This document shows, piece after piece, positions 1 through 64,000 of a DNA stretch of 64,000 bases. This DNA comes from an uncultured Microcaldota archaeon (GTDB taxonomy: Archaea > Micrarchaeota > Micrarchaeia > Norongarragalinales > CAINOH01). The first letter of the stretch is position 1. Each line of letters opens with the position of its first letter. The position numbers and the translations under genes are program-made. Under the pieces are notes generated by a model. It ran no database searches. It was not told the origin of the DNA and worked only from the letters and a program-made list of their open reading frames with translations. Location of the stretch: contig CAINOH010000009.1 of assembly GCA_903851445.1 (NCBI GenBank), positions 387,784 through 451,783 on the forward strand, in the 5' to 3' direction.

Positions 1-169
1 CTTCCTGTGTCATGTCGAATGTGTGCAGGAGAACGCGCCGCATCTCCTTTATTGCATACTCGTTGGTCACAAGCTCGGAACCCGAAGAGAAGACTAGATT
101 GACTGCATTTCTTTCCCTTCCAGTTGTCGAGGACACGAGTACGCCCGTATCTAGAAAAAGTGCAGTCAT
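1..169 (-). CDS. PIN-domain ribonuclease, VapC-like toxin (truncated by window edge)
   Basis: Only the first 56 codons lie in the window. The N-terminus reads MTALFLDTGVLVSS, with the early Asp (D7) that binds metal in PIN nucleases, and a later NEYAIKEMRRVL stretch whose Glu matches the second acidic position of the fold. PIN toxins cleave RNA and are neutralised by a co-transcribed antitoxin. It follows the AbrB-type gene after 11 bases, with GGTGA placed 4 bases before the ATG, so the two form one minus-strand operon. The C-terminal half cannot be judged. Family call is good; toxin activity is inferred from context. Confidence 0.75.
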   Translation of the reverse strand, partial: MTALFLDTGVLVSSTTGRERNAVNLVFSSGSELVTNEYAIKEMRRVLLHTFDMTQE

Positions 170-180
170 GTTTCACCAGC

Positions 181-450
181 TTACCCTTCGCCATACTCTT
201 CCTTGTAGACTTCTGTCCTTACCTCGCGGCAAATCCTGACTATGTCCTTTTGCGTGAGTCCCTTCTCGTCGGCAATCCTGCGGATCTTCACTAATATGTC
301 CTCGCTTACGGGCGTTGTCTTGCGCAAGAGCAGGCCATCCTTGTGCTCGACGACGTAAAGCGATGTGCCTGGCAGTATGCCCAGCTTTTTCCGGTCGCGT
401 GCGGGAAGCGTCACTTGGCCGTTTACGTTTACTGTTACGAAGTTTGACAT
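181..450 (-). CDS. AbrB/SpoVT-family antitoxin (VapB-like)
   Basis: 89-residue protein. Residues 1-45 (MSNFVTVNVNGQVTLPARDRKKLGI then LPGTSLYVVE) match the swapped-hairpin AbrB fold: N-G-Q-V-T-L-P, a short helix, and a hydrophobic strand. The C-terminal half is a charged helix that in VapB proteins wraps around the toxin. It is encoded directly upstream of the PIN gene. A GGTGG sits 5 bases before the ATG, and a perfect 10-bp inverted repeat lies about 25 bases upstream of the start, as expected for an autoregulated antitoxin promoter. The pair occupies the place where uS3/uL22/uL29 would precede aIF1 in many archaea. Confidence 0.85.
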   Translation of the reverse strand: MSNFVTVNVNGQVTLPARDRKKLGILPGTSLYVVEHKDGLLLRKTTPVSEDILVKIRRIADEKGLTQKDIVRICREVRTEVYKEEYGEG

Positions 451-473
451 TCAAACCACCCTGAATAATTCAT

Positions 474-498
474 TAAATCTAATGATTTATTAGATTTA
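474..498. promoter_or_regulatory. Perfect palindromic operator upstream of the toxin-antitoxin pair
   Basis: TAAATCTAAT (474-483) and ATTAGATTTA (489-498) are perfectly complementary 10-base arms separated by 5 bases. The site lies 24 bases upstream of the AbrB-type ATG in a very AT-rich stretch that would also hold the TATA element. VapB/AbrB antitoxins commonly bind such dyads to repress their own operon. The sequence is seen directly; the binding is inferred. Confidence 0.65.
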
Positions 499-635
499 TT
501 AAATCCCGTCAGTTCAGGGTAAACGAGCTTTGGCTTCCATCCAGCCAAAAAGATGGCGTTTAGCGCAGGTAAAAAAACAGTTTATCTTTGCCAGAAGACA
601 AAACCCGCTTCACCAGAACCGCGGCCTGCGCCTGT

Positions 636-680
636 ATTAAAAACGTATATCGCTACTATTATCAAGCGCCGAAAACGGCG
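636..680 (+). promoter_or_regulatory. Probable promoter and 5' leader hairpin of aIF1
   Basis: An AT-rich TATA-like stretch (about 636-650) precedes aIF1. A small perfect hairpin, CGCCG-AAAA-CGGCG, lies at 667-680, within the likely 5' UTR. GGAG at 690-693 is the Shine-Dalgarno site, 13 bases before the ATG. Nothing else is apparent in the 451-706 intergenic stretch apart from the antitoxin operator. Confidence 0.4.
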
Positions 681-706
681 GGAATCTACGGAGTGTAAAA
701 CTAAGA

Positions 707-1021
707 ATGTCTGACATCTGTTCCAAATGCGGCCTTCCACAGGATATCTGCGCGTGCAGGACCCTTGAGAAGGAGACCACCAAGCAGTTGCGCGTGTACG
801 CAACCAAGAAGCGCTTCAACAAACTAGTCACCATCGTCGATGGCCTGACTGACGATGAGCTCTTCAAGGTCCGCAAGGAGCTCAAGAGCAAGCTCGCGTG
901 CGGCGGGACCGCAAAGAACGGCCTGATAATACTCCAAGGCGACCACCTGGACAAGGTGGTCGATTACATCGTTTCCCTCGGCTATCCCAGAGAAGCCATT
1001 AAAAACCTTGGTTTGCAATAA
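707..1021 (+). CDS. Translation initiation factor aIF1 (SUI1/eIF1 family)
   Basis: 104 residues. An N-terminal Cys cluster (CSKCGLPQDICAC, residues 5-17) resembles the zinc-binding head of many archaeal SUI1 proteins. It is followed by the SUI1 domain, with the basic KKRFNKLVTIVDGL strand-loop and the C-terminal GDHLDKVVDYIVSLG helix. aIF1 binds the small ribosomal subunit and monitors start-codon selection. It opens the plus-strand ribosomal protein superoperon; SUI1 followed by the RNase P protein and uS17 is the classic archaeal order. The ATG is preceded by GGAG. Confidence 0.93.
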   Translation: MSDICSKCGLPQDICACRTLEKETTKQLRVYATKKRFNKLVTIVDGLTDDELFKVRKELKSKLACGGTAKNGLIILQGDHLDKVVDYIVSLGYPREAIKNLGLQ

Positions 1022-1084
1022 TTGCTTCCGCATTTTCTTGCAACTGCACTCGTGCCATTGCACCAAATGCATGATTTGATATTG

Positions 1085-1411
1085 ATGGACGCAAAGACGT
1101 CCGTTCCCTTTCGCCGAAGCCAAAAGCAAGGCATGGGATTCCTCTGCGAAGAGCTCATCGGGCTTTCCGCACGGGTCCTTGGTTCGCCCTGCAAAGGTCT
1201 TTGCGGCTTGGAGGGAAAAGTGGTCGACGAGACGAAGGACACCTTCGTAATCCGGACCGCCAAGGGCGACAAACTAGTACCCAAGCAGGGTTCGGTCTTC
1301 GAGTTCGAAGGCCACCCCGGAGCAGCTGTAAAGGGCGACTGGATTTGTTTCCGACCCGAGGACCGCACCAAGAAAGTATCCGACCTCCTGCGAAGGAACC
1401 GGCTGCGATGA
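1085..1411 (+). CDS. rnp1: Ribonuclease P protein component 1 (Rpp29/Pop4 family)
   Basis: 108 residues from the ATG at 1085. The in-frame TTG at 1022 would add an unconserved 21-residue N-terminus. The core has the Sm-like barrel pattern of archaeal Rpp29: LIGLSARVLGS, GLEGKVVDETKDTFVIRT and the C-terminal FRPEDRTKKV. The protein stabilises the RNase P RNA specificity domain for tRNA 5' maturation. It lies between aIF1 and uS17, its usual place, and its TGA overlaps the next ATG (ATGA). Confidence 0.9.
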   Translation: MDAKTSVPFRRSQKQGMGFLCEELIGLSARVLGSPCKGLCGLEGKVVDETKDTFVIRTAKGDKLVPKQGSVFEFEGHPGAAVKGDWICFRPEDRTKKVSDLLRRNRLR

Positions 1412-1719
1412 AAAGAAGGAAAGAAGTTGAGCTTATGGAAAAGAAATCCGAAGGAAAATCCGCAACGGTCATCTCTACTCGCGGAATGATATTCACGGGG
1501 ACAGTGGTAAGCCGCAAGGCGGAGAAGACCGCAGTTGTATCCATTGACTACCTGCGCAAGGTGCCAAAGTTCGAGCGGGTTGAAAAGCGCAGGACCAAGC
1601 TCCACGTCCACGTTCCTGACGGCATGGACGTAAAGGAAGGCGACAAGGTCAAGTTCGTCGAGTGCCGCAAGCTCTCAAAGACAAAGAGCCACGTAGTAAC
1701 CGAGGTTCTCAAGGGATAA
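1408..1719 (+). CDS. Small ribosomal subunit protein uS17
   Basis: 103 residues from the ATG at 1408, which overlaps the Rnp1 stop; an in-frame ATG at 1435 (94 residues) is an alternative. The OB-fold signature is clear: FTGTVVSRKAEKTAVVSIDY, a basic VEKRRTKLHVHVPDG, and a C-terminal KVKFVECRKLSKTKSHVV. The N-terminal CPFHG-like segment typical of archaeal uS17 is absent, so this version is short. It binds the 5' domain of 16S rRNA. Confidence 0.9.
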   Translation: MKRRKEVELMEKKSEGKSATVISTRGMIFTGTVVSRKAEKTAVVSIDYLRKVPKFERVEKRRTKLHVHVPDGMDVKEGDKVKFVECRKLSKTKSHVVTEVLKG

Positions 1720-1737
1720 TTTTTTTCGTGATTTACA

Positions 1738-2133
1738 ATGCAGGGACTCACAGCGCGCATCACAAAGCCACTTACCATCGGCACCCGCCTGACTTGCGAT
1801 GACAACTCCGGCGCAAAAATAGTCGAAATCATAGGGGTAATAGGTTGCCACGGCAGGCTTCGCCGCTACCCGTCAGCCGGAATCGGCGACATCGTCATCG
1901 TGTCCGTAAAGAAGGGCAAGCCCGAGATGGTCAAAAAGAAGGAACGCGCCGTCATCACCCGGCAGAAGTTCGCATTCAGGCGCGGAAAGGAGCGCATAAA
2001 GTTCGAGGACAACGCCTGCGTCATCATCGACGACGCCGGCCTGCCCAAGGGAACCGAAATCAAGGGAGCTGTTGCACGCGAGATTGCAGAGCGCTTCCCC
2101 AAGGTCGTGCCCCTCTCCTCAGCAGTCATCTAA
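1738..2133 (+). CDS. Large ribosomal subunit protein uL14
   Basis: 131 residues, normal archaeal length. Diagnostic segments are LTCDDNSGAKIVEIIGV, the GIGDIVIVSVKKGKPEM loop, and the C-terminal GTEIKGAVAREIAERFPKV. It sits at the subunit interface near the factor-binding region of 23S rRNA. GTGATT lies 4 bases before the ATG. The gene follows uS17 after 18 bases and precedes uL24, the conserved order. Confidence 0.96.
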   Translation: MQGLTARITKPLTIGTRLTCDDNSGAKIVEIIGVIGCHGRLRRYPSAGIGDIVIVSVKKGKPEMVKKKERAVITRQKFAFRRGKERIKFEDNACVIIDDAGLPKGTEIKGAVAREIAERFPKVVPLSSAVI

Positions 2134-2152
2134 TCCTTACACGTGATTTTTC

Positions 2153-2608
2153 ATGAAATTCTCAAGGTCGGTCTCGAAACAGCCGCGAAAGAAGAGGAAG
2201 GAGCGCTACCAGGCGCCTCTACACAAGGCCCGCTCGTACCTCCACTGCAACGTTGCAAAGGAGATACGCAAGAAGGTCGGCTCGCGTTCTGCATTGGTCC
2301 GCCGTGGCGACACCGTAAAGGTGATGCGCGGCACTTTCAAGAAGAAGACCGGCAAGGTCGTAGAAGTTGACTACAAGACGCTCAAGGTATTCGTAGAGGG
2401 AATGACCGCCCAGGGACGCAAGAGCAAGAAGCGCTCGTTTTTGCCCTTCGACTCGTCAAACCTGCAAATCATCGACAAGTTCTCCGGCAAGGAGGAAAAG
2501 CAGGCGGCAAAGCCCGTACCTGCAGTTCCTGCAAAGAAGGAAGAAAATAAGGCAGAGGTCAAACCAACAGCAGCGCCAGTTGCTAAAGCAGCGGCGCCGA
2601 CTGCGTAA
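2153..2608 (+). CDS. Large ribosomal subunit protein uL24 with low-complexity C-terminal tail
   Basis: 151 residues. Residues 1-115 are a normal archaeal uL24: basic N-terminus SKQPRKKRKERYQAPLH, then a KOW motif, VRRGDTVKVMRGTFKKKTGKV. The last ~40 residues are an Ala/Pro/Lys-rich tail (repeated KPVPAVPAKK and KAAAPTA style) with no folded-domain pattern. GTGAT lies 5 bases before the ATG. uL24 is an early-assembly protein near the polypeptide exit. Tails of this type recur on eL32, uS4, uS11 and uS13 in this genome. Confidence 0.94.
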   Translation: MKFSRSVSKQPRKKRKERYQAPLHKARSYLHCNVAKEIRKKVGSRSALVRRGDTVKVMRGTFKKKTGKVVEVDYKTLKVFVEGMTAQGRKSKKRSFLPFDSSNLQIIDKFSGKEEKQAAKPVPAVPAKKEENKAEVKPTAAPVAKAAAPTA

Positions 2609-2628
2609 TTTAGAGGTAAAAAACGTTT

Positions 2629-3336
2629 ATGGCAAGCCACGGAATGAAGAGGCACATGAAGCGCCTGGCAAGGCCCAAGGCCATGCCGATTTCAGCCAAG
2701 AAGTACACTTACCTGCGGAAGGCCTCAGCGGGTCCGCACAAGAAGGACCAGTCGCTCCCGATTGCAACGTTCCTTGTCGAAATCCTTGCAGTTGCTGAGA
2801 ACGCGCGCGAGGCGCGCAAGCTCCTTCGCGGCGGGGTTGTCTTCGTCGACGGCAAGGCAGTACGCGACCCGTCATTCCCAATAGGGCTGATGGACGTAAT
2901 ATCAATCCCGCTTGTGGAGAAGCACATCCGCGTCACCATCTTCAAGGGAAAGCTCGCATTCACCCCGATTTCAAAGGACCTGGTTTCGCAGAAGCTCTGC
3001 AGGATCGCCTCAAAGGTCCAGCTTGGAAAGACAAAGTTCCAGCTCGGCCTTCACGACGGCCGCAACATAATGGTCGAGGACGGGAAGAAGTACTCGACAG
3101 GCGGAACGCTCAAGATTGCGGTCCCGAGCCAGAAGGTGGAGGACTACCTTGCATTGCAGAAGGGAGCAACCTGCCTCATCGACAAGGGAGTGCACGCGGG
3201 AACAGTCGCTGTCTTGGAGGCGCTCATCGAGCGCGAGGCAAGCAGGGCAACTGACGCCACGCTCAAGACGCAGGAAGGCAAGGTCTTCACTACGCGCAAG
3301 GACTACCTGTTCGTGGTCAACGGCGGCTTCCAGTAA
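2629..3336 (+). CDS. Small ribosomal subunit protein eS4
   Basis: 235 residues, the usual archaeal length. The N-terminal HGMKRHMKRLARPKAMPI, the S4-like RNA-binding segment around residues 45-90 (ARKLLRGGVVFVDGKAVRD) and the central LCRIASKVQLGKTKFQLGLHDGRN are typical of eS4. It is archaeal/eukaryotic-specific and lies between uL24 and uL5 as expected. GAGGT is 9 bases upstream of the ATG. Confidence 0.96.
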   Translation: MASHGMKRHMKRLARPKAMPISAKKYTYLRKASAGPHKKDQSLPIATFLVEILAVAENAREARKLLRGGVVFVDGKAVRDPSFPIGLMDVISIPLVEKHIRVTIFKGKLAFTPISKDLVSQKLCRIASKVQLGKTKFQLGLHDGRNIMVEDGKKYSTGGTLKIAVPSQKVEDYLALQKGATCLIDKGVHAGTVAVLEALIEREASRATDATLKTQEGKVFTTRKDYLFVVNGGFQ

Positions 3337-3359
3337 TCATATCCAAAGATTGATGTTTT

Positions 3360-3887
3360 ATGGCAAGCGAAATGATCCGCATCGACAAGGTCACGCTCAA
3401 CTGCGGCGTAGGCGCACCGGGACAGGAGCTCGAGAACGCGCGCACGCTGCTTGAGCGCATCTCTGGCCACAAGGCGGTATACACTCAGGCAAAGTCGCGC
3501 AACCCCACGTTCAAGATAAGGAAGGGCGACAACATCGGATGCAAGGTCACGCTTCGCGGCAAGGAGTCTGAGGAGCTTTTGAAGAAGGCGCTCGATGTTC
3601 CGGACCACCAGATTTCCGAAAAAAGTTTCGACGACTGCGGCAACGTGGCGTTCGGTATCAAGGAATACATCGATTTTCCGGGAATTAAGTACGACCCAAA
3701 AATCGGGATGATGGGCTTTGACGTGTGCATCACGCTTGTGAAGGCGGGTGTGCGCGTGCAGAGGCGAAAGATCCAGCCTCGGAAGCTTCCGCGCAAGCAG
3801 CGCGTAGGCAAGAAGGAGGCGCAGGAGTTCATGGCAAAGAACTTCAGCGTCCAGGTAATCGCTGCCGCAGAGGCAAACGAGGCATAA
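3360..3887 (+). CDS. Large ribosomal subunit protein uL5
   Basis: 175 residues. It begins MASEMIRIDKVTLNCGVG and contains the uL5 hallmarks SGHKAVYTQAKSRNPTFKIRKGDNIGCKVTLRG and YIDFPGIKYDPKIGMMGFDV. It binds 5S rRNA and helix 84 of 23S rRNA in the central protuberance. The start ATG is 23 bases after the eS4 stop, with TTGATG as a weak Shine-Dalgarno site. The C-terminus is slightly extended and alanine-rich. Confidence 0.95.
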   Translation: MASEMIRIDKVTLNCGVGAPGQELENARTLLERISGHKAVYTQAKSRNPTFKIRKGDNIGCKVTLRGKESEELLKKALDVPDHQISEKSFDDCGNVAFGIKEYIDFPGIKYDPKIGMMGFDVCITLVKAGVRVQRRKIQPRKLPRKQRVGKKEAQEFMAKNFSVQVIAAAEANEA

Positions 3888-3914
3888 ATTACATTTCATT
3901 ATTAGGTGAAACAT

Positions 3915-4070
3915 TTGCAGAAGGACGAAAGCAAGTACAAGATGCGCGGCAACCGCCGCTGCTGGAGATGCGGGAACGTCCGCGGGCTCATCCGTAAGTA
4001 CGGCCTGTTTTGTTGCAGGAAGTGCTTCCGCGAGACCGCGGTAGACCTGGGCTTCAAAAAGTACGGCTAA
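3915..4070 (+). CDS. Small ribosomal subunit protein uS14 (zinc-binding form)
   Basis: A 51-residue gene that automatic callers easily miss. It starts with TTG at 3915, 5 bases after AGGTGA. The product contains CWRCG and CCRKC, four Cys that bind one zinc, and [17 protein letters not shown], the conserved uS14 core. It ends LGFKKYG. Position between uL5 and uS8 is the universal one. It binds the 3' major domain of 16S rRNA in the 30S head. Confidence 0.94.
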
Positions 4071-4085
4071 GTGATGTGAATATTC

Positions 4086-4469
4086 ATGGCTGACAATCTC
4101 GCAAACGCGCTCAACGCGGTGAAGGTATCCGAGGGCAAGGGCAAGCACGAAATAGTCGTGCCGGCGTCCAAGCTCATACGTGAAGTACTCACCATCCTCA
4201 AGGCCCAGGGTTACATCGGCGACTTCGAGTTCCGCGAGGACGGAAAGAGCGGGGTCATCCGCGTCGGCCTGGTTGGCAAGGTCAACAACTGCGGCATAGT
4301 GTCGCCCCGCTTCTCCGCAAGGCAGGATGAGTGGGAAAAATGGGAGCAGCGCTACCTTCCGGCACGCAACGTCGGCATGCTCATCATCAGCACCTCCAAG
4401 GGGCTCCTGACGAACGCACAGGCGCGCGAGCAGGGAGTGGGCGGAAGGCTCCTGGCATTCGTGTATTAG
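4086..4469 (+). CDS. Small ribosomal subunit protein uS8
   Basis: 127 residues, close to the archaeal norm. It starts MADNLANALNAVKVSEGKGK. The C-terminal segment VGMLIISTSKGLLTNAQA followed by GGRLLAFVY is the uS8 signature. It binds helix 21 of 16S rRNA. GTGATG lies 12 bases upstream of the ATG. It continues the run between uS14 and uL6. Confidence 0.96.
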   Translation: MADNLANALNAVKVSEGKGKHEIVVPASKLIREVLTILKAQGYIGDFEFREDGKSGVIRVGLVGKVNNCGIVSPRFSARQDEWEKWEQRYLPARNVGMLIISTSKGLLTNAQAREQGVGGRLLAFVY

Positions 4470-4484
4470 GTTTTTGTGGTTCTT

Positions 4485-4985
4485 ATGGAAATTCCGGCTG
4501 GATTGACTGTCTTGGTCTCAAAGGACAAGGTCACTGTAAGCAAGGGCGCTGATTCGCTTGAGCACTACTACGACTCGTCCAAGGTCAAGGTCGCAGTCGA
4601 GGCCGGGAAAGTCTCTTTCGCGCCAATAGGCAAGCAGGGGCGCAGGGTCAAGTCGGCTTTGTGCACAGCTGAGGCGCACGTGCGCAACATGATATTGGGC
4701 CTTGCAACGCCCTACTCGAAAAAGCTCTCGCTTGTTTACGCGCACTTTCCGGTCACCGTCGAGGTGAAGGGCTCCGACGTGTTCATCAAGAACTTCCTCG
4801 GCGAGAAGCTCGCGCGAAAGGCAAGGATTGCGGGCAAGACCAAGGTCAAGGTCGCAGGTCAGGACATAACTGTCGAGGGGCCGAGCAAGGACGACGTAGG
4901 CCAGACAGCTAACAACATCGCAAAGGCAACCCGCATCACAAACAAGGACATCCGCGTCTTTCAAGACGGGATTTATTACGCTTAA
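4485..4985 (+). CDS. Large ribosomal subunit protein uL6
   Basis: 166 residues from the ATG at 4485. The GTG three codons upstream belongs to the Shine-Dalgarno region, not the protein. Two-domain uL6: N-terminal MEIPAGLTVLVSKDKVTVSK and C-terminal LARKARIAGKTKVKVAGQDITVEGPSK, with VGQTANNIAKAT near the end. It lies near the factor-binding site of the 50S subunit. It is followed after 9 bases by eL32. Confidence 0.95.
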   Translation: MEIPAGLTVLVSKDKVTVSKGADSLEHYYDSSKVKVAVEAGKVSFAPIGKQGRRVKSALCTAEAHVRNMILGLATPYSKKLSLVYAHFPVTVEVKGSDVFIKNFLGEKLARKARIAGKTKVKVAGQDITVEGPSKDDVGQTANNIAKATRITNKDIRVFQDGIYYA

Positions 4986-4994
4986 GTGATTCTT

Positions 4995-5435
4995 ATGGCA
5001 GCAATCCACCCGAAGTTCGTACGCCAGAACCGCTCAGTAGACAAGCGTGTCGGAGAGGCTTGGCGGAAGCCTCGCGGCATTGACAACAAGCAGCGCGTGA
5101 TGCTCAATTGGGCCGGAGCCATGCCCAACATCGGCTACCGCTCGCCAAAGGACGGCCGCGGAAAGCGCAACGGCAAGATGCTCAAGGTAATCCACAACGA
5201 GGCCGAACTCGCAGCGTGCGACGCAAAGGCCGATGGCATTTACTTTGCCGCAACAATCGGCAAGAAAAAGCGCGCAGTGCTGCTCGTAAAGGCCCAGGCA
5301 ATGGGCATACGCGTTTATAACTCGGGAATACCGCGCAAGAACCCGGCGGACAAGAAGGCGGCCGTGGCAAAGGAAGCTGCAAAAGCAGTTTCGACTCCGG
5401 CGGCCCCTGCGGCGCCAAGGCAAAATGATTATTGA
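4995..5435 (+). CDS. Large ribosomal subunit protein eL32
   Basis: 146 residues from the ATG at 4995. An upstream in-frame GTG is part of the GTGATT ribosome-binding site. The core KFVRQNRSVDKRVGEAWRKPRGIDNKQR and IGYRSPKDGRGKRNGK identify eL32. The last ~30 residues are alanine/proline-rich and non-conserved. Found only in archaea and eukaryotes. It sits between uL6 and eL19, as expected. Confidence 0.93.
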   Translation: MAAIHPKFVRQNRSVDKRVGEAWRKPRGIDNKQRVMLNWAGAMPNIGYRSPKDGRGKRNGKMLKVIHNEAELAACDAKADGIYFAATIGKKKRAVLLVKAQAMGIRVYNSGIPRKNPADKKAAVAKEAAKAVSTPAAPAAPRQNDY

Positions 5436-5447
5436 TGGTGCATTGAT

Positions 5448-5882
5448 GTGTCAATAGAGACTACAAAGAGAGTCGTTTCACGCTTCGCAAAGGTCGGCGA
5501 GAGTCGCATTGCAATCCGCGACTACAAGGCTGCAAAGGACGCGCTCACTGCCGACGACATGCGCGAGCTTGTCAAGACAGGAGCAATCGAGATTAGGCCT
5601 GCCAAGGGCGTCGGACGCGCAAAGGCCCGCGCAAAGCAGGCGCGAAAAGAAGCAGGCAGGCGCCGCGGGAGTGGAAGCCGCAAGGGCAGTCAGTTCGCAA
5701 AGACCACCCGCAAGGACAGGTGGGTAACCAAGGTCCGCGCACAGCGCAAGGTCCTTGTCAACCTCAAGCCAAGGCTTGCAGATGGCGCTTACCGCGAGCT
5801 TTACTCGCAGGTCAAGGGCGGTATGTTCCGCGACAAGAAGCACCTGCTCTCGCACACTGTCGCAAAGGGATACTTGAAATAA
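5448..5882 (+). CDS. Large ribosomal subunit protein eL19
   Basis: 144 residues from a GTG start (GTG TCA ATA GAG), with GGTG 8 bases upstream. Hallmarks are DDMRELVKTGAIEIRPAKGVGRAKARAK, a very basic GRRRGSGSRKGS and TTRKDRWVTKVRAQRKVL, the long helix of eL19 that reaches across the 50S. Archaeal/eukaryotic-specific. It is co-transcribed with eL32 and uL18. Confidence 0.95.
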   Translation: MSIETTKRVVSRFAKVGESRIAIRDYKAAKDALTADDMRELVKTGAIEIRPAKGVGRAKARAKQARKEAGRRRGSGSRKGSQFAKTTRKDRWVTKVRAQRKVLVNLKPRLADGAYRELYSQVKGGMFRDKKHLLSHTVAKGYLK

Positions 5883-5903
5883 TCATTATTAGGTGTTTTG
5901 ATT

Positions 5904-6446
5904 TTGACTAAGGCAAATGGACCAAATTACCTGGTGCACTTCCGCAGGCGGCGCGCTGGCCGAACTGACTACCAGCGCAGGCTCGCACTCTTAAAGTCGG
6001 GCATCCCCCGCATGGTGGTGCGCAAGACCAACCGCTATGTGGTGGTCCACGTAACCAAGTTGTCGGACAATGGCGACGTGACCGTTGCCCACGCGACTTC
6101 GCAGTCCCTAAAGGATTACGGCTTTGCTGGAAAGTGCAACGCGCCCTCGGCATACCTTACTGGCCTGCTCGTAGGCAGGATGGCGAAGGCAGCCGGAATC
6201 ACCAAGGTCATTCTCGACATCGGGCTGCACACATCAACGCAGGGGAGCATAGTCTTCTGCTGCCAGAAGGGCGCCATTGACGCGGGCCTCGAGTCCTCGC
6301 TTGACAGGGAGAAACTCCCGGAAGAGTCTCGCATTACCGGCTCGCACTTGAAGAGCGGCGCTGACTTTGCAAAGGCAAAGGAAGCAATCCAGAAGGCGGA
6401 TCTAACTGTTGCCAAGAGCGGCAAGAAGAAGGTTGACAAGAAATGA
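5904..6446 (+). CDS. Large ribosomal subunit protein uL18
   Basis: 180 residues from TTG at 5904; a TTG two codons upstream overlaps the leader and is less likely. N-terminus TKANGPNYLVHFRRRRAGRTDYQRRLALLKSG is the archaeal uL18 signature, and the 5S rRNA-binding core continues through KDYGFAGKCNAPSAYLTGLLVG. The C-terminal tail is lysine-rich. The stop codon overlaps the uS5 ATG (ATGA). Confidence 0.94.
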   Translation: MTKANGPNYLVHFRRRRAGRTDYQRRLALLKSGIPRMVVRKTNRYVVVHVTKLSDNGDVTVAHATSQSLKDYGFAGKCNAPSAYLTGLLVGRMAKAAGITKVILDIGLHTSTQGSIVFCCQKGAIDAGLESSLDREKLPEESRITGSHLKSGADFAKAKEAIQKADLTVAKSGKKKVDKK

Positions 6447-7189
6447 GATTCCAGAACAGGCGCAACGGCCCCCGCGAAGAACGCGTCATCGACCTTTCCG
6501 GTTGGGTCCCAAAGACCAGCCTCGGCCGCAAGGTCAAGTCCGGCGAGATAACTTCCATTGACCAGATACTTGAGAAGGGCCAGAAGATTCTAGAGCCCGA
6601 AATCGTCACAATGCTCCTTCCGGACCTCAAGGAGGAGGTCCTTGCCCTTCGCAGCACCCAGCGCATGACCGCGTCGGGCCGCAAGCAGAAGATGGAGGCG
6701 TTCGTCGCGCTTGGGAACAAGCGCGGGTACATAGCGCTCGGAGTGGGCAAGGCAGTCGAGGCACGCGACGCAATCGCGGAGGGAATCTCCGACGCAAAGA
6801 AGCGCGTCATAAAGGTGCGCCTCGGTTGCGGCTCGTGGGAGTGCGGCTGCGGAACAGGCCACTCAGTGCCCCGCGAGGTCATCGGCAAGAACTCGAGCAC
6901 GCAGATTACAATCAAGCCCGCACCACGCGGCGTCGGCCTCGTGGCAGGCGAAGTGGCAAAGAAGGTGCTCACGCTCGCAGGAGTGTCCGACGCGTGGACC
7001 TTTGCAAAGGGGCGCACGCGCAACGTGCTCAACATGGTGCTCGCCACCATTGACGCGCTCGACTCGCTCAACTCGCTCAAGGCAGGAAAGGGCGGGAGCA
7101 TATACGACGACATCGCAGCAGAAATCGCAAAGATTCCCGCTGACGAGGTAGTGCAGGTCCCGGCAGCAGCAGAGCCGGAGTCGGCATAA
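6443..7189 (+). CDS. Small ribosomal subunit protein uS5
   Basis: 248 residues. The dsRBD-like N-terminal domain contains KEEVLALRSTQRMTASGRKQKMEAFVALGNKRGYIALG. The C-terminal domain has VRLGCGSWECGCGTGHSVPREVIGKNSS and the conserved APRGVGLVAGEV. It helps form the mRNA entry channel and supports decoding fidelity. It starts within the uL18 stop codon, indicating tight translational coupling. Confidence 0.96.
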   Translation: MRFQNRRNGPREERVIDLSGWVPKTSLGRKVKSGEITSIDQILEKGQKILEPEIVTMLLPDLKEEVLALRSTQRMTASGRKQKMEAFVALGNKRGYIALGVGKAVEARDAIAEGISDAKKRVIKVRLGCGSWECGCGTGHSVPREVIGKNSSTQITIKPAPRGVGLVAGEVAKKVLTLAGVSDAWTFAKGRTRNVLNMVLATIDALDSLNSLKAGKGGSIYDDIAAEIAKIPADEVVQVPAAAEPESA

Positions 7190-7208
7190 TTTTCAGGATT
7201 TGATTTTA

Positions 7209-7760
7209 ATGGACAATAAACCACAAGCAAAGAAAGCCGCACAAAAGCCGCAGGCAAGGGCCACAAACACCCAGGCCGGAAAGGCGGACGGCGGCAGCAC
7301 CATAATCGTGCGCATCCGCGGCATGCGGACTACCCCGCGCAGGTCAGAGCACACCATGCTCCTTATGAACCTCTCGCGCAAGTACCACTGCGCAATCCTG
7401 CCAAACGACGCGATAGGCCGCGGGATGATAGAGCACGCAAAGGACTTCATCACCTGGGGCAAGGCAAGCGCAAAGACCGTTGACGAGCTCTTCGCAAAGA
7501 GGGGCCGCACCGTTGACGGGAAGGCGCTGACTGATGATTACCTGAAGGCAAGCAAGTCCGGGTTCGGCTCGGTAAAGGAGCTCTCCGCAGCAGTGCTTGC
7601 AGGAACAACCCGGCTTTCGCGTGTCAAGCAGGTCAAGCCGATTTTCCGGCTGACCCCGCCACGCGCAGGCTCCGGCTCAATCAAGGCAATATTCCCGGAG
7701 GGCGCTCTTGGAGCGCGCAACGAGAAGGAAATGGACGAGCTCATAGCATCAATGATTTAA
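7209..7760 (+). CDS. Large ribosomal subunit protein uL30
   Basis: 183 residues from the ATG at 7209. The first ~28 residues are a Lys/Ala/Gln-rich extension. The uL30 fold then begins (TIIVRIRGMRTTPRRSEHTMLLMNLSRKYHCAIL), with the archaeal C-terminal domain containing VKPIFRLTPPRAGSGSIK. The TTG in TTGATTTT upstream is not used. It lies between uS5 and uL15 as usual. Confidence 0.94.
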   Translation: MDNKPQAKKAAQKPQARATNTQAGKADGGSTIIVRIRGMRTTPRRSEHTMLLMNLSRKYHCAILPNDAIGRGMIEHAKDFITWGKASAKTVDELFAKRGRTVDGKALTDDYLKASKSGFGSVKELSAAVLAGTTRLSRVKQVKPIFRLTPPRAGSGSIKAIFPEGALGARNEKEMDELIASMI

Positions 7761-7769
7761 GTGATTCTT

Positions 7770-8198
7770 ATGGCAAGGCGAACCAAGAGCAAGAAGCGCA
7801 AGTACCTGGGCAACCGCTCGTACGGACGTGGCAACACCAAGAACGGCCGAGGCAAGGGCACACGCGGAGGGGTCGGACGCGCAGGCTACCACAAGCACAA
7901 GTGGCTAAAGACCATCAAGGAGGGCCTGCACAAGTCAAGGCGCCACGGTTTCGTAAACCGCAACTCCGAGTCCGTGCTCACTACTGAGATTACTCTTGCA
8001 CAGCTCCAGAGGAACGTAGACAAAGGCTTGTACAAGAAGTCCGCTGACGGAAAGTACGAAGTCACGCTTCCTGTCCGCGCCAAGGTACTCAGCCAGGGCA
8101 CGCTCACTGCTGCTCTCAAGATCAGCGCGGGCGCGTTCTCCGCAGTAGCCAAGGAAAAAATCACCAAGACAGGCGGCCAGGTCCTGGAGTCGGCCTAG
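7770..8198 (+). CDS. Large ribosomal subunit protein uL15
   Basis: 142 residues from the ATG at 7770, behind GTGATT. The Gly/Arg/Lys-rich N-terminal extension (GNRSYGRGNTKNGRGKGTRGGVGRAGYHKHKW) threads into 23S rRNA. The C-terminal KVLSQGTLTAALKISAGAFSAVAKEKI is the globular domain. It is the last ribosomal protein before secY; a short pyrimidine-rich stretch (8200-8222) after the stop may end or attenuate transcription. Confidence 0.94.
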   Translation: MARRTKSKKRKYLGNRSYGRGNTKNGRGKGTRGGVGRAGYHKHKWLKTIKEGLHKSRRHGFVNRNSESVLTTEITLAQLQRNVDKGLYKKSADGKYEVTLPVRAKVLSQGTLTAALKISAGAFSAVAKEKITKTGGQVLESA

Positions 8199-8250
8199 TT
8201 TCATTTTCTTCTTTTTGTTTTTCAGCAGGCGCAGGTGCTGCATTGCGTCA

Positions 8251-8260
8251 TCTTTAAATG
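8251..8260 (+). promoter_or_regulatory. secY: TATA box of secY
   Basis: TCTTTAAATG (8251-8260) fits an archaeal TATA element. Counting about 27 bases on from its centre puts transcription start near 8282, just before the first hairpin of the leader. This implies that secY is transcribed from its own promoter as well as by read-through from uL15. Confidence 0.5.
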
Positions 8261-8282
8261 CACTCGCGCAATAATCTTCTAT

Positions 8283-8404
8283 AACGAACCGAGGCAAGAG
8301 TCGGAATAATCTCGGTTGCGCTATAAGCAAAACGGGGAATTGAAAAAAATACTTCCACGTTTTGCTGTATCCTCCGACGGCAGTAATCCTCGGAGTGCCT
8401 TTTT
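8283..8404 (+). ncRNA. Structured 5' leader or small RNA upstream of secY (candidate)
   Basis: Three consecutive inverted repeats fill this region. Hairpin 1: AACCGAG (8287-8293) with CTCGGTT (8311-8317). Hairpin 2: GCAAAACG (8327-8334) with CGTTTTGC (8358-8365), extended inward by GGAA/TTCC. Hairpin 3: CTCCGA (8372-8377) with TCGGAG (8390-8395), followed at once by TGCCTTTTT, which looks like a terminator tail. A TATA box is correctly spaced upstream. I do not recognise a known RNA family. It could be a regulatory leader controlling SecY or an independent RNA of about 120 nt. Confidence 0.45.
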
Positions 8405-8432
8405 CGTCGTTTCACAGAGGGTGTTTTGGGAC

Positions 8433-9848
8433 GTGTTGAAAGCTTTCAAGCCGATAATAGACGTTTTGCCAGAGGTGGGTTCGCCAAGCCACCCGCCTAC
8501 GCTGCAAAAGAAGCTCTACTGGACGCTCGCCGGCCTTCTCATATTCTTCGTGCTAGGCCAAATCTACCCGATAGGGGTAAACGCGCTTGACGTGCGCGTG
8601 CAGCAGTTCCAGCAGCTTGAAATCCTGATGGGAAGCAAGATCGGTTCGCTCATCACTTCGGGTATCGGCCCAATAGTGCTTGCGTCAATCTTCCTCCAGC
8701 TTGCGGTTGGCGCAAAACTAATCAACCTCGACCTTTCAAACCCCGAGAACAAGAAGCTCTTCCAGGGGATCCAAAAACTCCTGGCAATCGGCCTGAGCTT
8801 TCTTGAGGCAATAATCTATGTCATGTCCGGCTACATCCCGGTCAACACCTCCGCCCCGCTCTTTGGGAGCCTGGGCTTTACGATGGCAATCGTCGCGTTC
8901 CAGCTCGCACTCGGTTCCATCATTCTCCTTTACCTGGATGAGGTGCTGCAAAAGTACGGCATCGGTTCGGGAATCAGCCTCTTCATCGCAGCAGGGGTCG
9001 CACAGGCGCTGTTTTTGGGCGCGTTCAGCTTCATCTCCGCAAGCGGTGGCAACATGGCGTCCGGCCTGGTGTTCCAGGCAGTACAATACGTGTCCGAAGG
9101 CAACGTGCCAAGCGCGTTCTGGGCGCTGCTCCCGCTAATCTTCACCATCATCGTGTTCCTTGTGGTAGTATACGCCGAGGGGATGCGCATCGAGCTGCCG
9201 CTCTCCTACGGCCGCGCACGCGGCCTTGGCGCGCGCTACCCTTTGAAGTTCCTCTACGTAAGCAACATCCCGGTCATCCTGGCATCAGCAGTGCTCCTTA
9301 ACGTCCAGCTGATGGGGATGTTCCTTGCGCACGCGGGGCTGCCCGTCTTTGGCAACTACGGCTCCGGTTCAACACCCCTTGACGGAATTGCATACTACCT
9401 CACGCCGTTGCAGTCGCCCCTATTCACTCCCGGCGGTTACCAGGGATATCTTGGAACGATTTTGACTACCGAGGGAATCCTGCACATTTTCGCATACGGC
9501 TTTGCGCTTGTCTCCCTCTCCGTGCTGTTTGGGTGGTTCTGGGTCGAAAGCACCGGAATGGGTGCGCGGCAAGTGGCAGACCAGCTTGGCCGGGCAGGGC
9601 TTCTCATCCCCGGCTTTAGGCAGGACCCGCGGGTGACCGAGAAAATCCTCGATCGCTATATCCCAGTAATCACCATCCTCGGAGCCGGCTTTGTCGGCGT
9701 TCTTGCGTGGTTTGCGGACATCACGGGCGCTCTTGGAACCGGGACGGGAATCCTCCTTACTGTAGGTATCCTCTACCGCTTCTACGAGGACCTTGCAAAG
9801 CAGCAGATTTTCGAGCAGTACCCGATGCTTGACAAGATATTGAAGTAA
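8433..9848 (+). CDS. secY: Protein translocase subunit SecY (Sec61 alpha)
   Basis: About 471 residues, normal for archaeal SecY. I start at GTG 8433 (or the adjacent TTG 8436), giving MLKAFKPIIDVLPEV; starts further upstream would encode the structured leader. Ten membrane segments can be followed, with the plug-region PIGVNALDVR near residue 50 and the cytoplasmic loop containing GRARGLGARYPLKFLYVSNIPVIL. It forms the protein-conducting channel of the cytoplasmic membrane. GGGTG upstream is the ribosome-binding site. It follows uL15 as in most archaea. Confidence 0.95.
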   Translation: MLKAFKPIIDVLPEVGSPSHPPTLQKKLYWTLAGLLIFFVLGQIYPIGVNALDVRVQQFQQLEILMGSKIGSLITSGIGPIVLASIFLQLAVGAKLINLDLSNPENKKLFQGIQKLLAIGLSFLEAIIYVMSGYIPVNTSAPLFGSLGFTMAIVAFQLALGSIILLYLDEVLQKYGIGSGISLFIAAGVAQALFLGAFSFISASGGNMASGLVFQAVQYVSEGNVPSAFWALLPLIFTIIVFLVVVYAEGMRIELPLSYGRARGLGARYPLKFLYVSNIPVILASAVLLNVQLMGMFLAHAGLPVFGNYGSGSTPLDGIAYYLTPLQSPLFTPGGYQGYLGTILTTEGILHIFAYGFALVSLSVLFGWFWVESTGMGARQVADQLGRAGLLIPGFRQDPRVTEKILDRYIPVITILGAGFVGVLAWFADITGALGTGTGILLTVGILYRFYEDLAKQQIFEQYPMLDKILK

Positions 9849-9865
9849 TTTTTGGTGCTTTGCGA

Positions 9866-10381
9866 GTGTTTACCGAACCCTGGATAGAAATCCTTCTAGT
9901 AGGGGTTATGTTCTCCCTGCTCAACACAATCCTTACGCGCAGGATGGGCATACGCAAGCGCATGAACGAGATACAGGCGGAGTTCAAGAAGTACCAGGAC
10001 GCCTACGCGGCAGCGCTCAAGGCCAAGGACGAGAAGAAGATTGAGGCGCTCGCCGCCGATTCCAAGCGCACCAACGACATGATGATGGAGATGATGGTCA
10101 TGCCGTGGAAGACGATGATATTCGCCCTGCCGCTCTTCTTCCTCTTCACCGGCGACCCGTGGCTCACACACTACGCGGGTCTGATTCCCTCGGCGTACCC
10201 GACTTTCGCAACTGTCCTGCCCTTCGACATCCACACTGCCGCGGTGTACTCGCTCAACGTACTCCACTCCGCCTCGTACGGCGCGCGTGGGTTCTTCATA
10301 GTCTGCCTCATATTCGCAGGGCTCATAGTCTCGATGGTAGAGCAGAACTACGACAAAAAGAAGGCAAAAACGAAGGCCTGA
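9866..10381 (+). CDS. EMC3/TMCO1-family membrane insertase (DUF106)
   Basis: About 171 residues from GTG 9866, 8 bases after GGTG; a TTG at 9860 is too close to the ribosome-binding site. An N-terminal membrane helix is followed by a charged coiled coil (RKRMNEIQAEFKKYQDAYAAALKAKDEKK), an amphipathic DMMMEMMVMPWKTM stretch and two more membrane helices. This is the archaeal YidC-like topology (Oxa1 superfamily). It assists membrane protein insertion and fits directly downstream of secY. The adenylate kinase gene often found between them is absent. Confidence 0.88.
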   Translation: MFTEPWIEILLVGVMFSLLNTILTRRMGIRKRMNEIQAEFKKYQDAYAAALKAKDEKKIEALAADSKRTNDMMMEMMVMPWKTMIFALPLFFLFTGDPWLTHYAGLIPSAYPTFATVLPFDIHTAAVYSLNVLHSASYGARGFFIVCLIFAGLIVSMVEQNYDKKKAKTKA

Positions 10382-10489
10382 CCGGCCAAAGAGCCAACCA
10401 TTGGTATTGAAATAATTTGTTCTGCGTAAGTATTACTCTCAAAACCGGAAGATTCCAGGTTCAATCGCTTTCATAGGAGGTTATTACAA

Positions 10490-10828
10490 ATGCCCGCTCG
10501 TAGAAACAGGAATGCGACATTCCGCCACCGCGTATCGCCAGGCGGGAAGCCGTCGCGCAAGAAGAAGTCGGACAAGCCGTCCAAGTCACGCTGCGCGCTC
10601 TGCGCAAACGTGCTCGGCGGCGTGCCGTGCAGGAGCCCGGCGGCGCTTTCAAAGCTCGCGAAGACGCAAAAGAGGCCCGAGCGGCCCTTTGGCGGCGTGC
10701 TCTGCTCAAACTGCCTTGCGCAGGTGATACGCGACAAGGTCAGGCTCCAGCAGGGGCTCATCTCCAAGGAGGACGTTGACTTCCGAAGGCTCAAGTTCAT
10801 AACCAGCCTCAAGAGGACTGCGCAGTAA
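10490..10828 (+). CDS. Large ribosomal subunit protein eL34
   Basis: 112 residues. A strong Shine-Dalgarno site (AGGAGGTTAT) precedes the ATG. The protein has a basic N-terminus (ARRNRNATFRHRVSPGG), a zinc pair CALCANVLGG and a second pair CSNC near residue 80. Archaeal/eukaryotic-specific. EMC3, eL34, cmk, eL14, cbf5 is a conserved archaeal gene order. The intergenic stretch 10382-10489 holds its own ribosome-binding region but no clear hairpin. Confidence 0.92.
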   Translation: MPARRNRNATFRHRVSPGGKPSRKKKSDKPSKSRCALCANVLGGVPCRSPAALSKLAKTQKRPERPFGGVLCSNCLAQVIRDKVRLQQGLISKEDVDFRRLKFITSLKRTAQ

Positions 10829-10841
10829 AAAGGCGTTTTGC

Positions 10842-11429
10842 GTGTCACAGCCCAGGATAGCGATTTCGGGAAAGAGCGGGTGCGGTGCAACCACCGCAAC
10901 CAAGCTAGTCTCGTCCACACTCGGCATACCTGCGTACAATTTCACCATGCGCGACCTTGCATCGGAGCAGGGAACGACCCTGGACGTGCTCCAACGCCGC
11001 GCGCTTGCGGACAACGGCGCGATTGACTTCGAGCTTGACCGACGGCAAGTGTCGTTCGCTGTTGCAAACCCGGGGTTCGTAATCGGCTCGCGGCTTGCAA
11101 TCTGGCTTGACGACGAACGCGTGCTTTCAAAGATTCACGCGCTCCAAAAGCCGGTGGTTGATTACCGCTTCTGGCTTTCGACCCCGCTGCAGGAGCGCGC
11201 AAAGCGCGTTGCAGCACGCGAATCGAAGCCCTATGGCGACGCCCTGATGCACGTGGAAAAGCGCGACGAGGAGAATGCGCAAAGGTATTCGCGGCTGTAC
11301 GGGATTAACGTCGACTCGCCGCCCTTCGGCACGGTCGAAATCGACACAACTCGCAACAACTCGCAGCAAGTGGCGAGGGTTATAATTGATTGCGTGGAAA
11401 AGAAGAATCTACGCTCAGTAAAGTTTTAA
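10842..11429 (+). CDS. cmk: Cytidylate kinase, archaeal type
   Basis: 195 residues from GTG 10842. The P-loop is ISGKSGCGATTATKLV (residues 8-23), with Ser-Gly-Cys in place of the more usual G-x-G-K-S order, as in archaeal CMKs. Downstream are the NMP-binding RDLASEQG and the LID-like LQERAKRVAARE. It phosphorylates CMP/dCMP with ATP. It sits 13 bases after eL34 and 35 bases before eL14. Confidence 0.9.
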   Translation: MSQPRIAISGKSGCGATTATKLVSSTLGIPAYNFTMRDLASEQGTTLDVLQRRALADNGAIDFELDRRQVSFAVANPGFVIGSRLAIWLDDERVLSKIHALQKPVVDYRFWLSTPLQERAKRVAARESKPYGDALMHVEKRDEENAQRYSRLYGINVDSPPFGTVEIDTTRNNSQQVARVIIDCVEKKNLRSVKF

Positions 11430-11464
11430 CAATCAGGATTAACGCTCAAAAAGGTGTATTAGAA

Positions 11465-11629
11465 ATGGGTGCAATCGAAGTAGGACGCAAGTGCGTCAAG
11501 ACGCGCGGAAGGCACGCAGGCGAGACCGTCACCGTAGTCAAGATCCTTGACAGCAACTTTGCCGAGGTACGCGACGCCAAGGGCAAGGTCAAGCGCTGCA
11601 ACGTACAGCATTTGGAGCCGCTGGCGTAA
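11465..11629 (+). CDS. Large ribosomal subunit protein eL14 (short form)
   Basis: 54 residues, little more than a KOW domain: MGAIEVGRKCVKTRGRHAGE then VTVVKILDSNFAEVRDAKGKVKRCNVQHLEP. GGTG lies 8 bases before the ATG; an in-frame TTG at 11390 would extend into cmk and has no conservation. It is shorter than typical archaeal eL14 proteins of 70 or more residues. Position before cbf5 supports the call. Confidence 0.9.
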   Translation: MGAIEVGRKCVKTRGRHAGETVTVVKILDSNFAEVRDAKGKVKRCNVQHLEPLA

Positions 11630-11635
11630 TTTTCA

Positions 11636-11735
11636 ATTTTCTTTTTCTTTATTTTTAATTTTCTGTTTTGCTTTATTTTTTCATCTTGTAGTCGGTTATT
11701 TTCAATCTGTTTTTCATTTCACAGTCTTTTTTTAC
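11636..11735 (+). terminator. Poly-T-rich transcription termination region
   Basis: Between the eL14 stop and cbf5 there are about 100 bases composed mainly of T with repeated runs of five to seven. Archaeal RNA polymerase terminates at such oligo-T tracts without needing a hairpin. It probably separates the eL14 transcript from cbf5. Confidence 0.55.
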
Positions 11736-11768
11736 TCCCCAGTGCATACTCTATATTCCTGATTCAAG

Positions 11769-12644
11769 ATGAAACGCTCCATCCAAGACCTTTTGGAATA
11801 TGGCTTCCTCGTGCTTGACAAGCCAGCAGGCCCCTCGTCGCACGAGGCCTCTGCATACGCTGCAAAAATCCTCGACGTGAAGAAGGCCGGGCACACGGGC
11901 ACGCTTGACCCGAACGTGTCAGGAGTCCTTGTCATCCTCCTCAACTCGTCCTGCAAGGTCGCATCCTACCTTTCCGAGACCGACAAGTCGTACGCCTGCG
12001 TGATGGAAACCGGGCGGCCGCACACACGCAAAGAAGTCGAATCTGCTTTTGAAAATTTCCGCGGAAAAATCTACCAGACGCCCCCGCTTGCAAGCGCGGT
12101 TGCAAAGAAGCTCCGCATCCGCGAAATCTACTCGCTGAGAATACTCGAGGTCGATGGCAGGCGCATCCTCTTTGAGTGCGACTGCGAGGCAGGCACTTAC
12201 ATACGCAAGCTGTGCGTTGATGCGGGACGAGTGCTTGGCAGCGGCGGCCAGATGCTTGAACTGCGCCGCACGAAAGCAATGGGGATAACCGAAAGCAAGG
12301 CAGTCACGCTCCAGCAGCTCTCCGATTACTACTGGCTTTACAAGGAAAAAGGAGACGAGTCTGCCCTGCGCAAGATTATCCGGCCGATTGAGGAGCTTGC
12401 CACTTTGAAGAAAATAGTCGTCAAGGATTCCTACATTCCCGCGATAGTGCGTGGCATTGATGTCAAGAAGTCCGACGCTTCCTCAACCGACTCCTCGATA
12501 GCAAAGGATGACTGGATAGGGCTATACAACAAGGACGGCGCGCTCCTGGCAGTTGCGAAAGCCCTTTTCGACTTCAAGCAAATTAAGGACGCGGAAGAGA
12601 ACGCAGTGCTTTTTGACTTGGAGCGCGTCATTCGCACTTGCTAA
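11769..12644 (+). CDS. cbf5: tRNA/rRNA pseudouridine synthase Cbf5 (TruB family)
   Basis: 291 residues. The catalytic Asp is in GHTGTLDPNVSGVL (D47), after LDKPAGPSSHEASA. CDCEAGTYIRKLCVD and the RTKAMG segment are typical of Cbf5/TruB, and a PUA domain occupies about residues 205-291. In archaea Cbf5 is the catalytic subunit of H/ACA ribonucleoproteins and also makes Psi55 in tRNA. It closes the conserved cmk-eL14-cbf5 run and is followed by two genes of opposite strand that break the superoperon. Confidence 0.94.
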   Translation: MKRSIQDLLEYGFLVLDKPAGPSSHEASAYAAKILDVKKAGHTGTLDPNVSGVLVILLNSSCKVASYLSETDKSYACVMETGRPHTRKEVESAFENFRGKIYQTPPLASAVAKKLRIREIYSLRILEVDGRRILFECDCEAGTYIRKLCVDAGRVLGSGGQMLELRRTKAMGITESKAVTLQQLSDYYWLYKEKGDESALRKIIRPIEELATLKKIVVKDSYIPAIVRGIDVKKSDASSTDSSIAKDDWIGLYNKDGALLAVAKALFDFKQIKDAEENAVLFDLERVIRTC

Positions 12645-12650
12645 TCGTGC

Positions 12651-13331
12651 TCAGGCTTTACTGCGCGCCTGGGTGCGCCTTGTCTGCTCCTGCTTGTTCT
12701 TAAGGATTTGACTTGTGAAATCCTCGTGCTTTTTGCCGTGGTATTTTGCCTTGAGCAGGAGTTCCTCCGGCGTGGGGATACGTCCCTTCCCTCCGTCGTT
12801 GATGTGGCGCGTGTAGGAAGCGGCTTCGAGCAGCCGGCTCCGGATTCCGCTATGCAGCTTTGCCAAAAGCTGGGGGTTCGCTTTTCCCGAGCGTGGAATG
12901 CAGTTCTCAAGGTCAGCTGCCTCGGAGAGCATCCTGTTGCGCAGGACTGTCTTGTCGAAAATTTCCCTGTTTTCTTCCACGGCTTTACGCATTTCCTGGT
13001 AGTTCATGCTTGCGTAACCGTGCGGCTTTGCAAGCTGGGCGGTATTTGCGTGCCTTTGCGCAATGGATGCGTAATCGTGGGCCATCTTTTCCACAAGTCC
13101 GGTTCCCCGCGTCTTAAGCGGGACCATTTTTTTCAGGTTCTGGCTGATGCGGCCGGCTATAACCGCTGCTTTTGACTGGGCGAAATAGTGATCTGGGTGT
13201 GACTTCTCCCGAAGCGCCTCGGCATTCTCCTTCTTGTGCTTTTCAAACAATTCCGTGTCCTGTTCGATGCTCGCTTCAAGCCGCTGCCTTTCCCTGGCTT
13301 TTTCATTTGCAAGTTGTTCCGCGCCTGGCAT
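12651..13331 (-). CDS. Hypothetical charged helical protein
   Basis: 226 residues, not recognised. It is rich in Lys, Arg, Glu, Gln and Ala, with no hydrophobic membrane segment. Heptad-like stretches (for example residues 8-45 and 115-150) suggest a coiled-coil or helical-bundle protein. A GAGGA precedes the ATG. It is inverted with respect to the ribosomal protein superoperon and ends 6 bases from the cbf5 stop, so it looks like an insertion between cbf5 and uS13. Antisense frames across it are less plausible because they give Cys/His/Phe-rich nonsense. Confidence 0.6.
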   Translation of the reverse strand: MPGAEQLANEKARERQRLEASIEQDTELFEKHKKENAEALREKSHPDHYFAQSKAAVIAGRISQNLKKMVPLKTRGTGLVEKMAHDYASIAQRHANTAQLAKPHGYASMNYQEMRKAVEENREIFDKTVLRNRMLSEAADLENCIPRSGKANPQLLAKLHSGIRSRLLEAASYTRHINDGGKGRIPTPEELLLKAKYHGKKHEDFTSQILKNKQEQTRRTQARSKA

Positions 13332-13435
13332 TGTGGATTCCTCGTTTTACCTTATCTTTTTTTTTTGATATGTATGATTTGTTGCAACCGGCTGTTTTTC
13401 ATTGTTTCCGAAGCGATCTGGCGTTAGGAATGCAT

Positions 13436-13879
13436 TTATTCCGCGTGGGGAATCCGCCCTTTCGGCAGGCAGTATTTCAACCTTGAAAGCGTTTTTTTGT
13501 GGTTTCTCTCAGACTCCCTAAGTGCGTCATTGTACGTTTCTTTTTCGGTCGGGGTTCGTGGTTTAGGCTGGATGTCACGGCCATACGGAAGCTCAAGAAG
13601 TTTTTTGGCGCCGAGGTGGTGTTCGCGGAATTTCCCGATGTAGAAGTTCAAAAGCGAACGATCTGCCTCCGTCAGTTTATTTGGCGTTCTACCAATATGG
13701 TGTCTGTAAAACTCCTGCAGGCCCAGCGTGCACATATTGGCTTCTGCTATGTGCGTGGCTATCGGATCGCCCACGCTCATATCCATTTTTAGCGTGCCAG
13801 CCTCCGGCTCGGTCATATACGACCTTGCGCCAGTGGGCTGCGGGATAGCTAGTTTTCCTGCAAACGGTTTTCGAGCCAT
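13436..13879 (-). CDS. Hypothetical protein
   Basis: 147 residues from the ATG at 13879, with AAGGTG 8 bases upstream. Not recognised. The N-terminal third is Pro/Gly-rich with no obvious fold; the middle (NMCTLGLQEFYRHHIGRTPN, LLNFYIGKFREHHL) looks helical; the C-terminus is basic. No membrane segment. With the neighbouring gene at 12651 it forms a minus-strand pair inserted in the superoperon; the 104-base gap between them is T-rich. Confidence 0.6.
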   Translation of the reverse strand: MARKPFAGKLAIPQPTGARSYMTEPEAGTLKMDMSVGDPIATHIAEANMCTLGLQEFYRHHIGRTPNKLTEADRSLLNFYIGKFREHHLGAKKLLELPYGRDIQPKPRTPTEKETYNDALRESERNHKKTLSRLKYCLPKGRIPHAE

Positions 13880-14002
13880 GGAAAGCACCTTACAAGGATT
13901 CTTGTCCTTTATCCGTTTAAAAGCCGCTTTTGCCTCTTGGCGGCCTGCCGTTTCTTTCCCACCCTTTTTAAACCTTAATTGCCACTATTATCTTCCGCTT
14001 TT

Positions 14003-14066
14003 CGGCAAGCTTGCCGACGAGTCAGGATGCAAGTTGCACCTGCTGTTTTTGCGGCTTCGCTGCAAA
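14003..14066 (+). ncRNA. Cluster of three hairpins upstream of tRNA-Ser (candidate small RNA)
   Basis: Three inverted repeats in a row. First, the palindrome CGGCAAGCTTGCCG (14003-14016). Second, CAGG-TGCAA against TTGCA-CCTG (14023-14042), with almost no loop. Third, TTTGCGGC-TTC-GCTGCAAA (14048-14066), 8 pairs with one G-T. A TATA-like TTTTTAAACC lies about 35 bases upstream of the first. No known family recognised. They may instead be processing signals for the tRNA precursor. Confidence 0.3.
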
Positions 14067-14103
14067 GGCTAATAAAATCCGAGATGCATTTTTTGGTTTT
14101 ATT

Positions 14104-14274
14104 GCCGGGATGGCAGAGTGGTTAATGCGCAAGCCTGGAATCAACAACGGACTTCTTGTTTGAGCCCTACGGGCTGTCGTCCGATTCCGGAAAGCTTGTG
14201 GACGCAAGTCCTCCTGAGTTCGAAACCAGCGGTTTCAAGATTGAAAAGCGTTGGCGACAATCTCAGTCCCGGCG
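14104..14274 (+). tRNA. tRNA-Ser(GGA) with two introns (anticodon loop and T loop)
   Basis: Acceptor arms GCCGGGA (14104-14110) and TCCCGGC (14267-14273), discriminator G. D stem GCA/TGC, anticodon stem CAAGC/GCTTG, long variable arm GGAC-GCAA-GTCC and T stem CTGAG/CTCAG. Intron 1 (14141-14192, 52 nt) follows position 37: the bulge-helix-bulge is textbook, with CTGG pairing CCGG and 3-base bulges AA/T and AA/A. Intron 2 (about 14225-14260, 36 nt) interrupts the T loop after position 59; its ends pair as CCAGCG/CGTTGG. Removing both gives an 83-nt tRNA with T loop TTCGAAT. It lies 26 bases upstream of uS13. Confidence 0.9.
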
Positions 14275-14300
14275 TTTTATTCTTAAAAAGGTGCAAATGA

Positions 14301-14918
14301 ATGGCAGATGTTCAAAAGGCAGCGGCTCCAAAGCCGGCCACACCAAAACCAGCAAGGCCAGGCATGCCCCAGCAGGCAACCGGGCCGAAGAAGGACTACG
14401 GCAAGGACTTCCGCGGCATCATCCGGCTTGCAGGCAAGGAAGTCCGTGGAGAGCTCACCCTTGAGCGCGGCCTGGATGCAATCAAGGGCATAGGCCACAA
14501 CACCGCAAAGAACATCGCCAGGGTAATCAAGAAGGAGCTCGGGATTGACTCCAAAAAGCTCATCGGCCACCTTACTGATGATGAAATCAACAAGATTGAG
14601 GACCTGCTCAAGGTCATAGACAAGCACCTTACACGCAAGCACCTGCTCAACAGGCCCGTTGACACCGAAACCGGAGCCGCAAGGCACCTCATCGGCAACG
14701 ACCTCATGTTTGCAACCCGCCAGGACGTGCAGTTCGAAAAGGACATGAGGACCTGGCGCGGCTGGAGGCACACCATGGGCCAGCGCGTGCGCGGCCAGCA
14801 CTCGAGGACTACCGGACGCACCGGAAGCTCGGTCGGAGTGCTCAAGAAGGCCCTCAAGCAGCAGAAGACCGCAGCGGCGTCCTCTGCGCAGGAGAAGTCC
14901 GGCAAGGACAAGAAGTGA
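14301..14918 (+). CDS. Small ribosomal subunit protein uS13 with N- and C-terminal extensions
   Basis: 205 residues, longer than the ~150 usual in archaea. The first 32 residues are an Ala/Pro/Lys-rich extension. The core starts at YGKDFRGIIRLAGKEVRGE, followed by GIGHNTAKNIARVIK (helix-two-turn-helix) and the C-terminal WRHTMGQRVRGQHSRTTGRTG. It contacts the 50S subunit and P-site tRNA from the 30S head. GGTG lies 7 bases before the ATG. It begins the uS13-uS4-uS11-Rpo3 operon. Confidence 0.95.
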   Translation: MADVQKAAAPKPATPKPARPGMPQQATGPKKDYGKDFRGIIRLAGKEVRGELTLERGLDAIKGIGHNTAKNIARVIKKELGIDSKKLIGHLTDDEINKIEDLLKVIDKHLTRKHLLNRPVDTETGAARHLIGNDLMFATRQDVQFEKDMRTWRGWRHTMGQRVRGQHSRTTGRTGSSVGVLKKALKQQKTAAASSAQEKSGKDKK

Positions 14919-14923
14919 TTTTG

Positions 14924-15523
14924 ATGGGATCGAAGAAACGACTACGCAAACTTTACGAGCGGCCGATGCGCCTTTGGGACAAGGACCGCATCGAGACCGA
15001 GAACAAGCTCAAGGAAGAGTACGGCCTGAAGAACTCGCGCGAGCTGTGGAGGATGCAGACCATCCTCCGTAAGATCCGCCGCGAGGCAAGGCGGCTGCTC
15101 TCATCCAAGGGAGCCGATCCCGAGTCGCGTGCAGCACGTCTCATCAAGAGGGTAAAGACGTTCCTCATCAAGAAGCCCGAAGTCACGCTTGACGACATCC
15201 TTTCATTGCAGACCCGCGACATACTTGAGCGCAGGCTTGAGACCATCGTTGTTCGCAAGCGCATGGCAAAGACCGCCAAGATGGCAAGGCAGTACATCAC
15301 GCACGGCCACGTCTCAATCGAGCATCAGGTGGTGAGCGCGCCTTCCTACCTCGTATCGTTCGAGGAGGAGCACCAGGTCATCTGGAACGGAAAGCCGCTC
15401 TTCGCCTCGGCAGCGCCTGCTGCTGAGAAGGCTGCGGAAAAGCCGGCGGCAAAGCCAGAGGCAGTGCAGGAAAAAGTCGAGGCTCTCACTTCAGAAGAGA
15501 AGGCGGCAGCACAACAGGGTTGA
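14924..15523 (+). CDS. Small ribosomal subunit protein uS4
   Basis: 199 residues from the ATG at 14924, directly behind GTGATTTTG; an in-frame GTG inside that ribosome-binding site should not be used. Hallmarks are [21 protein letters not shown] and the S4 RNA-binding domain [30 protein letters not shown], ending [13 protein letters not shown]. The final ~35 residues are an Ala/Glu/Lys-rich tail. uS4 nucleates 30S assembly. It starts 5 bases after the uS13 stop. Confidence 0.95.
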
Positions 15524-15528
15524 TTGAC

Positions 15529-16161
15529 ATGACTACTGACACTACTGAAACCCCAAAAACCGAGAAACGCGCCCATTCGCGGCACACTGTGCACGTGGGT
15601 TCAGCGAACACGCTTGCAAGCGCTGCCAACGTCGAGCTCCCGAAGCCCGCGCCAGTTGCGCCAAAGCCCGCAGAAGTACCTGCAGCTGCAGCGCCGGCTG
15701 AGGGATTCCAGCAGCAGAGGCCGTTCGGAAGGCCGGGATTCTCAAGGCCTGCATTCGTACGCCAGCCGCTCCCGCCAGACGCAAAGTGGGGAATCGCGCA
15801 CATCTACTCTTCAAAGAACGACACCATCATCACCATAACCGACCTATCCGGTGCTGAGACAATCGCCATCGGAAGTGGCGGGATGGTTGTAAAGAACGAC
15901 CGCGAGGAAGGCGGCCCCTATGCCGCAATGCAGGCTGCAATACGAGCAGCTGACAAGGCAAAGGAGCGCGGCATCCTGGCGATTCACGTTCGCGTCCGCG
16001 CGCCAGGCGGCCACGGAAGCAAGACTCCCGGCTCGGGTGCGCAAGCAGCAATCAGGGCGCTCTCACGTTCTGGGATCAAGATTGGAAAGATTGAAGACGT
16101 CACCCCCTTGCCGACCGACACCACAAAGAGGCCGGGCGGAAAGAGAGGACGCAGGGTATAA
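15529..16161 (+). CDS. Small ribosomal subunit protein uS11 with long N-terminal extension
   Basis: 210 residues; archaeal uS11 is usually about 130. The first ~80 residues are a Pro/Ala-rich, low-complexity extension with [18 protein letters not shown]. The folded domain starts at [28 protein letters not shown] and ends with the invariant [20 protein letters not shown]. It lines the mRNA exit on the platform. It starts 5 bases after the uS4 stop and precedes Rpo3, the conserved archaeal order. Confidence 0.93.
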
Positions 16162-16177
16162 GCTGGAGTTGAGATGG

Positions 16178-16915
16178 ATGCAAATCACCTCGCTTGAAAG
16201 CACGCCTTCAAAGGCGGCATTCCTCATTACGAAGACAGGAGCGGACGGCACCGCAGTGCTCAATGCAGTTCGCCGCGCCATAATCTCCCAGCTGGAGTCA
16301 TTCGCAATCGAGGACGTCACGGTGTACGAGAACAACTCGGCGCTCTTCAACGAGTACATCGCACACAGGCTCGGGCTCATTCCCCTCTCATACGAGGAGA
16401 GTATGGCGCCCGACGCCCAGGTCGAGTTCTCGCTCATGGCGGAAGGCCCGTGCACGGTATACTCCCGCGACCTGAAGACCGCTGACGAGAAGGTGCGCGT
16501 GTTCGCACAGAACATACCCATAGCCGTACTTGGCCTTGACCAGAAGTTGCGGCTCGAGGCAACGGCAATCCCCGGCACTTCAAAGACACACGCGAAGTTC
16601 CAGTGCGCGCACGCGTCGTACGCGCAGCTTGTGCAACTTACTGTTGCAAAGAAGGTCTCAGACGACGACATCGTCCAGACATACCCCGAGACCAAGGAAA
16701 AGCCCGAGGAGTTCGCAAAGAAGCACCCCGAGCTGTGCGACTTCAACCTCGAGCACGTCCAGATTGGCGACGACGTTTACAAGGTGGATTGCAAGCCCGA
16801 CGAGTTCCTCTTCTATGTCGAGTCGTACAACAACATACCCGCGCAGAAGCAGTTCGAGCGCGCGGTTGAGCTTGTAAAGTCAAAGCTCCTGGAGCTTTCA
16901 AAGGAAATGAAATGA
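16178..16915 (+). CDS. rpo3: RNA polymerase subunit Rpo3 (RpoD, alpha/RPB3-like)
   Basis: 245 residues from ATG 16178, with GGAG 10 bases upstream. The N-terminal dimerisation region includes ADGTAVLNAVRRAIISQLESFAIEDVTVYENNS and IAHRLGLIPL; C-terminal FYVESYNNIPAQKQFERAVELVKSKL completes the alpha motif. The ferredoxin-like Cys cluster of some archaeal Rpo3 proteins is not evident: Cys residues are scattered. It pairs with Rpo11, encoded at 49927. The stop overlaps the next ATG. Confidence 0.93.
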   Translation: MQITSLESTPSKAAFLITKTGADGTAVLNAVRRAIISQLESFAIEDVTVYENNSALFNEYIAHRLGLIPLSYEESMAPDAQVEFSLMAEGPCTVYSRDLKTADEKVRVFAQNIPIAVLGLDQKLRLEATAIPGTSKTHAKFQCAHASYAQLVQLTVAKKVSDDDIVQTYPETKEKPEEFAKKHPELCDFNLEHVQIGDDVYKVDCKPDEFLFYVESYNNIPAQKQFERAVELVKSKLLELSKEMK

Positions 16916-17166
16916 TTGTCAAGGTGACGTCAAACGCCAAGGCCGACGAGGTTTTTCTCCGTGGCGGCGTGCTGTGCGTCAAGGTTTCAGTGCCTGCCGA
17001 AGGCGGCAAGGCAAACAAAAGGGCAGCCGAAGTCCTGAAAAAAGAGTTCGAGTGCAAGGCACTGATAGTGTCCGGCCAGAAGAGCCGGCAAAAGGAAATA
17101 GCATTTGGTTGCGACGAAAAAGAAATTGCGTCGAAGCTGAAGGAAATTTCCGAAAGGACAAAATAG
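16912..17166 (+). CDS. UPF0235 (DUF167/YggU) family protein
   Basis: 84 residues. The family signature VPAEGGKANKRAAEVLKKEF and the following VSGQKSRQKEIAF are unmistakable for the small UPF0235 fold. Function is unknown across the family. Its ATG overlaps the Rpo3 stop, so it is translationally coupled to an RNA polymerase subunit. It is followed after 36 bases by the intron-containing tRNA-Leu. Confidence 0.88.
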   Translation: MIVKVTSNAKADEVFLRGGVLCVKVSVPAEGGKANKRAAEVLKKEFECKALIVSGQKSRQKEIAFGCDEKEIASKLKEISERTK

Positions 17167-17202
17167 CAAAATTCAACAAAAAAGATTTAGGTGATTTTCA
17201 AA

Positions 17203-17422
17203 GCAGGGGTGGCAGAGCCTGGTCAAAAAAACCATTTGCCCGAAAACCGGTGAACGGACTCATCCTCAACCGCGCATTGCGCGGCACAAGATGGCCGCAA
17301 GGTTTTTGGGTATTGTTTTGGCCAAATGCGCAAGATTGAGGTTCTTGTCTCTTAGGAGTGCCTGGGTTCAAAGGACTCGAGGGCGTTCCGCCCTCCTGTC
17401 CGGACAAATCCCAGCCCCTGCA
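17203..17422 (+). tRNA. tRNA-Leu(GAG) with introns in the D loop and the T loop
   Basis: Acceptor GCAGGGG (17203-17209) pairs CCCCTGC (17415-17421), discriminator A. Anticodon stem CAAGA/TCTTG encloses TTGAGGT, anticodon GAG, with no intron there. D stem GCA (17212-17214) and TGC (17327-17329) are separated by a ~99-nt intron (about 17227-17325): TGGTC pairs GGCCA and AAAAC pairs GTTTT around it. The T stem CTGGG/CCCAG encloses TTCAAA, then a 36-nt intron (about 17373-17408) folding as GGAC/GTCC plus GAGGGCG/CGCCCTC, then T. Splicing gives an 85-nt tRNA with D loop ending GGTCAAA and T loop TTCAAAT. Exact junctions are ambiguous by one or two A residues. Confidence 0.88.
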
Positions 17423-17442
17423 TTTTTTACGGTGATTAAGTT

Positions 17443-17802
17443 ATGATAAGCGGCCCTGAGAACCCGGTTGTGCAGCAACTCGTGGTTGCATTCAGAAAAC
17501 AGTTCAAGTCCTCCAAGAAAATGGTCTGGGAGCGCATTGCCGAGCTTTTGCTCAAGCCCTCGCGCAAGAAGCAGGGGGTCAACCTGACCAAGCTCTCCAA
17601 GTACGTGGCTGAAGGCGACATCGTAGCCATTCCCGCAAAGGTGCTCTCGCTTGGCACGCTTTCAAAGAAAGTGACCGTCTACGCGCTCTCCTACTCAACT
17701 GCCGCAAGGGCAAAGATTGAGAAGGCAGGAGGAAAGGCACTGCCCCTCATGGACTTGATAACGTCCAAGGTGGAGCAATCCAAGATTAAGATTCTCATTT
17801 GA
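17443..17802 (+). CDS. Large ribosomal subunit protein eL18
   Basis: 119 residues, normal for archaeal eL18. Key segments are KMVWERIAELLLKPSRKKQGVNLTKLSKY, GDIVAIPAKVLSLGTLSKKVTV and the ending SKIKILI. GGTGAT lies 6 bases before the ATG. It starts 20 bases after the tRNA-Leu and begins the eL18-uL13-uS9-Rpo10 operon; the tRNA is embedded in this transcript or marks its start. Confidence 0.94.
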   Translation: MISGPENPVVQQLVVAFRKQFKSSKKMVWERIAELLLKPSRKKQGVNLTKLSKYVAEGDIVAIPAKVLSLGTLSKKVTVYALSYSTAARAKIEKAGGKALPLMDLITSKVEQSKIKILI

Positions 17803-17828
17803 AGATACTTTTCAAAGGTGCATGAAGT

Positions 17829-18269
17829 TTGAAACAGGAAAAGAAATCCGCAAAGCCCGGAACGCTCGTAATCGACGCAACCGGCGCGCCAGTCGGACGC
17901 CTGGCAGCACGCATTGCAAAGCAGGCCCTGGGCGGCGCTACCATAGACATTGTCAACATCGACCTGTGCGTAATCACCGGAAACCCGGAGAGGATTGTCG
18001 AAAAGTATGCAGGCAGGCGGCACATGACGCAGAAGGCCAACCCCGAGCACGCGGCAAAGTGGCCGCGCCGGCCGGACTACCTGTTCAAGGTCATACTTAG
18101 GGGAATGCTCCCGAAGCGCACTTCGCGCTCGCAGGAAGCACTCTCGCGCACCATGGCACACATCGGTGTTCCTGAAAAATTTGCAGGAAAGGCCGAGAAA
18201 TTCGTAAAGGAGCCGTCGGAAGGCATCACACTGATTGCAATCTGCCGCGCACTGGGGTGGAATAAATGA
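17829..18269 (+). CDS. Large ribosomal subunit protein uL13
   Basis: 146 residues from TTG 17829, 8 bases after GGTG. An out-of-frame ATG (17822) lies just before it. The fold is recognised from VIDATGAPVGRLAARIAKQAL, VINPE-like VITGNPERIVEKYAGRR and GMLPKRTSRSQEAL. uL13 binds domain VI of 23S rRNA. Its TGA overlaps the uS9 ATG. Confidence 0.94.
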   Translation: MKQEKKSAKPGTLVIDATGAPVGRLAARIAKQALGGATIDIVNIDLCVITGNPERIVEKYAGRRHMTQKANPEHAAKWPRRPDYLFKVILRGMLPKRTSRSQEALSRTMAHIGVPEKFAGKAEKFVKEPSEGITLIAICRALGWNK

Positions 18270-18709
18270 GTTCCGACACGCTAACCAAGAAAAAGCACAG
18301 CCGCACCAAGAAGGTCGCTTTGCCCAACGCGCGCGGCAAGCGCAAGGAATCCGTAGCACGCGCGGTTGTCACTCCGGGGACCGGAAACGTGTTCATCAAC
18401 AAGGCGCACGTCTCGACAATCACCAACGCGCAGCTTCGTATGGTAATCCTCGAGCCCCTTGACTACTTCCCCGGCCACAACACCGTTGACATCCGCGTCT
18501 CCGTCTTTGGAGGCGGGACCGGCGGCCAGGCGCAGGCAGTGCGCACCGCAATCGCAAAGGCGCTTGTCGAATACACGAAGGACGATGGCCTGCGCGCAAC
18601 GATGCTCAAGGCAGATCGCTCGCTCCTAGTCGAGGACTCGAGGCGCGTCGAGCCCAAGAAATTCAAGGGACCGAAAGCCCGCGCAAGGTTTACAAAGTCA
18701 TACAGGTGA
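18266..18709 (+). CDS. Small ribosomal subunit protein uS9
   Basis: 147 residues. RGKRKESVARAVVTPGTGNVFINK opens the fold, VFGGGTGGQAQAVRTAIAKALVEY is the central helix region, and the C-terminal tail VEPKKFKGPKARARFTKSYR ends in the canonical K-S-Y-R that reaches the P-site tRNA. It starts inside the uL13 stop codon and lies 5 bases before Rpo10. Confidence 0.96.
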   Translation: MSSDTLTKKKHSRTKKVALPNARGKRKESVARAVVTPGTGNVFINKAHVSTITNAQLRMVILEPLDYFPGHNTVDIRVSVFGGGTGGQAQAVRTAIAKALVEYTKDDGLRATMLKADRSLLVEDSRRVEPKKFKGPKARARFTKSYR

Positions 18710-18714
18710 GTTGA

Positions 18715-18912
18715 ATGCTAATACCCGTACGCTGTTTCACATGTGGAAAGCCCATCTCCGACCTGCAGGACGAGTTCACCTCGCGGGTTGAGAAGGGAGA
18801 GGACGCAGCCAAGGTCCTGAACGAGCTTGGCCTGACCCGCTACTGCTGCAGGCGCATGCTCCTGTCACAGCGGCCCCTGATGGACGAAATCCTGCCATAC
18901 CCGAGATTCTAG
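18715..18912 (+). CDS. rpo10: RNA polymerase subunit Rpo10 (RpoN/RPB10)
   Basis: 65 residues. Zinc-binding pattern [16 protein letters not shown] with CxxC at residues 7-10, and [11 protein letters not shown] carrying the second Cys pair, is diagnostic for Rpo10. It joins Rpo3 and Rpo11 in the assembly platform of archaeal RNA polymerase. It is last in the eL18-uL13-uS9 operon and is followed by a T-rich terminator region. Confidence 0.96.
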
Positions 18913-18934
18913 GTTTGGGTTTGGTAGTTGTGAG

Positions 18935-19065
18935 CGGGATTTCTTTCCTCCAACTTTTTATTTTCTTTCATTTTCTCCTTCTGGGTTTGCTTTTTTTCAA
19001 TCGAGTTTCTTATTTTCTCTTTCCCAATTTTCATCTTCAAATCCCTTCCTTTTTTGCCTGTCCAG
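18935..19065 (+). terminator. T-rich termination region after Rpo10
   Basis: The stretch after the Rpo10 stop contains repeated runs of four to seven T (TTTTTATTTTCTTTCATTTTC and so on) over about 130 bases with no inverted repeat. It fits archaeal oligo-T termination at the end of the ribosomal superoperon. Confidence 0.5.
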
Positions 19066-19119
19066 CCTGCAGCTCTTGTTCAGGTTAAAAATCTTACCTG
19101 CTTTCTAATTTCTATCCAG

Positions 19120-19656
19120 ATGGACTCCGACGGAAAGCTTACACAGGATCAGCTTCGAAACAGCGCAATCCGCACCTATTCGCGGATTATTCCCAAGATG
19201 ATTGAGGGCACCGAGACAAGCGAGTTCAACGTCTCCCGGTCAAAGGACCTGCTTACGCGGCTGAAAAAGAATCATCCCACGCCGTTCTCCCACTTAATCG
19301 ACGTAGTCAGAGCAGTAGGCGAGGAAGCGTCGCAGGAATACGCCCCTCCAGACATGCATGAGCGCGAGGCAGTCGCCCACGCAAACACCCTGTGGCACAA
19401 AAAGCCTCGTGAAGTGCGCGACCACATAATCGGCGAGTTCGCAACGCGCATCGGGCAAGAGGAAAAGACCCTGCCGGAGAAAGGCAATTTGATACCGATA
19501 TTGATTGACGGCCAAGAGCGGCTCGTGAAGCAGCGAATCGAAGAAAACAGGCTTTCTGAGAACCGCCCGAGGGCATCCGAACCCGCAAAACAACCTTCGC
19601 TTTCCGAACGGTTCCCGAGAACAGCGTCGTTTTTGCGCAAGTTCGGAAGGAACTGA
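19120..19656 (+). CDS. Hypothetical protein
   Basis: 178 residues from ATG 19120. A TATA-like GGTTAAAAATC (about 19083-19093) lies ~30 bases upstream, so the mRNA is probably nearly leaderless, and the in-frame upstream start at 19054 would include this promoter. Not recognised. Composition is charged and soluble, mostly helical, with a Ser/Pro-rich C-terminal linker and basic end (SLSERFPRTASFLRKFGRN). No catalytic motif seen. It is the first of a series of small orphan genes in this section. Confidence 0.6.
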   Translation: MDSDGKLTQDQLRNSAIRTYSRIIPKMIEGTETSEFNVSRSKDLLTRLKKNHPTPFSHLIDVVRAVGEEASQEYAPPDMHEREAVAHANTLWHKKPREVRDHIIGEFATRIGQEEKTLPEKGNLIPILIDGQERLVKQRIEENRLSENRPRASEPAKQPSLSERFPRTASFLRKFGRN

Positions 19657-19784
19657 TTGGCGCCGGTAGGCTTCCGGGCATTAGGAAAATCGTTATCCTT
19701 GTTTTTCCCATTGCTAAAAATCCATTTAAAACCAGGGTACCACTTTAAGTTGCTTTTGCCGCACTAACTACCTTGAGGCAATCG

Positions 19785-20099
19785 ATGGAAACAGTTTCAC
19801 CCTACCTACGGGCACGCGTTGTAAAGGGCATGCGCACAGGGATAGCCACTACTGGAATGGCCATAACCAGAAGCAGGGCTGCTGTAGAAAACTTGTTGGA
19901 GCAAAAGTTCGGATATGGGCTAAAAAGAGGCCTTTTCCGCAACAAGCAGCCGCCTGCAAGTCTTGATGCCGAACTTGGTGTAAACTTAAGGCGGCTAAGT
20001 CAGGCAGTCGAGGGCAAGGAAGAGGGCTTGACGGGCTTTACCGACCCGGCGGTTCACCAGAAGCCAAACGCAGGCCAGAGGAAGCCAGACACCCAGTAG
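19785..20099 (+). CDS. Hypothetical basic protein
   Basis: 104 residues from ATG 19785; a start 4 codons upstream is possible. Basic N-terminal half (RARVVKGMRTGIATTGMAITRSRAAVENLLEQKF) and a flexible, Pro/Lys-rich C-terminus. Not recognised, no membrane segment strong enough to call. TATA-like TTTAAAACC at about 19725 is rather far upstream. Codon usage looks native. Low to moderate confidence that it is a gene. Confidence 0.5.
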   Translation: METVSPYLRARVVKGMRTGIATTGMAITRSRAAVENLLEQKFGYGLKRGLFRNKQPPASLDAELGVNLRRLSQAVEGKEEGLTGFTDPAVHQKPNAGQRKPDTQ

Positions 20100-20193
20100 T
20101 AGGAAAAGGCTATTTAGCCCTTTGCGCCCATAATCTCATTCTCAAGAACCGCAGCCAGGAAAAAGCGGCCAACCAATCATCCAACTCTAGTTG

Positions 20194-20266
20194 GGGCTAT
20201 GGGGTAGCCTGGCATCCTACTTGGCTGGGGGCCAAGTGACCTGAGTTCGAATCTCAGTAGCCCCAC
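20194..20266 (+). tRNA. tRNA-Pro(GGG)
   Basis: Acceptor GGGGCTA/TAGCCCC with discriminator A; anticodon stem CTTGG/CCAAG enclosing CTGGGGG, anticodon GGG; T arm CTGAG-TTCGAAT-CTCAG. 73 nt, no intron. The body closely resembles the tRNA-Pro(CGG) at 45995, including the whole D arm and T arm. CCA is not encoded. Confidence 0.96.
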
Positions 20267-20320
20267 TTCTTTTTTTGTCGCCGCAGCCGTTATTAAGCGT
20301 CTTTTTTCTAAATCCGTAAT

Positions 20321-21511
20321 ATGCTCCGGCCGTTCATCGCACCCGCTTACAACCGCCAGGTCACTTTCACCCAAAATGAGCTTGAGGGAGTGCGAAAGCA
20401 GCTTCCCTCTAGCCTGAGCCTGGACCTTTCGTGCCACAACTCTTTTCTTTCCAAAAGCGGCGAAAGGCTCTACGTGCCGTTCTACGTGAACACAGCGTCC
20501 CTTCCAAGTCCCAAGACCGACGGCAAGACGTTCGAGTTCGAAATGGAAGCAGGCTCCGCAGCCCACGAGAAAGGAATAACGAAAGTGGCTGCAGCTTGCG
20601 AAGGTAACATCGGCGAAATCCTCTTCAACTCCGAAAAGCGGCTGGTGCCGTTCTTTGCAGTCAAAGACAAGCAAACTGGCCAAGTCAGCGGAAGGATCCT
20701 TATGAGACGAAACGCCGACGCTGCAGGACCCAAGTCGCTAGACTGGGAAGCATTGTGCCGCGGGGCAACCGGCGAGCCTGCACACATCTCGCCGGAATCG
20801 TTCGAGCGTAAGATTCACCAGCATCTTTCGGCAATAGATGCTAAAAAAGACGGCCAGGCCCACCGGGTCTTGGTGGTGGGTCCGGGGTTTGGGCTTTCGC
20901 TTGCGGCAATGCATAAGGAGCACCCCGACGTTGACTTTGTTGGCCTTGATGTGCGCGACTGGGCCCACGCCCTGCCCGTAACAAACGGGATTGGCGCAAG
21001 CAAGTCCGACGTCTCCTACGTCACTTCCCACACCGTAATCGCCGACGCCTCTCCACGCAAGTGCAGTATTCCCTTCAAGGATGGCTGCTTTGATGCTGTT
21101 GTGATGCACCCTGCAGTGTTTTCGCTTCTTGGTGATCCCATCCTCACCCTCTCCGAGCTTTTCAGGGTATCCAAGCCGGACGGCAAGGTAGTTGGCGACT
21201 TTGGTATCACTCCCGAGCATTTTGACGCCTCTAAAGTGCGCTATTTCCAGAAGGGGCTCCTGTCAAAAAAGAAGGTCTCGTTGCAGGATGTGCTCGAGCG
21301 GCACTTTGGTGCAACCGTCAAAACCGAGCTAGTGCCCACCACGATAATCCCGGAGGCCTACAACAGGTTCTTGGAAATTTCGGGCTGGAAGCACACGACT
21401 CCCGAGTACAAAAAAACCACCCTCAACATCGACCCCGAAGGCACCTACGATACCGGCTTGGCGGAGCGAGAGTATGTTTTTCCGAGAAAACAAAGAATGA
21501 AGAAAGAATAA
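20321..21511 (+). CDS. Class I SAM-dependent methyltransferase of unknown substrate
   Basis: 396 residues. The C-terminal two thirds has a Rossmann methyltransferase: HRVLVVGPGFGLSLAAMHKEH (motif I, residues ~180-200), VDFVGLDVRDW (motif II), DGCFDAVVMHPAVFSLLGD (motif IV-like) and LTLSELFRVSKPDGKVVGD. The ~170-residue N-terminal domain is not recognised. Its substrate cannot be read from sequence. It begins 54 bases downstream of tRNA-Pro; a TATA-like TTATTAAGCG is about 30 bases upstream of the ATG, suggesting a leaderless mRNA. Confidence 0.75.
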   Translation: MLRPFIAPAYNRQVTFTQNELEGVRKQLPSSLSLDLSCHNSFLSKSGERLYVPFYVNTASLPSPKTDGKTFEFEMEAGSAAHEKGITKVAAACEGNIGEILFNSEKRLVPFFAVKDKQTGQVSGRILMRRNADAAGPKSLDWEALCRGATGEPAHISPESFERKIHQHLSAIDAKKDGQAHRVLVVGPGFGLSLAAMHKEHPDVDFVGLDVRDWAHALPVTNGIGASKSDVSYVTSHTVIADASPRKCSIPFKDGCFDAVVMHPAVFSLLGDPILTLSELFRVSKPDGKVVGDFGITPEHFDASKVRYFQKGLLSKKKVSLQDVLERHFGATVKTELVPTTIIPEAYNRFLEISGWKHTTPEYKKTTLNIDPEGTYDTGLAEREYVFPRKQRMKKE

Positions 21512-21596
21512 GCGCGGAAACTATTTGTCAAAACCAAGTTCGAATCTCAACTGCGCGACTCGGTTTTTTAATCCGGTCCGCCTTATTTTCTAACTT

Positions 21597-21956
21597 ATGA
21601 GAAACTCAAGAAACGCCAAAGCCAAGCCGCCAGCAAAGGCAAAGGCCGAGTTCGCCCTTTTGGCAGCCGGCCTGGTCATTGCGGCAGTTTCGTTGCTTGC
21701 AGCCGGCTTGGTAGTCGCAAGCTGGCTTTCAGCGCAACAGCCAAGGGCCTGTACGATGGAGGCGAAACTATGCCCGGATGGTTCGGCTGTTGGAAGAAGC
21801 GGGCCAAACTGCGAGTTCGCTCCCTGCCCAACGGATAATTCCAATTGCACCTGCCCGCAGGGCTACGTAAAGGAAGGCAACGCCTGCAACCCGGCGTGCT
21901 ATTACTCGACTCCGAAATGCCTTATGGCATCGGTTGAGTGCACGCCGGCAAGGTAA
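21597..21956 (+). CDS. Membrane-anchored Cys-rich surface protein
   Basis: 119 residues. Basic N-terminus, one membrane helix (about residues 18-45, AEFALLAAGLVIAAVSLLAAG), then an extracytoplasmic Cys-rich region. The segment CTMEAKLCPDGSAVGRSGP followed by NCEFAPCP is a small disulfide-stabilised motif common on secreted proteins of candidate-phyla bacteria and archaea. A second Cys cluster follows (CTCPQGYVKEGNACNPAC). Its partner is unknown; roughly a surface-exposed or protease-inhibitor-like knot is possible, but unproven. Confidence 0.65.
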   Translation: MRNSRNAKAKPPAKAKAEFALLAAGLVIAAVSLLAAGLVVASWLSAQQPRACTMEAKLCPDGSAVGRSGPNCEFAPCPTDNSNCTCPQGYVKEGNACNPACYYSTPKCLMASVECTPAR

Positions 21957-21979
21957 TGTCCAACAGGTGACGATTTCAA

Positions 21980-22138
21980 ATGGCTATAAACGCGGACTGG
22001 CACAAAAAGAACCGGATGCCCAGGAATGCCACAGTAGAGCAGAGAATCAAGTGGCACGCCGAGCACAACAAGCACTGCGGATGCAGGCCGGGGTTCCCGA
22101 AGAAGCTTGCTGAGAAGATGGCTGCCCGAAAAATCTGA
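21980..22138 (+). CDS. Small conserved protein with W-H-x-x-H / C-G-C-R motif
   Basis: 52 residues, short enough to be missed. It starts MAINADWHKKNRMPRNATVE, continues QRIKWHAEHNKHCGCRPGFP and ends basic. GGTGA is 9 bases upstream of the ATG. I recall proteins of this pattern (MPKNAT..QR..WH..H...CGCR) recurring in archaea and bacteria without known function; His and Cys could bind a metal. It lies 23 bases after the Cys-rich surface protein, so may share its transcript. Confidence 0.6.
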   Translation: MAINADWHKKNRMPRNATVEQRIKWHAEHNKHCGCRPGFPKKLAEKMAARKI

Positions 22139-22146
22139 AATTACAT

Positions 22147-22836
22147 TCAGCCAGGCTTGACAAGAAAGAGAATCGCAAGGATTACCGGCTGGTGCGCCAA
22201 GTATATTGCAAGCGAGTGCCTCCCAGCCCAGCAAACACTGTCAGCAGCGGCGGGCTTGCGGATTTTTGCATCCAGCTTCTGGAAAATGCCCGTGCTTCCT
22301 ACAGCAATTCCGAAGAGGACGAGCGAAAACCACGGCAACAGTGGATAGTAATCGTAGGAGAAGAACCCTGTTGGCGGAAACCCGAGGGGCAGCAGAAGAA
22401 GCGAGCCCGCGACCTTTCCTGAAAGCGCTGCCCAGATTACCAACACTCCGACACCCGATAGCACGTTCCACTTTCCAAGGCGCACGAAGAAGTGACCGAG
22501 TATTATGGAAAGGGCGATGAAGTGCAGTACACCCCACACTACCATCCCTTCTCCGGGCCAAACCGAGGTTGCAACAGTAATGCCCAAGGCTATTGTGAAA
22601 ACGATAAGCGCGCGGCCGGCGTCCTGCAGGAAGGGGCGCTTCTTTATCGCAAGGCTTGCGCCAACCAAGCCCAAGAAGAGGATTGCAATGGTGCGTTGCA
22701 TCAAGATGAGCGGCCAGTCGTTCATCGGCATCCTGGTGATGTCCAGATAGTGCAGGTCGAAGATTACGTGGTATGCTACCATCAGGGCGATTGCTGTTCC
22801 GCGGAGAAAATCAATGGTCCAGATGCGCTTTGCCAT
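22147..22836 (-). CDS. Heparan-alpha-glucosaminide N-acetyltransferase-like membrane acyltransferase (DUF1624)
   Basis: About 229 residues. N-terminus AKRIWTIDFLRGTAIALMVAYHVIFDLHYL carries the D-F-x-R-G and Y-H-x-x-F-D-L pattern of the DUF1624/HGSNAT catalytic family. Six or more membrane helices follow, and RHSLAIYLAHQPVILAI near the end matches the family. These proteins acylate extracytoplasmic sugars using cytosolic acyl-CoA. It is last in the minus-strand ABC exporter operon. A surface-glycan role is inferred. Confidence 0.75.
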   Translation of the reverse strand: MAKRIWTIDFLRGTAIALMVAYHVIFDLHYLDITRMPMNDWPLILMQRTIAILFLGLVGASLAIKKRPFLQDAGRALIVFTIALGITVATSVWPGEGMVVWGVLHFIALSIILGHFFVRLGKWNVLSGVGVLVIWAALSGKVAGSLLLLPLGFPPTGFFSYDYYPLLPWFSLVLFGIAVGSTGIFQKLDAKIRKPAAADSVCWAGRHSLAIYLAHQPVILAILFLVKPG

Positions 22837-22949
22837 TGGGAGCACTGGAAGATTATCGAACCGCCGCGTAATAATCGTTTCATTGAAGGAGCAGTTCTGC
22901 AGGACGTTCATGGGCGTATTTGGGTAGAGGACGCCCCGCAGAACCGGAC

Positions 22950-24227
22950 TCACTCGTATCTCAGTGCCTCAACGGGCTCCAGTTTGGCCGCGTTGCGCGC
23001 CGGGATTATGCCGGATATGATTCCAACCAGTGCGGAGAAAAGCAGGGCGCCAATCATCAGTTCGAGCGTGATTACCGTTGTCACGCCGAACGCCGAAAGT
23101 ATCCATGCAACCGCAAGGCTCAAAAGCAGGCCGAAGAACCCGCCCGTAAAGCCGATTATTGCAGACTCGAAAAGGAACAGCAGGGTAATCTCGCGGTCCT
23201 TCATCCCAAGAGCCTTCAATATGCCTATTTCCTTGGTCCGCTCAAGCACGCTCATGAACATCGTGTTGGCAACCCCTATTGCGCCCACCAGGAGCGAGAT
23301 TGCCGCAATCCCGCCCAGGAAAATCGTCAAAGTCTCGGTCACGCTAGATAGTGTGGACTGGAGCGCTGCAGCTGTTGTGATGGTAAAGTCGAGGCTAGTT
23401 GAGCTTACCCTGTGCAGGTCAGCCAGCTTTGCGCTTATCGCCGCTGACACCGTGTCCGTGTCGTAGCCCGACGCGACCTTTATGACAAGCGAGTCAACGT
23501 TCTTTGTCTTGTTGAGGAACTTCTTTGCCTGGTCAAGCGGCATGAATATTCCGTTGTCCGTTGATGACATCGCGCTTGAGCTCGAGTTGAGCACGCCCGC
23601 CACGCGGAAGTAGTATATGTCGCCGTCGCTCGTCAGCACCTTTATCGTCTTGTACAGGACGTTCTGGCCGGAGAACGTCCGGTTGTACACCGTAAAACCG
23701 AGCACAACAGAGCCCTGCTCGTTGGGTCCAGGCATCGAGCCGGCAAACATCGTTGCGTTGCTTACTGTCGCAAACGTGCCCATGTTCACGCCAGTGACCT
23801 GGACCGAGGCATTGTAGTCCTTGATCTGCACCTTTGCGCTTCCCGAAATCCGGGCGTCAACTGCAAGCACGCCGTCTATGCTGGAAAGCTGCGATGCTTC
23901 GGCGAAAGTGATGATGTTCTTTCCGGTGTTTCCAGCTGTGAAGCTTCTTTGGCCCCCGCCGCTTGGCGGGCCTCCTGCACCCCCACCGACGTCCGGCAGG
24001 CTGAAGCCGCTGCGCACAGCCCTGTCCGCGCCTGGCGTGACCTGTATGATGTCGTTTCCAAGGCCGCCAAGCCGCGAGGTGATTTGGGAGTTGACTCCCA
24101 GCGCGATGGAGACTAGCACCACTATGGACGCGACCGCTATGACTATGCCCAGCACAGTAAGCCAGGAGCGCAGCTTGCGGCCGGTCATGTGGCCTAAAGC
24201 CATGCTGGCTATGTCAGTGATTCTCAT
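22950..24227 (-). CDS. MacB/FtsX-family ABC transporter permease
   Basis: 425 residues from ATG 24227. An N-terminal membrane helix (GRKLRSWLTVLGIVIAVASIVVLVSIALG) is followed by a ~230-residue extracytoplasmic MacB core domain, with a Gly-rich loop at about residues 75-95. Three C-terminal membrane helices follow, with the FtsX segment VLERTKEIGILKALGMKDREI, ending PVEALRYE. These four-helix permeases work as mechanotransmitters or exporters. The ATPase and a CARDB-type surface protein are encoded upstream in the same operon. Confidence 0.88.
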   Translation of the reverse strand: MRITDIASMALGHMTGRKLRSWLTVLGIVIAVASIVVLVSIALGVNSQITSRLGGLGNDIIQVTPGADRAVRSGFSLPDVGGGAGGPPSGGGQRSFTAGNTGKNIITFAEASQLSSIDGVLAVDARISGSAKVQIKDYNASVQVTGVNMGTFATVSNATMFAGSMPGPNEQGSVVLGFTVYNRTFSGQNVLYKTIKVLTSDGDIYYFRVAGVLNSSSSAMSSTDNGIFMPLDQAKKFLNKTKNVDSLVIKVASGYDTDTVSAAISAKLADLHRVSSTSLDFTITTAAALQSTLSSVTETLTIFLGGIAAISLLVGAIGVANTMFMSVLERTKEIGILKALGMKDREITLLFLFESAIIGFTGGFFGLLLSLAVAWILSAFGVTTVITLELMIGALLFSALVGIISGIIPARNAAKLEPVEALRYE

Positions 24228-24305
24228 AATATACACCGCAAGTAAGCCCCGCCAAGTGCAAAAGGCTTGGGCGGGCAGACAGCGCCCCTGTTGGGCGACT
24301 GGTCT

Positions 24306-25586
24306 TTATTTCTTGTGGCCCTCCGTAACAGGCGCCTTCTTGCGGCCCTGGTAATACCTGTAGCCAAGAAAGCCTGCAATCGCAAGGATTACTATTGCCA
24401 CGCCTATGGACACGTAGTCAAAGCCGAAAATCGTGCCCGACCTCTGGCCCGTGCGCGTTCCGCTTGCGCCGAAGGTCCCGAGTACGCCGTCTGTCCTTCC
24501 GGTGTACTGGACGTTGACCGTCTTGACCTGGTAGCGCTCGGTGTTGGCCGCATCCTTGAAAGACACGTTCACTATGACCGGGTACTCGCCAGCAGCAAGC
24601 TGGCCCTTGGGCGAGAGCGTCAGGGTAAGCGATGCGGTGTCGTCAAGGTTGAGCGTTCCTATGAACTCGTTATCTGCGCCCGTGAATGCAAAGTTATCCG
24701 CCGTTGCCTTTGCATATACTGCACGCACGGCCACGCCGCCCGCGTTTGCAATGGTTACCTTCACTGTTGAGGACGAGTTGGCTGACAGGGCCACAGGGTC
24801 CTGGTCCGTGGTTACCAGGACTGATGCCGGCGCCTTCACAGCAAGGCCGAAAGTCTGCGAGATGGTCGGCTGCGCGTCCTTGTCAACCTTGTACGAAATC
24901 AGCAGGGTAACCGGGTAATACCCGGGGCTTGCGCTTGCGCTGGCCGCAAGGTCGAACGTGACCTGGGCTTGCCCGGTCGAGGGGATGTCCTGTATGTACG
25001 CGCGGTCGTTCGAAAGCGGCAGCAGCACTCCAGACGAGTTGACCACCATCTGCACGATGACATCCTGGACATCCGTGTTTACTATGTTTTTCAAGTTGAC
25101 AGCCATCACTGTGTCGCTTCCAGAGACGATGTCGCCCTGTGTCGCCACGCTTGCAAGAAGCGCGTTGGTAAGGTCAGCCGAGTTGATTACAATCGGTATC
25201 GTTCCCACCTGGGCCTGGCCGCCGTCGATGGTCGCGTACATGTATATGTCGTACGTTCCCGCCTTGGTGGTGGACGGGACGTCGAAATTGACTGTGATCT
25301 CCCTTGCCGTTCCTACGGATAGCGTGCCAAGACTGTATTCGCCCTTGACCGTGCCGAAGGGTATGAGCACGACAAGCGCCGCGTTCCTGTACGCAGTTCC
25401 CACGTCTGTCACCGTAAACTGCAGCTTTGCGCTGTCACCGGGGTATATCTTGTCCGGGGACTGCACCAAGTTGGATATCCCAAAGGGCGAGTCCTTGAAC
25501 ACCGTGACTGCAGTCAGGTTGGTTGCCGCCGAGAAGGAGGCAAGAAACACCAGCATCACCGCAAGCAGCGGCACGTACTTATCCAT
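24306..25586 (-). CDS. Secreted membrane-anchored protein with CARDB/S-layer-like Ig domains
   Basis: 426 residues from ATG 25586. Signal peptide (YVPLLAVMLVFLASFSA), then about three repeated beta-rich modules of the CARDB/COG1361 type (IYPGDSAKLQFTVTDVGTA, and later VKVTIANAGGVAVRAVYAKA). A C-terminal membrane helix (about residues 395-415) ends in a basic tail. It lies between the ABC ATPase and permease, so is likely an extracytoplasmic partner delivering or sensing the substrate. The 78-base gap to the permease contains a hairpin (CCGCCAAG with CTTGGGCGG). Confidence 0.8.
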   Translation of the reverse strand: MDKYVPLLAVMLVFLASFSAATNLTAVTVFKDSPFGISNLVQSPDKIYPGDSAKLQFTVTDVGTAYRNAALVVLIPFGTVKGEYSLGTLSVGTAREITVNFDVPSTTKAGTYDIYMYATIDGGQAQVGTIPIVINSADLTNALLASVATQGDIVSGSDTVMAVNLKNIVNTDVQDVIVQMVVNSSGVLLPLSNDRAYIQDIPSTGQAQVTFDLAASASASPGYYPVTLLISYKVDKDAQPTISQTFGLAVKAPASVLVTTDQDPVALSANSSSTVKVTIANAGGVAVRAVYAKATADNFAFTGADNEFIGTLNLDDTASLTLTLSPKGQLAAGEYPVIVNVSFKDAANTERYQVKTVNVQYTGRTDGVLGTFGASGTRTGQRSGTIFGFDYVSIGVAIVILAIAGFLGYRYYQGRKKAPVTEGHKK

Positions 25587-25610
25587 ATTCCAAAACACCT
25601 CTATTGAATG

Positions 25611-26336
25611 TCACTTCAGCTTCAGGTCGTGAACGGCAGGCCTTTTCGTCGGGCCGTCCGACTTTATGCTCCCGTCGCCGAGCATTATCGTGCGCTTTCC
25701 ATACGTCGCCACAGCAGGCTCGTGGGTGACTATCACTACTGTCGTGCCAAGGTTCTTGGAAAGCCCGGAGATAATCTCCATGACTTCCATTCCCGACTTG
25801 GAGTCAAGGTTGCCTGTTGGCTCGTCAGCAAGCAAGAACGCCGGGTCGTTTGCAAGCGCACGCGCTATCGCAACGCGCTGCTTCTCTCCGCCCGAAAGCT
25901 CGTTTGGCTTATGGTCAGCGCGCTCGGTAAGGCCTACCTTCTTCAAAAGGTCAAGCGCGCGCTCGTGGCGCTCCGCTGCTGGCACGTTGTCAATGGCCAT
26001 CGCAATCTCCACGTTCTGTATGGCCGACATGTTGGAAAGAAGGTTGAATGCCTGGAACACGAAGCCGATGTTTTCGCTCCGCACCTTTGCAAGGGCGTCG
26101 GAGCAGAGCTTGGAGACGTCCACGCCGTCAACGTAAATCTTTCCCGAGCTTGGCTTGTCCAGGCAGCCCATGAGCTGGAGCATAGTGCTTTTTCCGCTGC
26201 CTGACGGGCCCATCACTGTGACGAACTCGCCCTTTCTTACGCAGAAAGTTATGTTGCGCAGTACCGGCAGCGTCCTGTCGCCTATGCTGTATTCCTTTCC
26301 AACAGCCTCGAATTCGAGGACGCATTTGTTGTCCAT
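25611..26336 (-). CDS. MacB/LolD-type ABC transporter ATP-binding protein
   Basis: 241 residues. Walker A is GPSGSGKST (residues ~43-51), Q-loop FVFQAFNLL, signature LSGGEKQRVAIARAL, Walker B AFLLADEPTGNLD and H-loop VTHEP. The family powers MacB/FtsX-like permeases such as the one at 22950. It is the first gene of the exporter operon and is divergent from the membrane-bound regulator at 26436. Confidence 0.93.
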   Translation of the reverse strand: MDNKCVLEFEAVGKEYSIGDRTLPVLRNITFCVRKGEFVTVMGPSGSGKSTMLQLMGCLDKPSSGKIYVDGVDVSKLCSDALAKVRSENIGFVFQAFNLLSNMSAIQNVEIAMAIDNVPAAERHERALDLLKKVGLTERADHKPNELSGGEKQRVAIARALANDPAFLLADEPTGNLDSKSGMEVMEIISGLSKNLGTTVVIVTHEPAVATYGKRTIMLGDGSIKSDGPTKRPAVHDLKLK

Positions 26337-26374
26337 TTTCTACATCCGGCCGTTTTGGCCTATAATGTTATAAA

Positions 26375-26427
26375 CTGTAATAACCCATATGGGTATTGTG
26401 AAATAACCTGTAATAACCCATCTGGGT
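26375..26427. promoter_or_regulatory. Twin palindromic operators between exporter operon and membrane regulator
   Basis: Two copies of a 20-base sequence, at 26375-26394 and 26408-26427, differ at one position. Each contains ACCCAT(A/C)TGGGT; the first is a perfect 12-base palindrome. The copies are 33 bp apart centre to centre, three helical turns, so bound dimers would lie on one face of the DNA. TATA-like TATAATGTTATAAA lies next to them at 26361-26374. The obvious candidate ligand is the wHTH protein encoded next door. Confidence 0.75.
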
Positions 26428-26435
26428 GGTCTTAT

Positions 26436-27056
26436 ATGAAACATTTGCGCCTTCTCGGATACGCATCGCTCATCATTGGCGGCTTCCTGGTGCTCTCCTA
26501 CGCGGTGCTCGCATATTATGCTTTGTGGCAGCACGAGTTCTTCCTTGTCGCGCCGCCATCCGGCGCGAGGATAATCGCCACAACAGGCAACGGCACCACA
26601 GTCGTGGAAATGTCGCCCGTGCCGAACGAGTCACGGTTCAACGGGACCGCGAATGCCACCACCCGCTTTCCGCTTGGCGAACGGGGTGACCGGCTCTTTG
26701 TGAACGTGTCAATAGACCCCCTGTCGCAGGTGCTGTCGCCAGTTGCCCTTGGAATACTGATTATGGGCCTGTTCTTTTTGTTCAACGGCTACTCGCTGAT
26801 TACCCACACGCGTAAAATTGAGCGCAAGGAGACGCGCAAGTTCGTCATATCTTCGCTGCTTACGGGTGACGAGAAGCTTTTCTATGACGAGCTTGCCAAG
26901 GCAAACGGCGAGGTCACGCAAAAGCAGCTCTCGTCCTTGACGGGCTACTCGGCGGTGAAGACCTACCGGATAATCAAGAGGCTCGAGGCGAAGAAGGTCG
27001 TGCGCTCGTTCCCGTTCGGGATGACCAACAAGATTGTGCTTGAGGAGGAAAAGTAG
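26436..27056 (+). CDS. Membrane-anchored winged-helix transcriptional regulator
   Basis: 206 residues from ATG 26436; upstream in-frame starts would run through the operators. Topology: membrane helix 1 (residues ~7-30), an extracytoplasmic domain of ~75 residues with several N-x-S/T sites, membrane helix 2 (~105-128), then a cytosolic winged helix with FYDELAKANGEVTQKQLSSL and TGYSAVKTYRIIKRLEAKKVV. This is a one-component sensor spanning the membrane. Divergent from the ABC exporter operon across two palindromic operators; it most likely controls that operon and itself. Confidence 0.8.
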   Translation: MKHLRLLGYASLIIGGFLVLSYAVLAYYALWQHEFFLVAPPSGARIIATTGNGTTVVEMSPVPNESRFNGTANATTRFPLGERGDRLFVNVSIDPLSQVLSPVALGILIMGLFFLFNGYSLITHTRKIERKETRKFVISSLLTGDEKLFYDELAKANGEVTQKQLSSLTGYSAVKTYRIIKRLEAKKVVRSFPFGMTNKIVLEEEK

Positions 27057-27132
27057 GCTTGCGGTCCCAACCGCACCAAAAGCCGTTAATACTCGTAGTC
27101 GCAACTAAGGACTTGCAGGGAGGCAAATTAGT

Positions 27133-27348
27133 ATGCCATTGCGGCGGCTTCTGCGGCGGATGAAGATACTTCCGCCCAAGCCGGAAAGGGCGCGGGAAGA
27201 GGCAGGGGATGCCCAAGGCAAGGTCAAGCCCTACCCCGAGGACTTTCGGCACAAGTTCTCAGCAATGCTTACTCGGTTTTACACCAAACCCAACCAAGAC
27301 GAGGAGGAAGTGGTCGAGGGCGGCCGCAAGAACTCAAAGGAAGACTAG
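27133..27348 (+). CDS. Hypothetical small charged protein
   Basis: 71 residues, beginning with a basic stretch (PLRRLLRRMKILPPKPERAR) and ending acidic (EEEVVEGGRKNSKED). No recognised domain. GGGAGG 12 bases upstream of the ATG and a TATA-like TTAATACTCG about 40 bases upstream support expression. It converges with the ACT-domain gene, whose stop is 9 bases away. Confidence 0.5.
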   Translation: MPLRRLLRRMKILPPKPERAREEAGDAQGKVKPYPEDFRHKFSAMLTRFYTKPNQDEEEVVEGGRKNSKED

Positions 27349-27357
27349 ACTTGCTTG

Positions 27358-28038
27358 TCATTTTCCCTTTTTGGCTGCTGTCGGCGCCTTGCGGCACATC
27401 TTCTCCAACAGCTCGAACGCCTTGAGCGCGTCCTTGCGCTCTATCACTAGGTTAGTATCGGTGTAGCACGAGTAGAGGTCTACTATGTTGATGCCGTGCT
27501 GCGCAAGCTGGTCCAACACGTACGCCATCACTCCCGGCACGTTCTCGATGCGGCTTGGCGACGTGAGCCGCAACATGCACAGGCTTCCGGCCTTCTGGAT
27601 GATGTTCTCGCGGCCGAGATTGTCGATGACGTATTTTTCGTTCTCGTCGCTGGTCATTACGAGTATGACCTTCTGGCTTGCTAGGATTGAGAAAATCTCG
27701 TCATCCGCGCCGAGGCTGTTTGCGGCGGTATGCGTCTGGGGCGAGCGTTCGAACACGAGCACGCAAACGTTGGAGATGAGCGTTATCTTGGTCTGGGCCA
27801 GCACGCCCGCAATCCCGATGCTCTCGGCCTCGTAGCGCCTGCAGGCATCGCGCGAATAGCGCAGGACCGCCATCTTGAGCGCGTCCTCGCTGCCCCCGAC
27901 TTTTTTCGAGAGGTTCTTCGCAATGGCCGAACAGTTCGCGATGCCAAGCCGGATAGCCTTGTTCACGTAAATGTCCGACTCGAGCTCCTCGCGCACCTTC
28001 TCCGATATCGTGCTTTCCTCATCCTTGCATTTTGCCAT
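27358..28038 (-). CDS. ACT-domain regulatory protein (COG2150-like)
   Basis: 226 residues. The N-terminal half (KVREELESDIYVNKAIRLGIANCSAIAKNLSKKV) resembles archaeal predicted regulators of amino-acid metabolism. The C-terminal ~75 residues form an ACT domain (MLRLTSPSRIENVPGVMAYVLDQLAQHGINIVDLYSCYTD). It probably senses a small ligand such as an amino acid; no enzymatic domain is attached. The promoter region 28039-28148 includes CTATAAAAG-type sequence readable on either strand. Confidence 0.75.
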   Translation of the reverse strand: MAKCKDEESTISEKVREELESDIYVNKAIRLGIANCSAIAKNLSKKVGGSEDALKMAVLRYSRDACRRYEAESIGIAGVLAQTKITLISNVCVLVFERSPQTHTAANSLGADDEIFSILASQKVILVMTSDENEKYVIDNLGRENIIQKAGSLCMLRLTSPSRIENVPGVMAYVLDQLAQHGINIVDLYSCYTDTNLVIERKDALKAFELLEKMCRKAPTAAKKGK

Positions 28039-28148
28039 AGTACTTCCCCGTTCAAGTGACCGTATTTTGTCCTTTTTGTAAAAAAATGTCGTATTTATTC
28101 TTTAGTTGTTGCGACTATAAAAGAAGTGCGGTGTCGGGTATTTTCGCC

Positions 28149-28568
28149 TCAGGCCTGCTTTGGCTTTTTCAGCTTCTCGCGAATCCTTGCAAGCCGCTCC
28201 TCGAACGAGCGCATCTTCTCCTCGCTCACTGGCTCAGCGTTGAGCTTGTAGAGCAGGTCCATGAAGATTTTCGGGTCGGATGCATCGGCAACAGTAGCCT
28301 GCTTTACGTGCACTCCGGTCTGGTCGATGACCGTCTTGGTGTCGGAGACTGCCCGGTCGCCTCTGTCATCGGTGACGATGGACTCGCGCACGTCCACTAT
28401 GGACTTGCCGTCGCTTTCGACCATCTCAACGCTCGAAGTGCCGGGAGCGAAGTTGCCGAACTTCTGCGTAACTATGCCGTCAACTGCCTTGCGCTCGGCT
28501 TTGGTGAAAATATCCTTTTGCTGGGACGCGCTTTTTGACTGCTTTGCGTTTGATTTTTTCAAGCCCAT
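28149..28568 (-). CDS. Hypothetical protein
   Basis: 139 residues, highly polar. Lys/Gln/Ser-rich N-terminus, a central beta-like portion with alternating Val/Asp (SIVDVRESIVTDDRGDRAVSD), and a C-terminal charged helix (EEKMRSFEERLARIREKLKKP) that may coil. No membrane segment and no recognised family. It is upstream of, and in the same direction as, the ACT-domain gene, with a 110-base gap. Confidence 0.6.
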   Translation of the reverse strand: MGLKKSNAKQSKSASQQKDIFTKAERKAVDGIVTQKFGNFAPGTSSVEMVESDGKSIVDVRESIVTDDRGDRAVSDTKTVIDQTGVHVKQATVADASDPKIFMDLLYKLNAEPVSEEKMRSFEERLARIREKLKKPKQA

Positions 28569-28680
28569 GTTAACAACTCAATAATCAGAGCAGCCAAGGA
28601 ATAAAATCAAGACGCCAGCACTCACTTATTATACTGCCATCGGCACAAGAAAACTATCACACTAAACTGGTGATTTTACG

Positions 28681-28995
28681 ATGGCGACAGAGATTTCGAA
28701 AAGGTTTTCTCAAGAACGTAAGATTTCTGACGGGGCGGAAGAATTGCCGTCAACGCTGAACAAGCCTTCATTACTTTCAAGACTATTACGCAGGAAAGAC
28801 CCCGTATCCAGCAGCAATCGCCTTAAGATAATTGCTACCGGCGCAAGGGGCAAAGGCCACCCCGACGAGATGGTAGTAAATCGTTCCACGCACATTTTTG
28901 ATGATCATGAAGCTGGTAAGCGTACCCTAGCAGAGTCCGAAGCGGTATTGAAGAGCAACATCGAACGCAGGCGCTATGGTAACCTCCCTAAGTGA
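28681..28995 (+). CDS. Hypothetical protein
   Basis: 104 residues. GGTGAT sits 6 bases before the ATG and a TATA-like TTATTATACTG about 50 bases upstream. Sequence is polar with a basic middle (LLSRLLRRKDP) and no known domain. It ends 6 bases before the nitroreductase start, so the two are probably co-transcribed; base composition is a little more AT-rich than the neighbours. Confidence 0.55.
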   Translation: MATEISKRFSQERKISDGAEELPSTLNKPSLLSRLLRRKDPVSSSNRLKIIATGARGKGHPDEMVVNRSTHIFDDHEAGKRTLAESEAVLKSNIERRRYGNLPK

Positions 28996-29001
28996 TTAGG
29001 T

Positions 29002-29511
29002 ATGGACGTCCTCGAAGCCCAGAAGACACGTCACAGCATCCGCAAGTACCAGCAAAAGCCTGTTGAGCAGGAAAAGGTAGACAAGATCCTGGTTGCGGCG
29101 ATGCAGGGCCCGTCTGCAGTGAATGAACGGCCCTGGCACTTCATCGTAATCACCGACAAGGCCGTGCTTTCCGAGATTCCCAAGGTCAGCCCCTACGCGC
29201 AGATGGTCAAGGACGCGCCGCTTGCGATAGTCGTTTGCGGGGACACGGGCACGCTCAAGATTGATGGGTTGTGGCCGCAGGACTGCGCAATCGCCTCGAC
29301 CAACATCCTCCTTGCAGCGCACTCTCTCGGCTTGGGCGCGGTCTGGACAGCGGCATACCCACTTCCGGGCAGGGTGGAAGGCATCCAGAAAATCCTCGGC
29401 CTGCCAAAGACAGTAATCCCACTCTGCGTCATTCCAATTGGCTACCCCGCTGAGCAAAAGCCGGTTACCGAGCGGTTCGACAAGACGCGAGTTCACAAGG
29501 ACAGGTGGTGA
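29002..29511 (+). CDS. Nitroreductase-family FMN-dependent oxidoreductase
   Basis: 169 residues, a compact member. MDVLEAQKTRHSIRKYQQKPVE carries the R-x-S-x-R phosphate-binding motif. MQGPSAVNERPWHFIVI and LAAHSLGLGAVWTAAYPL match FMN-binding and dimer regions of the family. It reduces nitro or quinone-like substrates with NAD(P)H; the true substrate is unknown. GTGATT lies 4 bases before the ATG, and the gene follows the orphan at 28681 closely. Confidence 0.9.
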   Translation: MDVLEAQKTRHSIRKYQQKPVEQEKVDKILVAAMQGPSAVNERPWHFIVITDKAVLSEIPKVSPYAQMVKDAPLAIVVCGDTGTLKIDGLWPQDCAIASTNILLAAHSLGLGAVWTAAYPLPGRVEGIQKILGLPKTVIPLCVIPIGYPAEQKPVTERFDKTRVHKDRW

Positions 29512-29607
29512 GCCGCCCGGCTTTGCCCGCTTTGCCTTCGCACCTCTTTTATTGGTTGCCTTGCAAGATTATTTTCGCCTTCGCCGATGGCGACTCGTTC
29601 TGTTTGC

Positions 29608-29678
29608 GCGATCATGGTCTAACGGTATGACGGCAGCCTTCCAAGCTGCAAGCCCGGGTTCGACTCCCGGTGATCGCA
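29608..29678 (+). tRNA. tRNA-Gly(TCC)
   Basis: Acceptor GCGATCA/TGATCGC, discriminator A; anticodon stem GCAGC/GCTGC with loop CTTCCAA, anticodon TCC; T arm CCGGG-TTCGACT-CCCGG. 71 nt with no intron and no encoded CCA. It precedes the small membrane-protein cluster by 55 bases. Confidence 0.96.
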
Positions 29679-29733
29679 CTCTGCAAAATCCTCTCAAGCT
29701 ATCTTTTTATTCGCCCAATCCCTTCCAGATACT

Positions 29734-30222
29734 ATGAACGCGCTCAGCCTGCTTGCCTTCGGCGTCCTTTTGGTCAGCTTTTTCGGGGTTTTCGCCTACA
29801 ACTCGGTTCCCGGCATGGACAAGGTCACCTACGCGCCGCCGTACTTTTTCATCAAGGACGACCCTTTGAGCTACCTGAACGCGTACTTTTTCGTGCTGAT
29901 GTTCTCCCTTCTCCTTTTCGGGATTGGCGCGCCGGTTGCGATGGCAATCGAGGGCGCTAAGTACGCCGTGCTCCTGTCAATCCTGCCGCTTTACGACCTG
30001 GTCTTCATCCTTCCCGAGCTGTGCGCCATGCTTGCGGCGGTCAAGCTTGGCGAGGGCGTGATGGCAGACTGGTCGGGCAAGGGCAACATATACCTCTACT
30101 GGTCCGAGGGCATCCGGCTCGCGCTGATAGGCTTTGTGCTGCTTTTGGCGCTGATGCTTGCCCGGCCATTCGTGCTCACAAGCTTCAGCTTCCTCGGCTG
30201 CCCGCTTGGCACGGCCTGCTGA
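29734..30222 (+). CDS. Unknown membrane protein, cluster gene 1
   Basis: 162 residues. Hydrophobic segments at about residues 3-22, 48-75, 80-105 and 128-150. An extracytoplasmic loop lies after the first (NSVPGMDKVTYAPPYFFIKDD). No family recognised. CTTTTTATTC about 27 bases upstream may be the TATA element, giving a near-leaderless mRNA. First of seven same-strand, closely packed genes (29734-32363) that all encode small membrane proteins. Confidence 0.6.
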   Translation: MNALSLLAFGVLLVSFFGVFAYNSVPGMDKVTYAPPYFFIKDDPLSYLNAYFFVLMFSLLLFGIGAPVAMAIEGAKYAVLLSILPLYDLVFILPELCAMLAAVKLGEGVMADWSGKGNIYLYWSEGIRLALIGFVLLLALMLARPFVLTSFSFLGCPLGTAC

Positions 30223-30258
30223 AATGCTTTTTATTCCGGCCTTGACTACAACTCTTTG

Positions 30259-30747
30259 ATGGCCGCGCCGTTCCTTCCGCTTGTCTTTTTGTTCGACGAG
30301 TTCTTCTCCGACATGTTCTTCGTCGCGCTAGTGCTTACCGGTTCGTACATCCTTTACATACTTTACATCAACTTCCGCGACCAGCCGATGATTTTCGCCA
30401 TTGCGGCAATTGCGGGGGTCACGTTCCTTCTGACGAATTCCCTTATGACGATGGGGCTTGTCACGTTGTTCTTCGTGTTCGTCATGTTTGGCCAGAACCT
30501 GCAGATGATACTGTCATTCTCGGTATACCCCCTTCTTGGGATGCTGGGGTTCAACTTCACGCAGGCGGGCCCGATGCAGGAGGAGGAGGCAGCCGCAATG
30601 AGGCTGCAGCAGATAGAGCAGAAGATCCTGAAGGGCGAGGAAGTCGCTGCAGCGGAAAAAAGCCTGTACGCCGAGAGCCTCAACCAGCAGGTGGAGATGC
30701 AGCAGAAATCGCAGCAGATGCAGGCGCAGATGCTGCGCAAGAGGTAG
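30259..30747 (+). CDS. Unknown membrane protein with Gln/Glu-rich coiled coil, cluster gene 2
   Basis: 162 residues from ATG 30259 (a GTG/ATG one codon upstream is equivalent). About four membrane helices occupy residues 3-100. The C-terminal ~55 residues form a polar helix rich in Gln, Glu and Met (QIEQKILKGEEVAAAEKSLYAESLNQQ), most likely a cytoplasmic coiled coil. The upstream GCTTTTTATTCC resembles the promoter of gene 1, so this may start a second transcript. Unrecognised. Confidence 0.6.
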   Translation: MAAPFLPLVFLFDEFFSDMFFVALVLTGSYILYILYINFRDQPMIFAIAAIAGVTFLLTNSLMTMGLVTLFFVFVMFGQNLQMILSFSVYPLLGMLGFNFTQAGPMQEEEAAAMRLQQIEQKILKGEEVAAAEKSLYAESLNQQVEMQQKSQQMQAQMLRKR

Positions 30748-30755
30748 TTTGAATT

Positions 30756-31058
30756 ATGTTCTCACCCGTGTTTTTCGGCCTTCTTGACGACATATCCTTC
30801 TGGGGCGGCATCTTCTGGCTTGTGCTGCTGGGCCTTGTTGCGTGGTACCTTTACAACTGGGCGCAGGAGCACCTCGCGTTTTCGCCCATGCTTGCGCTCG
30901 TTGTTGCTGCCATACTGATATACTACCTTGTCATAGTCTACCCCGCGGTGGGGATAGGCATGTGGTTGTTCTCGGCGATAATGTTCTCCGGCATAATCTG
31001 GATGCTGCCAATGATAGTGCCGTTCATACCCGGCCTGGGCAAAGGCGGCCACCATTAG
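30756..31058 (+). CDS. Unknown small membrane protein, cluster gene 3
   Basis: 100 residues, almost entirely hydrophobic: three membrane helices (about 12-32, 42-62, 66-90) joined by short loops and ending GLGKGGHH. Not recognised. It begins 8 bases after gene 2. Aromatic-rich helices (FFGLLDDISFWGGIFWLVLLG) suggest a structural or channel-like subunit, but this is guesswork. Confidence 0.6.
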   Translation: MFSPVFFGLLDDISFWGGIFWLVLLGLVAWYLYNWAQEHLAFSPMLALVVAAILIYYLVIVYPAVGIGMWLFSAIMFSGIIWMLPMIVPFIPGLGKGGHH

Positions 31059-31100
31059 GGTAAGGAAAGGGTTTTCAAACATCGGGGAGTGATGATTGTT

Positions 31101-31460
31101 ATGCTCAAGGAAAGGCACAGGACGCTGTTGAAAGTATATCATCGGATGCACAAGCACCGCCAGGAGTGGTTCTCGCCCAACGTGCGCTATGCGGCAATGA
31201 TAGCCTGCGTCATAATCATCACCCTGATGTACAACTACTTTGAGGCCAACTACGCAGTCGCAATCACCGAGGCCTCCGGCAGGGTCGTGACCGTGTCCGG
31301 CCTTCTGTTCAACGCGTTCATCGCAGGCGCGGTGTTCGGCGCTGCCGTGTTCATAGTCATAGTCGAAGGCGAGTATTTCTTCGGCCTGCGAAAGAGGGTT
31401 TATGCCCAGCTTGCAGAGTCCGGCAAGGCAAGGCCTGCCGCAAGGAGGAAGCAGCGGTGA
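31101..31460 (+). CDS. Unknown membrane protein, cluster gene 4
   Basis: 119 residues from ATG 31101, behind GTGATGATTGTT; the GTG at 31089 is part of the ribosome-binding site. Strongly basic amphipathic N-terminus (LKERHRTLLKVYHRMHKHRQEW), two membrane helices (about 32-50 and 70-95) and a basic C-terminus. Not recognised. Its TGA overlaps the next ATG by one base (TGATG), implying translational coupling. Confidence 0.6.
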   Translation: MLKERHRTLLKVYHRMHKHRQEWFSPNVRYAAMIACVIIITLMYNYFEANYAVAITEASGRVVTVSGLLFNAFIAGAVFGAAVFIVIVEGEYFFGLRKRVYAQLAESGKARPAARRKQR

Positions 31461-31690
31461 TGTTCAATTTCTGGGACGACTTCGGCATCGTCGCCCTCAT
31501 ACTGGTGTTCTTCGGTCTTTACAACCTGCTTTCGGACGGCGTCATCAAGTCGCGCTTTCTTGCCCTCATCGTGACCATACTCGTGATTTACTTAGTGGTG
31601 GTACCCTACGACTGGTTCCGCTACCTTCTGTTCGCAGTCCTGTTCCTCGGAGGCGCGCTTGCAAAAATCAAGCCTGCCGAGTGGTTCTAG
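31460..31690 (+). CDS. Unknown small membrane protein, cluster gene 5
   Basis: 76 residues starting MFNFWDDFGIVALILVFFGL. Three hydrophobic segments with almost no soluble part. It overlaps gene 4 by one base. Note the recurring N-terminal pattern F-x-D-D followed by an aromatic hydrophobic helix, also present in gene 3, which may point to a shared origin. Not recognised. Confidence 0.55.
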   Translation: MFNFWDDFGIVALILVFFGLYNLLSDGVIKSRFLALIVTILVIYLVVVPYDWFRYLLFAVLFLGGALAKIKPAEWF

Positions 31691-31719
31691 GGCAGTCGTT
31701 TTCCAAAGCGTGAGATGCG

Positions 31720-32004
31720 ATGATTGACTTTACTAACCTCTTTCTCGTCTTCCTAATGATATTCGCAGTCAGCGCCAACAGGCTCGAGATTGCCGGCGCG
31801 ATATTCATCCTCCTGCTCGTCCTTGCAAAGGACAAGGCGCTCATACTGGTGGCAATAGTCGGAGCTGCCATCGCGCTGAGCGTGCTGCTTGGCGGGGAAA
31901 TCAATCCCCTAGTGGTCGGCGGCGGGTTGCTGCTCGTGCTGATAATCCTTGTAAAGGACGACCCGGCCAGCGCAGGTCCGCAGGGATATTACCCGCAAGG
32001 ATGA
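31720..32004 (+). CDS. Unknown small membrane protein, cluster gene 6
   Basis: 94 residues. MIDFTNLFLVFLMIFAVSAN starts the first helix; three membrane helices in all, with short Lys/Asp loops, ending in a Pro/Gly-rich tail (PASAGPQGYYPQG) likely exposed on one face. Its stop overlaps an ATG of gene 7. Unrecognised. Confidence 0.55.
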   Translation: MIDFTNLFLVFLMIFAVSANRLEIAGAIFILLLVLAKDKALILVAIVGAAIALSVLLGGEINPLVVGGGLLLVLIILVKDDPASAGPQGYYPQG

Positions 32005-32015
32005 AAGGTGGTTTC

Positions 32016-32363
32016 ATGAACACGCTCACGTTGGTTGTCCTTGGAGTCGTCGCCTGGGTTTTCTTCCTCTCAGGCTCAAGCTTCCTTTTCCTGCTCTCTC
32101 TTGCGGTGCTTTTGCTTTACTCGCTTGTCGAAGTCGGCGGCCACGAACGCGACCATCATCACCACGAGCAGACGGGACGGAGCGGCGACCCTGGCGGCAG
32201 CGGCGCGACGATGGACAACGCAGCCGGCACCCTGGGCAACATAGTCAACGTAATCGGCGCCATCTTCGGCAAGCTCTTCGTCTGGGCGTTCAAGGGAGAG
32301 AAGAAGGCTGAAGAGAAGAAGGCCGAGTCGCAGAAGCTTGAAATCACGCTGAGGAAGCGCTAG
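32016..32363 (+). CDS. Unknown membrane protein with His-rich loop, cluster gene 7
   Basis: 115 residues from ATG 32016, 5 bases after GGTGG; an ATG at 32001 is less likely since it encodes the ribosome-binding site. One or two N-terminal membrane helices (residues 3-38), then GGHERDHHHHEQTGRSGDP, a possible metal-binding patch, an apolar helix (NIVNVIGAIFGKLFVWAFKG) and a Lys/Glu-rich tail. Last gene of the cluster. Unrecognised. Confidence 0.58.
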   Translation: MNTLTLVVLGVVAWVFFLSGSSFLFLLSLAVLLLYSLVEVGGHERDHHHHEQTGRSGDPGGSGATMDNAAGTLGNIVNVIGAIFGKLFVWAFKGEKKAEEKKAESQKLEITLRKR

Positions 32364-32389
32364 TGCTGGCAAGCAAGATAATTGCTTAG

Positions 32390-32428
32390 TATGACTTCGC
32401 AAAATACGCCGTGACTTTGGCGGGTTTT
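32390..32428 (-). repeat. Duplicated 3' end of proS (distal copy)
   Basis: 32 bases identical to 32832-32863, the last codons of proS, with 5 of the next 7 bases also matching; offset 442. Read on the minus strand it encodes E-K-P-A-K-V-T-A-Y-F-A-K-S-Y then TAA. All differences from the real proS end inside the K-P to stop segment are synonymous (AAA/AAG, CCC/CCG, TAC/TAT, TAA/TGA). It looks like a second proS allele fragment left by integration or recombination. Confidence 0.85.
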
Positions 32429-32432
32429 TCAC

Positions 32433-32810
32433 TCATCGAAGACGGCGCCTTGTCAGTGCAATTCTCGCCTGGGCATTGCCCTTCATTTCCCTAAGGTGCT
32501 CCTTCAGGTGCGTCTCGTAGATTTTGTCCAGCATCCCTAGGGACTGCTCTCGGAGCATGTTGCGTATGAACACGCTTGCGGGATCCGCCGCCTTTGGCGT
32601 GCTCTCTATCAGGTGCAGGCCGTTGATGTTGGCCTCAAGCACATCCAGATTGTACTTTCTCATTGCCAGGTATTTGTCGTAGCTTTTTCCAGTTTCCCCG
32701 TTTTTTGGAAGCCAGAGGAGATCCTCTTGGTCAAGCTGCCGCCTTGCGCGCGCAAGCCGAGATTTCCATTCCCTGACTATTGCAGTTTTCTTTGCCGGTA
32801 TGGATTTCAT
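32433..32810 (-). CDS. Hypothetical protein enclosed by proS 3'-end repeats
   Basis: 125 residues, very basic and helical (REWKSRLARARRQLDQED near the start, RIALTRRRLR at the end), with no membrane helix and no known domain. The gene lies exactly between the two copies of the proS terminus, so it appears to be the only cargo of a 442-bp inserted unit. It could bind nucleic acid, judging only from charge. It is read in the same direction as proS and starts 17 bases after its stop. Confidence 0.6.
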   Translation of the reverse strand: MKSIPAKKTAIVREWKSRLARARRQLDQEDLLWLPKNGETGKSYDKYLAMRKYNLDVLEANINGLHLIESTPKAADPASVFIRNMLREQSLGMLDKIYETHLKEHLREMKGNAQARIALTRRRLR

Positions 32811-32827
32811 AGGCCTAATGGATTACC

Positions 32828-34267
32828 TCAATATGACTTCGCAAAATACGCCGTGACTTTGGCCGGCTTTCCGCAGTGGCCGCACGCCTTGTGCTTTGGC
32901 TTGTGGTCGTCAAAGGAAATGAGCCGCACCGTCGCGGTGGTTTCCTTGTTAATCGTCTCCTCGCACTCGCGCTCGTCGCAGAAGCTCATTCTCACGAAGC
33001 CCTTCTTGTCCTCAAGTGCCTTCTTGAACTCCCCGTAGTCCTTTGCGTCGCTTATGCGCTCGTCGCGGGACTTCTTGGCCTTCTCGAAAAGCTGGTGCTG
33101 CATCTTCTCAAGCTCGTCCTCAACCGACTTTTCAAGGCCTTCCTTTGCAACCGAGTTCTTCTGGCCCGTGTCGCGGCGCACCATCATCACCGCGTCCTTT
33201 TCAATGTCCTTCAGGCCGATCTCAAGCCGCAGGGGCACGCCCTTGAGCTCCCACTCGTTGTACTTCCAGCCGGCTGACTTGTCGTCGCGGTCGTCAAGCT
33301 TGACTGAAATCCCGGCCGCCTTGAGCTTTGCGTAGATTCCCTCGCAGTATTTTGCGACCTTCTTTGCGTCCTCGGGCTTTGAGTATGCAATCGGGATGAT
33401 TACGACCTTGAGCGGCGCGACACGCGGCGGTATGACAACTCCCTTGTCGTCTCCGTGCACCATTATCATCGCGCCGATTACGCGCGTTGACATCCCCCAC
33501 GAGGCCTGCCAGGCGTACTGCTCGGTCTCGTCCTTGTCCTTGAACCGTATCCCGAACGCCTTTGCAAAGTTCTGGCCAAGGTTGTGCGAAGTGGCCGATT
33601 GCAGGGCCTTGCCATCCGGCATCAGCGCCTCGCAGGTCGTGGTGTATAGCGCGCCGGCAAACTTCTCGCCGTCGCTCTTCTTGCCGATAAGCACGGGAAC
33701 CGCGAGGTATTCCTCAAGGATCTTCTTGTAAAAGCCGAGTATGAGCATGACCTCGGCATCGGCCTCCTCCTTGGTCGCGTGAACGGTGTGCCCTTCCTGC
33801 CACGGGACCTCGCGCGTGCGGATGAACGGCTTTGTCGCCTTGGTCTCCCAGCGCACTACCGTGCACCACTGGTTGAGGAGCAACGGCAAGTCGCGGTGCG
33901 AGTGTATCCATTTTGCGTAGCTTTCGTACATTATGGTCTCGGATGTGGGCCTGATTGCAAGCGGCTCGGAAAGCTCGGTGTCGCCTCCCCTGGTCACCCA
34001 CGCAACTTCCGGGGTGAATCCGGCGAAGTGCTCGGCCTCCTTGGTAAGCAGGCTCTTTGGGATGAAAAGGGGAAAGAGCGCGTTCCTGTGGCCGATTGCC
34101 TTTATCATCGCGTTGAACGCTTCCTGGATGGCCTCCCAGACGCCGTACGCGTTCTCGCGAACAACCATGCAGCCCTGTATGGATGAGTAGTCCGCCATCT
34201 CGCTTTTCTGCACGACTTCGGCATACCAGTCGGAAAAATTCTTTTCCTTCGAGTTTTCAAGAGCCAT
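32828..34267 (-). CDS. proS: Prolyl-tRNA synthetase, archaeal/eukaryotic type
   Basis: 479 residues from ATG 34267. Class II core: ALFPLFIPKSLLTKEAEHFAGF, motif 2 TVVRWETKATKPFIRTREVPWQEGHT, and SHNLGQNFAKAFGIRF. The anticodon-binding domain follows (residues ~280-380), then the C-terminal zinc-type domain of the archaeal form, with CDERECE and CGHCGKPAKVTAYFAKSY. It charges tRNA-Pro, two of which are encoded in this window. Its last ~13 codons are duplicated at 32390. Confidence 0.95.
   Translation of the reverse strand: MALENSKEKNFSDWYAEVVQKSEMADYSSIQGCMVVRENAYGVWEAIQEAFNAMIKAIGHRNALFPLFIPKSLLTKEAEHFAGFTPEVAWVTRGGDTELSEPLAIRPTSETIMYESYAKWIHSHRDLPLLLNQWCTVVRWETKATKPFIRTREVPWQEGHTVHATKEEADAEVMLILGFYKKILEEYLAVPVLIGKKSDGEKFAGALYTTTCEALMPDGKALQSATSHNLGQNFAKAFGIRFKDKDETEQYAWQASWGMSTRVIGAMIMVHGDDKGVVIPPRVAPLKVVIIPIAYSKPEDAKKVAKYCEGIYAKLKAAGISVKLDDRDDKSAGWKYNEWELKGVPLRLEIGLKDIEKDAVMMVRRDTGQKNSVAKEGLEKSVEDELEKMQHQLFEKAKKSRDERISDAKDYGEFKKALEDKKGFVRMSFCDERECEETINKETTATVRLISFDDHKPKHKACGHCGKPAKVTAYFAKSY
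32832..32870 (-). repeat. Duplicated 3' end of proS (in-gene copy)
   Basis: The functional proS C-terminus (G-K-P-A-K-V-T-A-Y-F-A-K-S-Y, TGA). It matches 32390-32428 at 37 of 39 positions, including a perfect 32-base run. The two copies are direct repeats 442 bp apart and bracket one orphan gene. Confidence 0.85.
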
Positions 34268-34436
34268 TGGAGTAAGAGTCACCGTTAGTGTTGAATCCTT
34301 TTGGACTTGGAAGGAATAAAAATCAGCCGCAAACTTGGCCGCCCCGGCCGCCGCATTTTTTCAGTCCGGTTCTTATAATTTCGCTTCCAATTTGTCTTGC
34401 TAATATACTATTCCGCTTTCTTTTTGGTGATATGAT

Positions 34437-35294
34437 TTGACGACCAAGCAAGCAGCCTCAAAGCCTATTCTTAAGATAACTCGCATCGAAAGCCTAGCTG
34501 GCGTGTTCCCTCCGCAAGTGGAAAAAAAGCCGAATAGCGTTGCCGTGATAGTAACGCACAGCAAGTCGCAAGCGCACGAGGACGGCTGCGGCGCCCTAGG
34601 CCACCTCAACCCGCACCACGCACAGCACGGGGTTGACGAGCTGTTTGCCGGGCTGGATGCGCACAGCGTTATTCCCGAAGACTATTTCGGCCTGTCCAAG
34701 GAGGAGCTGGTGGCGGTAGTACTGTCGGTCAACTTCGAGGAGAGCGCCACAGAGCGCGCAAAGAACCTTGCCAAGGCATACGACTCCAACGTTCCAGTAG
34801 TGTATGCATCGGTGGGACACGAGGATGGCTCGATGAAAGTATTTTCACAGAACCTTGAACTGCTGGACCCGAAGGGAACCATTTATGCGAGCGGGTCAAT
34901 ATGCTCCGATGCAAGGGTGGACCCCGCGTTTGTGGAAAAGGCGCTGCTCTGCGCAATGCAAGGCCGCACTTGCGGCATCCACAGGGAACTTGTCGCGAAA
35001 AACCCCCAGACACAGCAGCCTTCGCAAATCCTGGTCTATGGTGCGGATACTGTCCTGCCCTACAACCAAAAGGGCGAGGTCTTCAAAGTCAGCGTCAACT
35101 CGGACAACGACCTGCTCAAGCAGCTCCTGTCGATTGCATATGCAATCTCAAGTTTCGGGCCTTTCGGCCACGGGCCCAAGTCACTGTCGCGGATAACGCT
35201 CGTTGGCCTGTCGGCAAGGGCGGAGCTTGAGATACGCAAGCGCCTTGTGGGCGTCAAGGGAATAGATATAACCGACGGAAACGCAATTGCATAA
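34437..35294 (+). CDS. Unknown protein with carbonic-anhydrase-like Cys/His motifs in reversed order
   Basis: 285 residues from TTG 34437, 5 bases after GGTGATA; the ATG at 34432 is immediately closed by a stop. Residues ~40-60 read [19 protein letters not shown] and residues ~153-162 read [11 protein letters not shown]. These recall the H-x-x-C-G and C-x-D-x-R zinc motifs of beta-carbonic anhydrases, but in the opposite order. No family is firmly recognised. It is followed 20 bases later by phosphoglycerate mutase. A zinc enzyme is only a suggestion. Confidence 0.55.
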
Positions 35295-35314
35295 TTAGGG
35301 TGCTTGGGGCTTTC

Positions 35315-36067
35315 ATGAAAAAACTCGTCCTGCTTCGCCACGGCGAAAGCGTGTGGAACAGGGAAAACCGCTTCACCGGCTGGACCGACGTCGACCTTTC
35401 GGAAAAGGGAGTGGAGGAGGCCAAGGCAGCCGGCGCTTTGCTCAAACAGAAAGGCTACTCCTTCGACATCGCCTACACTTCGGTCCTTCTCCGTGCAACG
35501 CGCACGCTTGACCTGGTCCTTTCGCAAATGGGCTTGATCGGAATTCCGATAGTCAAGTCTTGGCGGCTAAACGAGCGGCACTACGGAGCTCTGCAAGGAT
35601 TAAACAAGTCCGAGATGGCTGCAAAGTACGGCGAGGCGCAGGTCAAGATTTGGCGCAGAAGCTACGACACGCGGCCTCCTGCCCTTACAAAGGACGACCC
35701 GCGCTATAATGGAAGCGACCCGCTCTACAAGGAGCTTACGCCAGGGCAGATTCCGCTTGCCGAGTGCCTTAAGGACAACGTCGCCCGCACGCTCCCCTTC
35801 TGGAAATCCGACATCGCGCCCGCAATCAGGAAAGGAAAGCGCGTCCTCATAGCGGCCCACGGCAACAGCCTGCGCGCCCTGGTGAAATACCTGGACAACG
35901 TTCCCGACTCGGAAATCACCGAGCTGAACATCCCAACAGGAATCCCGCTCGTGTACGAGCTTGACGACGAGACGCTCAAGCCGGTTAGGCACTACTACCT
36001 CGGCGACCCTGCGGCAATCGCGGCCGCGATGGAAAAAGTTGCGAGCCAGGGAAAGGCTAAGAAGTAG
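35315..36067 (+). CDS. gpmA: 2,3-bisphosphoglycerate-dependent phosphoglycerate mutase
   Basis: 250 residues from ATG 35315. Active-site motif [20 protein letters not shown] (catalytic His) and the second His in [17 protein letters not shown]; also [16 protein letters not shown] and [11 protein letters not shown]. This is the bacterial/eukaryotic-style dPGM, which interconverts 3- and 2-phosphoglycerate in the lower glycolytic/gluconeogenic path. Most archaea use cofactor-independent enzymes, so this copy suggests acquisition from bacteria. Confidence 0.94.
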
Positions 36068-36108
36068 GTTTTTAACTTTCAATCATTCAGTTTACCTAGG
36101 TGAAGTTC

Positions 36109-36621
36109 TTGGAGATCAATGCAAGTATTCACAGAATTGCAAAGGGGTTGGGCGCAGAAGCAGAAGTAACCTTCAGGCCTAAAATAAATTCTTGGGTAAA
36201 GGGCGATTATTATCATGAAAAGATTGACGGGATAGAGGCGGAATCTGACCACCGGTTTTCCTTTAAGAAAGCCGAAGACGCAAAGACTTTTTTACATAAA
36301 ATTGCCGCTAAACACGGCGTAGCTCCATTCGAAGGGGCGCCATGGAAGATTGCAACAGAATCAGAAGGAAAAGTGGTGAGAATCGAAGGCCTGCCGGTTT
36401 TTCTTGATGAAAGTTTGCGACGTAAGCTAGTCATACCCAAAACTGTTAAAACCGGTAAGGATTTGATACTGACCATCGCAAGCGAGTTCTCCTCAAAAAC
36501 ACTCAGAGCCCTGCGCGAGAAAGGCGGACTTATGCATCCCGACAATCCTGATGGAATTCCTCGGGTCTATAACCAGATATTGAATAAAGAGTTCAACAAA
36601 CAAATGCGGGCCTCAAAATAG
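36109..36621 (+). CDS. Hypothetical protein, AT-richer than surroundings
   Basis: 170 residues from TTG 36109, 5 bases after AGGTGA; a GTG at 36100 within that site is the other option. Mixed alpha/beta soluble protein, not recognised (KINSWVKGDYYHEKIDGIEAESDHRFSF, then KTLRALREKGGLMHPDNPDG). Codon usage is visibly AT-richer than in gpmA or uppS on either side, a sign of recent transfer. No catalytic motif is evident. Confidence 0.55.
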   Translation: MEINASIHRIAKGLGAEAEVTFRPKINSWVKGDYYHEKIDGIEAESDHRFSFKKAEDAKTFLHKIAAKHGVAPFEGAPWKIATESEGKVVRIEGLPVFLDESLRRKLVIPKTVKTGKDLILTIASEFSSKTLRALREKGGLMHPDNPDGIPRVYNQILNKEFNKQMRASK

Positions 36622-36642
36622 TGGTTTTCGAGGCTCCTTTTT

Positions 36643-37347
36643 TTATTTCCCGAACTTCCTGTCCGTCGAGTCGTAGAACGCTACCGCGTCCTCGAAATCG
36701 GCCTTGGAAAATTCCGGCCAGAGCTTGGGCGAGAAGAAGAGCTCGGAGTAGACCGTCTGCCAGGGCATCATCCCCGAAAGCCTGTGCGAGTCGCCGGTGC
36801 GGATGAGAAGGTCGGGAGATTCGCGCAGGTAAAGGTATTTTTCGAATTCGGATTCGGTAAGCGAGTTGGCGCGTACCTTGTCGGATGCGATGTCCGCTGC
36901 AAGCCTCTGGGCAGCATTCAGGAGTTCGTCGCGTCCGCTGTAGGCAATCCCCATGTTGAGTGCAAGCCCGCCCCGGCGCTCGGGGTACATGTCCTCGACC
37001 TTTGCAAACATGCGGTTAAGCTCGTCCGGGAGCAGCTCGCGCTTTCCAAAGAACTTGACCGTGACCTCGTTGTCCTTGTAAACCTTGGAGTCGAGCACGC
37101 GCTGGGCGTGCGACTTCATGAGTCGAAAGAGAAGCGAAAGCTCGTCAGAGGAGCGCTTCGAGAAGTTGTCAAGCGAGAGCGCCCAGTAAGTCAGCGTCTT
37201 TATGCCAGAGTCGCCGCACCAGTGGATTACGTCCTCGGACTTACGAAAGCCCGCAAGGTAGGCCTGCTCTACTGCAATGTTGTTCTTTTGCGCGTAGCGC
37301 CGGTTCCCGTCAGGGATGATTGCCAGGCTTGAAAGTGTCTTGTGCAT
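36643..37347 (-). CDS. uppS: cis-Prenyltransferase (undecaprenyl diphosphate synthase family)
   Basis: 234 residues. Starts SSLAIIPDGNRRYAQKN, the D-G-N-R-R active-site motif. Later it has TYWALSLDNFSKRSSDEL and the C-terminal RTGDSHRLSGMMPWQTVYSELFF. It builds the long-chain polyprenyl phosphate carrier used for protein glycosylation and surface glycans. UppP, which recycles the same carrier, is encoded at 39775. Oriented opposite to its neighbours. Confidence 0.94.
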   Translation of the reverse strand: MHKTLSSLAIIPDGNRRYAQKNNIAVEQAYLAGFRKSEDVIHWCGDSGIKTLTYWALSLDNFSKRSSDELSLLFRLMKSHAQRVLDSKVYKDNEVTVKFFGKRELLPDELNRMFAKVEDMYPERRGGLALNMGIAYSGRDELLNAAQRLAADIASDKVRANSLTESEFEKYLYLRESPDLLIRTGDSHRLSGMMPWQTVYSELFFSPKLWPEFSKADFEDAVAFYDSTDRKFGK

Positions 37348-37408
37348 CAGTATTGCCCTTGCTTTCCGGCGATATGCTGATTAACCGGTACCATAGCTAT
37401 TATTTCAT

Positions 37409-37789
37409 ATGGCTAAAATATTTATTGGAAAGGCGAAAAAGGGCCAAAAGTCGTTCCAAACAGATGTTGCGGACTCCATATATGCCCGGGCATTGGGCAT
37501 AATGTGGCAGGGCACGCCCCTTCGCAAGCCATTCAACAGGCCGCTTTTCTTTGCGTTCAAACGCGAGGCAACCGGCTTAAACTCAACCCACTCGCTATTT
37601 TGCTTCGTGCCCTACGACGCGATCTTTGTGGGCTCCGACTGGAAGGTCACCGAAGTGATGGCCTCCATTCCCGGGTGGCTGTTCTGGATTGTCCCAAGAA
37701 GGCCGTTCAAGTATCTTATAGAGATGCCGGCTGGGTGGGCAAAAAAATACGGCCTGAAGCCCGGAATCGAGGTTTCATTGAGGCAATAG
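37409..37789 (+). CDS. DUF192-family protein
   Basis: 126 residues. The pattern ARALGIMWQGTPLRKP, PLFFAFKREA and HSLFCFVPYDAIFVGSDWKVTEV matches DUF192, followed by YLIEMPAGWAKKYGLKPG. Members are small beta-rich proteins of unknown function, often near secreted proteins. No signal peptide here, so it is probably cytoplasmic or released by another route. Confidence 0.82.
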   Translation: MAKIFIGKAKKGQKSFQTDVADSIYARALGIMWQGTPLRKPFNRPLFFAFKREATGLNSTHSLFCFVPYDAIFVGSDWKVTEVMASIPGWLFWIVPRRPFKYLIEMPAGWAKKYGLKPGIEVSLRQ

Positions 37790-37825
37790 GCACATGGCGT
37801 TGCGGGCAGAGAAGTATTTGTACGC

Positions 37826-38134
37826 CTAGCGGCTAGCGCAATAGTGCTTCTTGTGCGGCGGAAAGTGCGCCTTGCAGCTGCGGCAGTAGTGCATTTTCTT
37901 GAGCGGCTTGCCGTAGTTTGAGCAGACTATTATCTTGCAGTTCGTGTGGCCCTTGCCGTGCGCTTCCTTGGTGACCAGGCCGAGGCAGTTGCCCGTGCAG
38001 ACGTAGTAGACCGCAGGCTCGAAGAACAGCCTCTTTTGCATCCGGCGCAGCGGCACGGAGTGGGCCAGCATCCTTACGGGCTTGTGGCCAGGCTCGCGCT
38101 TTTGCGCGGCGCCGGCAGCCTTCGTCTTTTTCAT
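37826..38134 (-). CDS. Small zinc-ribbon protein
   Basis: 102 residues from ATG 38134 (MKKTKAAGAAQKREPGHKP); longer upstream starts overlap the next gene. Five Cys and several His in CTGNCLGLVTKEAHGKGHTN, CKIIVCSNYGK and HYCRSCKAHFPPHKKHYC suggest one or two zinc sites, reminiscent of small RNA- or ribosome-associated zinc ribbons. Basic throughout. Not recognised as a named family. Confidence 0.6.
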   Translation of the reverse strand: MKKTKAAGAAQKREPGHKPVRMLAHSVPLRRMQKRLFFEPAVYYVCTGNCLGLVTKEAHGKGHTNCKIIVCSNYGKPLKKMHYCRSCKAHFPPHKKHYCASR

Positions 38135-38156
38135 AACATCAAAACAACGGATTTTC

Positions 38157-38468
38157 TTAGTCTGCAAGGCAGACGAAGCCGTACAGCAGCACTTCAAGGC
38201 CGACAAAGAGTGCGGCGCGGTACGCGTCATAGCCGCCCATGCCGTATCCGACCAGTGTGCCGCCTATGAGCATGACCATCAGGCCCTTTACCTTCGGGAA
38301 GACGTTCATCCTCCTTGTTGGTTGCACTTCGTAGTTGACCGGTATTGCGCCTCGCTGCCTTGCAGCGGCCTTTTGCGGAGCCTTTGCCAAATGTCCATCA
38401 CCACTCTGCTTGTAGGGCTCATTCTGGCCCCGAAGGGTTACTTTTTCGGCGTTTAAGTCTTTTTGCAT
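38157..38468 (-). CDS. Unknown small membrane protein
   Basis: 103 residues. The N-terminal half is polar (RGQNEPYKQSGDGHLAKAPQ). Two hydrophobic helices at about 60-78 and 83-101 form a hairpin in the membrane (GLMVMLIGGTLVGYGMGGYDAYRAALFVG). It is upstream of the zinc-ribbon gene and in the same direction with a ~22-base gap, so they likely form an operon. Unrecognised. Confidence 0.55.
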   Translation of the reverse strand: MQKDLNAEKVTLRGQNEPYKQSGDGHLAKAPQKAAARQRGAIPVNYEVQPTRRMNVFPKVKGLMVMLIGGTLVGYGMGGYDAYRAALFVGLEVLLYGFVCLAD

Positions 38469-38528
38469 CCGCCTGCATTCTGGTTGGTATGCAATGATGC
38501 GGGTTCAATAGAACCCGGCCAAAAACAA

Positions 38529-38649
38529 CCGGTTTAAATATCACCTCGCAAGACTATTCTTTCTGCGGCCAGTTGGTCGGGCGCTATTTGGGGCCGCGCA
38601 CAGTTTAAACAAGATTTTCCAGACACCTGAATATTGGAGGTAGGTCATT
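38529..38649 (+). promoter_or_regulatory. Promoter and leader of the DsbA-like gene
   Basis: GGTTTAAATATC (about 38530-38541) is a strong TATA-like element. The leader contains a hairpin, GCGGCC against GGCCGC across a ~20-base loop (about 38564-38597). GGAGGTAGGT just before the TTG start is one of the strongest Shine-Dalgarno sites in the window. Confidence 0.5.
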
Positions 38650-39675
38650 TTGGACGGACATGAACATGAGCATAGTCATCCGCAAGAGCATCATCCGCAG
38701 TACCACAGCAGCTACGGCCACGCGGGAGGAAAGAAATTGTCGCCAGCGGCAATCTGCGCGATAGTGGCGTTCGTGTGCCTCGTAGTCGGTTATTTTGCGC
38801 ACGGAGCTTTGAACCCGGCAACTGCCTGCCCTGCAGGCAACTCGACGTCCGGCGTGTGCAGCGTGCCAACTGCAACATCCGGCCTTACTGCGGCACAGCT
38901 TGCGAAGCTTAAGACGGATATGAGTGATTACCTGACAACCGTTGTTGCAATAAACGGCGCGCCAGAAGGCGTGACTGTCGTGGTTAGGAACATCACCCAG
39001 GACGGCGGCATGTACAAGGCAGGCTACGACATAATGCAGAACGGCACAGTCGCGCAGTCCGGCTCAGGCTATGTCACTTTAGACGGCAAGCGCCTCTTCA
39101 TTGGAAGTTACATGGACCTTACCGTGCCTCTTGTGATGCCTACGCCGAAGCCCGCTGTCAGCATAAACGTCACCGGAAGGCCCTACAGGGGAGCGGACAA
39201 CGCAACAGTGACGATTGTGGAGTTCTCGGACTTCCAGTGCCCGTACTGCAAGGTGGCAGCGGCCAACCTCGACACGGTGTTTGCGAACTACAACGGTAGC
39301 GTAAAGTACTACCTGCTAGACTTCCCGCTCTCGTTCCACGTGAACGCGGAGAAGGCCTCGGAAGCTTTTGAGTGCGCGATGCTCCAGGACCAGAACAAGG
39401 GCTGGGCCATGTTCGACACGCTCTTCTCAAAAGGCTCGGGCGACGGCACCGGGCTTGCTGTAGCTGACCTGAAGGCCTACGCGCAGAACCTGTCGCTTGA
39501 CACGGCCAAGTTCAACAAGTGCCTTGACGAAAACCAGACTGCGGCAAAGGTCGCAGCTGACGAGGCGTACGGGGAATCCGTGGGCGTGTCCGGCACACCG
39601 ACCTTCTTCGTCAACGGCGTTGAGGCAGTCGGCGGCCCGGCGATGCAGTCCGCAGTAGAGGCAATACTGAAGTAG
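38650..39675 (+). CDS. Membrane-anchored DsbA-like thiol-disulfide oxidoreductase
   Basis: 341 residues from TTG 38650. His-rich cytoplasmic N-terminus (HEHEHSHPQEHHPQYH), one membrane helix (~33-52), a ~100-residue extracytoplasmic linker domain, then a DsbA/thioredoxin domain with FSDFQCPYCKVAAANLD (CPYC redox pair) and the cis-Pro loop GVSGTPTFFVNG. It likely forms or isomerises disulfides in exported proteins, of which the Cys-rich protein at 21597 could be one. Confidence 0.9.
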   Translation: MDGHEHEHSHPQEHHPQYHSSYGHAGGKKLSPAAICAIVAFVCLVVGYFAHGALNPATACPAGNSTSGVCSVPTATSGLTAAQLAKLKTDMSDYLTTVVAINGAPEGVTVVVRNITQDGGMYKAGYDIMQNGTVAQSGSGYVTLDGKRLFIGSYMDLTVPLVMPTPKPAVSINVTGRPYRGADNATVTIVEFSDFQCPYCKVAAANLDTVFANYNGSVKYYLLDFPLSFHVNAEKASEAFECAMLQDQNKGWAMFDTLFSKGSGDGTGLAVADLKAYAQNLSLDTAKFNKCLDENQTAAKVAADEAYGESVGVSGTPTFFVNGVEAVGGPAMQSAVEAILK

Positions 39676-39774
39676 GCGTTCCAGCCTATTTCCCCCTTTT
39701 TTCTTTTTCTTCTTCTTTTTATTTCCCAAACTCACTAATCTTGCTTACTCCTAACCGTAACCGGGTTTGATTCT

Positions 39775-40584
39775 ATGGATTCGATAACAATCCTTGTCCT
39801 TGGCCTTGTGCAGGGGATTACCGAGTGGGTGCCGATAAGCTCCAAGACGCAGGTGAGCCTCGCCTGGCTGAAGGTATTCAACGGCGACCCAAGCTCGCTT
39901 GTTCCCATACTCCTTTACGTGCACATAGGCACGCTCCTTGCGGCCATCATATACTTCCGCAAGGAACTCCTTGAAATAGCGCAGTCCAAGCTTAAGAGGC
40001 CCCTTGCAATCTCAACGTATTCCAAAGGCAAGGCCGGCTTCCTCCTGACTGCAGTCATCCTTACTGGAGTCATCGGCTTTCCGCTTCTTTACATTGAGAA
40101 AAAGTTCTTCCCAACTCTCGACTCCAGCGTCATCTTTGCCCTGATGGGCGCGGGGCTCGTGCTCACCGGCTTCTTACTCCTGAGCCAGAAAGGCGCGAAG
40201 GAGCGCAGAAAGGAGACCGTTACTTGGAAGGACGGCATACTCACAGGAGTGCTGCAGGGGCTGAGCGTGCTTCCCGGAGTGTCGCGATCGGGCACAAGCA
40301 CAACCGGCCTGATTTGGCGCGGCTTCTCAAGCGAGGACAGCTTCCACCTCAGTTTCCTTCTCAGCATCCCGACAGTAATCTGCGCCGAGCTCGTGTTCTA
40401 CCTAAACGGCGAGGTTGCCGCATTCCCAATCGCCGATGGCATCCTGCTTGCGGCATCAAGCTTCGTGTTCGGCTACCTTACGCTCGGCGCCTTGCTCAAG
40501 CTGATGAAGCGGTTCAACGTAGCATACGTGGCCATTGCAATGGGTTTGGTGATGGTTGCCGCGTGGATGCTTGGCGCAGGCTGA
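39775..40584 (+). CDS. uppP: Undecaprenyl-diphosphatase UppP (BacA family)
   Basis: 269 residues, 7-8 membrane helices. Signature GLVQGITEWVPISSKTQ and second motif LPGVSRSGTSTTGLIWRG hold the catalytic Glu, Ser and Arg of the family. The usual E-G at the first motif is Q-G here, as in several archaeal forms. It dephosphorylates polyprenyl diphosphate to recycle the lipid carrier made by UppS (36643). A T-rich stretch (39690-39720) separates it from the DsbA-like gene. Confidence 0.92.
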   Translation: MDSITILVLGLVQGITEWVPISSKTQVSLAWLKVFNGDPSSLVPILLYVHIGTLLAAIIYFRKELLEIAQSKLKRPLAISTYSKGKAGFLLTAVILTGVIGFPLLYIEKKFFPTLDSSVIFALMGAGLVLTGFLLLSQKGAKERRKETVTWKDGILTGVLQGLSVLPGVSRSGTSTTGLIWRGFSSEDSFHLSFLLSIPTVICAELVFYLNGEVAAFPIADGILLAASSFVFGYLTLGALLKLMKRFNVAYVAIAMGLVMVAAWMLGAG

Positions 40585-40621
40585 GCGACTTTAGCGCCGA
40601 AACGACAAGATGGTGTTCATT

Positions 40622-41206
40622 ATGCCCGCATTCTACCGCCTTGTTGACGGGACCATTGAAATCGACGGGGTCCGCATGCACCAGACCGCCAGGAAGACGC
40701 CAGTGCAGGACTCGCAGGACAAGGTTCGCGCGCTCGGAGTCACCGCAGGCAGCCGTGTCCTTGACGTATGCACCGGCCTTGGCTATTCGGCCATAGCATC
40801 CAGCCGGCGGGGCGCGAAAGTGACCACGCTCGAGGTCGACGGGAATGTTTTGGAGCTTGCAAAAACCAACAAGGACTCTGCAGAACTTTTCTCAAGCCCG
40901 AACATCGCAATCAAGATAGGCGACGCGTTCGAGTCCATCGACGGTTTTGGCGATGGTTCCTTCGACTTTGTCCTGCATGACCCGCCGCGCTTCTCCTTCG
41001 CAGGCGAACTCTACTCGCTGGCGTTCTACAGGAAGCTCTTCCGCGTCCTGCGCAGGGGCGGCAAGATGTTCCACTATACTGGAAACCCGGGAGCAAAAAG
41101 CGGGAAAAAGATGACCAAGGGATTCAAGCAGAGGTTAGTGGAAGCAGGCTTTGTTGGAGTCCAATGGCAAGAGGACTTGCAGGGTTTCCTGTGCAGGAAG
41201 CCCTGA
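40622..41206 (+). CDS. Predicted archaeal methyltransferase (COG2521-like)
   Basis: 194 residues from ATG 40622, 6 bases after GGTG; the ATG at 40610 would place that site inside the gene. Motif I is VLDVCTGLGYSAIASSRRGA, then VTTLEVDGNVLELA, and the substrate-side motif FVLHDPPRFSFAGELYS. D-P-P-R-F-S is typical for this archaeal methyltransferase group; substrate unknown, possibly RNA. It lies 37 bases after uppP. Confidence 0.82.
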   Translation: MPAFYRLVDGTIEIDGVRMHQTARKTPVQDSQDKVRALGVTAGSRVLDVCTGLGYSAIASSRRGAKVTTLEVDGNVLELAKTNKDSAELFSSPNIAIKIGDAFESIDGFGDGSFDFVLHDPPRFSFAGELYSLAFYRKLFRVLRRGGKMFHYTGNPGAKSGKKMTKGFKQRLVEAGFVGVQWQEDLQGFLCRKP

Positions 41207-41239
41207 TAGGAAACGGCCAGGACTGCAGTGTGCCTCTTC

Positions 41240-42349
41240 TTACTCAATCAGCTTCTTCTGCTTCTTTGAGTCCCGCTTTTCCTCGTCCTTAAGGTATATG
41301 TGATATGTTGTGAACGGAATCTCGATTCCCGCCTTGGCAAAGCCCTTGAGGATTTCCTCGCGCACCTCGCTTGCGACAAGCTCGGTCTCGAAGTAGTTGT
41401 TGACCTCGTACAGTGCCTTGAACTCGAGTGCGGAGTCGCCGAACTTCTCAAGCCGAACGACCGGTTCGCTCTTTGCAATCTTCGGGTCGCGTTTTTGAAC
41501 TGCATAGACCGCTTCCTTTATGACTTTCTTGACCTTCGCAACGTCCGAGCCGTACTTGACGCCCACAGTGACCGACGCGCCCTTCCAGTTGTTCTGGATT
41601 CCGCGCGAGAAGTTGACTATGCTCGTTGAGATGATCTTCTCATTGGGCACGAAATAGGTGTAGTTGCCGCGAGTCCGTATGCGCGTCATCCTCCAGCCTA
41701 TTTCCTCGACAAACCCCTTGACTACCGCGTTCTCGTCCTCGAGCGCGATGAACTCGCCGCCCCGGATTGGGTGGTCGGACAGGAGGTAGAAGCCCGCAAA
41801 GAAGCTTGAGAGCGTGCTCTGGAGGGCGAGGGCAACTGCCAGGCCGCCGATGCCAAGCGCGGTCACAAGCGGGGTGATTTCAATCCCGAATCGCTGGAGG
41901 ATGATGATGAGCGTAATCAGGTAAATGAGTATTCGGGAGAGCCAACGGAGAATCGGGATGATGTCCTTGTTTATCTTCAGCTGGGACTTGTACTTTGGGT
42001 CTACCGAGTACTCCTGCACGTACCACGCGATGACCGCGTTGACTATCCTTGACAAAAGGTGGCCCGTCCACAGTATGAGCACCGACTGGAACCAGAAGCC
42101 GAAGTCGTGGCCGTAGAACAGCGAGCTGCCCACAAGCGGGTCTATCATGAAGTAGAGTCCGAGAAGAATGCCCAGCATCCTGACCGGCTCCTCAAGAGCA
42201 TCTACGATGCGGTCGTCAAGGGTTGTCTTGGTCTTGAGTATGAACGGCTTTATGACCCGGTTGAGTATTACCAGGAACACTTCAGCTGCAACGACCAGGC
42301 CGATGAGTGGAAGAATAATGTTGAACAGGACGCCGATGTTCTCAAACAT
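41240..42349 (-). CDS. MscS-family mechanosensitive channel
   Basis: 369 residues from ATG 42349. Four or so N-terminal membrane helices, then the pore helix region TALGIGGLAVALALQSTLSSFFAGFYLLSDHPI, followed by the MscS beta domain GGEFIALEDENAVVKGFVEEIGWRMTRIRTRGNYTYFVPN. The C-terminal alpha/beta domain ends with a charged tail. It releases solutes on hypo-osmotic shock. Transcribed away from the thermosome gene. Confidence 0.93.
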   Translation of the reverse strand: MFENIGVLFNIILPLIGLVVAAEVFLVILNRVIKPFILKTKTTLDDRIVDALEEPVRMLGILLGLYFMIDPLVGSSLFYGHDFGFWFQSVLILWTGHLLSRIVNAVIAWYVQEYSVDPKYKSQLKINKDIIPILRWLSRILIYLITLIIILQRFGIEITPLVTALGIGGLAVALALQSTLSSFFAGFYLLSDHPIRGGEFIALEDENAVVKGFVEEIGWRMTRIRTRGNYTYFVPNEKIISTSIVNFSRGIQNNWKGASVTVGVKYGSDVAKVKKVIKEAVYAVQKRDPKIAKSEPVVRLEKFGDSALEFKALYEVNNYFETELVASEVREEILKGFAKAGIEIPFTTYHIYLKDEEKRDSKKQKKLIE

Positions 42350-42480
42350 CAAAAACCAACCCCTAAACTCAGAACGATTACTTGCCTATCCGGTAGGCTT
42401 TTTCCTCTATTAAATCGTCCGGTGCCCGCAAGTCCCGTAAGCCAATCTTTTTATTTTTTCTTCGCGCCTTATGCTATGCT

Positions 42481-42575
42481 TGTATTTAAGGGGCTATAGG
42501 CCTAAGCCGGCCAAAACCGGCCAAAACATAGACCTTTTTGTAAAATAACGGCATTTATTCGAGGTGGAACAGTAT
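42481..42575 (+). promoter_or_regulatory. Thermosome promoter and leader
   Basis: TGTATTTAAGGGG (42481-42493) is a TATA-like element. The expected leader contains TAGGCCTA, a tandem CCGGCCAAAA repeat able to pair as GCCGG/CCGGC, and GAGGTG 9 bases before the ATG. Such repeats close to the start could bind a heat-responsive regulator. A related string, CCTTTTTGTAAAA then ATTTATTC, recurs at 28071-28100. Confidence 0.45.
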
Positions 42576-44213
42576 ATGGCAAACATCCAACAGTCACAGG
42601 GTCCCCTTCCTGAGGGCAGCACACGCATACTCGGCAGGGACGCACAGCGCACCAACATCGCAGTGGCATATGCCGTTGCGCAGGCGATAAAATCAACCCT
42701 CGGCCCGCGGGGAATGGACAAGATGCTCGTTGACGAGATGGGCGACATCGTAATCACCAACGACGGCGCGACCATACTCAAGGAGATGAACGTCGAGCAC
42801 CCGGCAGCAAAGATGATGGTCGAGATTGCAAAGACCCAGGATGAGGAAGTCGGAGACGGTACCACAACCGCGGTAGTCATCGCAGGCGAGCTCTTCAAGA
42901 AGGCGGCAGAACTGATAGACCAGGACGTGCACTCGTCAATCATCATCCGCGGGTACAAGCACGCGGCAAGCGAGGCAATCAAGGTCCTTGACACCATAAG
43001 CGAGCCGGTCACCATCAAGGACACCACAAAGCTCGAGGAAATCGCCCAGATTTCGATGGGCTCCAAGGCAGTGAGCATGGGCGACGTGAACAAGCCCCTC
43101 GCAAAGCTCGTAGTCGAGGCGGTATCCAAGGTTGCGGACACCCACAACGGGAAGATTACCGTAGACAAGGACTTCATCAAGATTGAAAAGAAGCAGGGCG
43201 GCGAGGTAAGCGGCACATCGTTAATCAACGGCGTGCTCGTAGACAAGGAAATCGTGCACCCGGGAATGCCCAAGAAGGTCGAGAACGCAAAAATAGCCCT
43301 CATTGACACGGCACTCGAAATCGAGAAGACCGAGACCGACGCGCGCATCAACATCAACTCACCCGAGCAGATGACCGCGTTCCTCGCGCAGGAGGAGAAG
43401 ATGCTCCGCGAGATGGTGGACAAGGTCGCAAAGAGCGGAGCCAGCGTGCTCTTCTGCCAGAAGGGAATCGACGACGTGGCGCAGCACTTCCTATCAAAGA
43501 AGGGGATTATGGCCTGCAGGCGCGTCAAGAAGTCCGACATGGAGAAGCTCTCGCGCGCAACAGGCGGCAGGGTTGTAACCACGCTTGACGACCTTTCCGC
43601 ATCCGACCTCGGAAAGGCAGGAAACGTAGAGGAGCGCAAGATTTCAGGCGAGCAGATGACTTTCGTCGAGAACTGCAAGGAGCCCAAGGCAGTCACAATA
43701 CTGATCCGCGGAGGCACCTCGCACGTGGTTGACGAGGCCGAACGCGCGTTTGTGGACGCAATCGGCGCGGTAAGCGCTGCTATGATTGACGGAAAGTACG
43801 TCTACGGCGGAGGGAGCGCGGAGATGGAGCTCTCGCTTGCACTCAAGAAGAAAGCCATGACAATCGGGGGCCGCGAGCAGCTCGCAATCGAGGCTTTTGC
43901 AGAGGCGCTTGAGGTCATACCGCGCACGCTTGCAGAAAGCTGCGGCCTTGACCCGATTGACACCATCGTTGACCTTCGCAGCAAGCACGAGAAGGGCGGC
44001 AAGAGCATCGGAGTGGACGTCAACGCCACCAAGGTCGCTGACATGAAGCCCCTGCTAGTAATCGAGCCGATGCGCGTCAAGCGCCAGGCGCTCCAGTCCG
44101 CAAGCGAAGTCTGCGAGATGATACTGCGCATCGACGACATCATCGCAAGCCGCGGAAAGCCCCAGATGCCGCAAGGCGGCCCGGGCGGCATGGGAATGGG
44201 CGACATGGACTAA
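42576..44213 (+). CDS. Thermosome subunit (group II chaperonin)
   Basis: 545 residues from ATG 42576. Hallmarks: [32 protein letters not shown], the ATP-binding [14 protein letters not shown], and the C-terminal Gly/Met-rich tail ending [12 protein letters not shown]. It refolds proteins inside an eight- or nine-fold double ring. Only one subunit is seen in this window. It is followed by a clear hairpin/T-tract terminator. Confidence 0.97.
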
Positions 44214-44232
44214 AAGGCCTAGCGCCTTTTTT
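44212..44232 (+). terminator. Hairpin plus T-run terminator after the thermosome gene
   Basis: AAAAGGC (44212-44218) and GCCTTTT (44224-44230) pair over a 5-base loop and are followed by further T residues; several more oligo-T runs extend to about 44290. It overlaps the stop codon. This resembles an intrinsic terminator more than most archaeal ends in the window. Confidence 0.65.
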
Positions 44233-44368
44233 CATCCATTTTCTTCTTTTCATTTTTTTCGATTTTTTTTCTTCGAATCTTTTTTTTCGGGTTTGCCAGA
44301 TTTTTCAATCTCCCGATTCCATCTGTTTTTTATTCCGCCCCTGAGTTCTCCCTACGGGGGTAGTTTCC

Positions 44369-44947
44369 ATGCAAACAGTCACCTATTCAGTGCTCTGGTC
44401 GGACAAAGCGTCCAGGCTCGAGCTTTTCGTGCGCCTAGTTTATGGACTCCCGTTCGCAGTCATAATGTTCGTGCTCTTTCACATCTTAGGCCTGTTCACT
44501 CTCGCCCTGCCATTTGTCGCCCAGGCCTTGACCATACTGGTTTCGCGAAGGCGCAGCGAGTCAATAGCGCGCTTCTTCCACCGTTACTACCTTGACTACA
44601 TCTTCCAGTACTTCGCATACTACCTTTTGCTTACTGACGAGCGGCCGGCAATAGTGCCCGGCGACCCGATGCGCAGGGTCAAGGTGTACTACTCGTTCAA
44701 GCCCCTTGCCTTGAGGCGCGAGCTTTTCGTGCGCATCCTCTACGCAATAGCATTCCAGGTAATCGGTGCGATAATCGGCGTGGTCGCGTTCGTTTCGCTT
44801 GCGGTGCAGGCGGTAATAGTGCTATTTACCGGACGGCGCAACAGGACCATCTGGGAGTTCGAGTATATGTACGGAAGGTTCCTTACGTCCTACTCGTACT
44901 ACCTTGGCCTAGAGACCGACGAGCGGCCGCCGTTGCTTCCGCACTAA
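44369..44947 (+). CDS. Membrane protein with two DUF4389 repeats
   Basis: 192 residues. Two homologous halves: each has R-x-E-L-F-V-R followed by a membrane hairpin and the ending Y-x-x-x-x-T-D-E-R-P (YYLLLTDERPAIVPGDP and YYLGLETDERPPLLPH). This is the DUF4389 pattern, normally found once or twice per protein. Function unknown. An upstream TTTTTATTCC may be the promoter. The internal duplication is plain on inspection. Confidence 0.85.
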   Translation: MQTVTYSVLWSDKASRLELFVRLVYGLPFAVIMFVLFHILGLFTLALPFVAQALTILVSRRRSESIARFFHRYYLDYIFQYFAYYLLLTDERPAIVPGDPMRRVKVYYSFKPLALRRELFVRILYAIAFQVIGAIIGVVAFVSLAVQAVIVLFTGRRNRTIWEFEYMYGRFLTSYSYYLGLETDERPPLLPH

Positions 44948-44950
44948 GAA

Positions 44951-45730
44951 TTACGGTTCCAGGAAAGAGAATTTCTCCGGGTTCCTTGCGAAGCTGTCGT
45001 AGATTACCGAGACCTTGTCAAGCCGGAGGCTGATTGTCGGCGAGTAGTCCTTTGCCTTGATTTTTGAAAGCGGCGGCAGTTCGGCAAACCTCTCGTTTGC
45101 AACCGTCTTCTCGCCCGCAAGCTCAAAATAGGGCGCGCCGGCCATCTTCCCAACAGGGCCGTAGAGGCTCTTGAACTTCCACTCAACGATGTTGTTCGTG
45201 ACGAGCACGCGCTTTGTCGGGTTAATCATGACGTGGCCGTAGTCCGGCGGCACGAACACCCTGTCGCCTGCAACGGCCTCGATGAGGATTGCGTCCTGTA
45301 TGCGGTCGTCAACGTCCTTTCCGGCAATCCTCCTGCGCTTGAAAATAAGGAAGTGCGCTGCGCCGTACATCACCTCGTAAAGCTCCGGAAAGCTCACGCC
45401 CTTTCGCGAAAGCTCGTGGTAGTGCCCGACAGTCTTTACATACTCCTTGCCAAGCATTGCAGGCGGGATTACCGTCACGTCGTAGCGCCTGCGGTACTTT
45501 GAAAGCGTCCTCTCATCCTCCGCCTTGTGCACGTTGCGGTGCATGTAGTAGAGAACCTTCGACTTTTCCGCCTCGCTTGCAAGCGCGGCCCTTGCATAGT
45601 TCGCATCCGCAAGCACTTCCGCCATGTCCCCAACAGTGCGGACGGCGGGTTCGAGTCTTTCGCCTTCGACTGTGAGCCAGTTTTCCCGTTCGTCCCATTC
45701 CATCGGCAGCGAGCCGTTCCGTATCTTCAT
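44951..45730 (-). CDS. Glucose-6-phosphate isomerase, archaeal cupin type
   Basis: 259 residues from ATG 45730; more upstream starts overlap the tRNA-Arg region. Cupin motif 1: KTVGHYHELSRKGVSFPELYEVMYGAAHFLI, with the two His and Glu that bind metal. Motif 2: VPPDYGHVMINPTKRVL. It interconverts glucose-6-phosphate and fructose-6-phosphate. With dPGM (35315) and PEP carboxylase (59728) it indicates a gluconeogenic/glycolytic core. The ~70-residue C-terminal part is longer than in short cupin PGIs. Confidence 0.9.
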   Translation of the reverse strand: MKIRNGSLPMEWDERENWLTVEGERLEPAVRTVGDMAEVLADANYARAALASEAEKSKVLYYMHRNVHKAEDERTLSKYRRRYDVTVIPPAMLGKEYVKTVGHYHELSRKGVSFPELYEVMYGAAHFLIFKRRRIAGKDVDDRIQDAILIEAVAGDRVFVPPDYGHVMINPTKRVLVTNNIVEWKFKSLYGPVGKMAGAPYFELAGEKTVANERFAELPPLSKIKAKDYSPTISLRLDKVSVIYDSFARNPEKFSFLEP

Positions 45731-45798
45731 AGTGCACAACCTTAGTAGCAAAGCGAAGCGGCGAATAAAACGTTTTTGAATCGGTTGGGTAAGATGAG

Positions 45799-45873
45799 CG
45801 GGCCCGGTGGGATTTGGACCCACGACCTACGGCTTAGAAGGCAGTCGCTCTGTCCAGGCTGAGCTACGGGCCC
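45799..45873 (-). tRNA. tRNA-Arg(TCT) with unusual bases
   Basis: Minus strand: acceptor GGGCCCG/CGGGCCC, discriminator G; D stem GCTC/GAGC; anticodon loop CTTCTAA, anticodon TCT; T stem GTGGG/CCCAC. Two oddities: the anticodon stem ACTGC/GCCGT has a T-C mismatch at 29-41, and the T loop reads TCCAAAT, with C instead of the nearly invariant T at position 55. No intron. It is 75 nt. Confidence 0.9.
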
Positions 45874-45994
45874 TTTTTGGTAAATTGATATTCCGCTTCA
45901 GGCTTATATTTGCGATTTGTCCGGCAGGCTGCGGCGCCGCAATTCAATTAGAAGGAAAATAAAGCTTGCCACCCAGAATTATTACGCTGATTTT

Positions 45995-46067
45995 GGGGGA
46001 TTGGGGTAGCCTGGCATCCTACCAGGTTCGGGACCTGGTGACCTGAGTTCGAATCTCAGATCCCCCA
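45995..46067 (+). tRNA. tRNA-Pro(CGG)
   Basis: Acceptor GGGGGAT/ATCCCCC with discriminator A; anticodon stem CCAGG/CCTGG with loop TTCGGGA, anticodon CGG; T arm CTGAG-TTCGAAT-CTCAG. 73 nt, no intron. D and T arms are the same as in tRNA-Pro(GGG) at 20194, so the pair arose by duplication or strong conservation. Confidence 0.96.
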
Positions 46068-46102
46068 CTATCATTTTAATCGGCATTCACTGGTGTAATA
46101 CT

Positions 46103-47404
46103 ATGGCAATGCGCTCGCACTATGCAAAACAGGTCACTCCCGAGATGGATGGAAAGCAGGTCCAGCTTGCAGGCTGGGTGCACGAAATCCGCGACCTTGG
46201 CGGGCTCAAGTTCATCCTCCTGCGCGACAAGACCGGGATAGTCCAGCTTACCATAAAGAAAAAGGAAGTCGACCCCGCGCTAGTAGGGATTGTTGAAAAA
46301 TTCGTCAAGGAAGTCAGCATACTCTGCACCGGAACCGTGAAGGCATCCAAGATTGCGCCGCGCGGGTTTGAGATTATTCCCAAGGAAATAACCGTGGTGG
46401 GCGAAGTCCACGGCACCGTGCCGTTCGAAGTCACGGGCAAGGTCCCTGCTGACCTGGACGTGCGGCTTGACAAGCGCTTCATCGACCTGCGCCGCATCGA
46501 GACTACTGCAGTATTCAAAATCAGGAGCCAGGCAATGCGCGGTTTCCGCGAGAAGCTCGACGAGCTGGAGTTCCAGGAAATCACCCCGACTTGCCTCGTG
46601 TCCTCAAGCACCGAGGGCGGCACCGACCTTTTTCCCGTAGTATATTTTGATAAGGAGGCCTTCCTTGCGCAGAGCCCCCAGCTTTACAAGCAGATTGCGG
46701 TAATGGGCGGTATGGACAAAGTCTACATGATAACGCCCGTTTTCCGCGCAGAGAAGCACAACACCCAGTTCCACCTGAACGAGATAACGCAGATGGACAT
46801 CGAGATGGGCTTTGCAACCCACGACGAGGCAATCAGCGTCCTTGAGCAGGTGTTCATCAACATACTCAAGCGCGTCACCGAGCATTGTGGCGAGGAGCTC
46901 GAGCTTCTGGGCTCGAAGATAACCGTCCCAAAGTCAGTCCCGCGCTTTACCTACTCGCAAATAGTGGACAAGTTGAACGCCAAGGGCTACCCGATTGCCT
47001 GGGGAGATGACTTTTCCAAGGAGCAGGAAAAGGAGATGCCAGCACTCCTCGGCTCGGAAGCGTTCTTCATCACCGAGTGGCCAACCGCAATCCGCGCGTT
47101 CTACTCGATGCCGCACCCGGACAAGCCCGAAATATGCTACGCTTTTGACCTGATGTACAAGGGAGTCGAGCTCTCGTCAGGAGCGCAGCGCATCCACCAG
47201 CCCGACCTTCTAATCAAGCAGCTCAAGGCAAAGGGCCTGCGGCCGTCCGCGTTCGAAGCCTACATCGACGCGTTCCGCTACGGCTCAATACCCCACGCGG
47301 GCTGGTCAATCGGCGCCGAGCGGCTTACGATGAAGCTTGCAAACCGCGACAACATCCGCGAGTGCGCAATGTTCCCGCGCGACAGGCACAGGCTGACGCC
47401 CTGA
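46103..47404 (+). CDS. aspS: Aspartyl-tRNA synthetase (class II)
   Basis: 433 residues. The N-terminal OB domain VQLAGWVHEIRDLGGLKFILLRDKTGIVQLT binds the anticodon. Motif 2 FRAEKHNTQFHLNEITQMDIEMGF and motif 3 GWSIGAERLTMKLANRDNIRECAMFPRDRHRLTP are intact. Length is that of the archaeal type without the bacterial insertion domain, which can be non-discriminating (also charging tRNA-Asn); this is not decided by eye. GGTG precedes the ATG. Confidence 0.96.
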   Translation: MAMRSHYAKQVTPEMDGKQVQLAGWVHEIRDLGGLKFILLRDKTGIVQLTIKKKEVDPALVGIVEKFVKEVSILCTGTVKASKIAPRGFEIIPKEITVVGEVHGTVPFEVTGKVPADLDVRLDKRFIDLRRIETTAVFKIRSQAMRGFREKLDELEFQEITPTCLVSSSTEGGTDLFPVVYFDKEAFLAQSPQLYKQIAVMGGMDKVYMITPVFRAEKHNTQFHLNEITQMDIEMGFATHDEAISVLEQVFINILKRVTEHCGEELELLGSKITVPKSVPRFTYSQIVDKLNAKGYPIAWGDDFSKEQEKEMPALLGSEAFFITEWPTAIRAFYSMPHPDKPEICYAFDLMYKGVELSSGAQRIHQPDLLIKQLKAKGLRPSAFEAYIDAFRYGSIPHAGWSIGAERLTMKLANRDNIRECAMFPRDRHRLTP

Positions 47405-47423
47405 TTATTGCGAATGATGCCAG

Positions 47424-47879
47424 ATGGTTTTCAAGAAAGAGACGCTGCTGTCCGTGCAAAACCCCGTGTTTGGTCCGGTAACTGTCGTGTCCAAACGCAT
47501 AGATACGTCCAGCCACAGCGCTTCCAATGACCGGTGCATCGCACTTTTGGACGGCAAGCGAAAGCAGCTTGGAAACGTGGTTTACAACGTCCGCCCGGAC
47601 CATATTTACATATACAACATAGGTGCAAGCCAAAAGAAAGCCGGCGTGGGCGGCGCCATAAGCGCAATAATTGCGCACTATGAGAAAAAGCCGGTCGAGT
47701 TGGTCGCCGAGTCGGAGCTGAACCGCAAGATTTTCGGGCACATGGGTTTCAAGTACCTTGAAACCGTGCAACTTAAGGGACGAAAAGGCTATAGGATGCG
47801 CCTGCCCCTAGATTCCGGTTTGGAACTTCGGGATATTGAGCGCAAGCTTTCCAAGATGGGCATTCCTAAAGCGGATTGA
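47424..47879 (+). CDS. GNAT-like acetyltransferase-fold protein
   Basis: 151 residues. HIYIYNIGASQKKAGVGGAISAIIAHYEKK resembles the acetyl-CoA-binding region of GNAT proteins (a V/I strand then G-x-G-G-A followed by helix). ESELNRKIFGHMGFKYLETVQLKGRKGYRMRLPL matches the typical C-terminal N-x-x-x-x-x-x-Y/M-x-x-x-GF segment. The first third is not clearly alignable. Substrate unknown. It begins 19 bases after aspS. Confidence 0.6.
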   Translation: MVFKKETLLSVQNPVFGPVTVVSKRIDTSSHSASNDRCIALLDGKRKQLGNVVYNVRPDHIYIYNIGASQKKAGVGGAISAIIAHYEKKPVELVAESELNRKIFGHMGFKYLETVQLKGRKGYRMRLPLDSGLELRDIERKLSKMGIPKAD

Positions 47880-47900
47880 TTTGGCAGGTGCTTTCTTTCT

Positions 47901-48743
47901 TTACATCCCCGCAAGTGCCGTCCCTTCGATGAACGCGCCTGCCGCGAGGAAGAGCAGGCCCCAGGCTGCGAGCTTGGTCACGTCGTAGATGATGACCAGG
48001 AACTCCGGGTCCCTGTATTTCTTGTGCAAGAGCGACGCGCTGAGTATCCCGCCCGCAATGGCAACGCACAGGTACGCCAAGAGCTCGAACGTCCCGTGCG
48101 GGAGCAGGTTGAGTACGCCGCTCCCAAGGCCGCTCCAAATCGTGAACTTTGCAGGGTCGTTCCGCACAAGCTCGCAGGCCATGTTTCCAAGGAACACGCC
48201 GAGTATCGACGCGTTCCAGTCAATGATGAAAACCGTTCCCGCGCCGTATAGCAGCGAGCCCACGAGCAGGATGAGGAACACCTTGAGGTTGTTGGTGAAA
48301 ATGAACTCGAACGCGCCTGCAATGTCGCCAAGGTAGAGCGTCTGCACCGCGTGGCCTGACACTGCCGAGCTTATCTTCCCAAGCTCGGCTGACTGCTGGC
48401 TGAACAGCACCGCTGTCTCGGAACTGGGCATGACGATGAAGTAGAACGTGAACGCGGCCATCACGCCGACAAAATACGCAAAAAGCACCATCACTACGGG
48501 CAGGTACCGCGTGAGCGTGCCTTTCTTGTTGTTATAGTCGTAGCTGGTCTCCTTGTCAAAGATGCTCGTAAGGAGCGTGACCGACGGTATGGCAACAAGG
48601 GCGACAATCAGCATGCTGGTGGATTCCTTGATGAGGTAGCCTGCGGAGAACACGGCGACTGTCACGAAGACGAACGAGAGTATCGCAACAGCCCAGGGGT
48701 TTGCGGAAGCCCTGTCCGGGTCAATGATTGCTTCGAGGACCAT
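47901..48743 (-). CDS. SpoIIM-family membrane protein (stage II sporulation M-like)
   Basis: 280 residues, about six membrane helices. The family hallmark is the region FTIWSGLGSGVLNLLPHGTFELLAYLCVAIAGG, equivalent to the H-G-x-F-E-L-P-A motif of archaeal SpoIIM-like proteins. Archaeal members have no link to sporulation and an undefined membrane role. Upstream of it lies the divergent coiled-coil gene at 48828. Confidence 0.82.
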   Translation of the reverse strand: MVLEAIIDPDRASANPWAVAILSFVFVTVAVFSAGYLIKESTSMLIVALVAIPSVTLLTSIFDKETSYDYNNKKGTLTRYLPVVMVLFAYFVGVMAAFTFYFIVMPSSETAVLFSQQSAELGKISSAVSGHAVQTLYLGDIAGAFEFIFTNNLKVFLILLVGSLLYGAGTVFIIDWNASILGVFLGNMACELVRNDPAKFTIWSGLGSGVLNLLPHGTFELLAYLCVAIAGGILSASLLHKKYRDPEFLVIIYDVTKLAAWGLLFLAAGAFIEGTALAGM

Positions 48744-48773
48744 GTCGAGTCAAAAGCCTTTAGTCCTCAAAAG

Positions 48774-48782
48774 GTTTTATAT
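48774..48782 (+). promoter_or_regulatory. TATA box of the gene at 48828
   Basis: TTTTATATC about 50 bases before the ATG puts transcription start near 48803, followed by a short leader with GTGATG 3 bases before the start codon. This supports the ATG at 48828 and argues against the in-frame ATG at 48795. Confidence 0.45.
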
Positions 48783-48827
48783 CTACAAGACACAATGAAA
48801 ATTCTTGTAATTTGGCGGCGTGATGTT

Positions 48828-49220
48828 ATGGACGAGGATGTGTCAAAAAGCGCTTACATTGAAGGCAGGCTCAAAGGGCTCAACGAGCTCGTGGGCATAC
48901 TCAAAGAGTCGATGGACTCGGCGGACGCCCTGTCATCAACCGCAATCAACAAGACCATAGTCAACCACATAGCGCGCGAAGTCGATTCCATAGTCTCAGA
49001 CCTTGCGGAAAGCCACGGCGAGCACCCCGCGCTGGCAGAAGCCCAGTCCGCGCAAAAGGGCATCGCAAAGGCCGCTTCCTCCCCAAAGGAAATCACCATC
49101 CCGATGATGAAAAAGCAGGTCGACGCTGCTGACGAGCTGATGCGCAACCTGTCCGAGTTCAAGCAGTCCCACGACCGCGGCTACCCCCTTGACGAGGCAG
49201 CAGAGGACGCGGAGAAATAG
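48828..49220 (+). CDS. Hypothetical helical protein
   Basis: 130 residues from ATG 48828. Acidic, almost wholly helical by pattern, with repeated heptads (GRLKGLNELVGILKESMDSADALSS; VNHIAREVDSIVSDLAE; DAADELMRNLSEFKQS). Probably forms a helical bundle or coiled coil in the cytoplasm. Not recognised. It is followed 138 bases later by csl4. Confidence 0.6.
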   Translation: MDEDVSKSAYIEGRLKGLNELVGILKESMDSADALSSTAINKTIVNHIAREVDSIVSDLAESHGEHPALAEAQSAQKGIAKAASSPKEITIPMMKKQVDAADELMRNLSEFKQSHDRGYPLDEAAEDAEK

Positions 49221-49358
49221 GCCCGCAAGCCGTTTGCCCCAAGGGCCGGCCATCCTGCAAGCAATTAAATTGCTTGGGTTGCAAGATAATATCCTCAGTA
49301 ATAGCTGTTTTTACAACCCCAAGAAGGGGCTCGGTTTCACAACTAAGGTGTTCGATTT

Positions 49359-49919
49359 TTGGATAAAAGCAAGCTCGTAGTCCCCGGCCAGCAGATTGCC
49401 GTAAGCGAAGAAGGCGAGGCGTCAACCGGTGCAATGGAGTCCGACGGCGCAGTCTACGCGACAGTGGCGGGAAACGTCATCGTCGACCCGCAGACTTACG
49501 CAATCTCAGTCAAGTCTTCAAGGAGCCTCGTGCCCCTGCGCGAAGGCGACATAGTCAATGGTCTCGTCCACGACATCTACGACACAGTCGCCCTCATAGA
49601 GTTCGAGCCTATCAAAACCAACAGCGAGCGCAAGTCCTACACCAACCGCTTTGCGTACCTCCGCATCTCCGAAGTTGACAAGGGCTACGTGGAGAACTTC
49701 CGAGACGTGCTCCGCATTGGCGATGTGATTGTTGCACGCGTCCGCGAGATAAAGCCTCTTGGCATCTACCTTTCCATCATGGACTCCAGCCTCGGCGTCG
49801 TAAAGGCCCGGTGCTCGGCTTGCCGCCGCGAGCTGAAAAACACCGGCAGGATAATGGAGTGCCCCAACTGCAGAAACCGCGAGACTCGGAAGATGGCTAT
49901 TACCGCTTCAAGGATGTGA
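49359..49919 (+). CDS. csl4: Exosome RNA-binding subunit Csl4
   Basis: 186 residues from TTG 49359. N-terminal domain LVVPGQQIAVSEEGEASTGA, S1 domain around residues 60-140 (VPLREGDIVNGLVHDIYDTVALIEF ... VGDVIVARVREIK-like), and a C-terminal zinc ribbon with ARCSACRRELK and CPNCRNRETRKMA. Csl4 caps the archaeal exosome and helps recruit substrates. GGTG lies 12 bases upstream. Rpo11 follows after 7 bases, a known archaeal pairing. Confidence 0.92.
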   Translation: MDKSKLVVPGQQIAVSEEGEASTGAMESDGAVYATVAGNVIVDPQTYAISVKSSRSLVPLREGDIVNGLVHDIYDTVALIEFEPIKTNSERKSYTNRFAYLRISEVDKGYVENFRDVLRIGDVIVARVREIKPLGIYLSIMDSSLGVVKARCSACRRELKNTGRIMECPNCRNRETRKMAITASRM

Positions 49920-49926
49920 GAAAATA

Positions 49927-50202
49927 ATGAACGTTCAGATAATCAAGGAAGAGAAGGATTTTATCGAAGTCAAGCTTGCAGGCGAGGACCTGGGGCTTGC
50001 GAACATGGTCGCGCAGGAGCTGGTCTCAAGCGGCGCAGCCGAGTTCGCATACGCTGCCCTTGACCACCCGATTACCGCAAACCCGGTGATTCGCGTGCGC
50101 GCAAAGGATGCGCAGAAGGAAATTGCAAAGGCTGCGGCTGCATGCGCAAAGAAGCTCGACGCGCTTTTGGTGCCGTCAGGAAAGTCCAAGAAGAAGGAGT
50201 GA
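49927..50202 (+). CDS. rpo11: RNA polymerase subunit Rpo11 (RpoL)
   Basis: 91 residues. MNVQIIKEEKDFIEVKLAGEDLGLANMVAQEL and the following AALDHPITANPVIRVRAKDA match the alpha-like dimerisation fold of Rpo11 (L-x-G-E-D-x-x-L-x-N and D-H-P). It pairs with Rpo3 (16178) to nucleate RNA polymerase assembly. It overlaps in transcription with csl4 and ends in a Lys-rich tail. A T-rich region (50205-50275) follows. Confidence 0.95.
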   Translation: MNVQIIKEEKDFIEVKLAGEDLGLANMVAQELVSSGAAEFAYAALDHPITANPVIRVRAKDAQKEIAKAAAACAKKLDALLVPSGKSKKKE

Positions 50203-50204
50203 AT

Positions 50205-50275
50205 CTTTTTCTTTCCAATTCTTTTTTTCATCATCGTTTTCATTTTCTTTTTTCCCTCTTGTTTCCTTTCCATTT
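50205..50275 (+). terminator. T-rich termination region after Rpo11
   Basis: Some 70 bases after the Rpo11 stop are mostly T and C with runs up to seven T. They fit oligo-T termination and lie just before the promoter of the signal peptidase gene. Confidence 0.5.
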
Positions 50276-50295
50276 ATTAGTGCGCAGTCACTAAT
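50276..50295. promoter_or_regulatory. Inverted repeat in the signal peptidase promoter
   Basis: ATTAGTG (50276-50282) and CACTAAT (50289-50295) are perfect 7-base arms with a 6-base spacer, overlapping the TATA-like CATTTATTAG. Nineteen bases further on is the ATG. A regulator binding here would block transcription start. Confidence 0.45.
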
Positions 50296-50313
50296 CGTTG
50301 GCGTGGTGCGAAT

Positions 50314-51231
50314 ATGAAGCGGCGCAACAGGCACAGGAACAACGATGATGTCGAACACGACGCCAAGCCTGCGGAATCGCCACGCAAGAACGGTCCCCTC
50401 TCGCAGGCCGTGCCTTTCTTTACGCAAGGCTGGGGCGCGTACCTGATTCCGCTCATCCTGATTGCACTTTATTACCCGCTTGAGCTTGCGCCATACTCCG
50501 CCATTCTTGGCCTTTTGTGCTTTTTCTCAATGGCCTACATCATAATTGCCGACATCCTTCCGACCAAGGCCGAGACCAAGAACGTGTCAGCGCCCCTTTG
50601 GGAGCTTGCAAAGACCCTCGCACTTGCCATTGCCGCGTGGATAATAATATGCATCGTGCTCCAGACGTCAAAGCCCCTGAACGTGGTGACCTCGTGCAGC
50701 ATGCTTCCGGTCCTCCACCGAGGCGACCTAGTTTTCCTGCAGGGCGGGCAGGTTAACGCGCCAACAGCGCAAATCACTTCCTCGCTCAAGGCAGCCGACA
50801 TCACGTATGCAAACTGCACTGTCAACTTCTTCAACGGCTCAAAAGCAACCGTGCCCTGCGTGAGCTCGATTCGCGCAGGCCCAGCGGATTACCCGGCGCG
50901 GACGCAGAACGACATCATAATCTACGACGCCGAGCCAGCCGGTTATGGCGCCATAATTCACCGCTCCGTCCTCTGGCTTTCCGCAGCAAACCAGTCCTAC
51001 CTCCTTACCAAGGGCGACAACAACGCCGTGCTTGACCAGCAGTCGGGCATCAGCCCGGTTACTACCGACCGCATAAATGGCAAGGTCATACTTTCAGTCC
51101 CCGCAATAGGCTACCTGAAGGTGTTCCTCTTTGCCGGGTTCGACTTCCTAATCCGGCTGCCAACAGGCGACATAGGCTATGCAATGTCCGCATTCGACGC
51201 TCCGGCAGGGTGCGATTACGTGCTTTCCTAG
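50314..51231 (+). CDS. Signal peptidase I, archaeal (S26B) type
   Basis: 305 residues. Three N-terminal membrane helices (about 38-58, 62-80, 95-117), then the catalytic Ser in VTSCSMLPVLHRGDLVF and the second catalytic residue in YGAIIHRSVLW, where His replaces the bacterial Lys as in Sec11-type enzymes. LLTKGDNNAVLD is the conserved Asp-containing box. A ~60-residue insertion (residues ~148-200) separates the boxes. It removes signal peptides from exported proteins. Confidence 0.9.
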   Translation: MKRRNRHRNNDDVEHDAKPAESPRKNGPLSQAVPFFTQGWGAYLIPLILIALYYPLELAPYSAILGLLCFFSMAYIIIADILPTKAETKNVSAPLWELAKTLALAIAAWIIICIVLQTSKPLNVVTSCSMLPVLHRGDLVFLQGGQVNAPTAQITSSLKAADITYANCTVNFFNGSKATVPCVSSIRAGPADYPARTQNDIIIYDAEPAGYGAIIHRSVLWLSAANQSYLLTKGDNNAVLDQQSGISPVTTDRINGKVILSVPAIGYLKVFLFAGFDFLIRLPTGDIGYAMSAFDAPAGCDYVLS

Positions 51232-51365
51232 GCCCGTTGCCAAACGCTCCCTTCCGGCAGTCTCTTTTTTAATGCTTTAAATCCTCTTTTATCTCTGCAA
51301 GAAAAGGCATACAACGGGCGAAATGGCAGTTTGGCCCAACGTGCATTTTTCCAAGGGGGATTTCA

Positions 51366-52115
51366 ATGGAGCTTGTTTTGGAAGACGCCAGGTTCTTCAA
51401 GTCGTGCATCGACGCAATAGTCAACCTAGTGGACGAGGGCTCGTTCGAGGTGTCAAAGTCAGGCCTGCACCTGCGCACCATGGACCCGTCGCAGATTGCG
51501 ATGGTCGACTTTGCGATGGGAGGCGACGCCTTCAAGAAGATCCAGGTCGACGGCTCGGCCAGTCTTGGCATCAACCTAATAGACCTTTCAAAGATACTCT
51601 CACGCTCGCGCTCCTCGGAGAAGCTCTCGCTGGTTCTTGATGAGAAGGAGGCAAACAAGCTCTCGCTTGAGTTTGCAGGCGTAAACAAGAGGACGTTCAA
51701 GCTCCCTCTCCTGGACCTTGCGGTGTCATCGCCAAAGGAGCCCAAGATACCGTTCGACTCGCACGTGAAGATGCGCGGAGGCGCGTTCAAGGAGCTGCTC
51801 AAGGACGCATCGCTCCTTTCATCGCATGTCTCGCTTGAAGTCGCAGCTGACAGGTTCACCCTTGAGGCCCACGGCGACTCGGGCGACCTCAAGGCAGAGA
51901 CCGAAAAAGGCTCCGCTGACCTTGTCGAGCTCAAGTCCGGCACAAAGGCCCGCGCGATGTTCCCATTCGAGTACCTTGACGACATGACCCGCGCCTGTCC
52001 GGATGACGAGACCATCACGCTCGAGCTCAAGTCCGACGCGCCCCTCCGGCTTTCGTACTCAATCGGCCAGGCCAAGCTCGCGTACTACCTTGCGCCGCGA
52101 GTCGAGACCGTCTAG
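51366..52115 (+). CDS. pcn: DNA polymerase sliding clamp PCNA
   Basis: 249 residues, standard PCNA length. The two-domain pattern is clear: ELVLEDARFFKSCIDAIVNLVDEGSF and FEVSKSGLHLRTMDPSQIAMVDFAM, the interdomain EANKLSLEFAGVNKRTFKLPLLD, and C-terminal PLRLSYSIGQAKLAYYLAPRVE. The ring tethers polymerase, FEN1 and ligase. AAGGGGG 6 bases before the ATG belongs to a CATTTTTCCAAGGGGG leader shared with the GINS gene. Confidence 0.96.
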   Translation: MELVLEDARFFKSCIDAIVNLVDEGSFEVSKSGLHLRTMDPSQIAMVDFAMGGDAFKKIQVDGSASLGINLIDLSKILSRSRSSEKLSLVLDEKEANKLSLEFAGVNKRTFKLPLLDLAVSSPKEPKIPFDSHVKMRGGAFKELLKDASLLSSHVSLEVAADRFTLEAHGDSGDLKAETEKGSADLVELKSGTKARAMFPFEYLDDMTRACPDDETITLELKSDAPLRLSYSIGQAKLAYYLAPRVETV

Positions 52116-52143
52116 GTGCATGCGCACCCGGGAAGGGACTGAA

Positions 52144-53379
52144 ATGGCAGCCAGCGGCTTTGCAAAGAAATTCAAAGGCCTATTCTCGGGAATAACCGGC
52201 AACGTGTGGATACTCGGCGTGGTGAGCATGCTCACCGACGTGGCAAGCGAAATGATATTCGCGGTCCTGCCAGTATACCTTTCCTCGGTCCTCGGTCTCA
52301 GCACAGCCGTAATCGGCCTGATTGAGGGCTTTGCCGAGGCGTCGTCCAACCTTTCTCGCATGGCCTCGGGCATAGTCTCCGACGCGATAAAGAAGCAGAA
52401 GAACGTGGTCATATTCGGCTACGCGTTGTCCTCCTTTTCCAAGCCGCTCTTCGGCTTTGCAACATCCGCGCCTGTAATGTTCGTGGTCCGGGTTGCGGAC
52501 CGAATGGGCAAGGGAATCCGGGACGCTCCCCGCGACGCCTTGATTGCGGACTCCACCAAGACCAAAAAGAGGGGCGCTGCATTCGGCCTGCACCGCTCGA
52601 TGGACAAGGTCGGCGCAGTAGTCGGCCCGCTTATTGCAATCGTGCTGCTTCCACTGATGGCATACAACTACCGCGACTTCTTCCTGCTCTCGATAATTCC
52701 CGGCCTGCTCTCGCTCGGAGTATTGTACTTCTACATCCGCGAGCCTGCCAAGAAACGCTTGGAGGCCGCGAAGGCCAAGGGAAAGATGAACCTCAACTGG
52801 AATCTCTTCCACCCCCACCTTTCGCCCGAGTTCCGCAAGGCCCTTGCCATCGCGCTCGTATTCGCCCTCGGAAACTTCAGTTTCGTCTTTCTGATGCTGC
52901 GGCTTGTTGACTTCGGCATTGCTGCTGCACTGATTCCCGTTGCCTATCTTGCATCGAACCTAGTCTACATGCTCTCGGCAACTCCGATAGGCTTCCTGTC
53001 CGACAAGATCGGCCGCAAGAGCATACTCGCAGCCGGGTACTCCATTTTCTGCATCCTCTGCATAATCGCGGCGATGGGCGGCGGCCTGGAGGCCGGGTGG
53101 CTGTTGATAATCCTATACGGCCTGTTCACGGCGACTGTTGAGACCATGCAGCGCGCGTTCGTGGTTGACATAGTCGGCAAGGAAAGGCGCGCAACCGCGC
53201 TTGGGACGTACTTCGGCACCGTGGGCCTCATAACGTTCTTTGCAAGCGCGCTCGCAGGGCTTTTGTGGCAGTATTATGGCGCCTGGTCTGCCTTTGCCTT
53301 TGCAGCCGTGGTGTCCGCAGTGTCGCTTGTGATGTTCCTTGCGTGGTTCCCAAACGGCAACAGCGTGACCGAAACATAG
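52144..53379 (+). CDS. Major facilitator superfamily transporter
   Basis: 411 residues from ATG 52144, 28 bases after PCNA. Twelve membrane helices. The MFS loop 2-3 motif is degenerate; the second-half loop GFLSDKIGRKSILAAGYSI is good. RVADRMGKGIRDAPRDALIADSTKTKKRGAAFGLHRSMDKVGAVVGPLIA is typical of the bacterial/archaeal group related to multidrug or unknown-substrate exporters. Substrate cannot be assigned. Confidence 0.88.
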   Translation: MAASGFAKKFKGLFSGITGNVWILGVVSMLTDVASEMIFAVLPVYLSSVLGLSTAVIGLIEGFAEASSNLSRMASGIVSDAIKKQKNVVIFGYALSSFSKPLFGFATSAPVMFVVRVADRMGKGIRDAPRDALIADSTKTKKRGAAFGLHRSMDKVGAVVGPLIAIVLLPLMAYNYRDFFLLSIIPGLLSLGVLYFYIREPAKKRLEAAKAKGKMNLNWNLFHPHLSPEFRKALAIALVFALGNFSFVFLMLRLVDFGIAAALIPVAYLASNLVYMLSATPIGFLSDKIGRKSILAAGYSIFCILCIIAAMGGGLEAGWLLIILYGLFTATVETMQRAFVVDIVGKERRATALGTYFGTVGLITFFASALAGLLWQYYGAWSAFAFAAVVSAVSLVMFLAWFPNGNSVTET

Positions 53380-53463
53380 CGCATACCGCCGGAGGGCTTT
53401 TACCGCATCGATTATATTGTGCCGGCTCCTTTGATTTTTCTTGAACACAAAAACGGTTTTCCA

Positions 53464-55038
53464 ATGGACTCTATCAAGATACACAACGCGCTCATAAGCG
53501 TGTCGGACAAGTCCGGCCTGGACTTGCTTGCCCCGGTGCTCAAGAAGCACGGGGTGGAGATAATCTCAAGCTCGGGCACAGCGACATTTCTAAAGTCCAA
53601 GGGCATCGAGACCGTTGACACTTCCAAGATAACCGGCTTTCCCGAAATACTGGGCGGCCGCGTCAAGACGCTCCACCCAAAGCTCTTCGGTGCAATCCTC
53701 TCCAAGGAAGGGAGCGACTCCGACGACCGCGACCTGCTCGAAAACGGGATTGGCCGCATAGACTTGGTGGTTGTCAACCTCTATCCGTTCGAGAAGACCG
53801 TCGTAAAAAAGGGCGCCTCTTTGGAGGATGCGATTGAGAACATCGACATAGGCGGGCCATCGCTTTTGCGCGCTGCCGCAAAGAACCATTCGCGGGTGGC
53901 AGTGGTATGCGACCCTGCGGACTATCCAGAAATCATTGCAGAGCTTGAAAAGAACGACGGCGCGCTCTCAATGCAGACCCGCCAAAGGCTCGCCGCAAAA
54001 GTGTTCTCGCACACCTTCAACTACGACGCCGCAATATCCAACTATCTTTACTCCGCGTTCAATCCGGACGTGCGCTTCCAGCCGTCTGTGGCGGTTTCCC
54101 TTTCAAAAATCCAGGACCTGCGTTACGGTGAGAACCCCCACCAGAAGGCCGCGCTCTACGCAACGCGTTCGGCTGAGGGCGAGCAGCTTTCAAGGCGGAA
54201 GCAATTATGGGGAAAGGAGCTTTCCTACAACAACATAGCGGACATTGACGCCGCAGTCTCGCTTGCAATGGAGTTTCCGGGTCAGCACGCAGCTGTAATC
54301 ATAAAGCACAGCAACCCCTGCGGGGTCGCGGTGGCCGCAACGAACGCCGAGGCGTTCTCAACAGCCCTCTCAACCGACTCCGTGTCGGCGTTCGGGGGCG
54401 TAATCTGCTTCAACAACCGGGTTAGCGAAGCGGAAGCGAAGAAGATTTCGCAATTGTTCTGCGAGATAGTCATCGGGCCGTCCTTTGACGAGCCCGCGCT
54501 CGCCGCGCTCAAGGCCAAGAAGAACGTGCGGCTGATGGAAGAACCACTATTGTTCCAACCTTCAGCAGGTTCGAAGACGCTTGAATTCCGCTCCATTCGC
54601 GGCGGGATGCTGGTGCAGGAGCGCGACGAGGAGCTTTACGGTTCGGAAAAGAAGGTAGTCACGAAGCGAAAGCCAACGGCACAGGAGCTTGCCGACCTTG
54701 ACTTCGCCTGGAAGGTGTGCAAGCACGTCAAGTCCAACGCGGTCGTCTATGCCAAGGACAGCCGCACAATCGGCGTTGGCGCAGGCCAGATGAGCCGGGT
54801 GGACTCCGCAAAGATTGCGGCGCTCAAGGCATCAGCTTCCAAGCTTGACGCGAAAGGCTGCGTGATGGCATCGGACGCGTACTTCCCGTTCCGCGACGGG
54901 GTTGACGAGGCCGCAAGCGCCGGAATCACCGCAGTCATCCAGCCCGGCGGCTCAATCCGCGACGAGGAAGTCATCAAGGCGGCTGACGAGAAGAACATCG
55001 CGATGGTGTTCACGGGAATAAGACACACGTGGCACTGA
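53464..55038 (+). CDS. purH: Bifunctional AICAR formyltransferase/IMP cyclohydrolase PurH
   Basis: 524 residues, complete bacterial-type PurH. N-terminal MGS-like cyclohydrolase domain: [33 protein letters not shown], and [16 protein letters not shown]-terminal transformylase: [29 protein letters not shown] and [34 protein letters not shown]. It catalyses the last two steps to IMP. Many archaea use PurP/PurO instead, so this points to bacterial-type purine synthesis. PurD and PurF are nearby on the other strand. Confidence 0.96.
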
Positions 55039-55058
55039 TTCCCTGCGTTTCTGACTGG

Positions 55059-55967
55059 TCAGGATACCACGAGCCAGCTCCCAATGATTATCAGGATGAA
55101 TGCAGCGATTTTTTGGATTATGGAAATGCTTCTCAAGTCCTCCTGAATAGTCTTGGGTGAAATCTTGAACAACATCACCGAATACACGAACACCAGGAAC
55201 GGTTGTATGGCGGTAATTGCGGAAACCTCAGCTGCATTGTTCAGCGACAGGGCGACATAAAGCATTGCAAAACCTAAGAGGTCTACCGCAGTGCCAAATA
55301 TCCTGAAAGCCCACCCGCCAACGCTCATTTTCCTTACTTCCTTCAAGAAAGCGGTTTTTGTGTTCTTTGACGCCAAAAGGAACGGGTATGCAACCAGTTG
55401 CCCGCCGCACAGCATCCAGAAAAGCATGTCATAGGGCGACGGAGGGGTAGATGCAAAACCAGTGGCCCATCTCACGATAATATAGGAAACGCTCACCATG
55501 ATGTCGAAGGCAATCATCATCTTCAGGACATCGCCTGAAAGGCGGAATTTCTTTCCAATTTTCTTGTAGGATACAAGCAACGCGCTGCAAATCAGGAGGA
55601 ATATCCCCAGAATGCTCAAAAGAGAGCTGCTCTCGCCCAATACGGCAAACCCCAAAAGAAGAAGAAATATCGGCTGCAGGTAGCTAAGCGACATCACCCT
55701 CGAAGCCTCTTCCCTCAGCATGCACTTGTTGAATATCACGTAGGAAAAGAACGTCAGCACCCCGACGCCCATGGCTATCAGAGAAAACGCGTCGAAAACC
55801 GGCCTTGCAAGGAAAAAGTAACCAACCATGAACGGAAGGTTTGAAATTGCCATTATTACTTGGAATGAGAACGGGTCGTGCCTGTACCTGGTGAACATTA
55901 TCTTGTCAACGATGTTGCTCATCGCAAGAAAAACAGGTGCGGCGATTGCGAAAAAGAACCATTCCAC
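55059..55967 (-). CDS. EamA/DMT-superfamily transporter
   Basis: 302 residues with ten membrane helices in two EamA halves (ISNLPFMVGYFFLARPVFDAFSLIAMGVGVLTFFSYVIFNKCML in the first; VSAITAIQPFLVFVYSVMLFK in the second). Drug/metabolite transporter fold; substrate unknown. Base composition is AT-richer than in the flanking purine genes, suggesting later arrival in this cluster. It converges on purH. Confidence 0.85.
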   Translation of the reverse strand: MEWFFFAIAAPVFLAMSNIVDKIMFTRYRHDPFSFQVIMAISNLPFMVGYFFLARPVFDAFSLIAMGVGVLTFFSYVIFNKCMLREEASRVMSLSYLQPIFLLLLGFAVLGESSSLLSILGIFLLICSALLVSYKKIGKKFRLSGDVLKMMIAFDIMVSVSYIIVRWATGFASTPPSPYDMLFWMLCGGQLVAYPFLLASKNTKTAFLKEVRKMSVGGWAFRIFGTAVDLLGFAMLYVALSLNNAAEVSAITAIQPFLVFVYSVMLFKISPKTIQEDLRSISIIQKIAAFILIIIGSWLVVS

Positions 55968-55992
55968 GGTGTGTCATCAGGTTAAATGAGCG

Positions 55993-56790
55993 TTATTTTA
56001 TCTGCCTTGTGTGCACAACCGCATTTGGTGCAATCCTGATATTCGGCCTTTCTTTTTCGTAAATCGCCTTGAGCACTTCTTTCGTGTTGCTCAGGTCCCT
56101 AAATACGGGCGTGTTTCCGCCGTGTTCTCGCAACTGCTCTACCGTGTGGAGACCAGTGGCAGTGCCGATGAAATCAAACCCGGTTTTCTTGGCCACGTTC
56201 GCCTCGGTTGGCGAGTCGCCGACGATGACTACCCTTGCGGGCAGCCTGTCCTTTAGGACCCGCTTAAGGGCGATAACAGCGTTCTCTACCTTGTGGTTTC
56301 CTTCCTGCCCTCCAAGGATGAAGGAAAAGTGGCGCTCAAGACCGGCATTTTTGAGGGCAAGTTTTGCTGTCACGTCTGGGTTTCCAGTCACAACGCCTAT
56401 GACTGCGTTTCGCCTTTTGAGCTGCTCAAGAAGTTCGGGAACTCCGGGAAGCACGCGAACATTCCCCCCGTTTTCCAGTTCCCGCGAGAATTGTTCGATT
56501 CCATACTTGATGAGGCTGTCCCTTTTTCCGTTGAACGAATTGTCCGTGATGTGGTGTTCCCAGGCGATTTCGCGCAGGATTTGCGGGATGTTCTTGCCGC
56601 TATACTGGCCGTTATCCAGCTTTATGCCTGAAAAATCCCTGCGCGGAAAATGCTGCGCGAAAGTCTTGCGCAGTACCTTCTCGTAAACAACCCGGCCGTC
56701 AAACAGCGTGTTGTCTGCGTCAAAAAGGACAAGCACCGGAGTTTCCTGTCGGGCGGGTGCAGCGGTCTTGGTTTGCATAGCATTATCCAC
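55993..56790 (-). CDS. HAD-superfamily phosphatase
   Basis: 265 residues. Motif I PVLVLFDADNTLFDGRVVYEKVL has the nucleophilic and acid/base Asp; motif II AVIGVVTGNPD (Thr); motif III region ARVVIVGDSPTEANVAKKTGFDFIGTATG. This is the phosphoglycolate-phosphatase-like branch. A start four codons downstream (56778) is possible. It overlaps the purD end by 8 bases, so it is translated with the purine genes; a nucleotide or sugar-phosphate substrate is plausible. Confidence 0.88.
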   Translation of the reverse strand: MDNAMQTKTAAPARQETPVLVLFDADNTLFDGRVVYEKVLRKTFAQHFPRRDFSGIKLDNGQYSGKNIPQILREIAWEHHITDNSFNGKRDSLIKYGIEQFSRELENGGNVRVLPGVPELLEQLKRRNAVIGVVTGNPDVTAKLALKNAGLERHFSFILGGQEGNHKVENAVIALKRVLKDRLPARVVIVGDSPTEANVAKKTGFDFIGTATGLHTVEQLREHGGNTPVFRDLSNTKEVLKAIYEKERPNIRIAPNAVVHTRQIK

Positions 56791-58111
56791 CGCGCACCTT
56801 TCTCATATGCTCAACACGCGCTCCAACAAGGGCTTTAGTGCCGATGTCCCGCCTGTGGTAGAGCTTCCCCTTCACGAAGGAGCAGGCGTGCTCGCAGGTG
56901 CGCTCGGCCTGCTCAAGCGAGTCGGCCATGCCGAGGATTGCGATTGAGCGCGAGGAGCCGGAATAGAGGATGCCTTCCTTCTCGTCAACCGACGCGTAAT
57001 AGACTTCCGCGCCCAGGCGCGCAATCGACTTTTCATTAATCTCAATCTTCTCGCCCTTTGCGGGGTTTTGCGGATAGCCTTCGGGCACGAGGTATTTCAC
57101 CACAGTCGCTTGCTCGGAGAAAACCACTTTCTTGTCCGCAAGGGTCCCGGCAACGATGTGCCTGCACACTTCCGCAAAGTCAGTTTCCAGGAGCGCAAGT
57201 ACGTTCATCGCCTCGGGGTCGCCGAAGCGCGCGTTGAACTCGACCACCTTCGGGCCTTGCTTTGTGAGCATGAACTGGCCGTAGATTATCCCCTTGTAGT
57301 CAATGCCCTCGGCAGAAAGCGCTGCCACGACCTGCTCAACAATGGCAATGCACTTGTCGTACTCGTCGCGCTTTATGAATGGCAGAAGCTCGCCTGTCGA
57401 GTAGGATCCCATTCCGCCAGTCATCAAGCCCTTATCGCCTTCAAAAGCGAGCTTGTGGTCCTGCACGCATGGCATCCCGCGTACGGTTTTGCCGTCAACA
57501 AAAGTCTGGAGCGTAAGCTCCTGGCCGATGAGCTTTTCCTCGATGACCACTTCGCCAAGGCCGCCCATGTTGGTTGAGAGGACTTCCCTGCAGTATTCCT
57601 TGGCCTCCCTTGCATCCGCAAGCTGGAAGCCAACCACTTTCACTCCCTTTCCTGCTGTGAGGCCGGATGGCTTTACTGCGACTTGTCCACCGAGTTCGTC
57701 GATGAGCTTTCCCGCAGCTTCGGCGTCCTTGAAAGCCCCGAACTTCGGGCAGCCTTCGATGTTGTGCCTCTTCATCAGGTTGCGCGCAAAGGTCTTGTCC
57801 CACTCGAGCCGCGCAGCCGCCTTCTTTGGCCCGACCGTTGGCACGCCCGCATCCCAGAGCGCATCGGAGATTCCCGCCTCGAGCACTGCGTCTGGGCCGA
57901 TTACCGCAATCTCAACAGAGTTCTTCTTCGCAAACTCGACAACAGCCTTTGCGTCGCGCGTGTTCCCGACAACCGCGTCAACGCAAATCTTGCGCATTCC
58001 CGGGTTGTTGTTTGACATGAACGCATAGACATCCGGCCTGCTAGTGCTTTCGTGCAGTGCCTTTGCTATTGCGTGCTCGCGCGCGCCCGAACCCACGACT
58101 AGGAATTTCAT
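56783..58111 (-). CDS. purD: Phosphoribosylamine-glycine ligase PurD
   Basis: 442 residues from ATG 58111. MKFLVVGSGAREHAIAKAL is the N-domain start; ATP-grasp core VAVKPSGLTAGKGVKVV and VVEFNARFGDPEAMNVLALLETD; C-domain ending MRKVRGG. It makes glycinamide ribonucleotide, second step of purine synthesis, using the phosphoribosylamine produced by PurF, encoded directly upstream. The HAD phosphatase overlaps its end. Confidence 0.96.
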   Translation of the reverse strand: MKFLVVGSGAREHAIAKALHESTSRPDVYAFMSNNNPGMRKICVDAVVGNTRDAKAVVEFAKKNSVEIAVIGPDAVLEAGISDALWDAGVPTVGPKKAAARLEWDKTFARNLMKRHNIEGCPKFGAFKDAEAAGKLIDELGGQVAVKPSGLTAGKGVKVVGFQLADAREAKEYCREVLSTNMGGLGEVVIEEKLIGQELTLQTFVDGKTVRGMPCVQDHKLAFEGDKGLMTGGMGSYSTGELLPFIKRDEYDKCIAIVEQVVAALSAEGIDYKGIIYGQFMLTKQGPKVVEFNARFGDPEAMNVLALLETDFAEVCRHIVAGTLADKKVVFSEQATVVKYLVPEGYPQNPAKGEKIEINEKSIARLGAEVYYASVDEKEGILYSGSSRSIAILGMADSLEQAERTCEHACSFVKGKLYHRRDIGTKALVGARVEHMRKVRGG

Positions 58112-58165
58112 AAGGATGAACCCCCTCACGGTATTGTAATGAGAATTTGGCAGGAAAGGGCTTAT

Positions 58166-59587
58166 TTAGTTGTGGTGAAGCTTTCCAAGTCGCTTGCGAG
58201 TTGGGTAGTCCTCGTCAAGGCAGGCCATGCACAGGTCGGTTTTTGGCAGGCCGATTGATTCCATCAACCCTTTGATTGTGGCATAGTTTACGGAATCCGC
58301 TCCGAGGAACTCGGCAATCTCCTTGGTGCTCTTGTCGCTTGCGATGAGCTCCTTGTAAGTGGAGAAGTCAACTCCCATATAGCACGGCGCTATCACCGGC
58401 GGGCAGGAGATGACAAGATGCACTTCCTTCGCGCCTGCCTCGCGCACCATCCTGACTATTTTTACCATGGTGGTGCCGCGTACGATGCTGTCGTCAACAA
58501 GCACAACCCGCTTTCCCTTCACGATTTCGCGGACTGCATTGAGTTTGAGCTTCACGCCGGATTTTCTCGCCTTGTCCGAAGGCATTATGAACGTGCGCCA
58601 GACGTAGCGGTTCTTGATGAGCCCTTCCTCGAAGGGTATGCCGCTTTCCTTGGAAAAGCCAAGGGCCGCGCTCCTTCCGGAGTCGGGGATGGGTATGACC
58701 ACATCGGCCTTTATCTTGTAGGTTCGTGCAAGGGACCTGCCAAGGTTCTCGCGGACCTTGTAGATGTGCTTTCCCTCGAACACCGCGTCCGGCCTCATGA
58801 AGTAGACGTACTCGAACATGCAGTGGCCGTGCCGCTCCTCGGTGAGCACGCGCTTGGACTTGACTATCCCATTGTGTATGACAAGGACTTCGCCGGGCTC
58901 TATCTCGCGCTCAAAGACTGCGTCAACGGTGTCGAGCGCCTCGGACTCGGATGCCAGGAACACTGCGCCGTCGCGTTTTCCCATGCAAAGCGGCTTGAAC
59001 CCCTTCGGGTCGCGGCAGGCGATTATCTCACCGCGGCCGGTAAGCATGACGATTGAATACGCGCCATCGAGCTTCTGCATGACCGTCTTCATCGCGGCGA
59101 AGTAGTCCGTCTGGCCGCTTTCAAGCTCGTGGATGAAGAGCTGGCCAATGACTTCGGTGTCAGTAGTTGAGATGAACACCGTCCCGTTGTTCTCAAGTTC
59201 TGCCTTGAGCTCGTCGTAGTTTACGATGTTGCCGTTGAAGCCGATTGCGACCTGCATCTCCGGCATCTTGAAAACGAACGGCTGTGCGTTGGTAAGGTCC
59301 GAGGCGCCGGTTGTTGCGTAGCGTATGTGGCCAATCGCGCTGTCGCCGTGCAGGTATTGGAGTTCCTTGTTTGAGAAAACGATTGAGGCAAGGCCCATGC
59401 CGACGTGCACGCGGATGTCGCCCGCGCCATAGACTGCCGCAATCCCCGCGCTCTCCTGGCCGCGGTGCTGGATTGCCATCATCCCGTTGAACATGTCAAC
59501 AGCCACGAGCCTGCCGGGTGCCTGGCATGCGAACACGCCGCACTTGTCGTGCACCTTGCAAGAATCCGCGTCTTCTAGCGCAATCAT
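58166..59587 (-). CDS. purF: Amidophosphoribosyltransferase PurF
   Basis: 473 residues. A short propeptide precedes the nucleophilic Cys in KCGVFACQAPGR (C16), followed by MMAIQHRGQESAGIAAVYG. The phosphoribosyltransferase motif is KRVVLVDDSIVRGTTMVKIV. C-terminal LCMACLDEDYPT and an upstream ISCPPVIAPCYMG provide Cys for the 4Fe-4S cluster seen in the Bacillus-type enzyme. It catalyses the committed step of purine synthesis. First gene of the purF-purD-HAD operon. Confidence 0.96.
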   Translation of the reverse strand: MIALEDADSCKVHDKCGVFACQAPGRLVAVDMFNGMMAIQHRGQESAGIAAVYGAGDIRVHVGMGLASIVFSNKELQYLHGDSAIGHIRYATTGASDLTNAQPFVFKMPEMQVAIGFNGNIVNYDELKAELENNGTVFISTTDTEVIGQLFIHELESGQTDYFAAMKTVMQKLDGAYSIVMLTGRGEIIACRDPKGFKPLCMGKRDGAVFLASESEALDTVDAVFEREIEPGEVLVIHNGIVKSKRVLTEERHGHCMFEYVYFMRPDAVFEGKHIYKVRENLGRSLARTYKIKADVVIPIPDSGRSAALGFSKESGIPFEEGLIKNRYVWRTFIMPSDKARKSGVKLKLNAVREIVKGKRVVLVDDSIVRGTTMVKIVRMVREAGAKEVHLVISCPPVIAPCYMGVDFSTYKELIASDKSTKEIAEFLGADSVNYATIKGLMESIGLPKTDLCMACLDEDYPTRKRLGKLHHN

Positions 59588-59727
59588 GGCAACCCTGTCC
59601 TTGTGTGCCGCTTGCCCGGATTCGCCTTATTTCTACAGCTTATTGAACCATCCAGAATACGAGAACGCGGTTACAAGACTACTTTGGCTTGTGCGCATTA
59701 AAAAGCTTGATGGGCAACCGCGGCTTC

Positions 59728-61317
59728 TTATCCGAGGCTGCGCCGAATCTCGCCCGCGCGGACAACATCCTCCGAGATGTCCTTCCCGTCAAGGTAAAGC
59801 AGGAGGATGTTGGATGTGATGTTGCGGTGCAAAAAGTCGTCCGGAGTGCGCGGCCCAAGCTCGGTGCCAAGGTAATCCTCGACAAGCTCAACATCAAGCG
59901 CAATCTTTGCGTAGGCCGGGTCGCGTTCGGAAAGCGCCTTTAGGTTTTCCTTGTTAAGGTAGCGTCCTGCGGTTTCCAGGTCAAGGTGCAAATTGGTATA
60001 GTTGCGCTCAAGAGTCTCCAAAAGCCCGGTCTTGCGTGCTTCCAGTATGCCGCGGCCCGTGCCTATGAACTCGCAAGGCACTCCAAGCGAGTAGAATGCC
60101 GCTGTGAACTTGATTGCGCGTGGAAGCTTCTTCTTTCCGATGTTGCGCGCATAGCCGAACACGCCGGTGTGCAGCTTGCGCTCGCGGCGTTCGGGCACAA
60201 AAGCGGCAATCGCGTTGATGTCATCAGTAAGCGCCTCGACGGTCTTCCGGTACTCGTCGGAAAAAATCGTGATGAGCTTCTTGATTTTCTCAACTTCCGC
60301 ATCTTCTATCTCAATCGCCTGCGAGACGCCGAGAGAGGTGTTTAGTTTTGCAACCGCCTTGGTGACTTTCGTCTGCGGGTAATCATAGCGGAAGGCGGAC
60401 TGGAGCGTCACCGTGCGCATTCCGGGGTACTCGCGGATGAAATACTGTACGCTGTCCGGTGACAGGCCGCCGCGGAAGCACAGGCAGCCGACTCCAATCA
60501 TGGGATGGAACGTCACGCCGGTTTTCCCTGAAAGCTTGGACAGGTTCGACATCCCGACTTTGATGGATAGTATTGCGGGTATCATTCCCGCGTTCATCGC
60601 AGGGTCAGAGCGGGCGAACCACACGCGCATGTCCTCCTTTGACAGGCAGCTTACCGGCATCCGCTTTTCCTTGCACATCCGGATATAGTCCGCAGCAATC
60701 CGGTCGGCGTCCATCATCAACTCGACTTCCTCAACCAGCGGGACGACATCGATGCTTACCGGCCCGGAGGGCTTGAGCTCCTGGAAGGCGCGCGCGATGT
60801 GCTCGTACTTTTCGCGAACGTAAATCAGCTGGTCGGCAGAAGTCGTCATAGGCAGATAGGTTTCCACGATGGGCGGCTCGAACATCTCGTTGTCGTGCGC
60901 AAAGTCGTTTGCGGAAAGTATGCTCACAAAGGCGTGCGCGAGCCGGTAGTTTGTCTCCTTCCACACGTTGGGAATGCGAAAAGACAGCGTGAGCTCACGG
61001 CCAAGCGGCTTCTTGCGGAAGTAGTCAAGATAGCGCTCGTACAGTTTTTCAACAACAGACTCGTCAGCGTGCTTTCCCTCCCAGTCCCACAAATACTCCT
61101 CGCAGCCAAGGTCGGAGTAGCACCTGAACGCCTCCTCCGGCTCCTTGAAGGTGGTGACGAACCGTCCGCCGACGAACTTGAACGGCACGCGCGTGCCGTG
61201 GCTTGAAAGCCTTGCTGAAAAGTCCGAGAACGACTCCGACGCGTCTGCCATCCAGTAGGGTGAGCACGCGTTGTCAGGGTGCTGGGTCGCCATCGTTGCA
61301 GGAACTTTTCGCGCCAT
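59728..61317 (-). CDS. ppcA: Phosphoenolpyruvate carboxylase, archaeal type
   Basis: 529 residues, about half the size of bacterial enzymes, as for archaeal PpcA. It opens VPATMATQHPDNACSPYW, typical of the family, and contains YLPMTTSADQLIYVREKYEHI, VTFHPMIGVGCLCFRGGLSP and PCEFIGTGRGILEARKTGLL near the catalytic His/Arg region. It makes oxaloacetate from PEP and bicarbonate (anaplerosis). Its 139-base upstream gap before purF on the other side contains no obvious gene. Confidence 0.94.
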   Translation of the reverse strand: MARKVPATMATQHPDNACSPYWMADASESFSDFSARLSSHGTRVPFKFVGGRFVTTFKEPEEAFRCYSDLGCEEYLWDWEGKHADESVVEKLYERYLDYFRKKPLGRELTLSFRIPNVWKETNYRLAHAFVSILSANDFAHDNEMFEPPIVETYLPMTTSADQLIYVREKYEHIARAFQELKPSGPVSIDVVPLVEEVELMMDADRIAADYIRMCKEKRMPVSCLSKEDMRVWFARSDPAMNAGMIPAILSIKVGMSNLSKLSGKTGVTFHPMIGVGCLCFRGGLSPDSVQYFIREYPGMRTVTLQSAFRYDYPQTKVTKAVAKLNTSLGVSQAIEIEDAEVEKIKKLITIFSDEYRKTVEALTDDINAIAAFVPERRERKLHTGVFGYARNIGKKKLPRAIKFTAAFYSLGVPCEFIGTGRGILEARKTGLLETLERNYTNLHLDLETAGRYLNKENLKALSERDPAYAKIALDVELVEDYLGTELGPRTPDDFLHRNITSNILLLYLDGKDISEDVVRAGEIRRSLG

Positions 61318-61448
61318 AAGAGAACCGAAAGATATTTTCGATGCAGCTGCTTTTGAACCAATCGCTTACGTGACTTGAGGTGCAAACGCACCCCCCGTCC
61401 GGCCAACCCGCCTGCAATAAAACCCTTGTTCGACCAAGAATTATCCTA

Positions 61449-62387
61449 ATGGACTTGCAGCAAAGGATTGCATACAATTATTTCTTCTCCCGCCAGGCGC
61501 GCCAGCACCTATCAGCCCAAGGGCTGGGCCAGATTGCAAACTCCGACTTGGAGGCTGCACAGGACTTCTGCCTGCGCCTGATACGCAACGCGCAGGCAAA
61601 GGTGCCCTTCCAGCCGTGGGTCGCGCAGGACGGCGACGAGCTGAAGTGGATTGCCCTTTCAAGGATGCTCCTATCACAGAGTGGCAACCCGTTTGCGGCA
61701 AGGCTTTTTGGCGAAGGCCTGGCAAAGCTATGCGCCTACCGCCTGAGTTTGGAAGACCTCCAGGTATTCACAGCAGTGCTTTCCCAGCTTTACCCGACGC
61801 TCAAGGCAGATGGCGACAAGTATTGCCTTGGGATAGCGGACTACACGAGCGGGCAGAACGAGCTGGTCTACGCGCCTCTTGACGGCGGGAAAATCTCAAT
61901 TGACCGCGAATCGCTTGTGGAGATGGCCTCAAGGCTTGCAGCCTCAAGGGCATCCGACCTTTCCGGAATAGACAAAGCCGCTCTTCCGCCGCTAATCACC
62001 GAGTTTGCAGCTGACTTTGCAGCAGCACTCCCATCCTCGCCAGCTCTGATGGCGCGGCAGTTCGAGGGAAAGTTCCTCAACCAGGGCTGCATGAAGAAAA
62101 TCCTTGCAGGAGTCAGCGAGGGCAAGCGGTTCTACGGCAGCATGGCAATCGCAATAGCCTGCCAAAAGGACGGCCTATCCAAGGAAGAGGCGTCTGCGCT
62201 TATGCGCCAGTACGTGGCAAACTGCCAGCGCTCGTCGCACGAGTTCCGCGAAAGCGAAGCGCTCGCATCACTGGACTGGGTATACAAGCACCCCGGAATT
62301 AACCTCTCCTGCAGGAAGCTGTTGCAGCAGGGCCTGATTGACCGGTATTGCGACGGCTGCCCGCAGACGAAAAGAAAGACAGAGTGA
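61449..62387 (+). CDS. priL: DNA primase large subunit PriL
   Basis: 312 residues from ATG 61449. The C-terminal domain has the four Cys of the primase iron-sulfur site: GCMKKILAGVSEGKRFYGSMAIAIACQKDG, then ANC, and INLSCRKLLQQGLIDRYCDGC. The N-terminal part begins DLQQRIAYNYFFSRQARQHL. PriL regulates product length and initiates synthesis with PriS. Here priL precedes priS, with the ribosome-binding site of priS overlapping its stop codon. Confidence 0.88.
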   Translation: MDLQQRIAYNYFFSRQARQHLSAQGLGQIANSDLEAAQDFCLRLIRNAQAKVPFQPWVAQDGDELKWIALSRMLLSQSGNPFAARLFGEGLAKLCAYRLSLEDLQVFTAVLSQLYPTLKADGDKYCLGIADYTSGQNELVYAPLDGGKISIDRESLVEMASRLAASRASDLSGIDKAALPPLITEFAADFAAALPSSPALMARQFEGKFLNQGCMKKILAGVSEGKRFYGSMAIAIACQKDGLSKEEASALMRQYVANCQRSSHEFRESEALASLDWVYKHPGINLSCRKLLQQGLIDRYCDGCPQTKRKTE

Positions 62388-62394
62388 TTTTGTT

Positions 62395-63618
62395 TTGGAT
62401 TCTGCTGCGACTGCAAAGGATTCCGTTGCGCCCGCGGATGCTACTACTGCACCTAAGGACTTCGAGCGCTCGAAAGAGCACGACTTCATCGGAAGGCACT
62501 TCCAGCAGTTCTACAAGACGCACCAGGTGACCGTGCCCTCGGTCTCGATGCGCGAGTTCGGGTTCGGCTACGAAAAAAAGATTGACCTGCGGCACAAGGC
62601 GTTCCAAAGCCAGAAAGAATTACAGGAGTACTTCATCTCAAAGGTCCCGCTTTACGCATCCTACTCCGCCGCATTCTACGAATACCCCGCAGCGCGGCCG
62701 ATGAGCGCAAAGAATTTTCTCAAGGCGGAGTTGATTTTCGACTTGGACGCAAGCCCAGACCACGAGGGCCACAACCCGGTGATGTGCAGCCACTGCCAGG
62801 AGTCTGTTCGCGCTGACGTGATTCGCCTGCTTGAGGACTTCCTGTTCGCAGACTTCGGCTTCTCAAAAGACGAGACTACTGTGAACTTTTCCGGAAGCAA
62901 GGGCTACCACGTCCACGTCGCAAGCGAATCGCTCATGCAGCTCTCCTCAACTCAGCGCGACCAGCTGGTGGAGTATTGCGCCGGGATGAACGTGGATTTC
63001 GCGCGTTTCTTCAACTCAGAAAAGCACAAGAACCTGCCAATGGTCGACCGCCAAGTCGAAGTGATAGTCGGCCCAAGCACCGCATCAAAAGGCTGGGCCA
63101 AGCGCATCCTTGACCGCGCCCTTGCAATACTCGTCCTTCCCCAGGATGAGTTCATCGCAAAGTTCAGGAAGGCAGGTTACACAAAAAAGCAGGCCGAGGC
63201 CATCTTTGCAAACAAGGACTACGTCGCATCCCAGCTTTCAAGCGGACGCTGGTCGGCAATAGAAAAACCAGACTTGCTGGTGGCGGAGATTGCCTCAACA
63301 GCCGGGGTTGGCCGCAACGTATCCCTTGACCGCGCGGTCACAACCGACATGAGCAGGCTCATCCGCATCCCCAATACCCTGCACGGCGACACCGGGATTG
63401 TCGCAAAAACAATTCCATTCTCCGAGTTATCCTCGTTTGACCCCACCAATTCCGCACTAGCTTTTGACCTCTCAAAGACCGAGAATGTTGTTGCGCTTGA
63501 CCACTACGACTTCTTCTTCGCAGGAAGCTCGCACGTCCTGGAAAAGGACCGCATCGCGGAAGTGCCCCTCGCAGTTGCAATGCTGCTGCTTTGCAAGAAA
63601 AAAGCGCTCCTCCTCTAG
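62395..63618 (+). CDS. priS: DNA primase small (catalytic) subunit PriS
   Basis: 407 residues from TTG 62395, 6 bases after GTGAT, 7 bases beyond the priL stop. Catalytic acids in AELIFDLDASPDHEGHNP (D-L-D), a zinc CSHC pair, nucleotide-binding FSGSKGYHVHVASES, and RIPNTLHGDTGIVAKTI, all standard PriS motifs. The N-terminal ~30 residues (Ala/Asp/Lys-rich) are an extension. It synthesises the RNA/DNA primer in replication. Confidence 0.94.
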   Translation: MDSAATAKDSVAPADATTAPKDFERSKEHDFIGRHFQQFYKTHQVTVPSVSMREFGFGYEKKIDLRHKAFQSQKELQEYFISKVPLYASYSAAFYEYPAARPMSAKNFLKAELIFDLDASPDHEGHNPVMCSHCQESVRADVIRLLEDFLFADFGFSKDETTVNFSGSKGYHVHVASESLMQLSSTQRDQLVEYCAGMNVDFARFFNSEKHKNLPMVDRQVEVIVGPSTASKGWAKRILDRALAILVLPQDEFIAKFRKAGYTKKQAEAIFANKDYVASQLSSGRWSAIEKPDLLVAEIASTAGVGRNVSLDRAVTTDMSRLIRIPNTLHGDTGIVAKTIPFSELSSFDPTNSALAFDLSKTENVVALDHYDFFFAGSSHVLEKDRIAEVPLAVAMLLLCKKKALLL

Positions 63619-63638
63619 GCCCAAAAAACCGCAAGGCA

Positions 63639-63654
63639 CACTATAAAAATAGTG
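63639..63654 (+). promoter_or_regulatory. TATA box embedded in a palindrome upstream of the GINS gene
   Basis: CACTAT-AAAA-ATAGTG (63639-63654) is a perfect 6-base inverted repeat whose centre is a good TATA element (CTATAAAAAT). It would start transcription near 63675 and leave a ~65-base leader ending in CATTTTCCAAGGGGGG. The overlap of dyad and TATA box suggests repression by a dimeric protein. Confidence 0.5.
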
Positions 63655-63741
63655 AGCCACACGAAACCTTGCACCGGGTCGAGGCAGTAGTTTTTTACAG
63701 CCTGCGGCCATTACATTTTCCAAGGGGGGCATCATATTCTT

Positions 63742-64000
63742 ATGGCGGACGATTTCTTTGAGAAGCTGCGAAAAATCCAGCTTTCCGAGCGGCGCCACGC
63801 AACGCTTGCCCAGATTGACGACGAGTTCTACGCCGAGCTGAAAAAGAAGCTCACTGCGCTAGGCTCGGGCGACTCGGCCTTCGGAGACGACCGCGAGTTC
63901 AAGAACGTCTGCGCAATAGGCCGCGACATCGTAAGCCGCAGGCGCCAGAAGATTGTGGCAAAAGCGCAGCGCGACCTCGCATCCAACATGATAAGCAGCG
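63742..64000 (+). CDS. GINS complex subunit, Gins15/51 type (truncated by window edge)
   Basis: First 86 codons only. It starts MADDFFEKLRKIQLSERRH, then ATLAQIDDEFYAELKKKL and, after a short loop, DREFKNVCAIGRDIVSRRRQKIVAKAQRDL. This matches the archaeal Gins15/51 (Sld5/Psf1-like) A-domain: a two-helix start with F-Y, and the invariant D-I-x-x-R-R-x-K-I. GINS links MCM and primase at the fork; its position after priL-priS supports the call. Confidence 0.8.
   Translation, partial: MADDFFEKLRKIQLSERRHATLAQIDDEFYAELKKKLTALGSGDSAFGDDREFKNVCAIGRDIVSRRRQKIVAKAQRDLASNMISS

Follow-up and report, generated by a model that had tools for sequence, protein, structure and literature searches.

A tRNA-Leu(GAG) gene with introns in both the D and T loops in a micrarchaeon, and an order-conserved D-loop intron complementary to its own anticodon arm

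Introduction

Archaeal tRNA genes with several introns have been tabulated for ARMAN-1 and ARMAN-2 (PMC4033280) and reported in Asgard archaea (PMC11291895). The closest described counterparts of the gene presented here are the multi-intron tRNAs of ARMAN-1/2, which are Micrarchaeota, and of the Thermoproteales. They share with it non-canonical introns in the D, T and anticodon arms, several of which may occur in one tRNA, and they also share a tRNA-splicing endonuclease of broad specificity, of either the epsilon2 or the (alpha-beta)2 type (PMC4033280, PMC6379350). Epsilon2 endonucleases are known to cut relaxed bulge–helix–bulge (BHB) motifs (PMC6379350; PMC12397907). Our gene differs from these systems in combining a D-loop with a T-loop intron while having none at position 37/38, and in carrying, within the D-loop intron, an order-conserved RNA fold that matches the tRNA's own anticodon arm.

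This last property leads to a second group of known systems, i.e. RNAs that guide tRNA modification. In Haloferax and other Euryarchaeota the intron of tRNA-Trp contains a box C/D guide aimed at the anticodon arm of tRNA-Trp itself, where it directs 2'-O-methylation of C34 and U39 (PMC11408192); in our case, the intron resides in the D loop, has an H/ACA-like layout and has pseudouridine 38 as its predicted product. The H/ACA and truncated H/ACA-like guides of Pyrococcus and Pyrobaculum similarly use two strands of 5–6 nt that leave a gap of 2 nt, and they have a k-turn 10 layers from the pocket (PMC4652768), to which a k-turn-like element of the D-loop intron may correspond. The D-loop intron would be a circularly permuted version, with the k-turn-like stem at the intron ends, a capped lower stem and no ACA/ANA box. 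Finally, pseudouridine 35 of Sulfolobus tRNA-Tyr is made by an H/ACA guide that replaces a deficient stand-alone enzyme (PMC4652768, PMC7991803). In the micrarchaeon the missing enzyme would be TruA rather than Pus7. To our knowledge, the Sulfolobus guide does not come from an intron of tRNA-Tyr itself. The literature that we searched, which was not complete, describes a tRNA intron with a box C/D guide (PMC11408192) but none with an H/ACA-like one.

Results

A tRNA-Leu(GAG) gene interrupted in the D and T loops

The window analysed here, a stretch of 64,000 nt, lies on a 452-kb contig of an assembly of 1.09 Mb that is 81% complete. On its forward strand, positions 17203–17422 hold a tRNA-Leu(GAG) gene, which starts with GCAGGGG and continues to CCCCTGCA, with a D-loop intron of 99 nt and a T-loop intron of 36 nt. 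The acceptor stem (GCAGGGG/CCCCTGC) and the D, anticodon, variable and T stems are complete only when about 99 and 36 nt are taken out; ARAGORN identifies the resulting 85-mer as tRNA-Leu(gag) but makes no call on the unspliced sequence or on forms with only the D-loop or only the T-loop intron removed. These results bear out the initial annotation in its essentials, namely a tRNA-Leu(GAG) whose D and T loops, but not its anticodon loop, hold BHB-type introns, the need to remove both inserts, and the prediction that standard finders would miss the gene: in the window, both ARAGORN and Rfam at its gathering score overlook the native gene, and Rfam at a relaxed threshold gives no meaningful match at this locus.

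Intron limits were set by the archaeal BHB rules, i.e. a central helix H of 4 bp, bulges of 3 nt and a cut between the second and third bulge nucleotide. This places the D-loop intron at 17227–17325 (between tRNA positions 21 and 22) and the T-loop intron at 17372–17407 (58/59). Each intron has the 4-bp helix, and each of its two splice sites a 3-nt bulge: for the D-loop intron, H is GGUC (17221–17224) paired with GGCC (17320–17323), followed by AAA bulges at 17225–17227 and 17324–17326 (GGUC-AAA ... GGCC-AAA), and for the T-loop intron GUUC (17366–17369) paired with GGAC (17402–17405), again followed by AAA (GUUC-AAA ... GGAC-AAA). Since the bulges consist of AAA, the register of the cuts is ambiguous by 1–2 nt (A), and the junctions first proposed, 17226/17326 and 17372/17409, fall within this ambiguity. 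The GGAC/GTCC pair originally read as the BHB flank of the T-loop intron turned out not to be H; it is the intron-internal helix h' (17373–17376 with 17398–17401), which is extended by GAGGGCG/CGCCCUC. Both introns have the relaxed BHB form, with the intron-internal helix present and a full outer helix not adjacent to the bulge. The three exons comprise the acceptor 5' strand and the 5' part of the D arm (GCAGGGGTGGCAGAGCCTGGTCAA, 17203–17226); the 3' part of the D arm, the anticodon arm (GAG at 17338–17340, U38 at 17342), the variable arm and the 5' part of the T arm (17326–17371); and the 3' strands of the T arm and acceptor with discriminator A (17408–17422).

The exon contexts of the two introns are nearly identical, G(G/U)UC-AA^A-U. 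The heptamer G(G/U)UCAA^A that is thus nearly shared, at 17221–17227 and 17366–17372, suggests that introns were gained at a common target sequence.

Compared with dinucleotide shuffles, both introns fold into far more stable structures (z = -4.48 for the D-loop and -4.34 for the T-loop intron). Judged from these folds, from intron-free orthologues at the same locus and from the conserved order rpoD – tRNA-Leu(GAG) – L18e, the interruptions are not a matter of chance.

Splicing endonuclease and other tRNA genes of the genome

The genome encodes a single tRNA-splicing endonuclease of 388 aa, which matches ARMAN-2 EndA (PDB 4FZ2) over its whole length (phmmer, E=3.5e-121) and, as this full-length match indicates, is a three-unit fusion as in the epsilon2 type. 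Aligned to 4FZ2, it conserves a Y236/H251/K282-type catalytic triad as well as Lys161 of the ARMAN-2-specific loop (ASL). By homology, it is an epsilon2 endonuclease of the ARMAN-2 type and thus of the broad-specificity kind. Such an enzyme would cleave both ends of each intron, after which a ligase would join the exons to the mature tRNA of 85 nt.

We therefore regard the locus as very probably a functional tRNA-Leu(GAG) gene, the two BHB introns of which, at non-canonical sites, would be removed by splicing. The opposite reading, in which the gene is a pseudogene in decay that received two insertions at random and its codons are read by another tRNA, could invoke the incompleteness of the assembly; it is nevertheless highly improbable, as every stem is intact once the introns are removed, the sequence is typical of the class, the insertions sit at BHB sites, and searches of the genome yielded neither another Leu(GAG) nor a Leu(UAG). 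The suggestion that this may be the sole GAG-decoding leucine tRNA has likewise held in the 81%-complete assembly: a second intact Leu(GAG) gene, which had been named as evidence against the call, was searched for there and not found. The genome shows three other leucine tRNAs, intact or intron-bearing (CAA, CAG, UAA), as well as a degenerate sequence that resembles tRNA-Leu. The latter (GGATAGCAAAGCCGGGTCAA... at G000:C20:55972, in loci L247/L250; G000 being the organism's own genome) has no matching acceptor 3' strand, lies about 440 nt downstream of tRNA-Leu(CAG) and may be either a tRNA remnant or an integration scar.

Further interrupted tRNA genes were seen in the same genome. Two tRNA-Ala genes, both on the reverse strand (L035, L038), have T-loop introns; one of them adjoins the 16S rRNA gene, and Rfam scores both weakly. 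A tRNA-Gly(GCC) gene (L036, reverse strand of C9, about 116,050–116,230) has an apparent D-loop intron of about 90 nt, and Gly-CCC (L037) is likewise interrupted near the D arm.

Orthologues in the order and class

Ribosomal protein L18e (17443–17802, forward strand; NCBIfam NF003079, E=5e-33) served as the anchor for tRNA-Leu loci in 40 relatives, in 29 genomes of the order and in the class. Throughout the class (Ca. Micrarchaeota), the position between rpoD and L18e holds an orthologous tRNA-Leu(GAG), intact or differently interrupted, and Leu(GAG) is found at the same place in other archaea too (Methanothrix and others). Intact genes between rpoD and L18e were found at L050, L059, L060, L061 and L071, and intact Leu(GAG) genes of the order also in genomes G019 (L230) and G011 (L235). 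T-loop introns are present at L044, L046, L048, L055, L062, L063, L064, L067, L068 and L072, D-loop introns at L047, L049, L052, L056, L058, L069 and L070, and both together in the window and at L044, L053, L057 and L066. In the class outside the order, T-loop and anticodon-loop introns are frequent while the D loop is hardly ever interrupted, the exceptions being short inserts at L045 and L054.

The initial view that introns at these positions are known from Thermoproteales and rare elsewhere calls for correction, because T-loop and anticodon-loop introns of tRNA-Leu(GAG) are common in the Micrarchaeota class, and because D-loop introns recur in the order and multi-intron tRNAs occur in ARMAN-1/2 and Asgard archaea (PMC4033280, PMC11291895). 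As an intron architecture, the gene is of a known sort, i.e. an ARMAN-type multi-intron tRNA cut by an epsilon2 EndA (PMC4033280), which is common in the class; what appears to be new here is the order-conserved, self-complementary D-loop intron.

A conserved fold in the D-loop intron

Nine D-loop introns from four families (window, L049, L052, L053, L056, L057, L058, L069, L070) share a common architecture although their sequences are almost unalignable, a structured element that the initial annotation had not described. Stems and pairs were counted in hand-set columns (Python). In all nine, a basal helix is followed by a bulge with UGA at its end, then a stem, the first strand of an internal loop, L (YCUCA, in which CUCA is invariant), a hairpin, the second strand of the internal loop, R, which reads ACARR or differs slightly from it, and the other strand of the stem. 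Every position of the hairpin shows three to four standard pair types across the nine introns and those of the stem two to four, and these repeated two-sided changes indicate that the fold is under selection.

In the window intron, the 5' strand of the basal helix h' spans 17228–17248, with AAAAC (17228–17232) pairing with 17315–17319 and CCCGAAAACC (17239–17248) with 17301–17310. A k-turn-like element, recognized in the nine-intron comparison, consists of the bulge GGU (17249–17251), GA (17252–17253) and A at position 3b (17254), opposite C-AA at 17298–17300. Next come the 5' strand of the GA stem (CGG ACT CAT, 17255–17263), which pairs with ATGGCCG (17291–17297), then L (CCUCA, 17264–17268), the apical hairpin d (CCGCGC-AUU-GCGCGG, 17270–17284), which covaries across species, and R (ACAAG, 17286–17290).

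Several members of the order and all sampled outgroups are without this element, and shorter D-loop introns that lack it occur at L047 and L239, so splicing does not need it.

A different recurrent element was seen in the fetched loci, consisting of a pyrimidine/purine hairpin (a T-rich strand with one C and an A-rich strand with one G), a spacer of 5–16 nt that often contains a small palindrome, and the purine strand once more, as in TTTTTCTTTC-loop-GAAAGAAAAA-spacer-AAAAAGAAA. There are 26 distinct copies, many of which lie within tRNA introns or closely follow tRNA genes (L044, L050, L053, L054, L055, L058, L062, L066, L067, L069, L070, L072, L203, L204, L214, L232 and others); the window holds none.

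Complementarity to the host anticodon arm

Strand L is complementary to positions 33–37 (UGAGG, 17337–17341) and R to positions 40–44 (17344–17348) of the same tRNA, such that exactly nucleotides 38 and 39 are left unpaired. Across the nine introns, 86 of 90 cells of this intron–tRNA pairing are filled. For R, 41 of 45 cells pair at a gap of two nucleotides, as against 14–23 of 45 at gaps of 0, 1, 3, 4 or 5. The introns also pair better with their own tRNAs than they do when tRNAs are reassigned among them (P=0.017, for nine related introns). The window has an exceptional anticodon stem, with UCUUG for UCCUG, and its R reads ACAAG for ACAG, a change by which a possible L–R pairing is lost and the pairing to the tRNA kept.

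When the putative guide in the window was scanned against the 36 called tRNAs of the genome plus tRNA-Leu(GAG) itself, position 38 of Leu(GAG) was the best of 2,422 positions, with a score of 10 against 7.5 for the next. A loose guide descriptor found some match in 1258 of 1500 shuffled introns and was not used as evidence; matches in single introns therefore prove nothing. A tighter descriptor tied to position 38 matches eight of the nine real introns and 12% of shuffles, with the caveat that it was devised after the data had been seen and that the introns are related. Because the introns are homologous, nine matches are not nine independent events.

TruA and the H/ACA machinery

TruA makes pseudouridine 38/39 (38–40) in tRNA. 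Its absence had been predicted before the search, and indeed PF01416 was detected in 0 of 29 genomes of the order and 0 of 88 sampled genomes of the class, 54 of which are at least 90% complete, as compared with 12 of 14 control genomes; TIGR00071 gave only two sub-threshold fragments in eight genomes. With no TruA detected in 88 genomes, pseudouridine 38–40 of their tRNAs would be either absent or made in another way. Nop10 is present in 25 of 29 genomes of the order, and Cbf5, the RNA-guided pseudouridine synthase and catalytic subunit of H/ACA complexes, in 9 of 11 examined; the genome under study has both, with a Cbf5 gene in the window (11769–12644, forward strand; NCBIfam NF003280, E=4e-97).

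Discussion

As our leading hypothesis, we tentatively propose that the D-loop intron, which is no filler but carries an ancient folded RNA, is a circularly permuted H/ACA-like guide that would pseudouridylate U38 of its own host tRNA and so replace the missing TruA. The stem with the k-turn-like element would then correspond to the upper stem and the hairpin to a capped lower stem, with the order of strands and target matching an H/ACA pocket in which U38 is the target and N39 lies beside it; circularization of the intron after splicing would close the k-turn end. As in H/ACA RNAs, the two strands pair on both sides of an unpaired U-N, the target nucleotide at L049 being C38. In productive archaeal H/ACA guides, the second G-A pair lies 10 layers from the pocket and the 3' guide measures 5–6 nt (PMC4652768), a geometry that was consulted only after the H/ACA strand order had been noticed. 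On the strand that follows R, layer 10 is an A in eight of nine introns, L052 being without it, and layers 9–10 are GA in four of nine and AA or UA in another four, with AA in the window. An H/ACA RNA should have an open lower stem and then an ACA/ANA box at 14–16 nt from the pocket. In the D-loop introns no such box was found, with no ANA conserved, and the lower stem is capped. As a defining feature of H/ACA RNAs is thus missing, we do not class the intron as one but only as possibly working like one. At L049 the core is kept, yet position 38 is C; U38 is also kept in relatives without the D-loop intron, and G011 has A38. Furthermore, the absence of TruA is class-wide and uncorrelated with the intron, and thus permits the intron but does not explain it. 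Given the missing box, the capped stem, C38 at L049, the deviation at L052, the class-wide absence of TruA and the limits of the descriptors, the guide function appears to us quite possible, but short of probable.

Other readings of the same element have to be weighed against it. The fold could be a passive structure that presents the BHB motif to the endonuclease, with the complementarity to the anticodon arm reflecting coincidence or shared ancestry. That the loose descriptor matches most shuffled introns, that the matches come from homologous introns and that the element is missing in several order members and all sampled outgroups are all consistent with this; yet YCUCA is retained while the neighbouring stems change completely, the D-loop introns of L047 and L239 are short and do without the element, and a mere scaffold does not account for the sharp preference of R for a gap of two nucleotides or for the own tRNA over reassigned ones, so that we consider a passive role conceivable but on balance doubtful. 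Pairing in cis could alternatively mask the anticodon, or keep the precursor competent for splicing but not chargeable, with no modification involved. CUCA is the exact complement of U33-G34-A35-G36, and R, by its resemblance to the 5' strand of the anticodon stem, could displace that strand, but the strict two-nucleotide gap, the k-turn-like element and the fixed spacing of 10 layers would be left unexplained; generic pairing between intron and anticodon is also disfavoured by two other D-loop introns of tRNA-Leu in the order, L233 (CAG) and L239 (CAG), in which inspection by eye found no such complementarity. Overall, such masking seems unlikely. Very unlikely, in our view, is a box C/D guide for 2'-O-methylation like the Haloferax tRNA-Trp intron, despite this precedent (PMC11408192), an RUGA-type motif, k-turn-like geometry and the same target region. 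A guide split into two strands on either side of a hairpin has the H/ACA layout, and the antisense amounts to only 5–6 nt per strand. C/D guides usually have antisense of 10 or more nt. As the window intron has no D or D' box (CUGA), we rejected this assignment.

Even without a guide function, a well-supported tRNA gene has been missed by ARAGORN and Rfam, and tRNA inventories of the class that were obtained with such tools are incomplete. If, however, the H/ACA-like guide reading is true, a tRNA intron would carry the instruction for pseudouridylation of its own tRNA and thus be the H/ACA counterpart of the C/D guide intron in Haloferax tRNA-Trp. It would also provide a reason why a costly and oddly placed intron persists across families, and a route to pseudouridine in the anticodon arm in archaea that apparently live without TruA.
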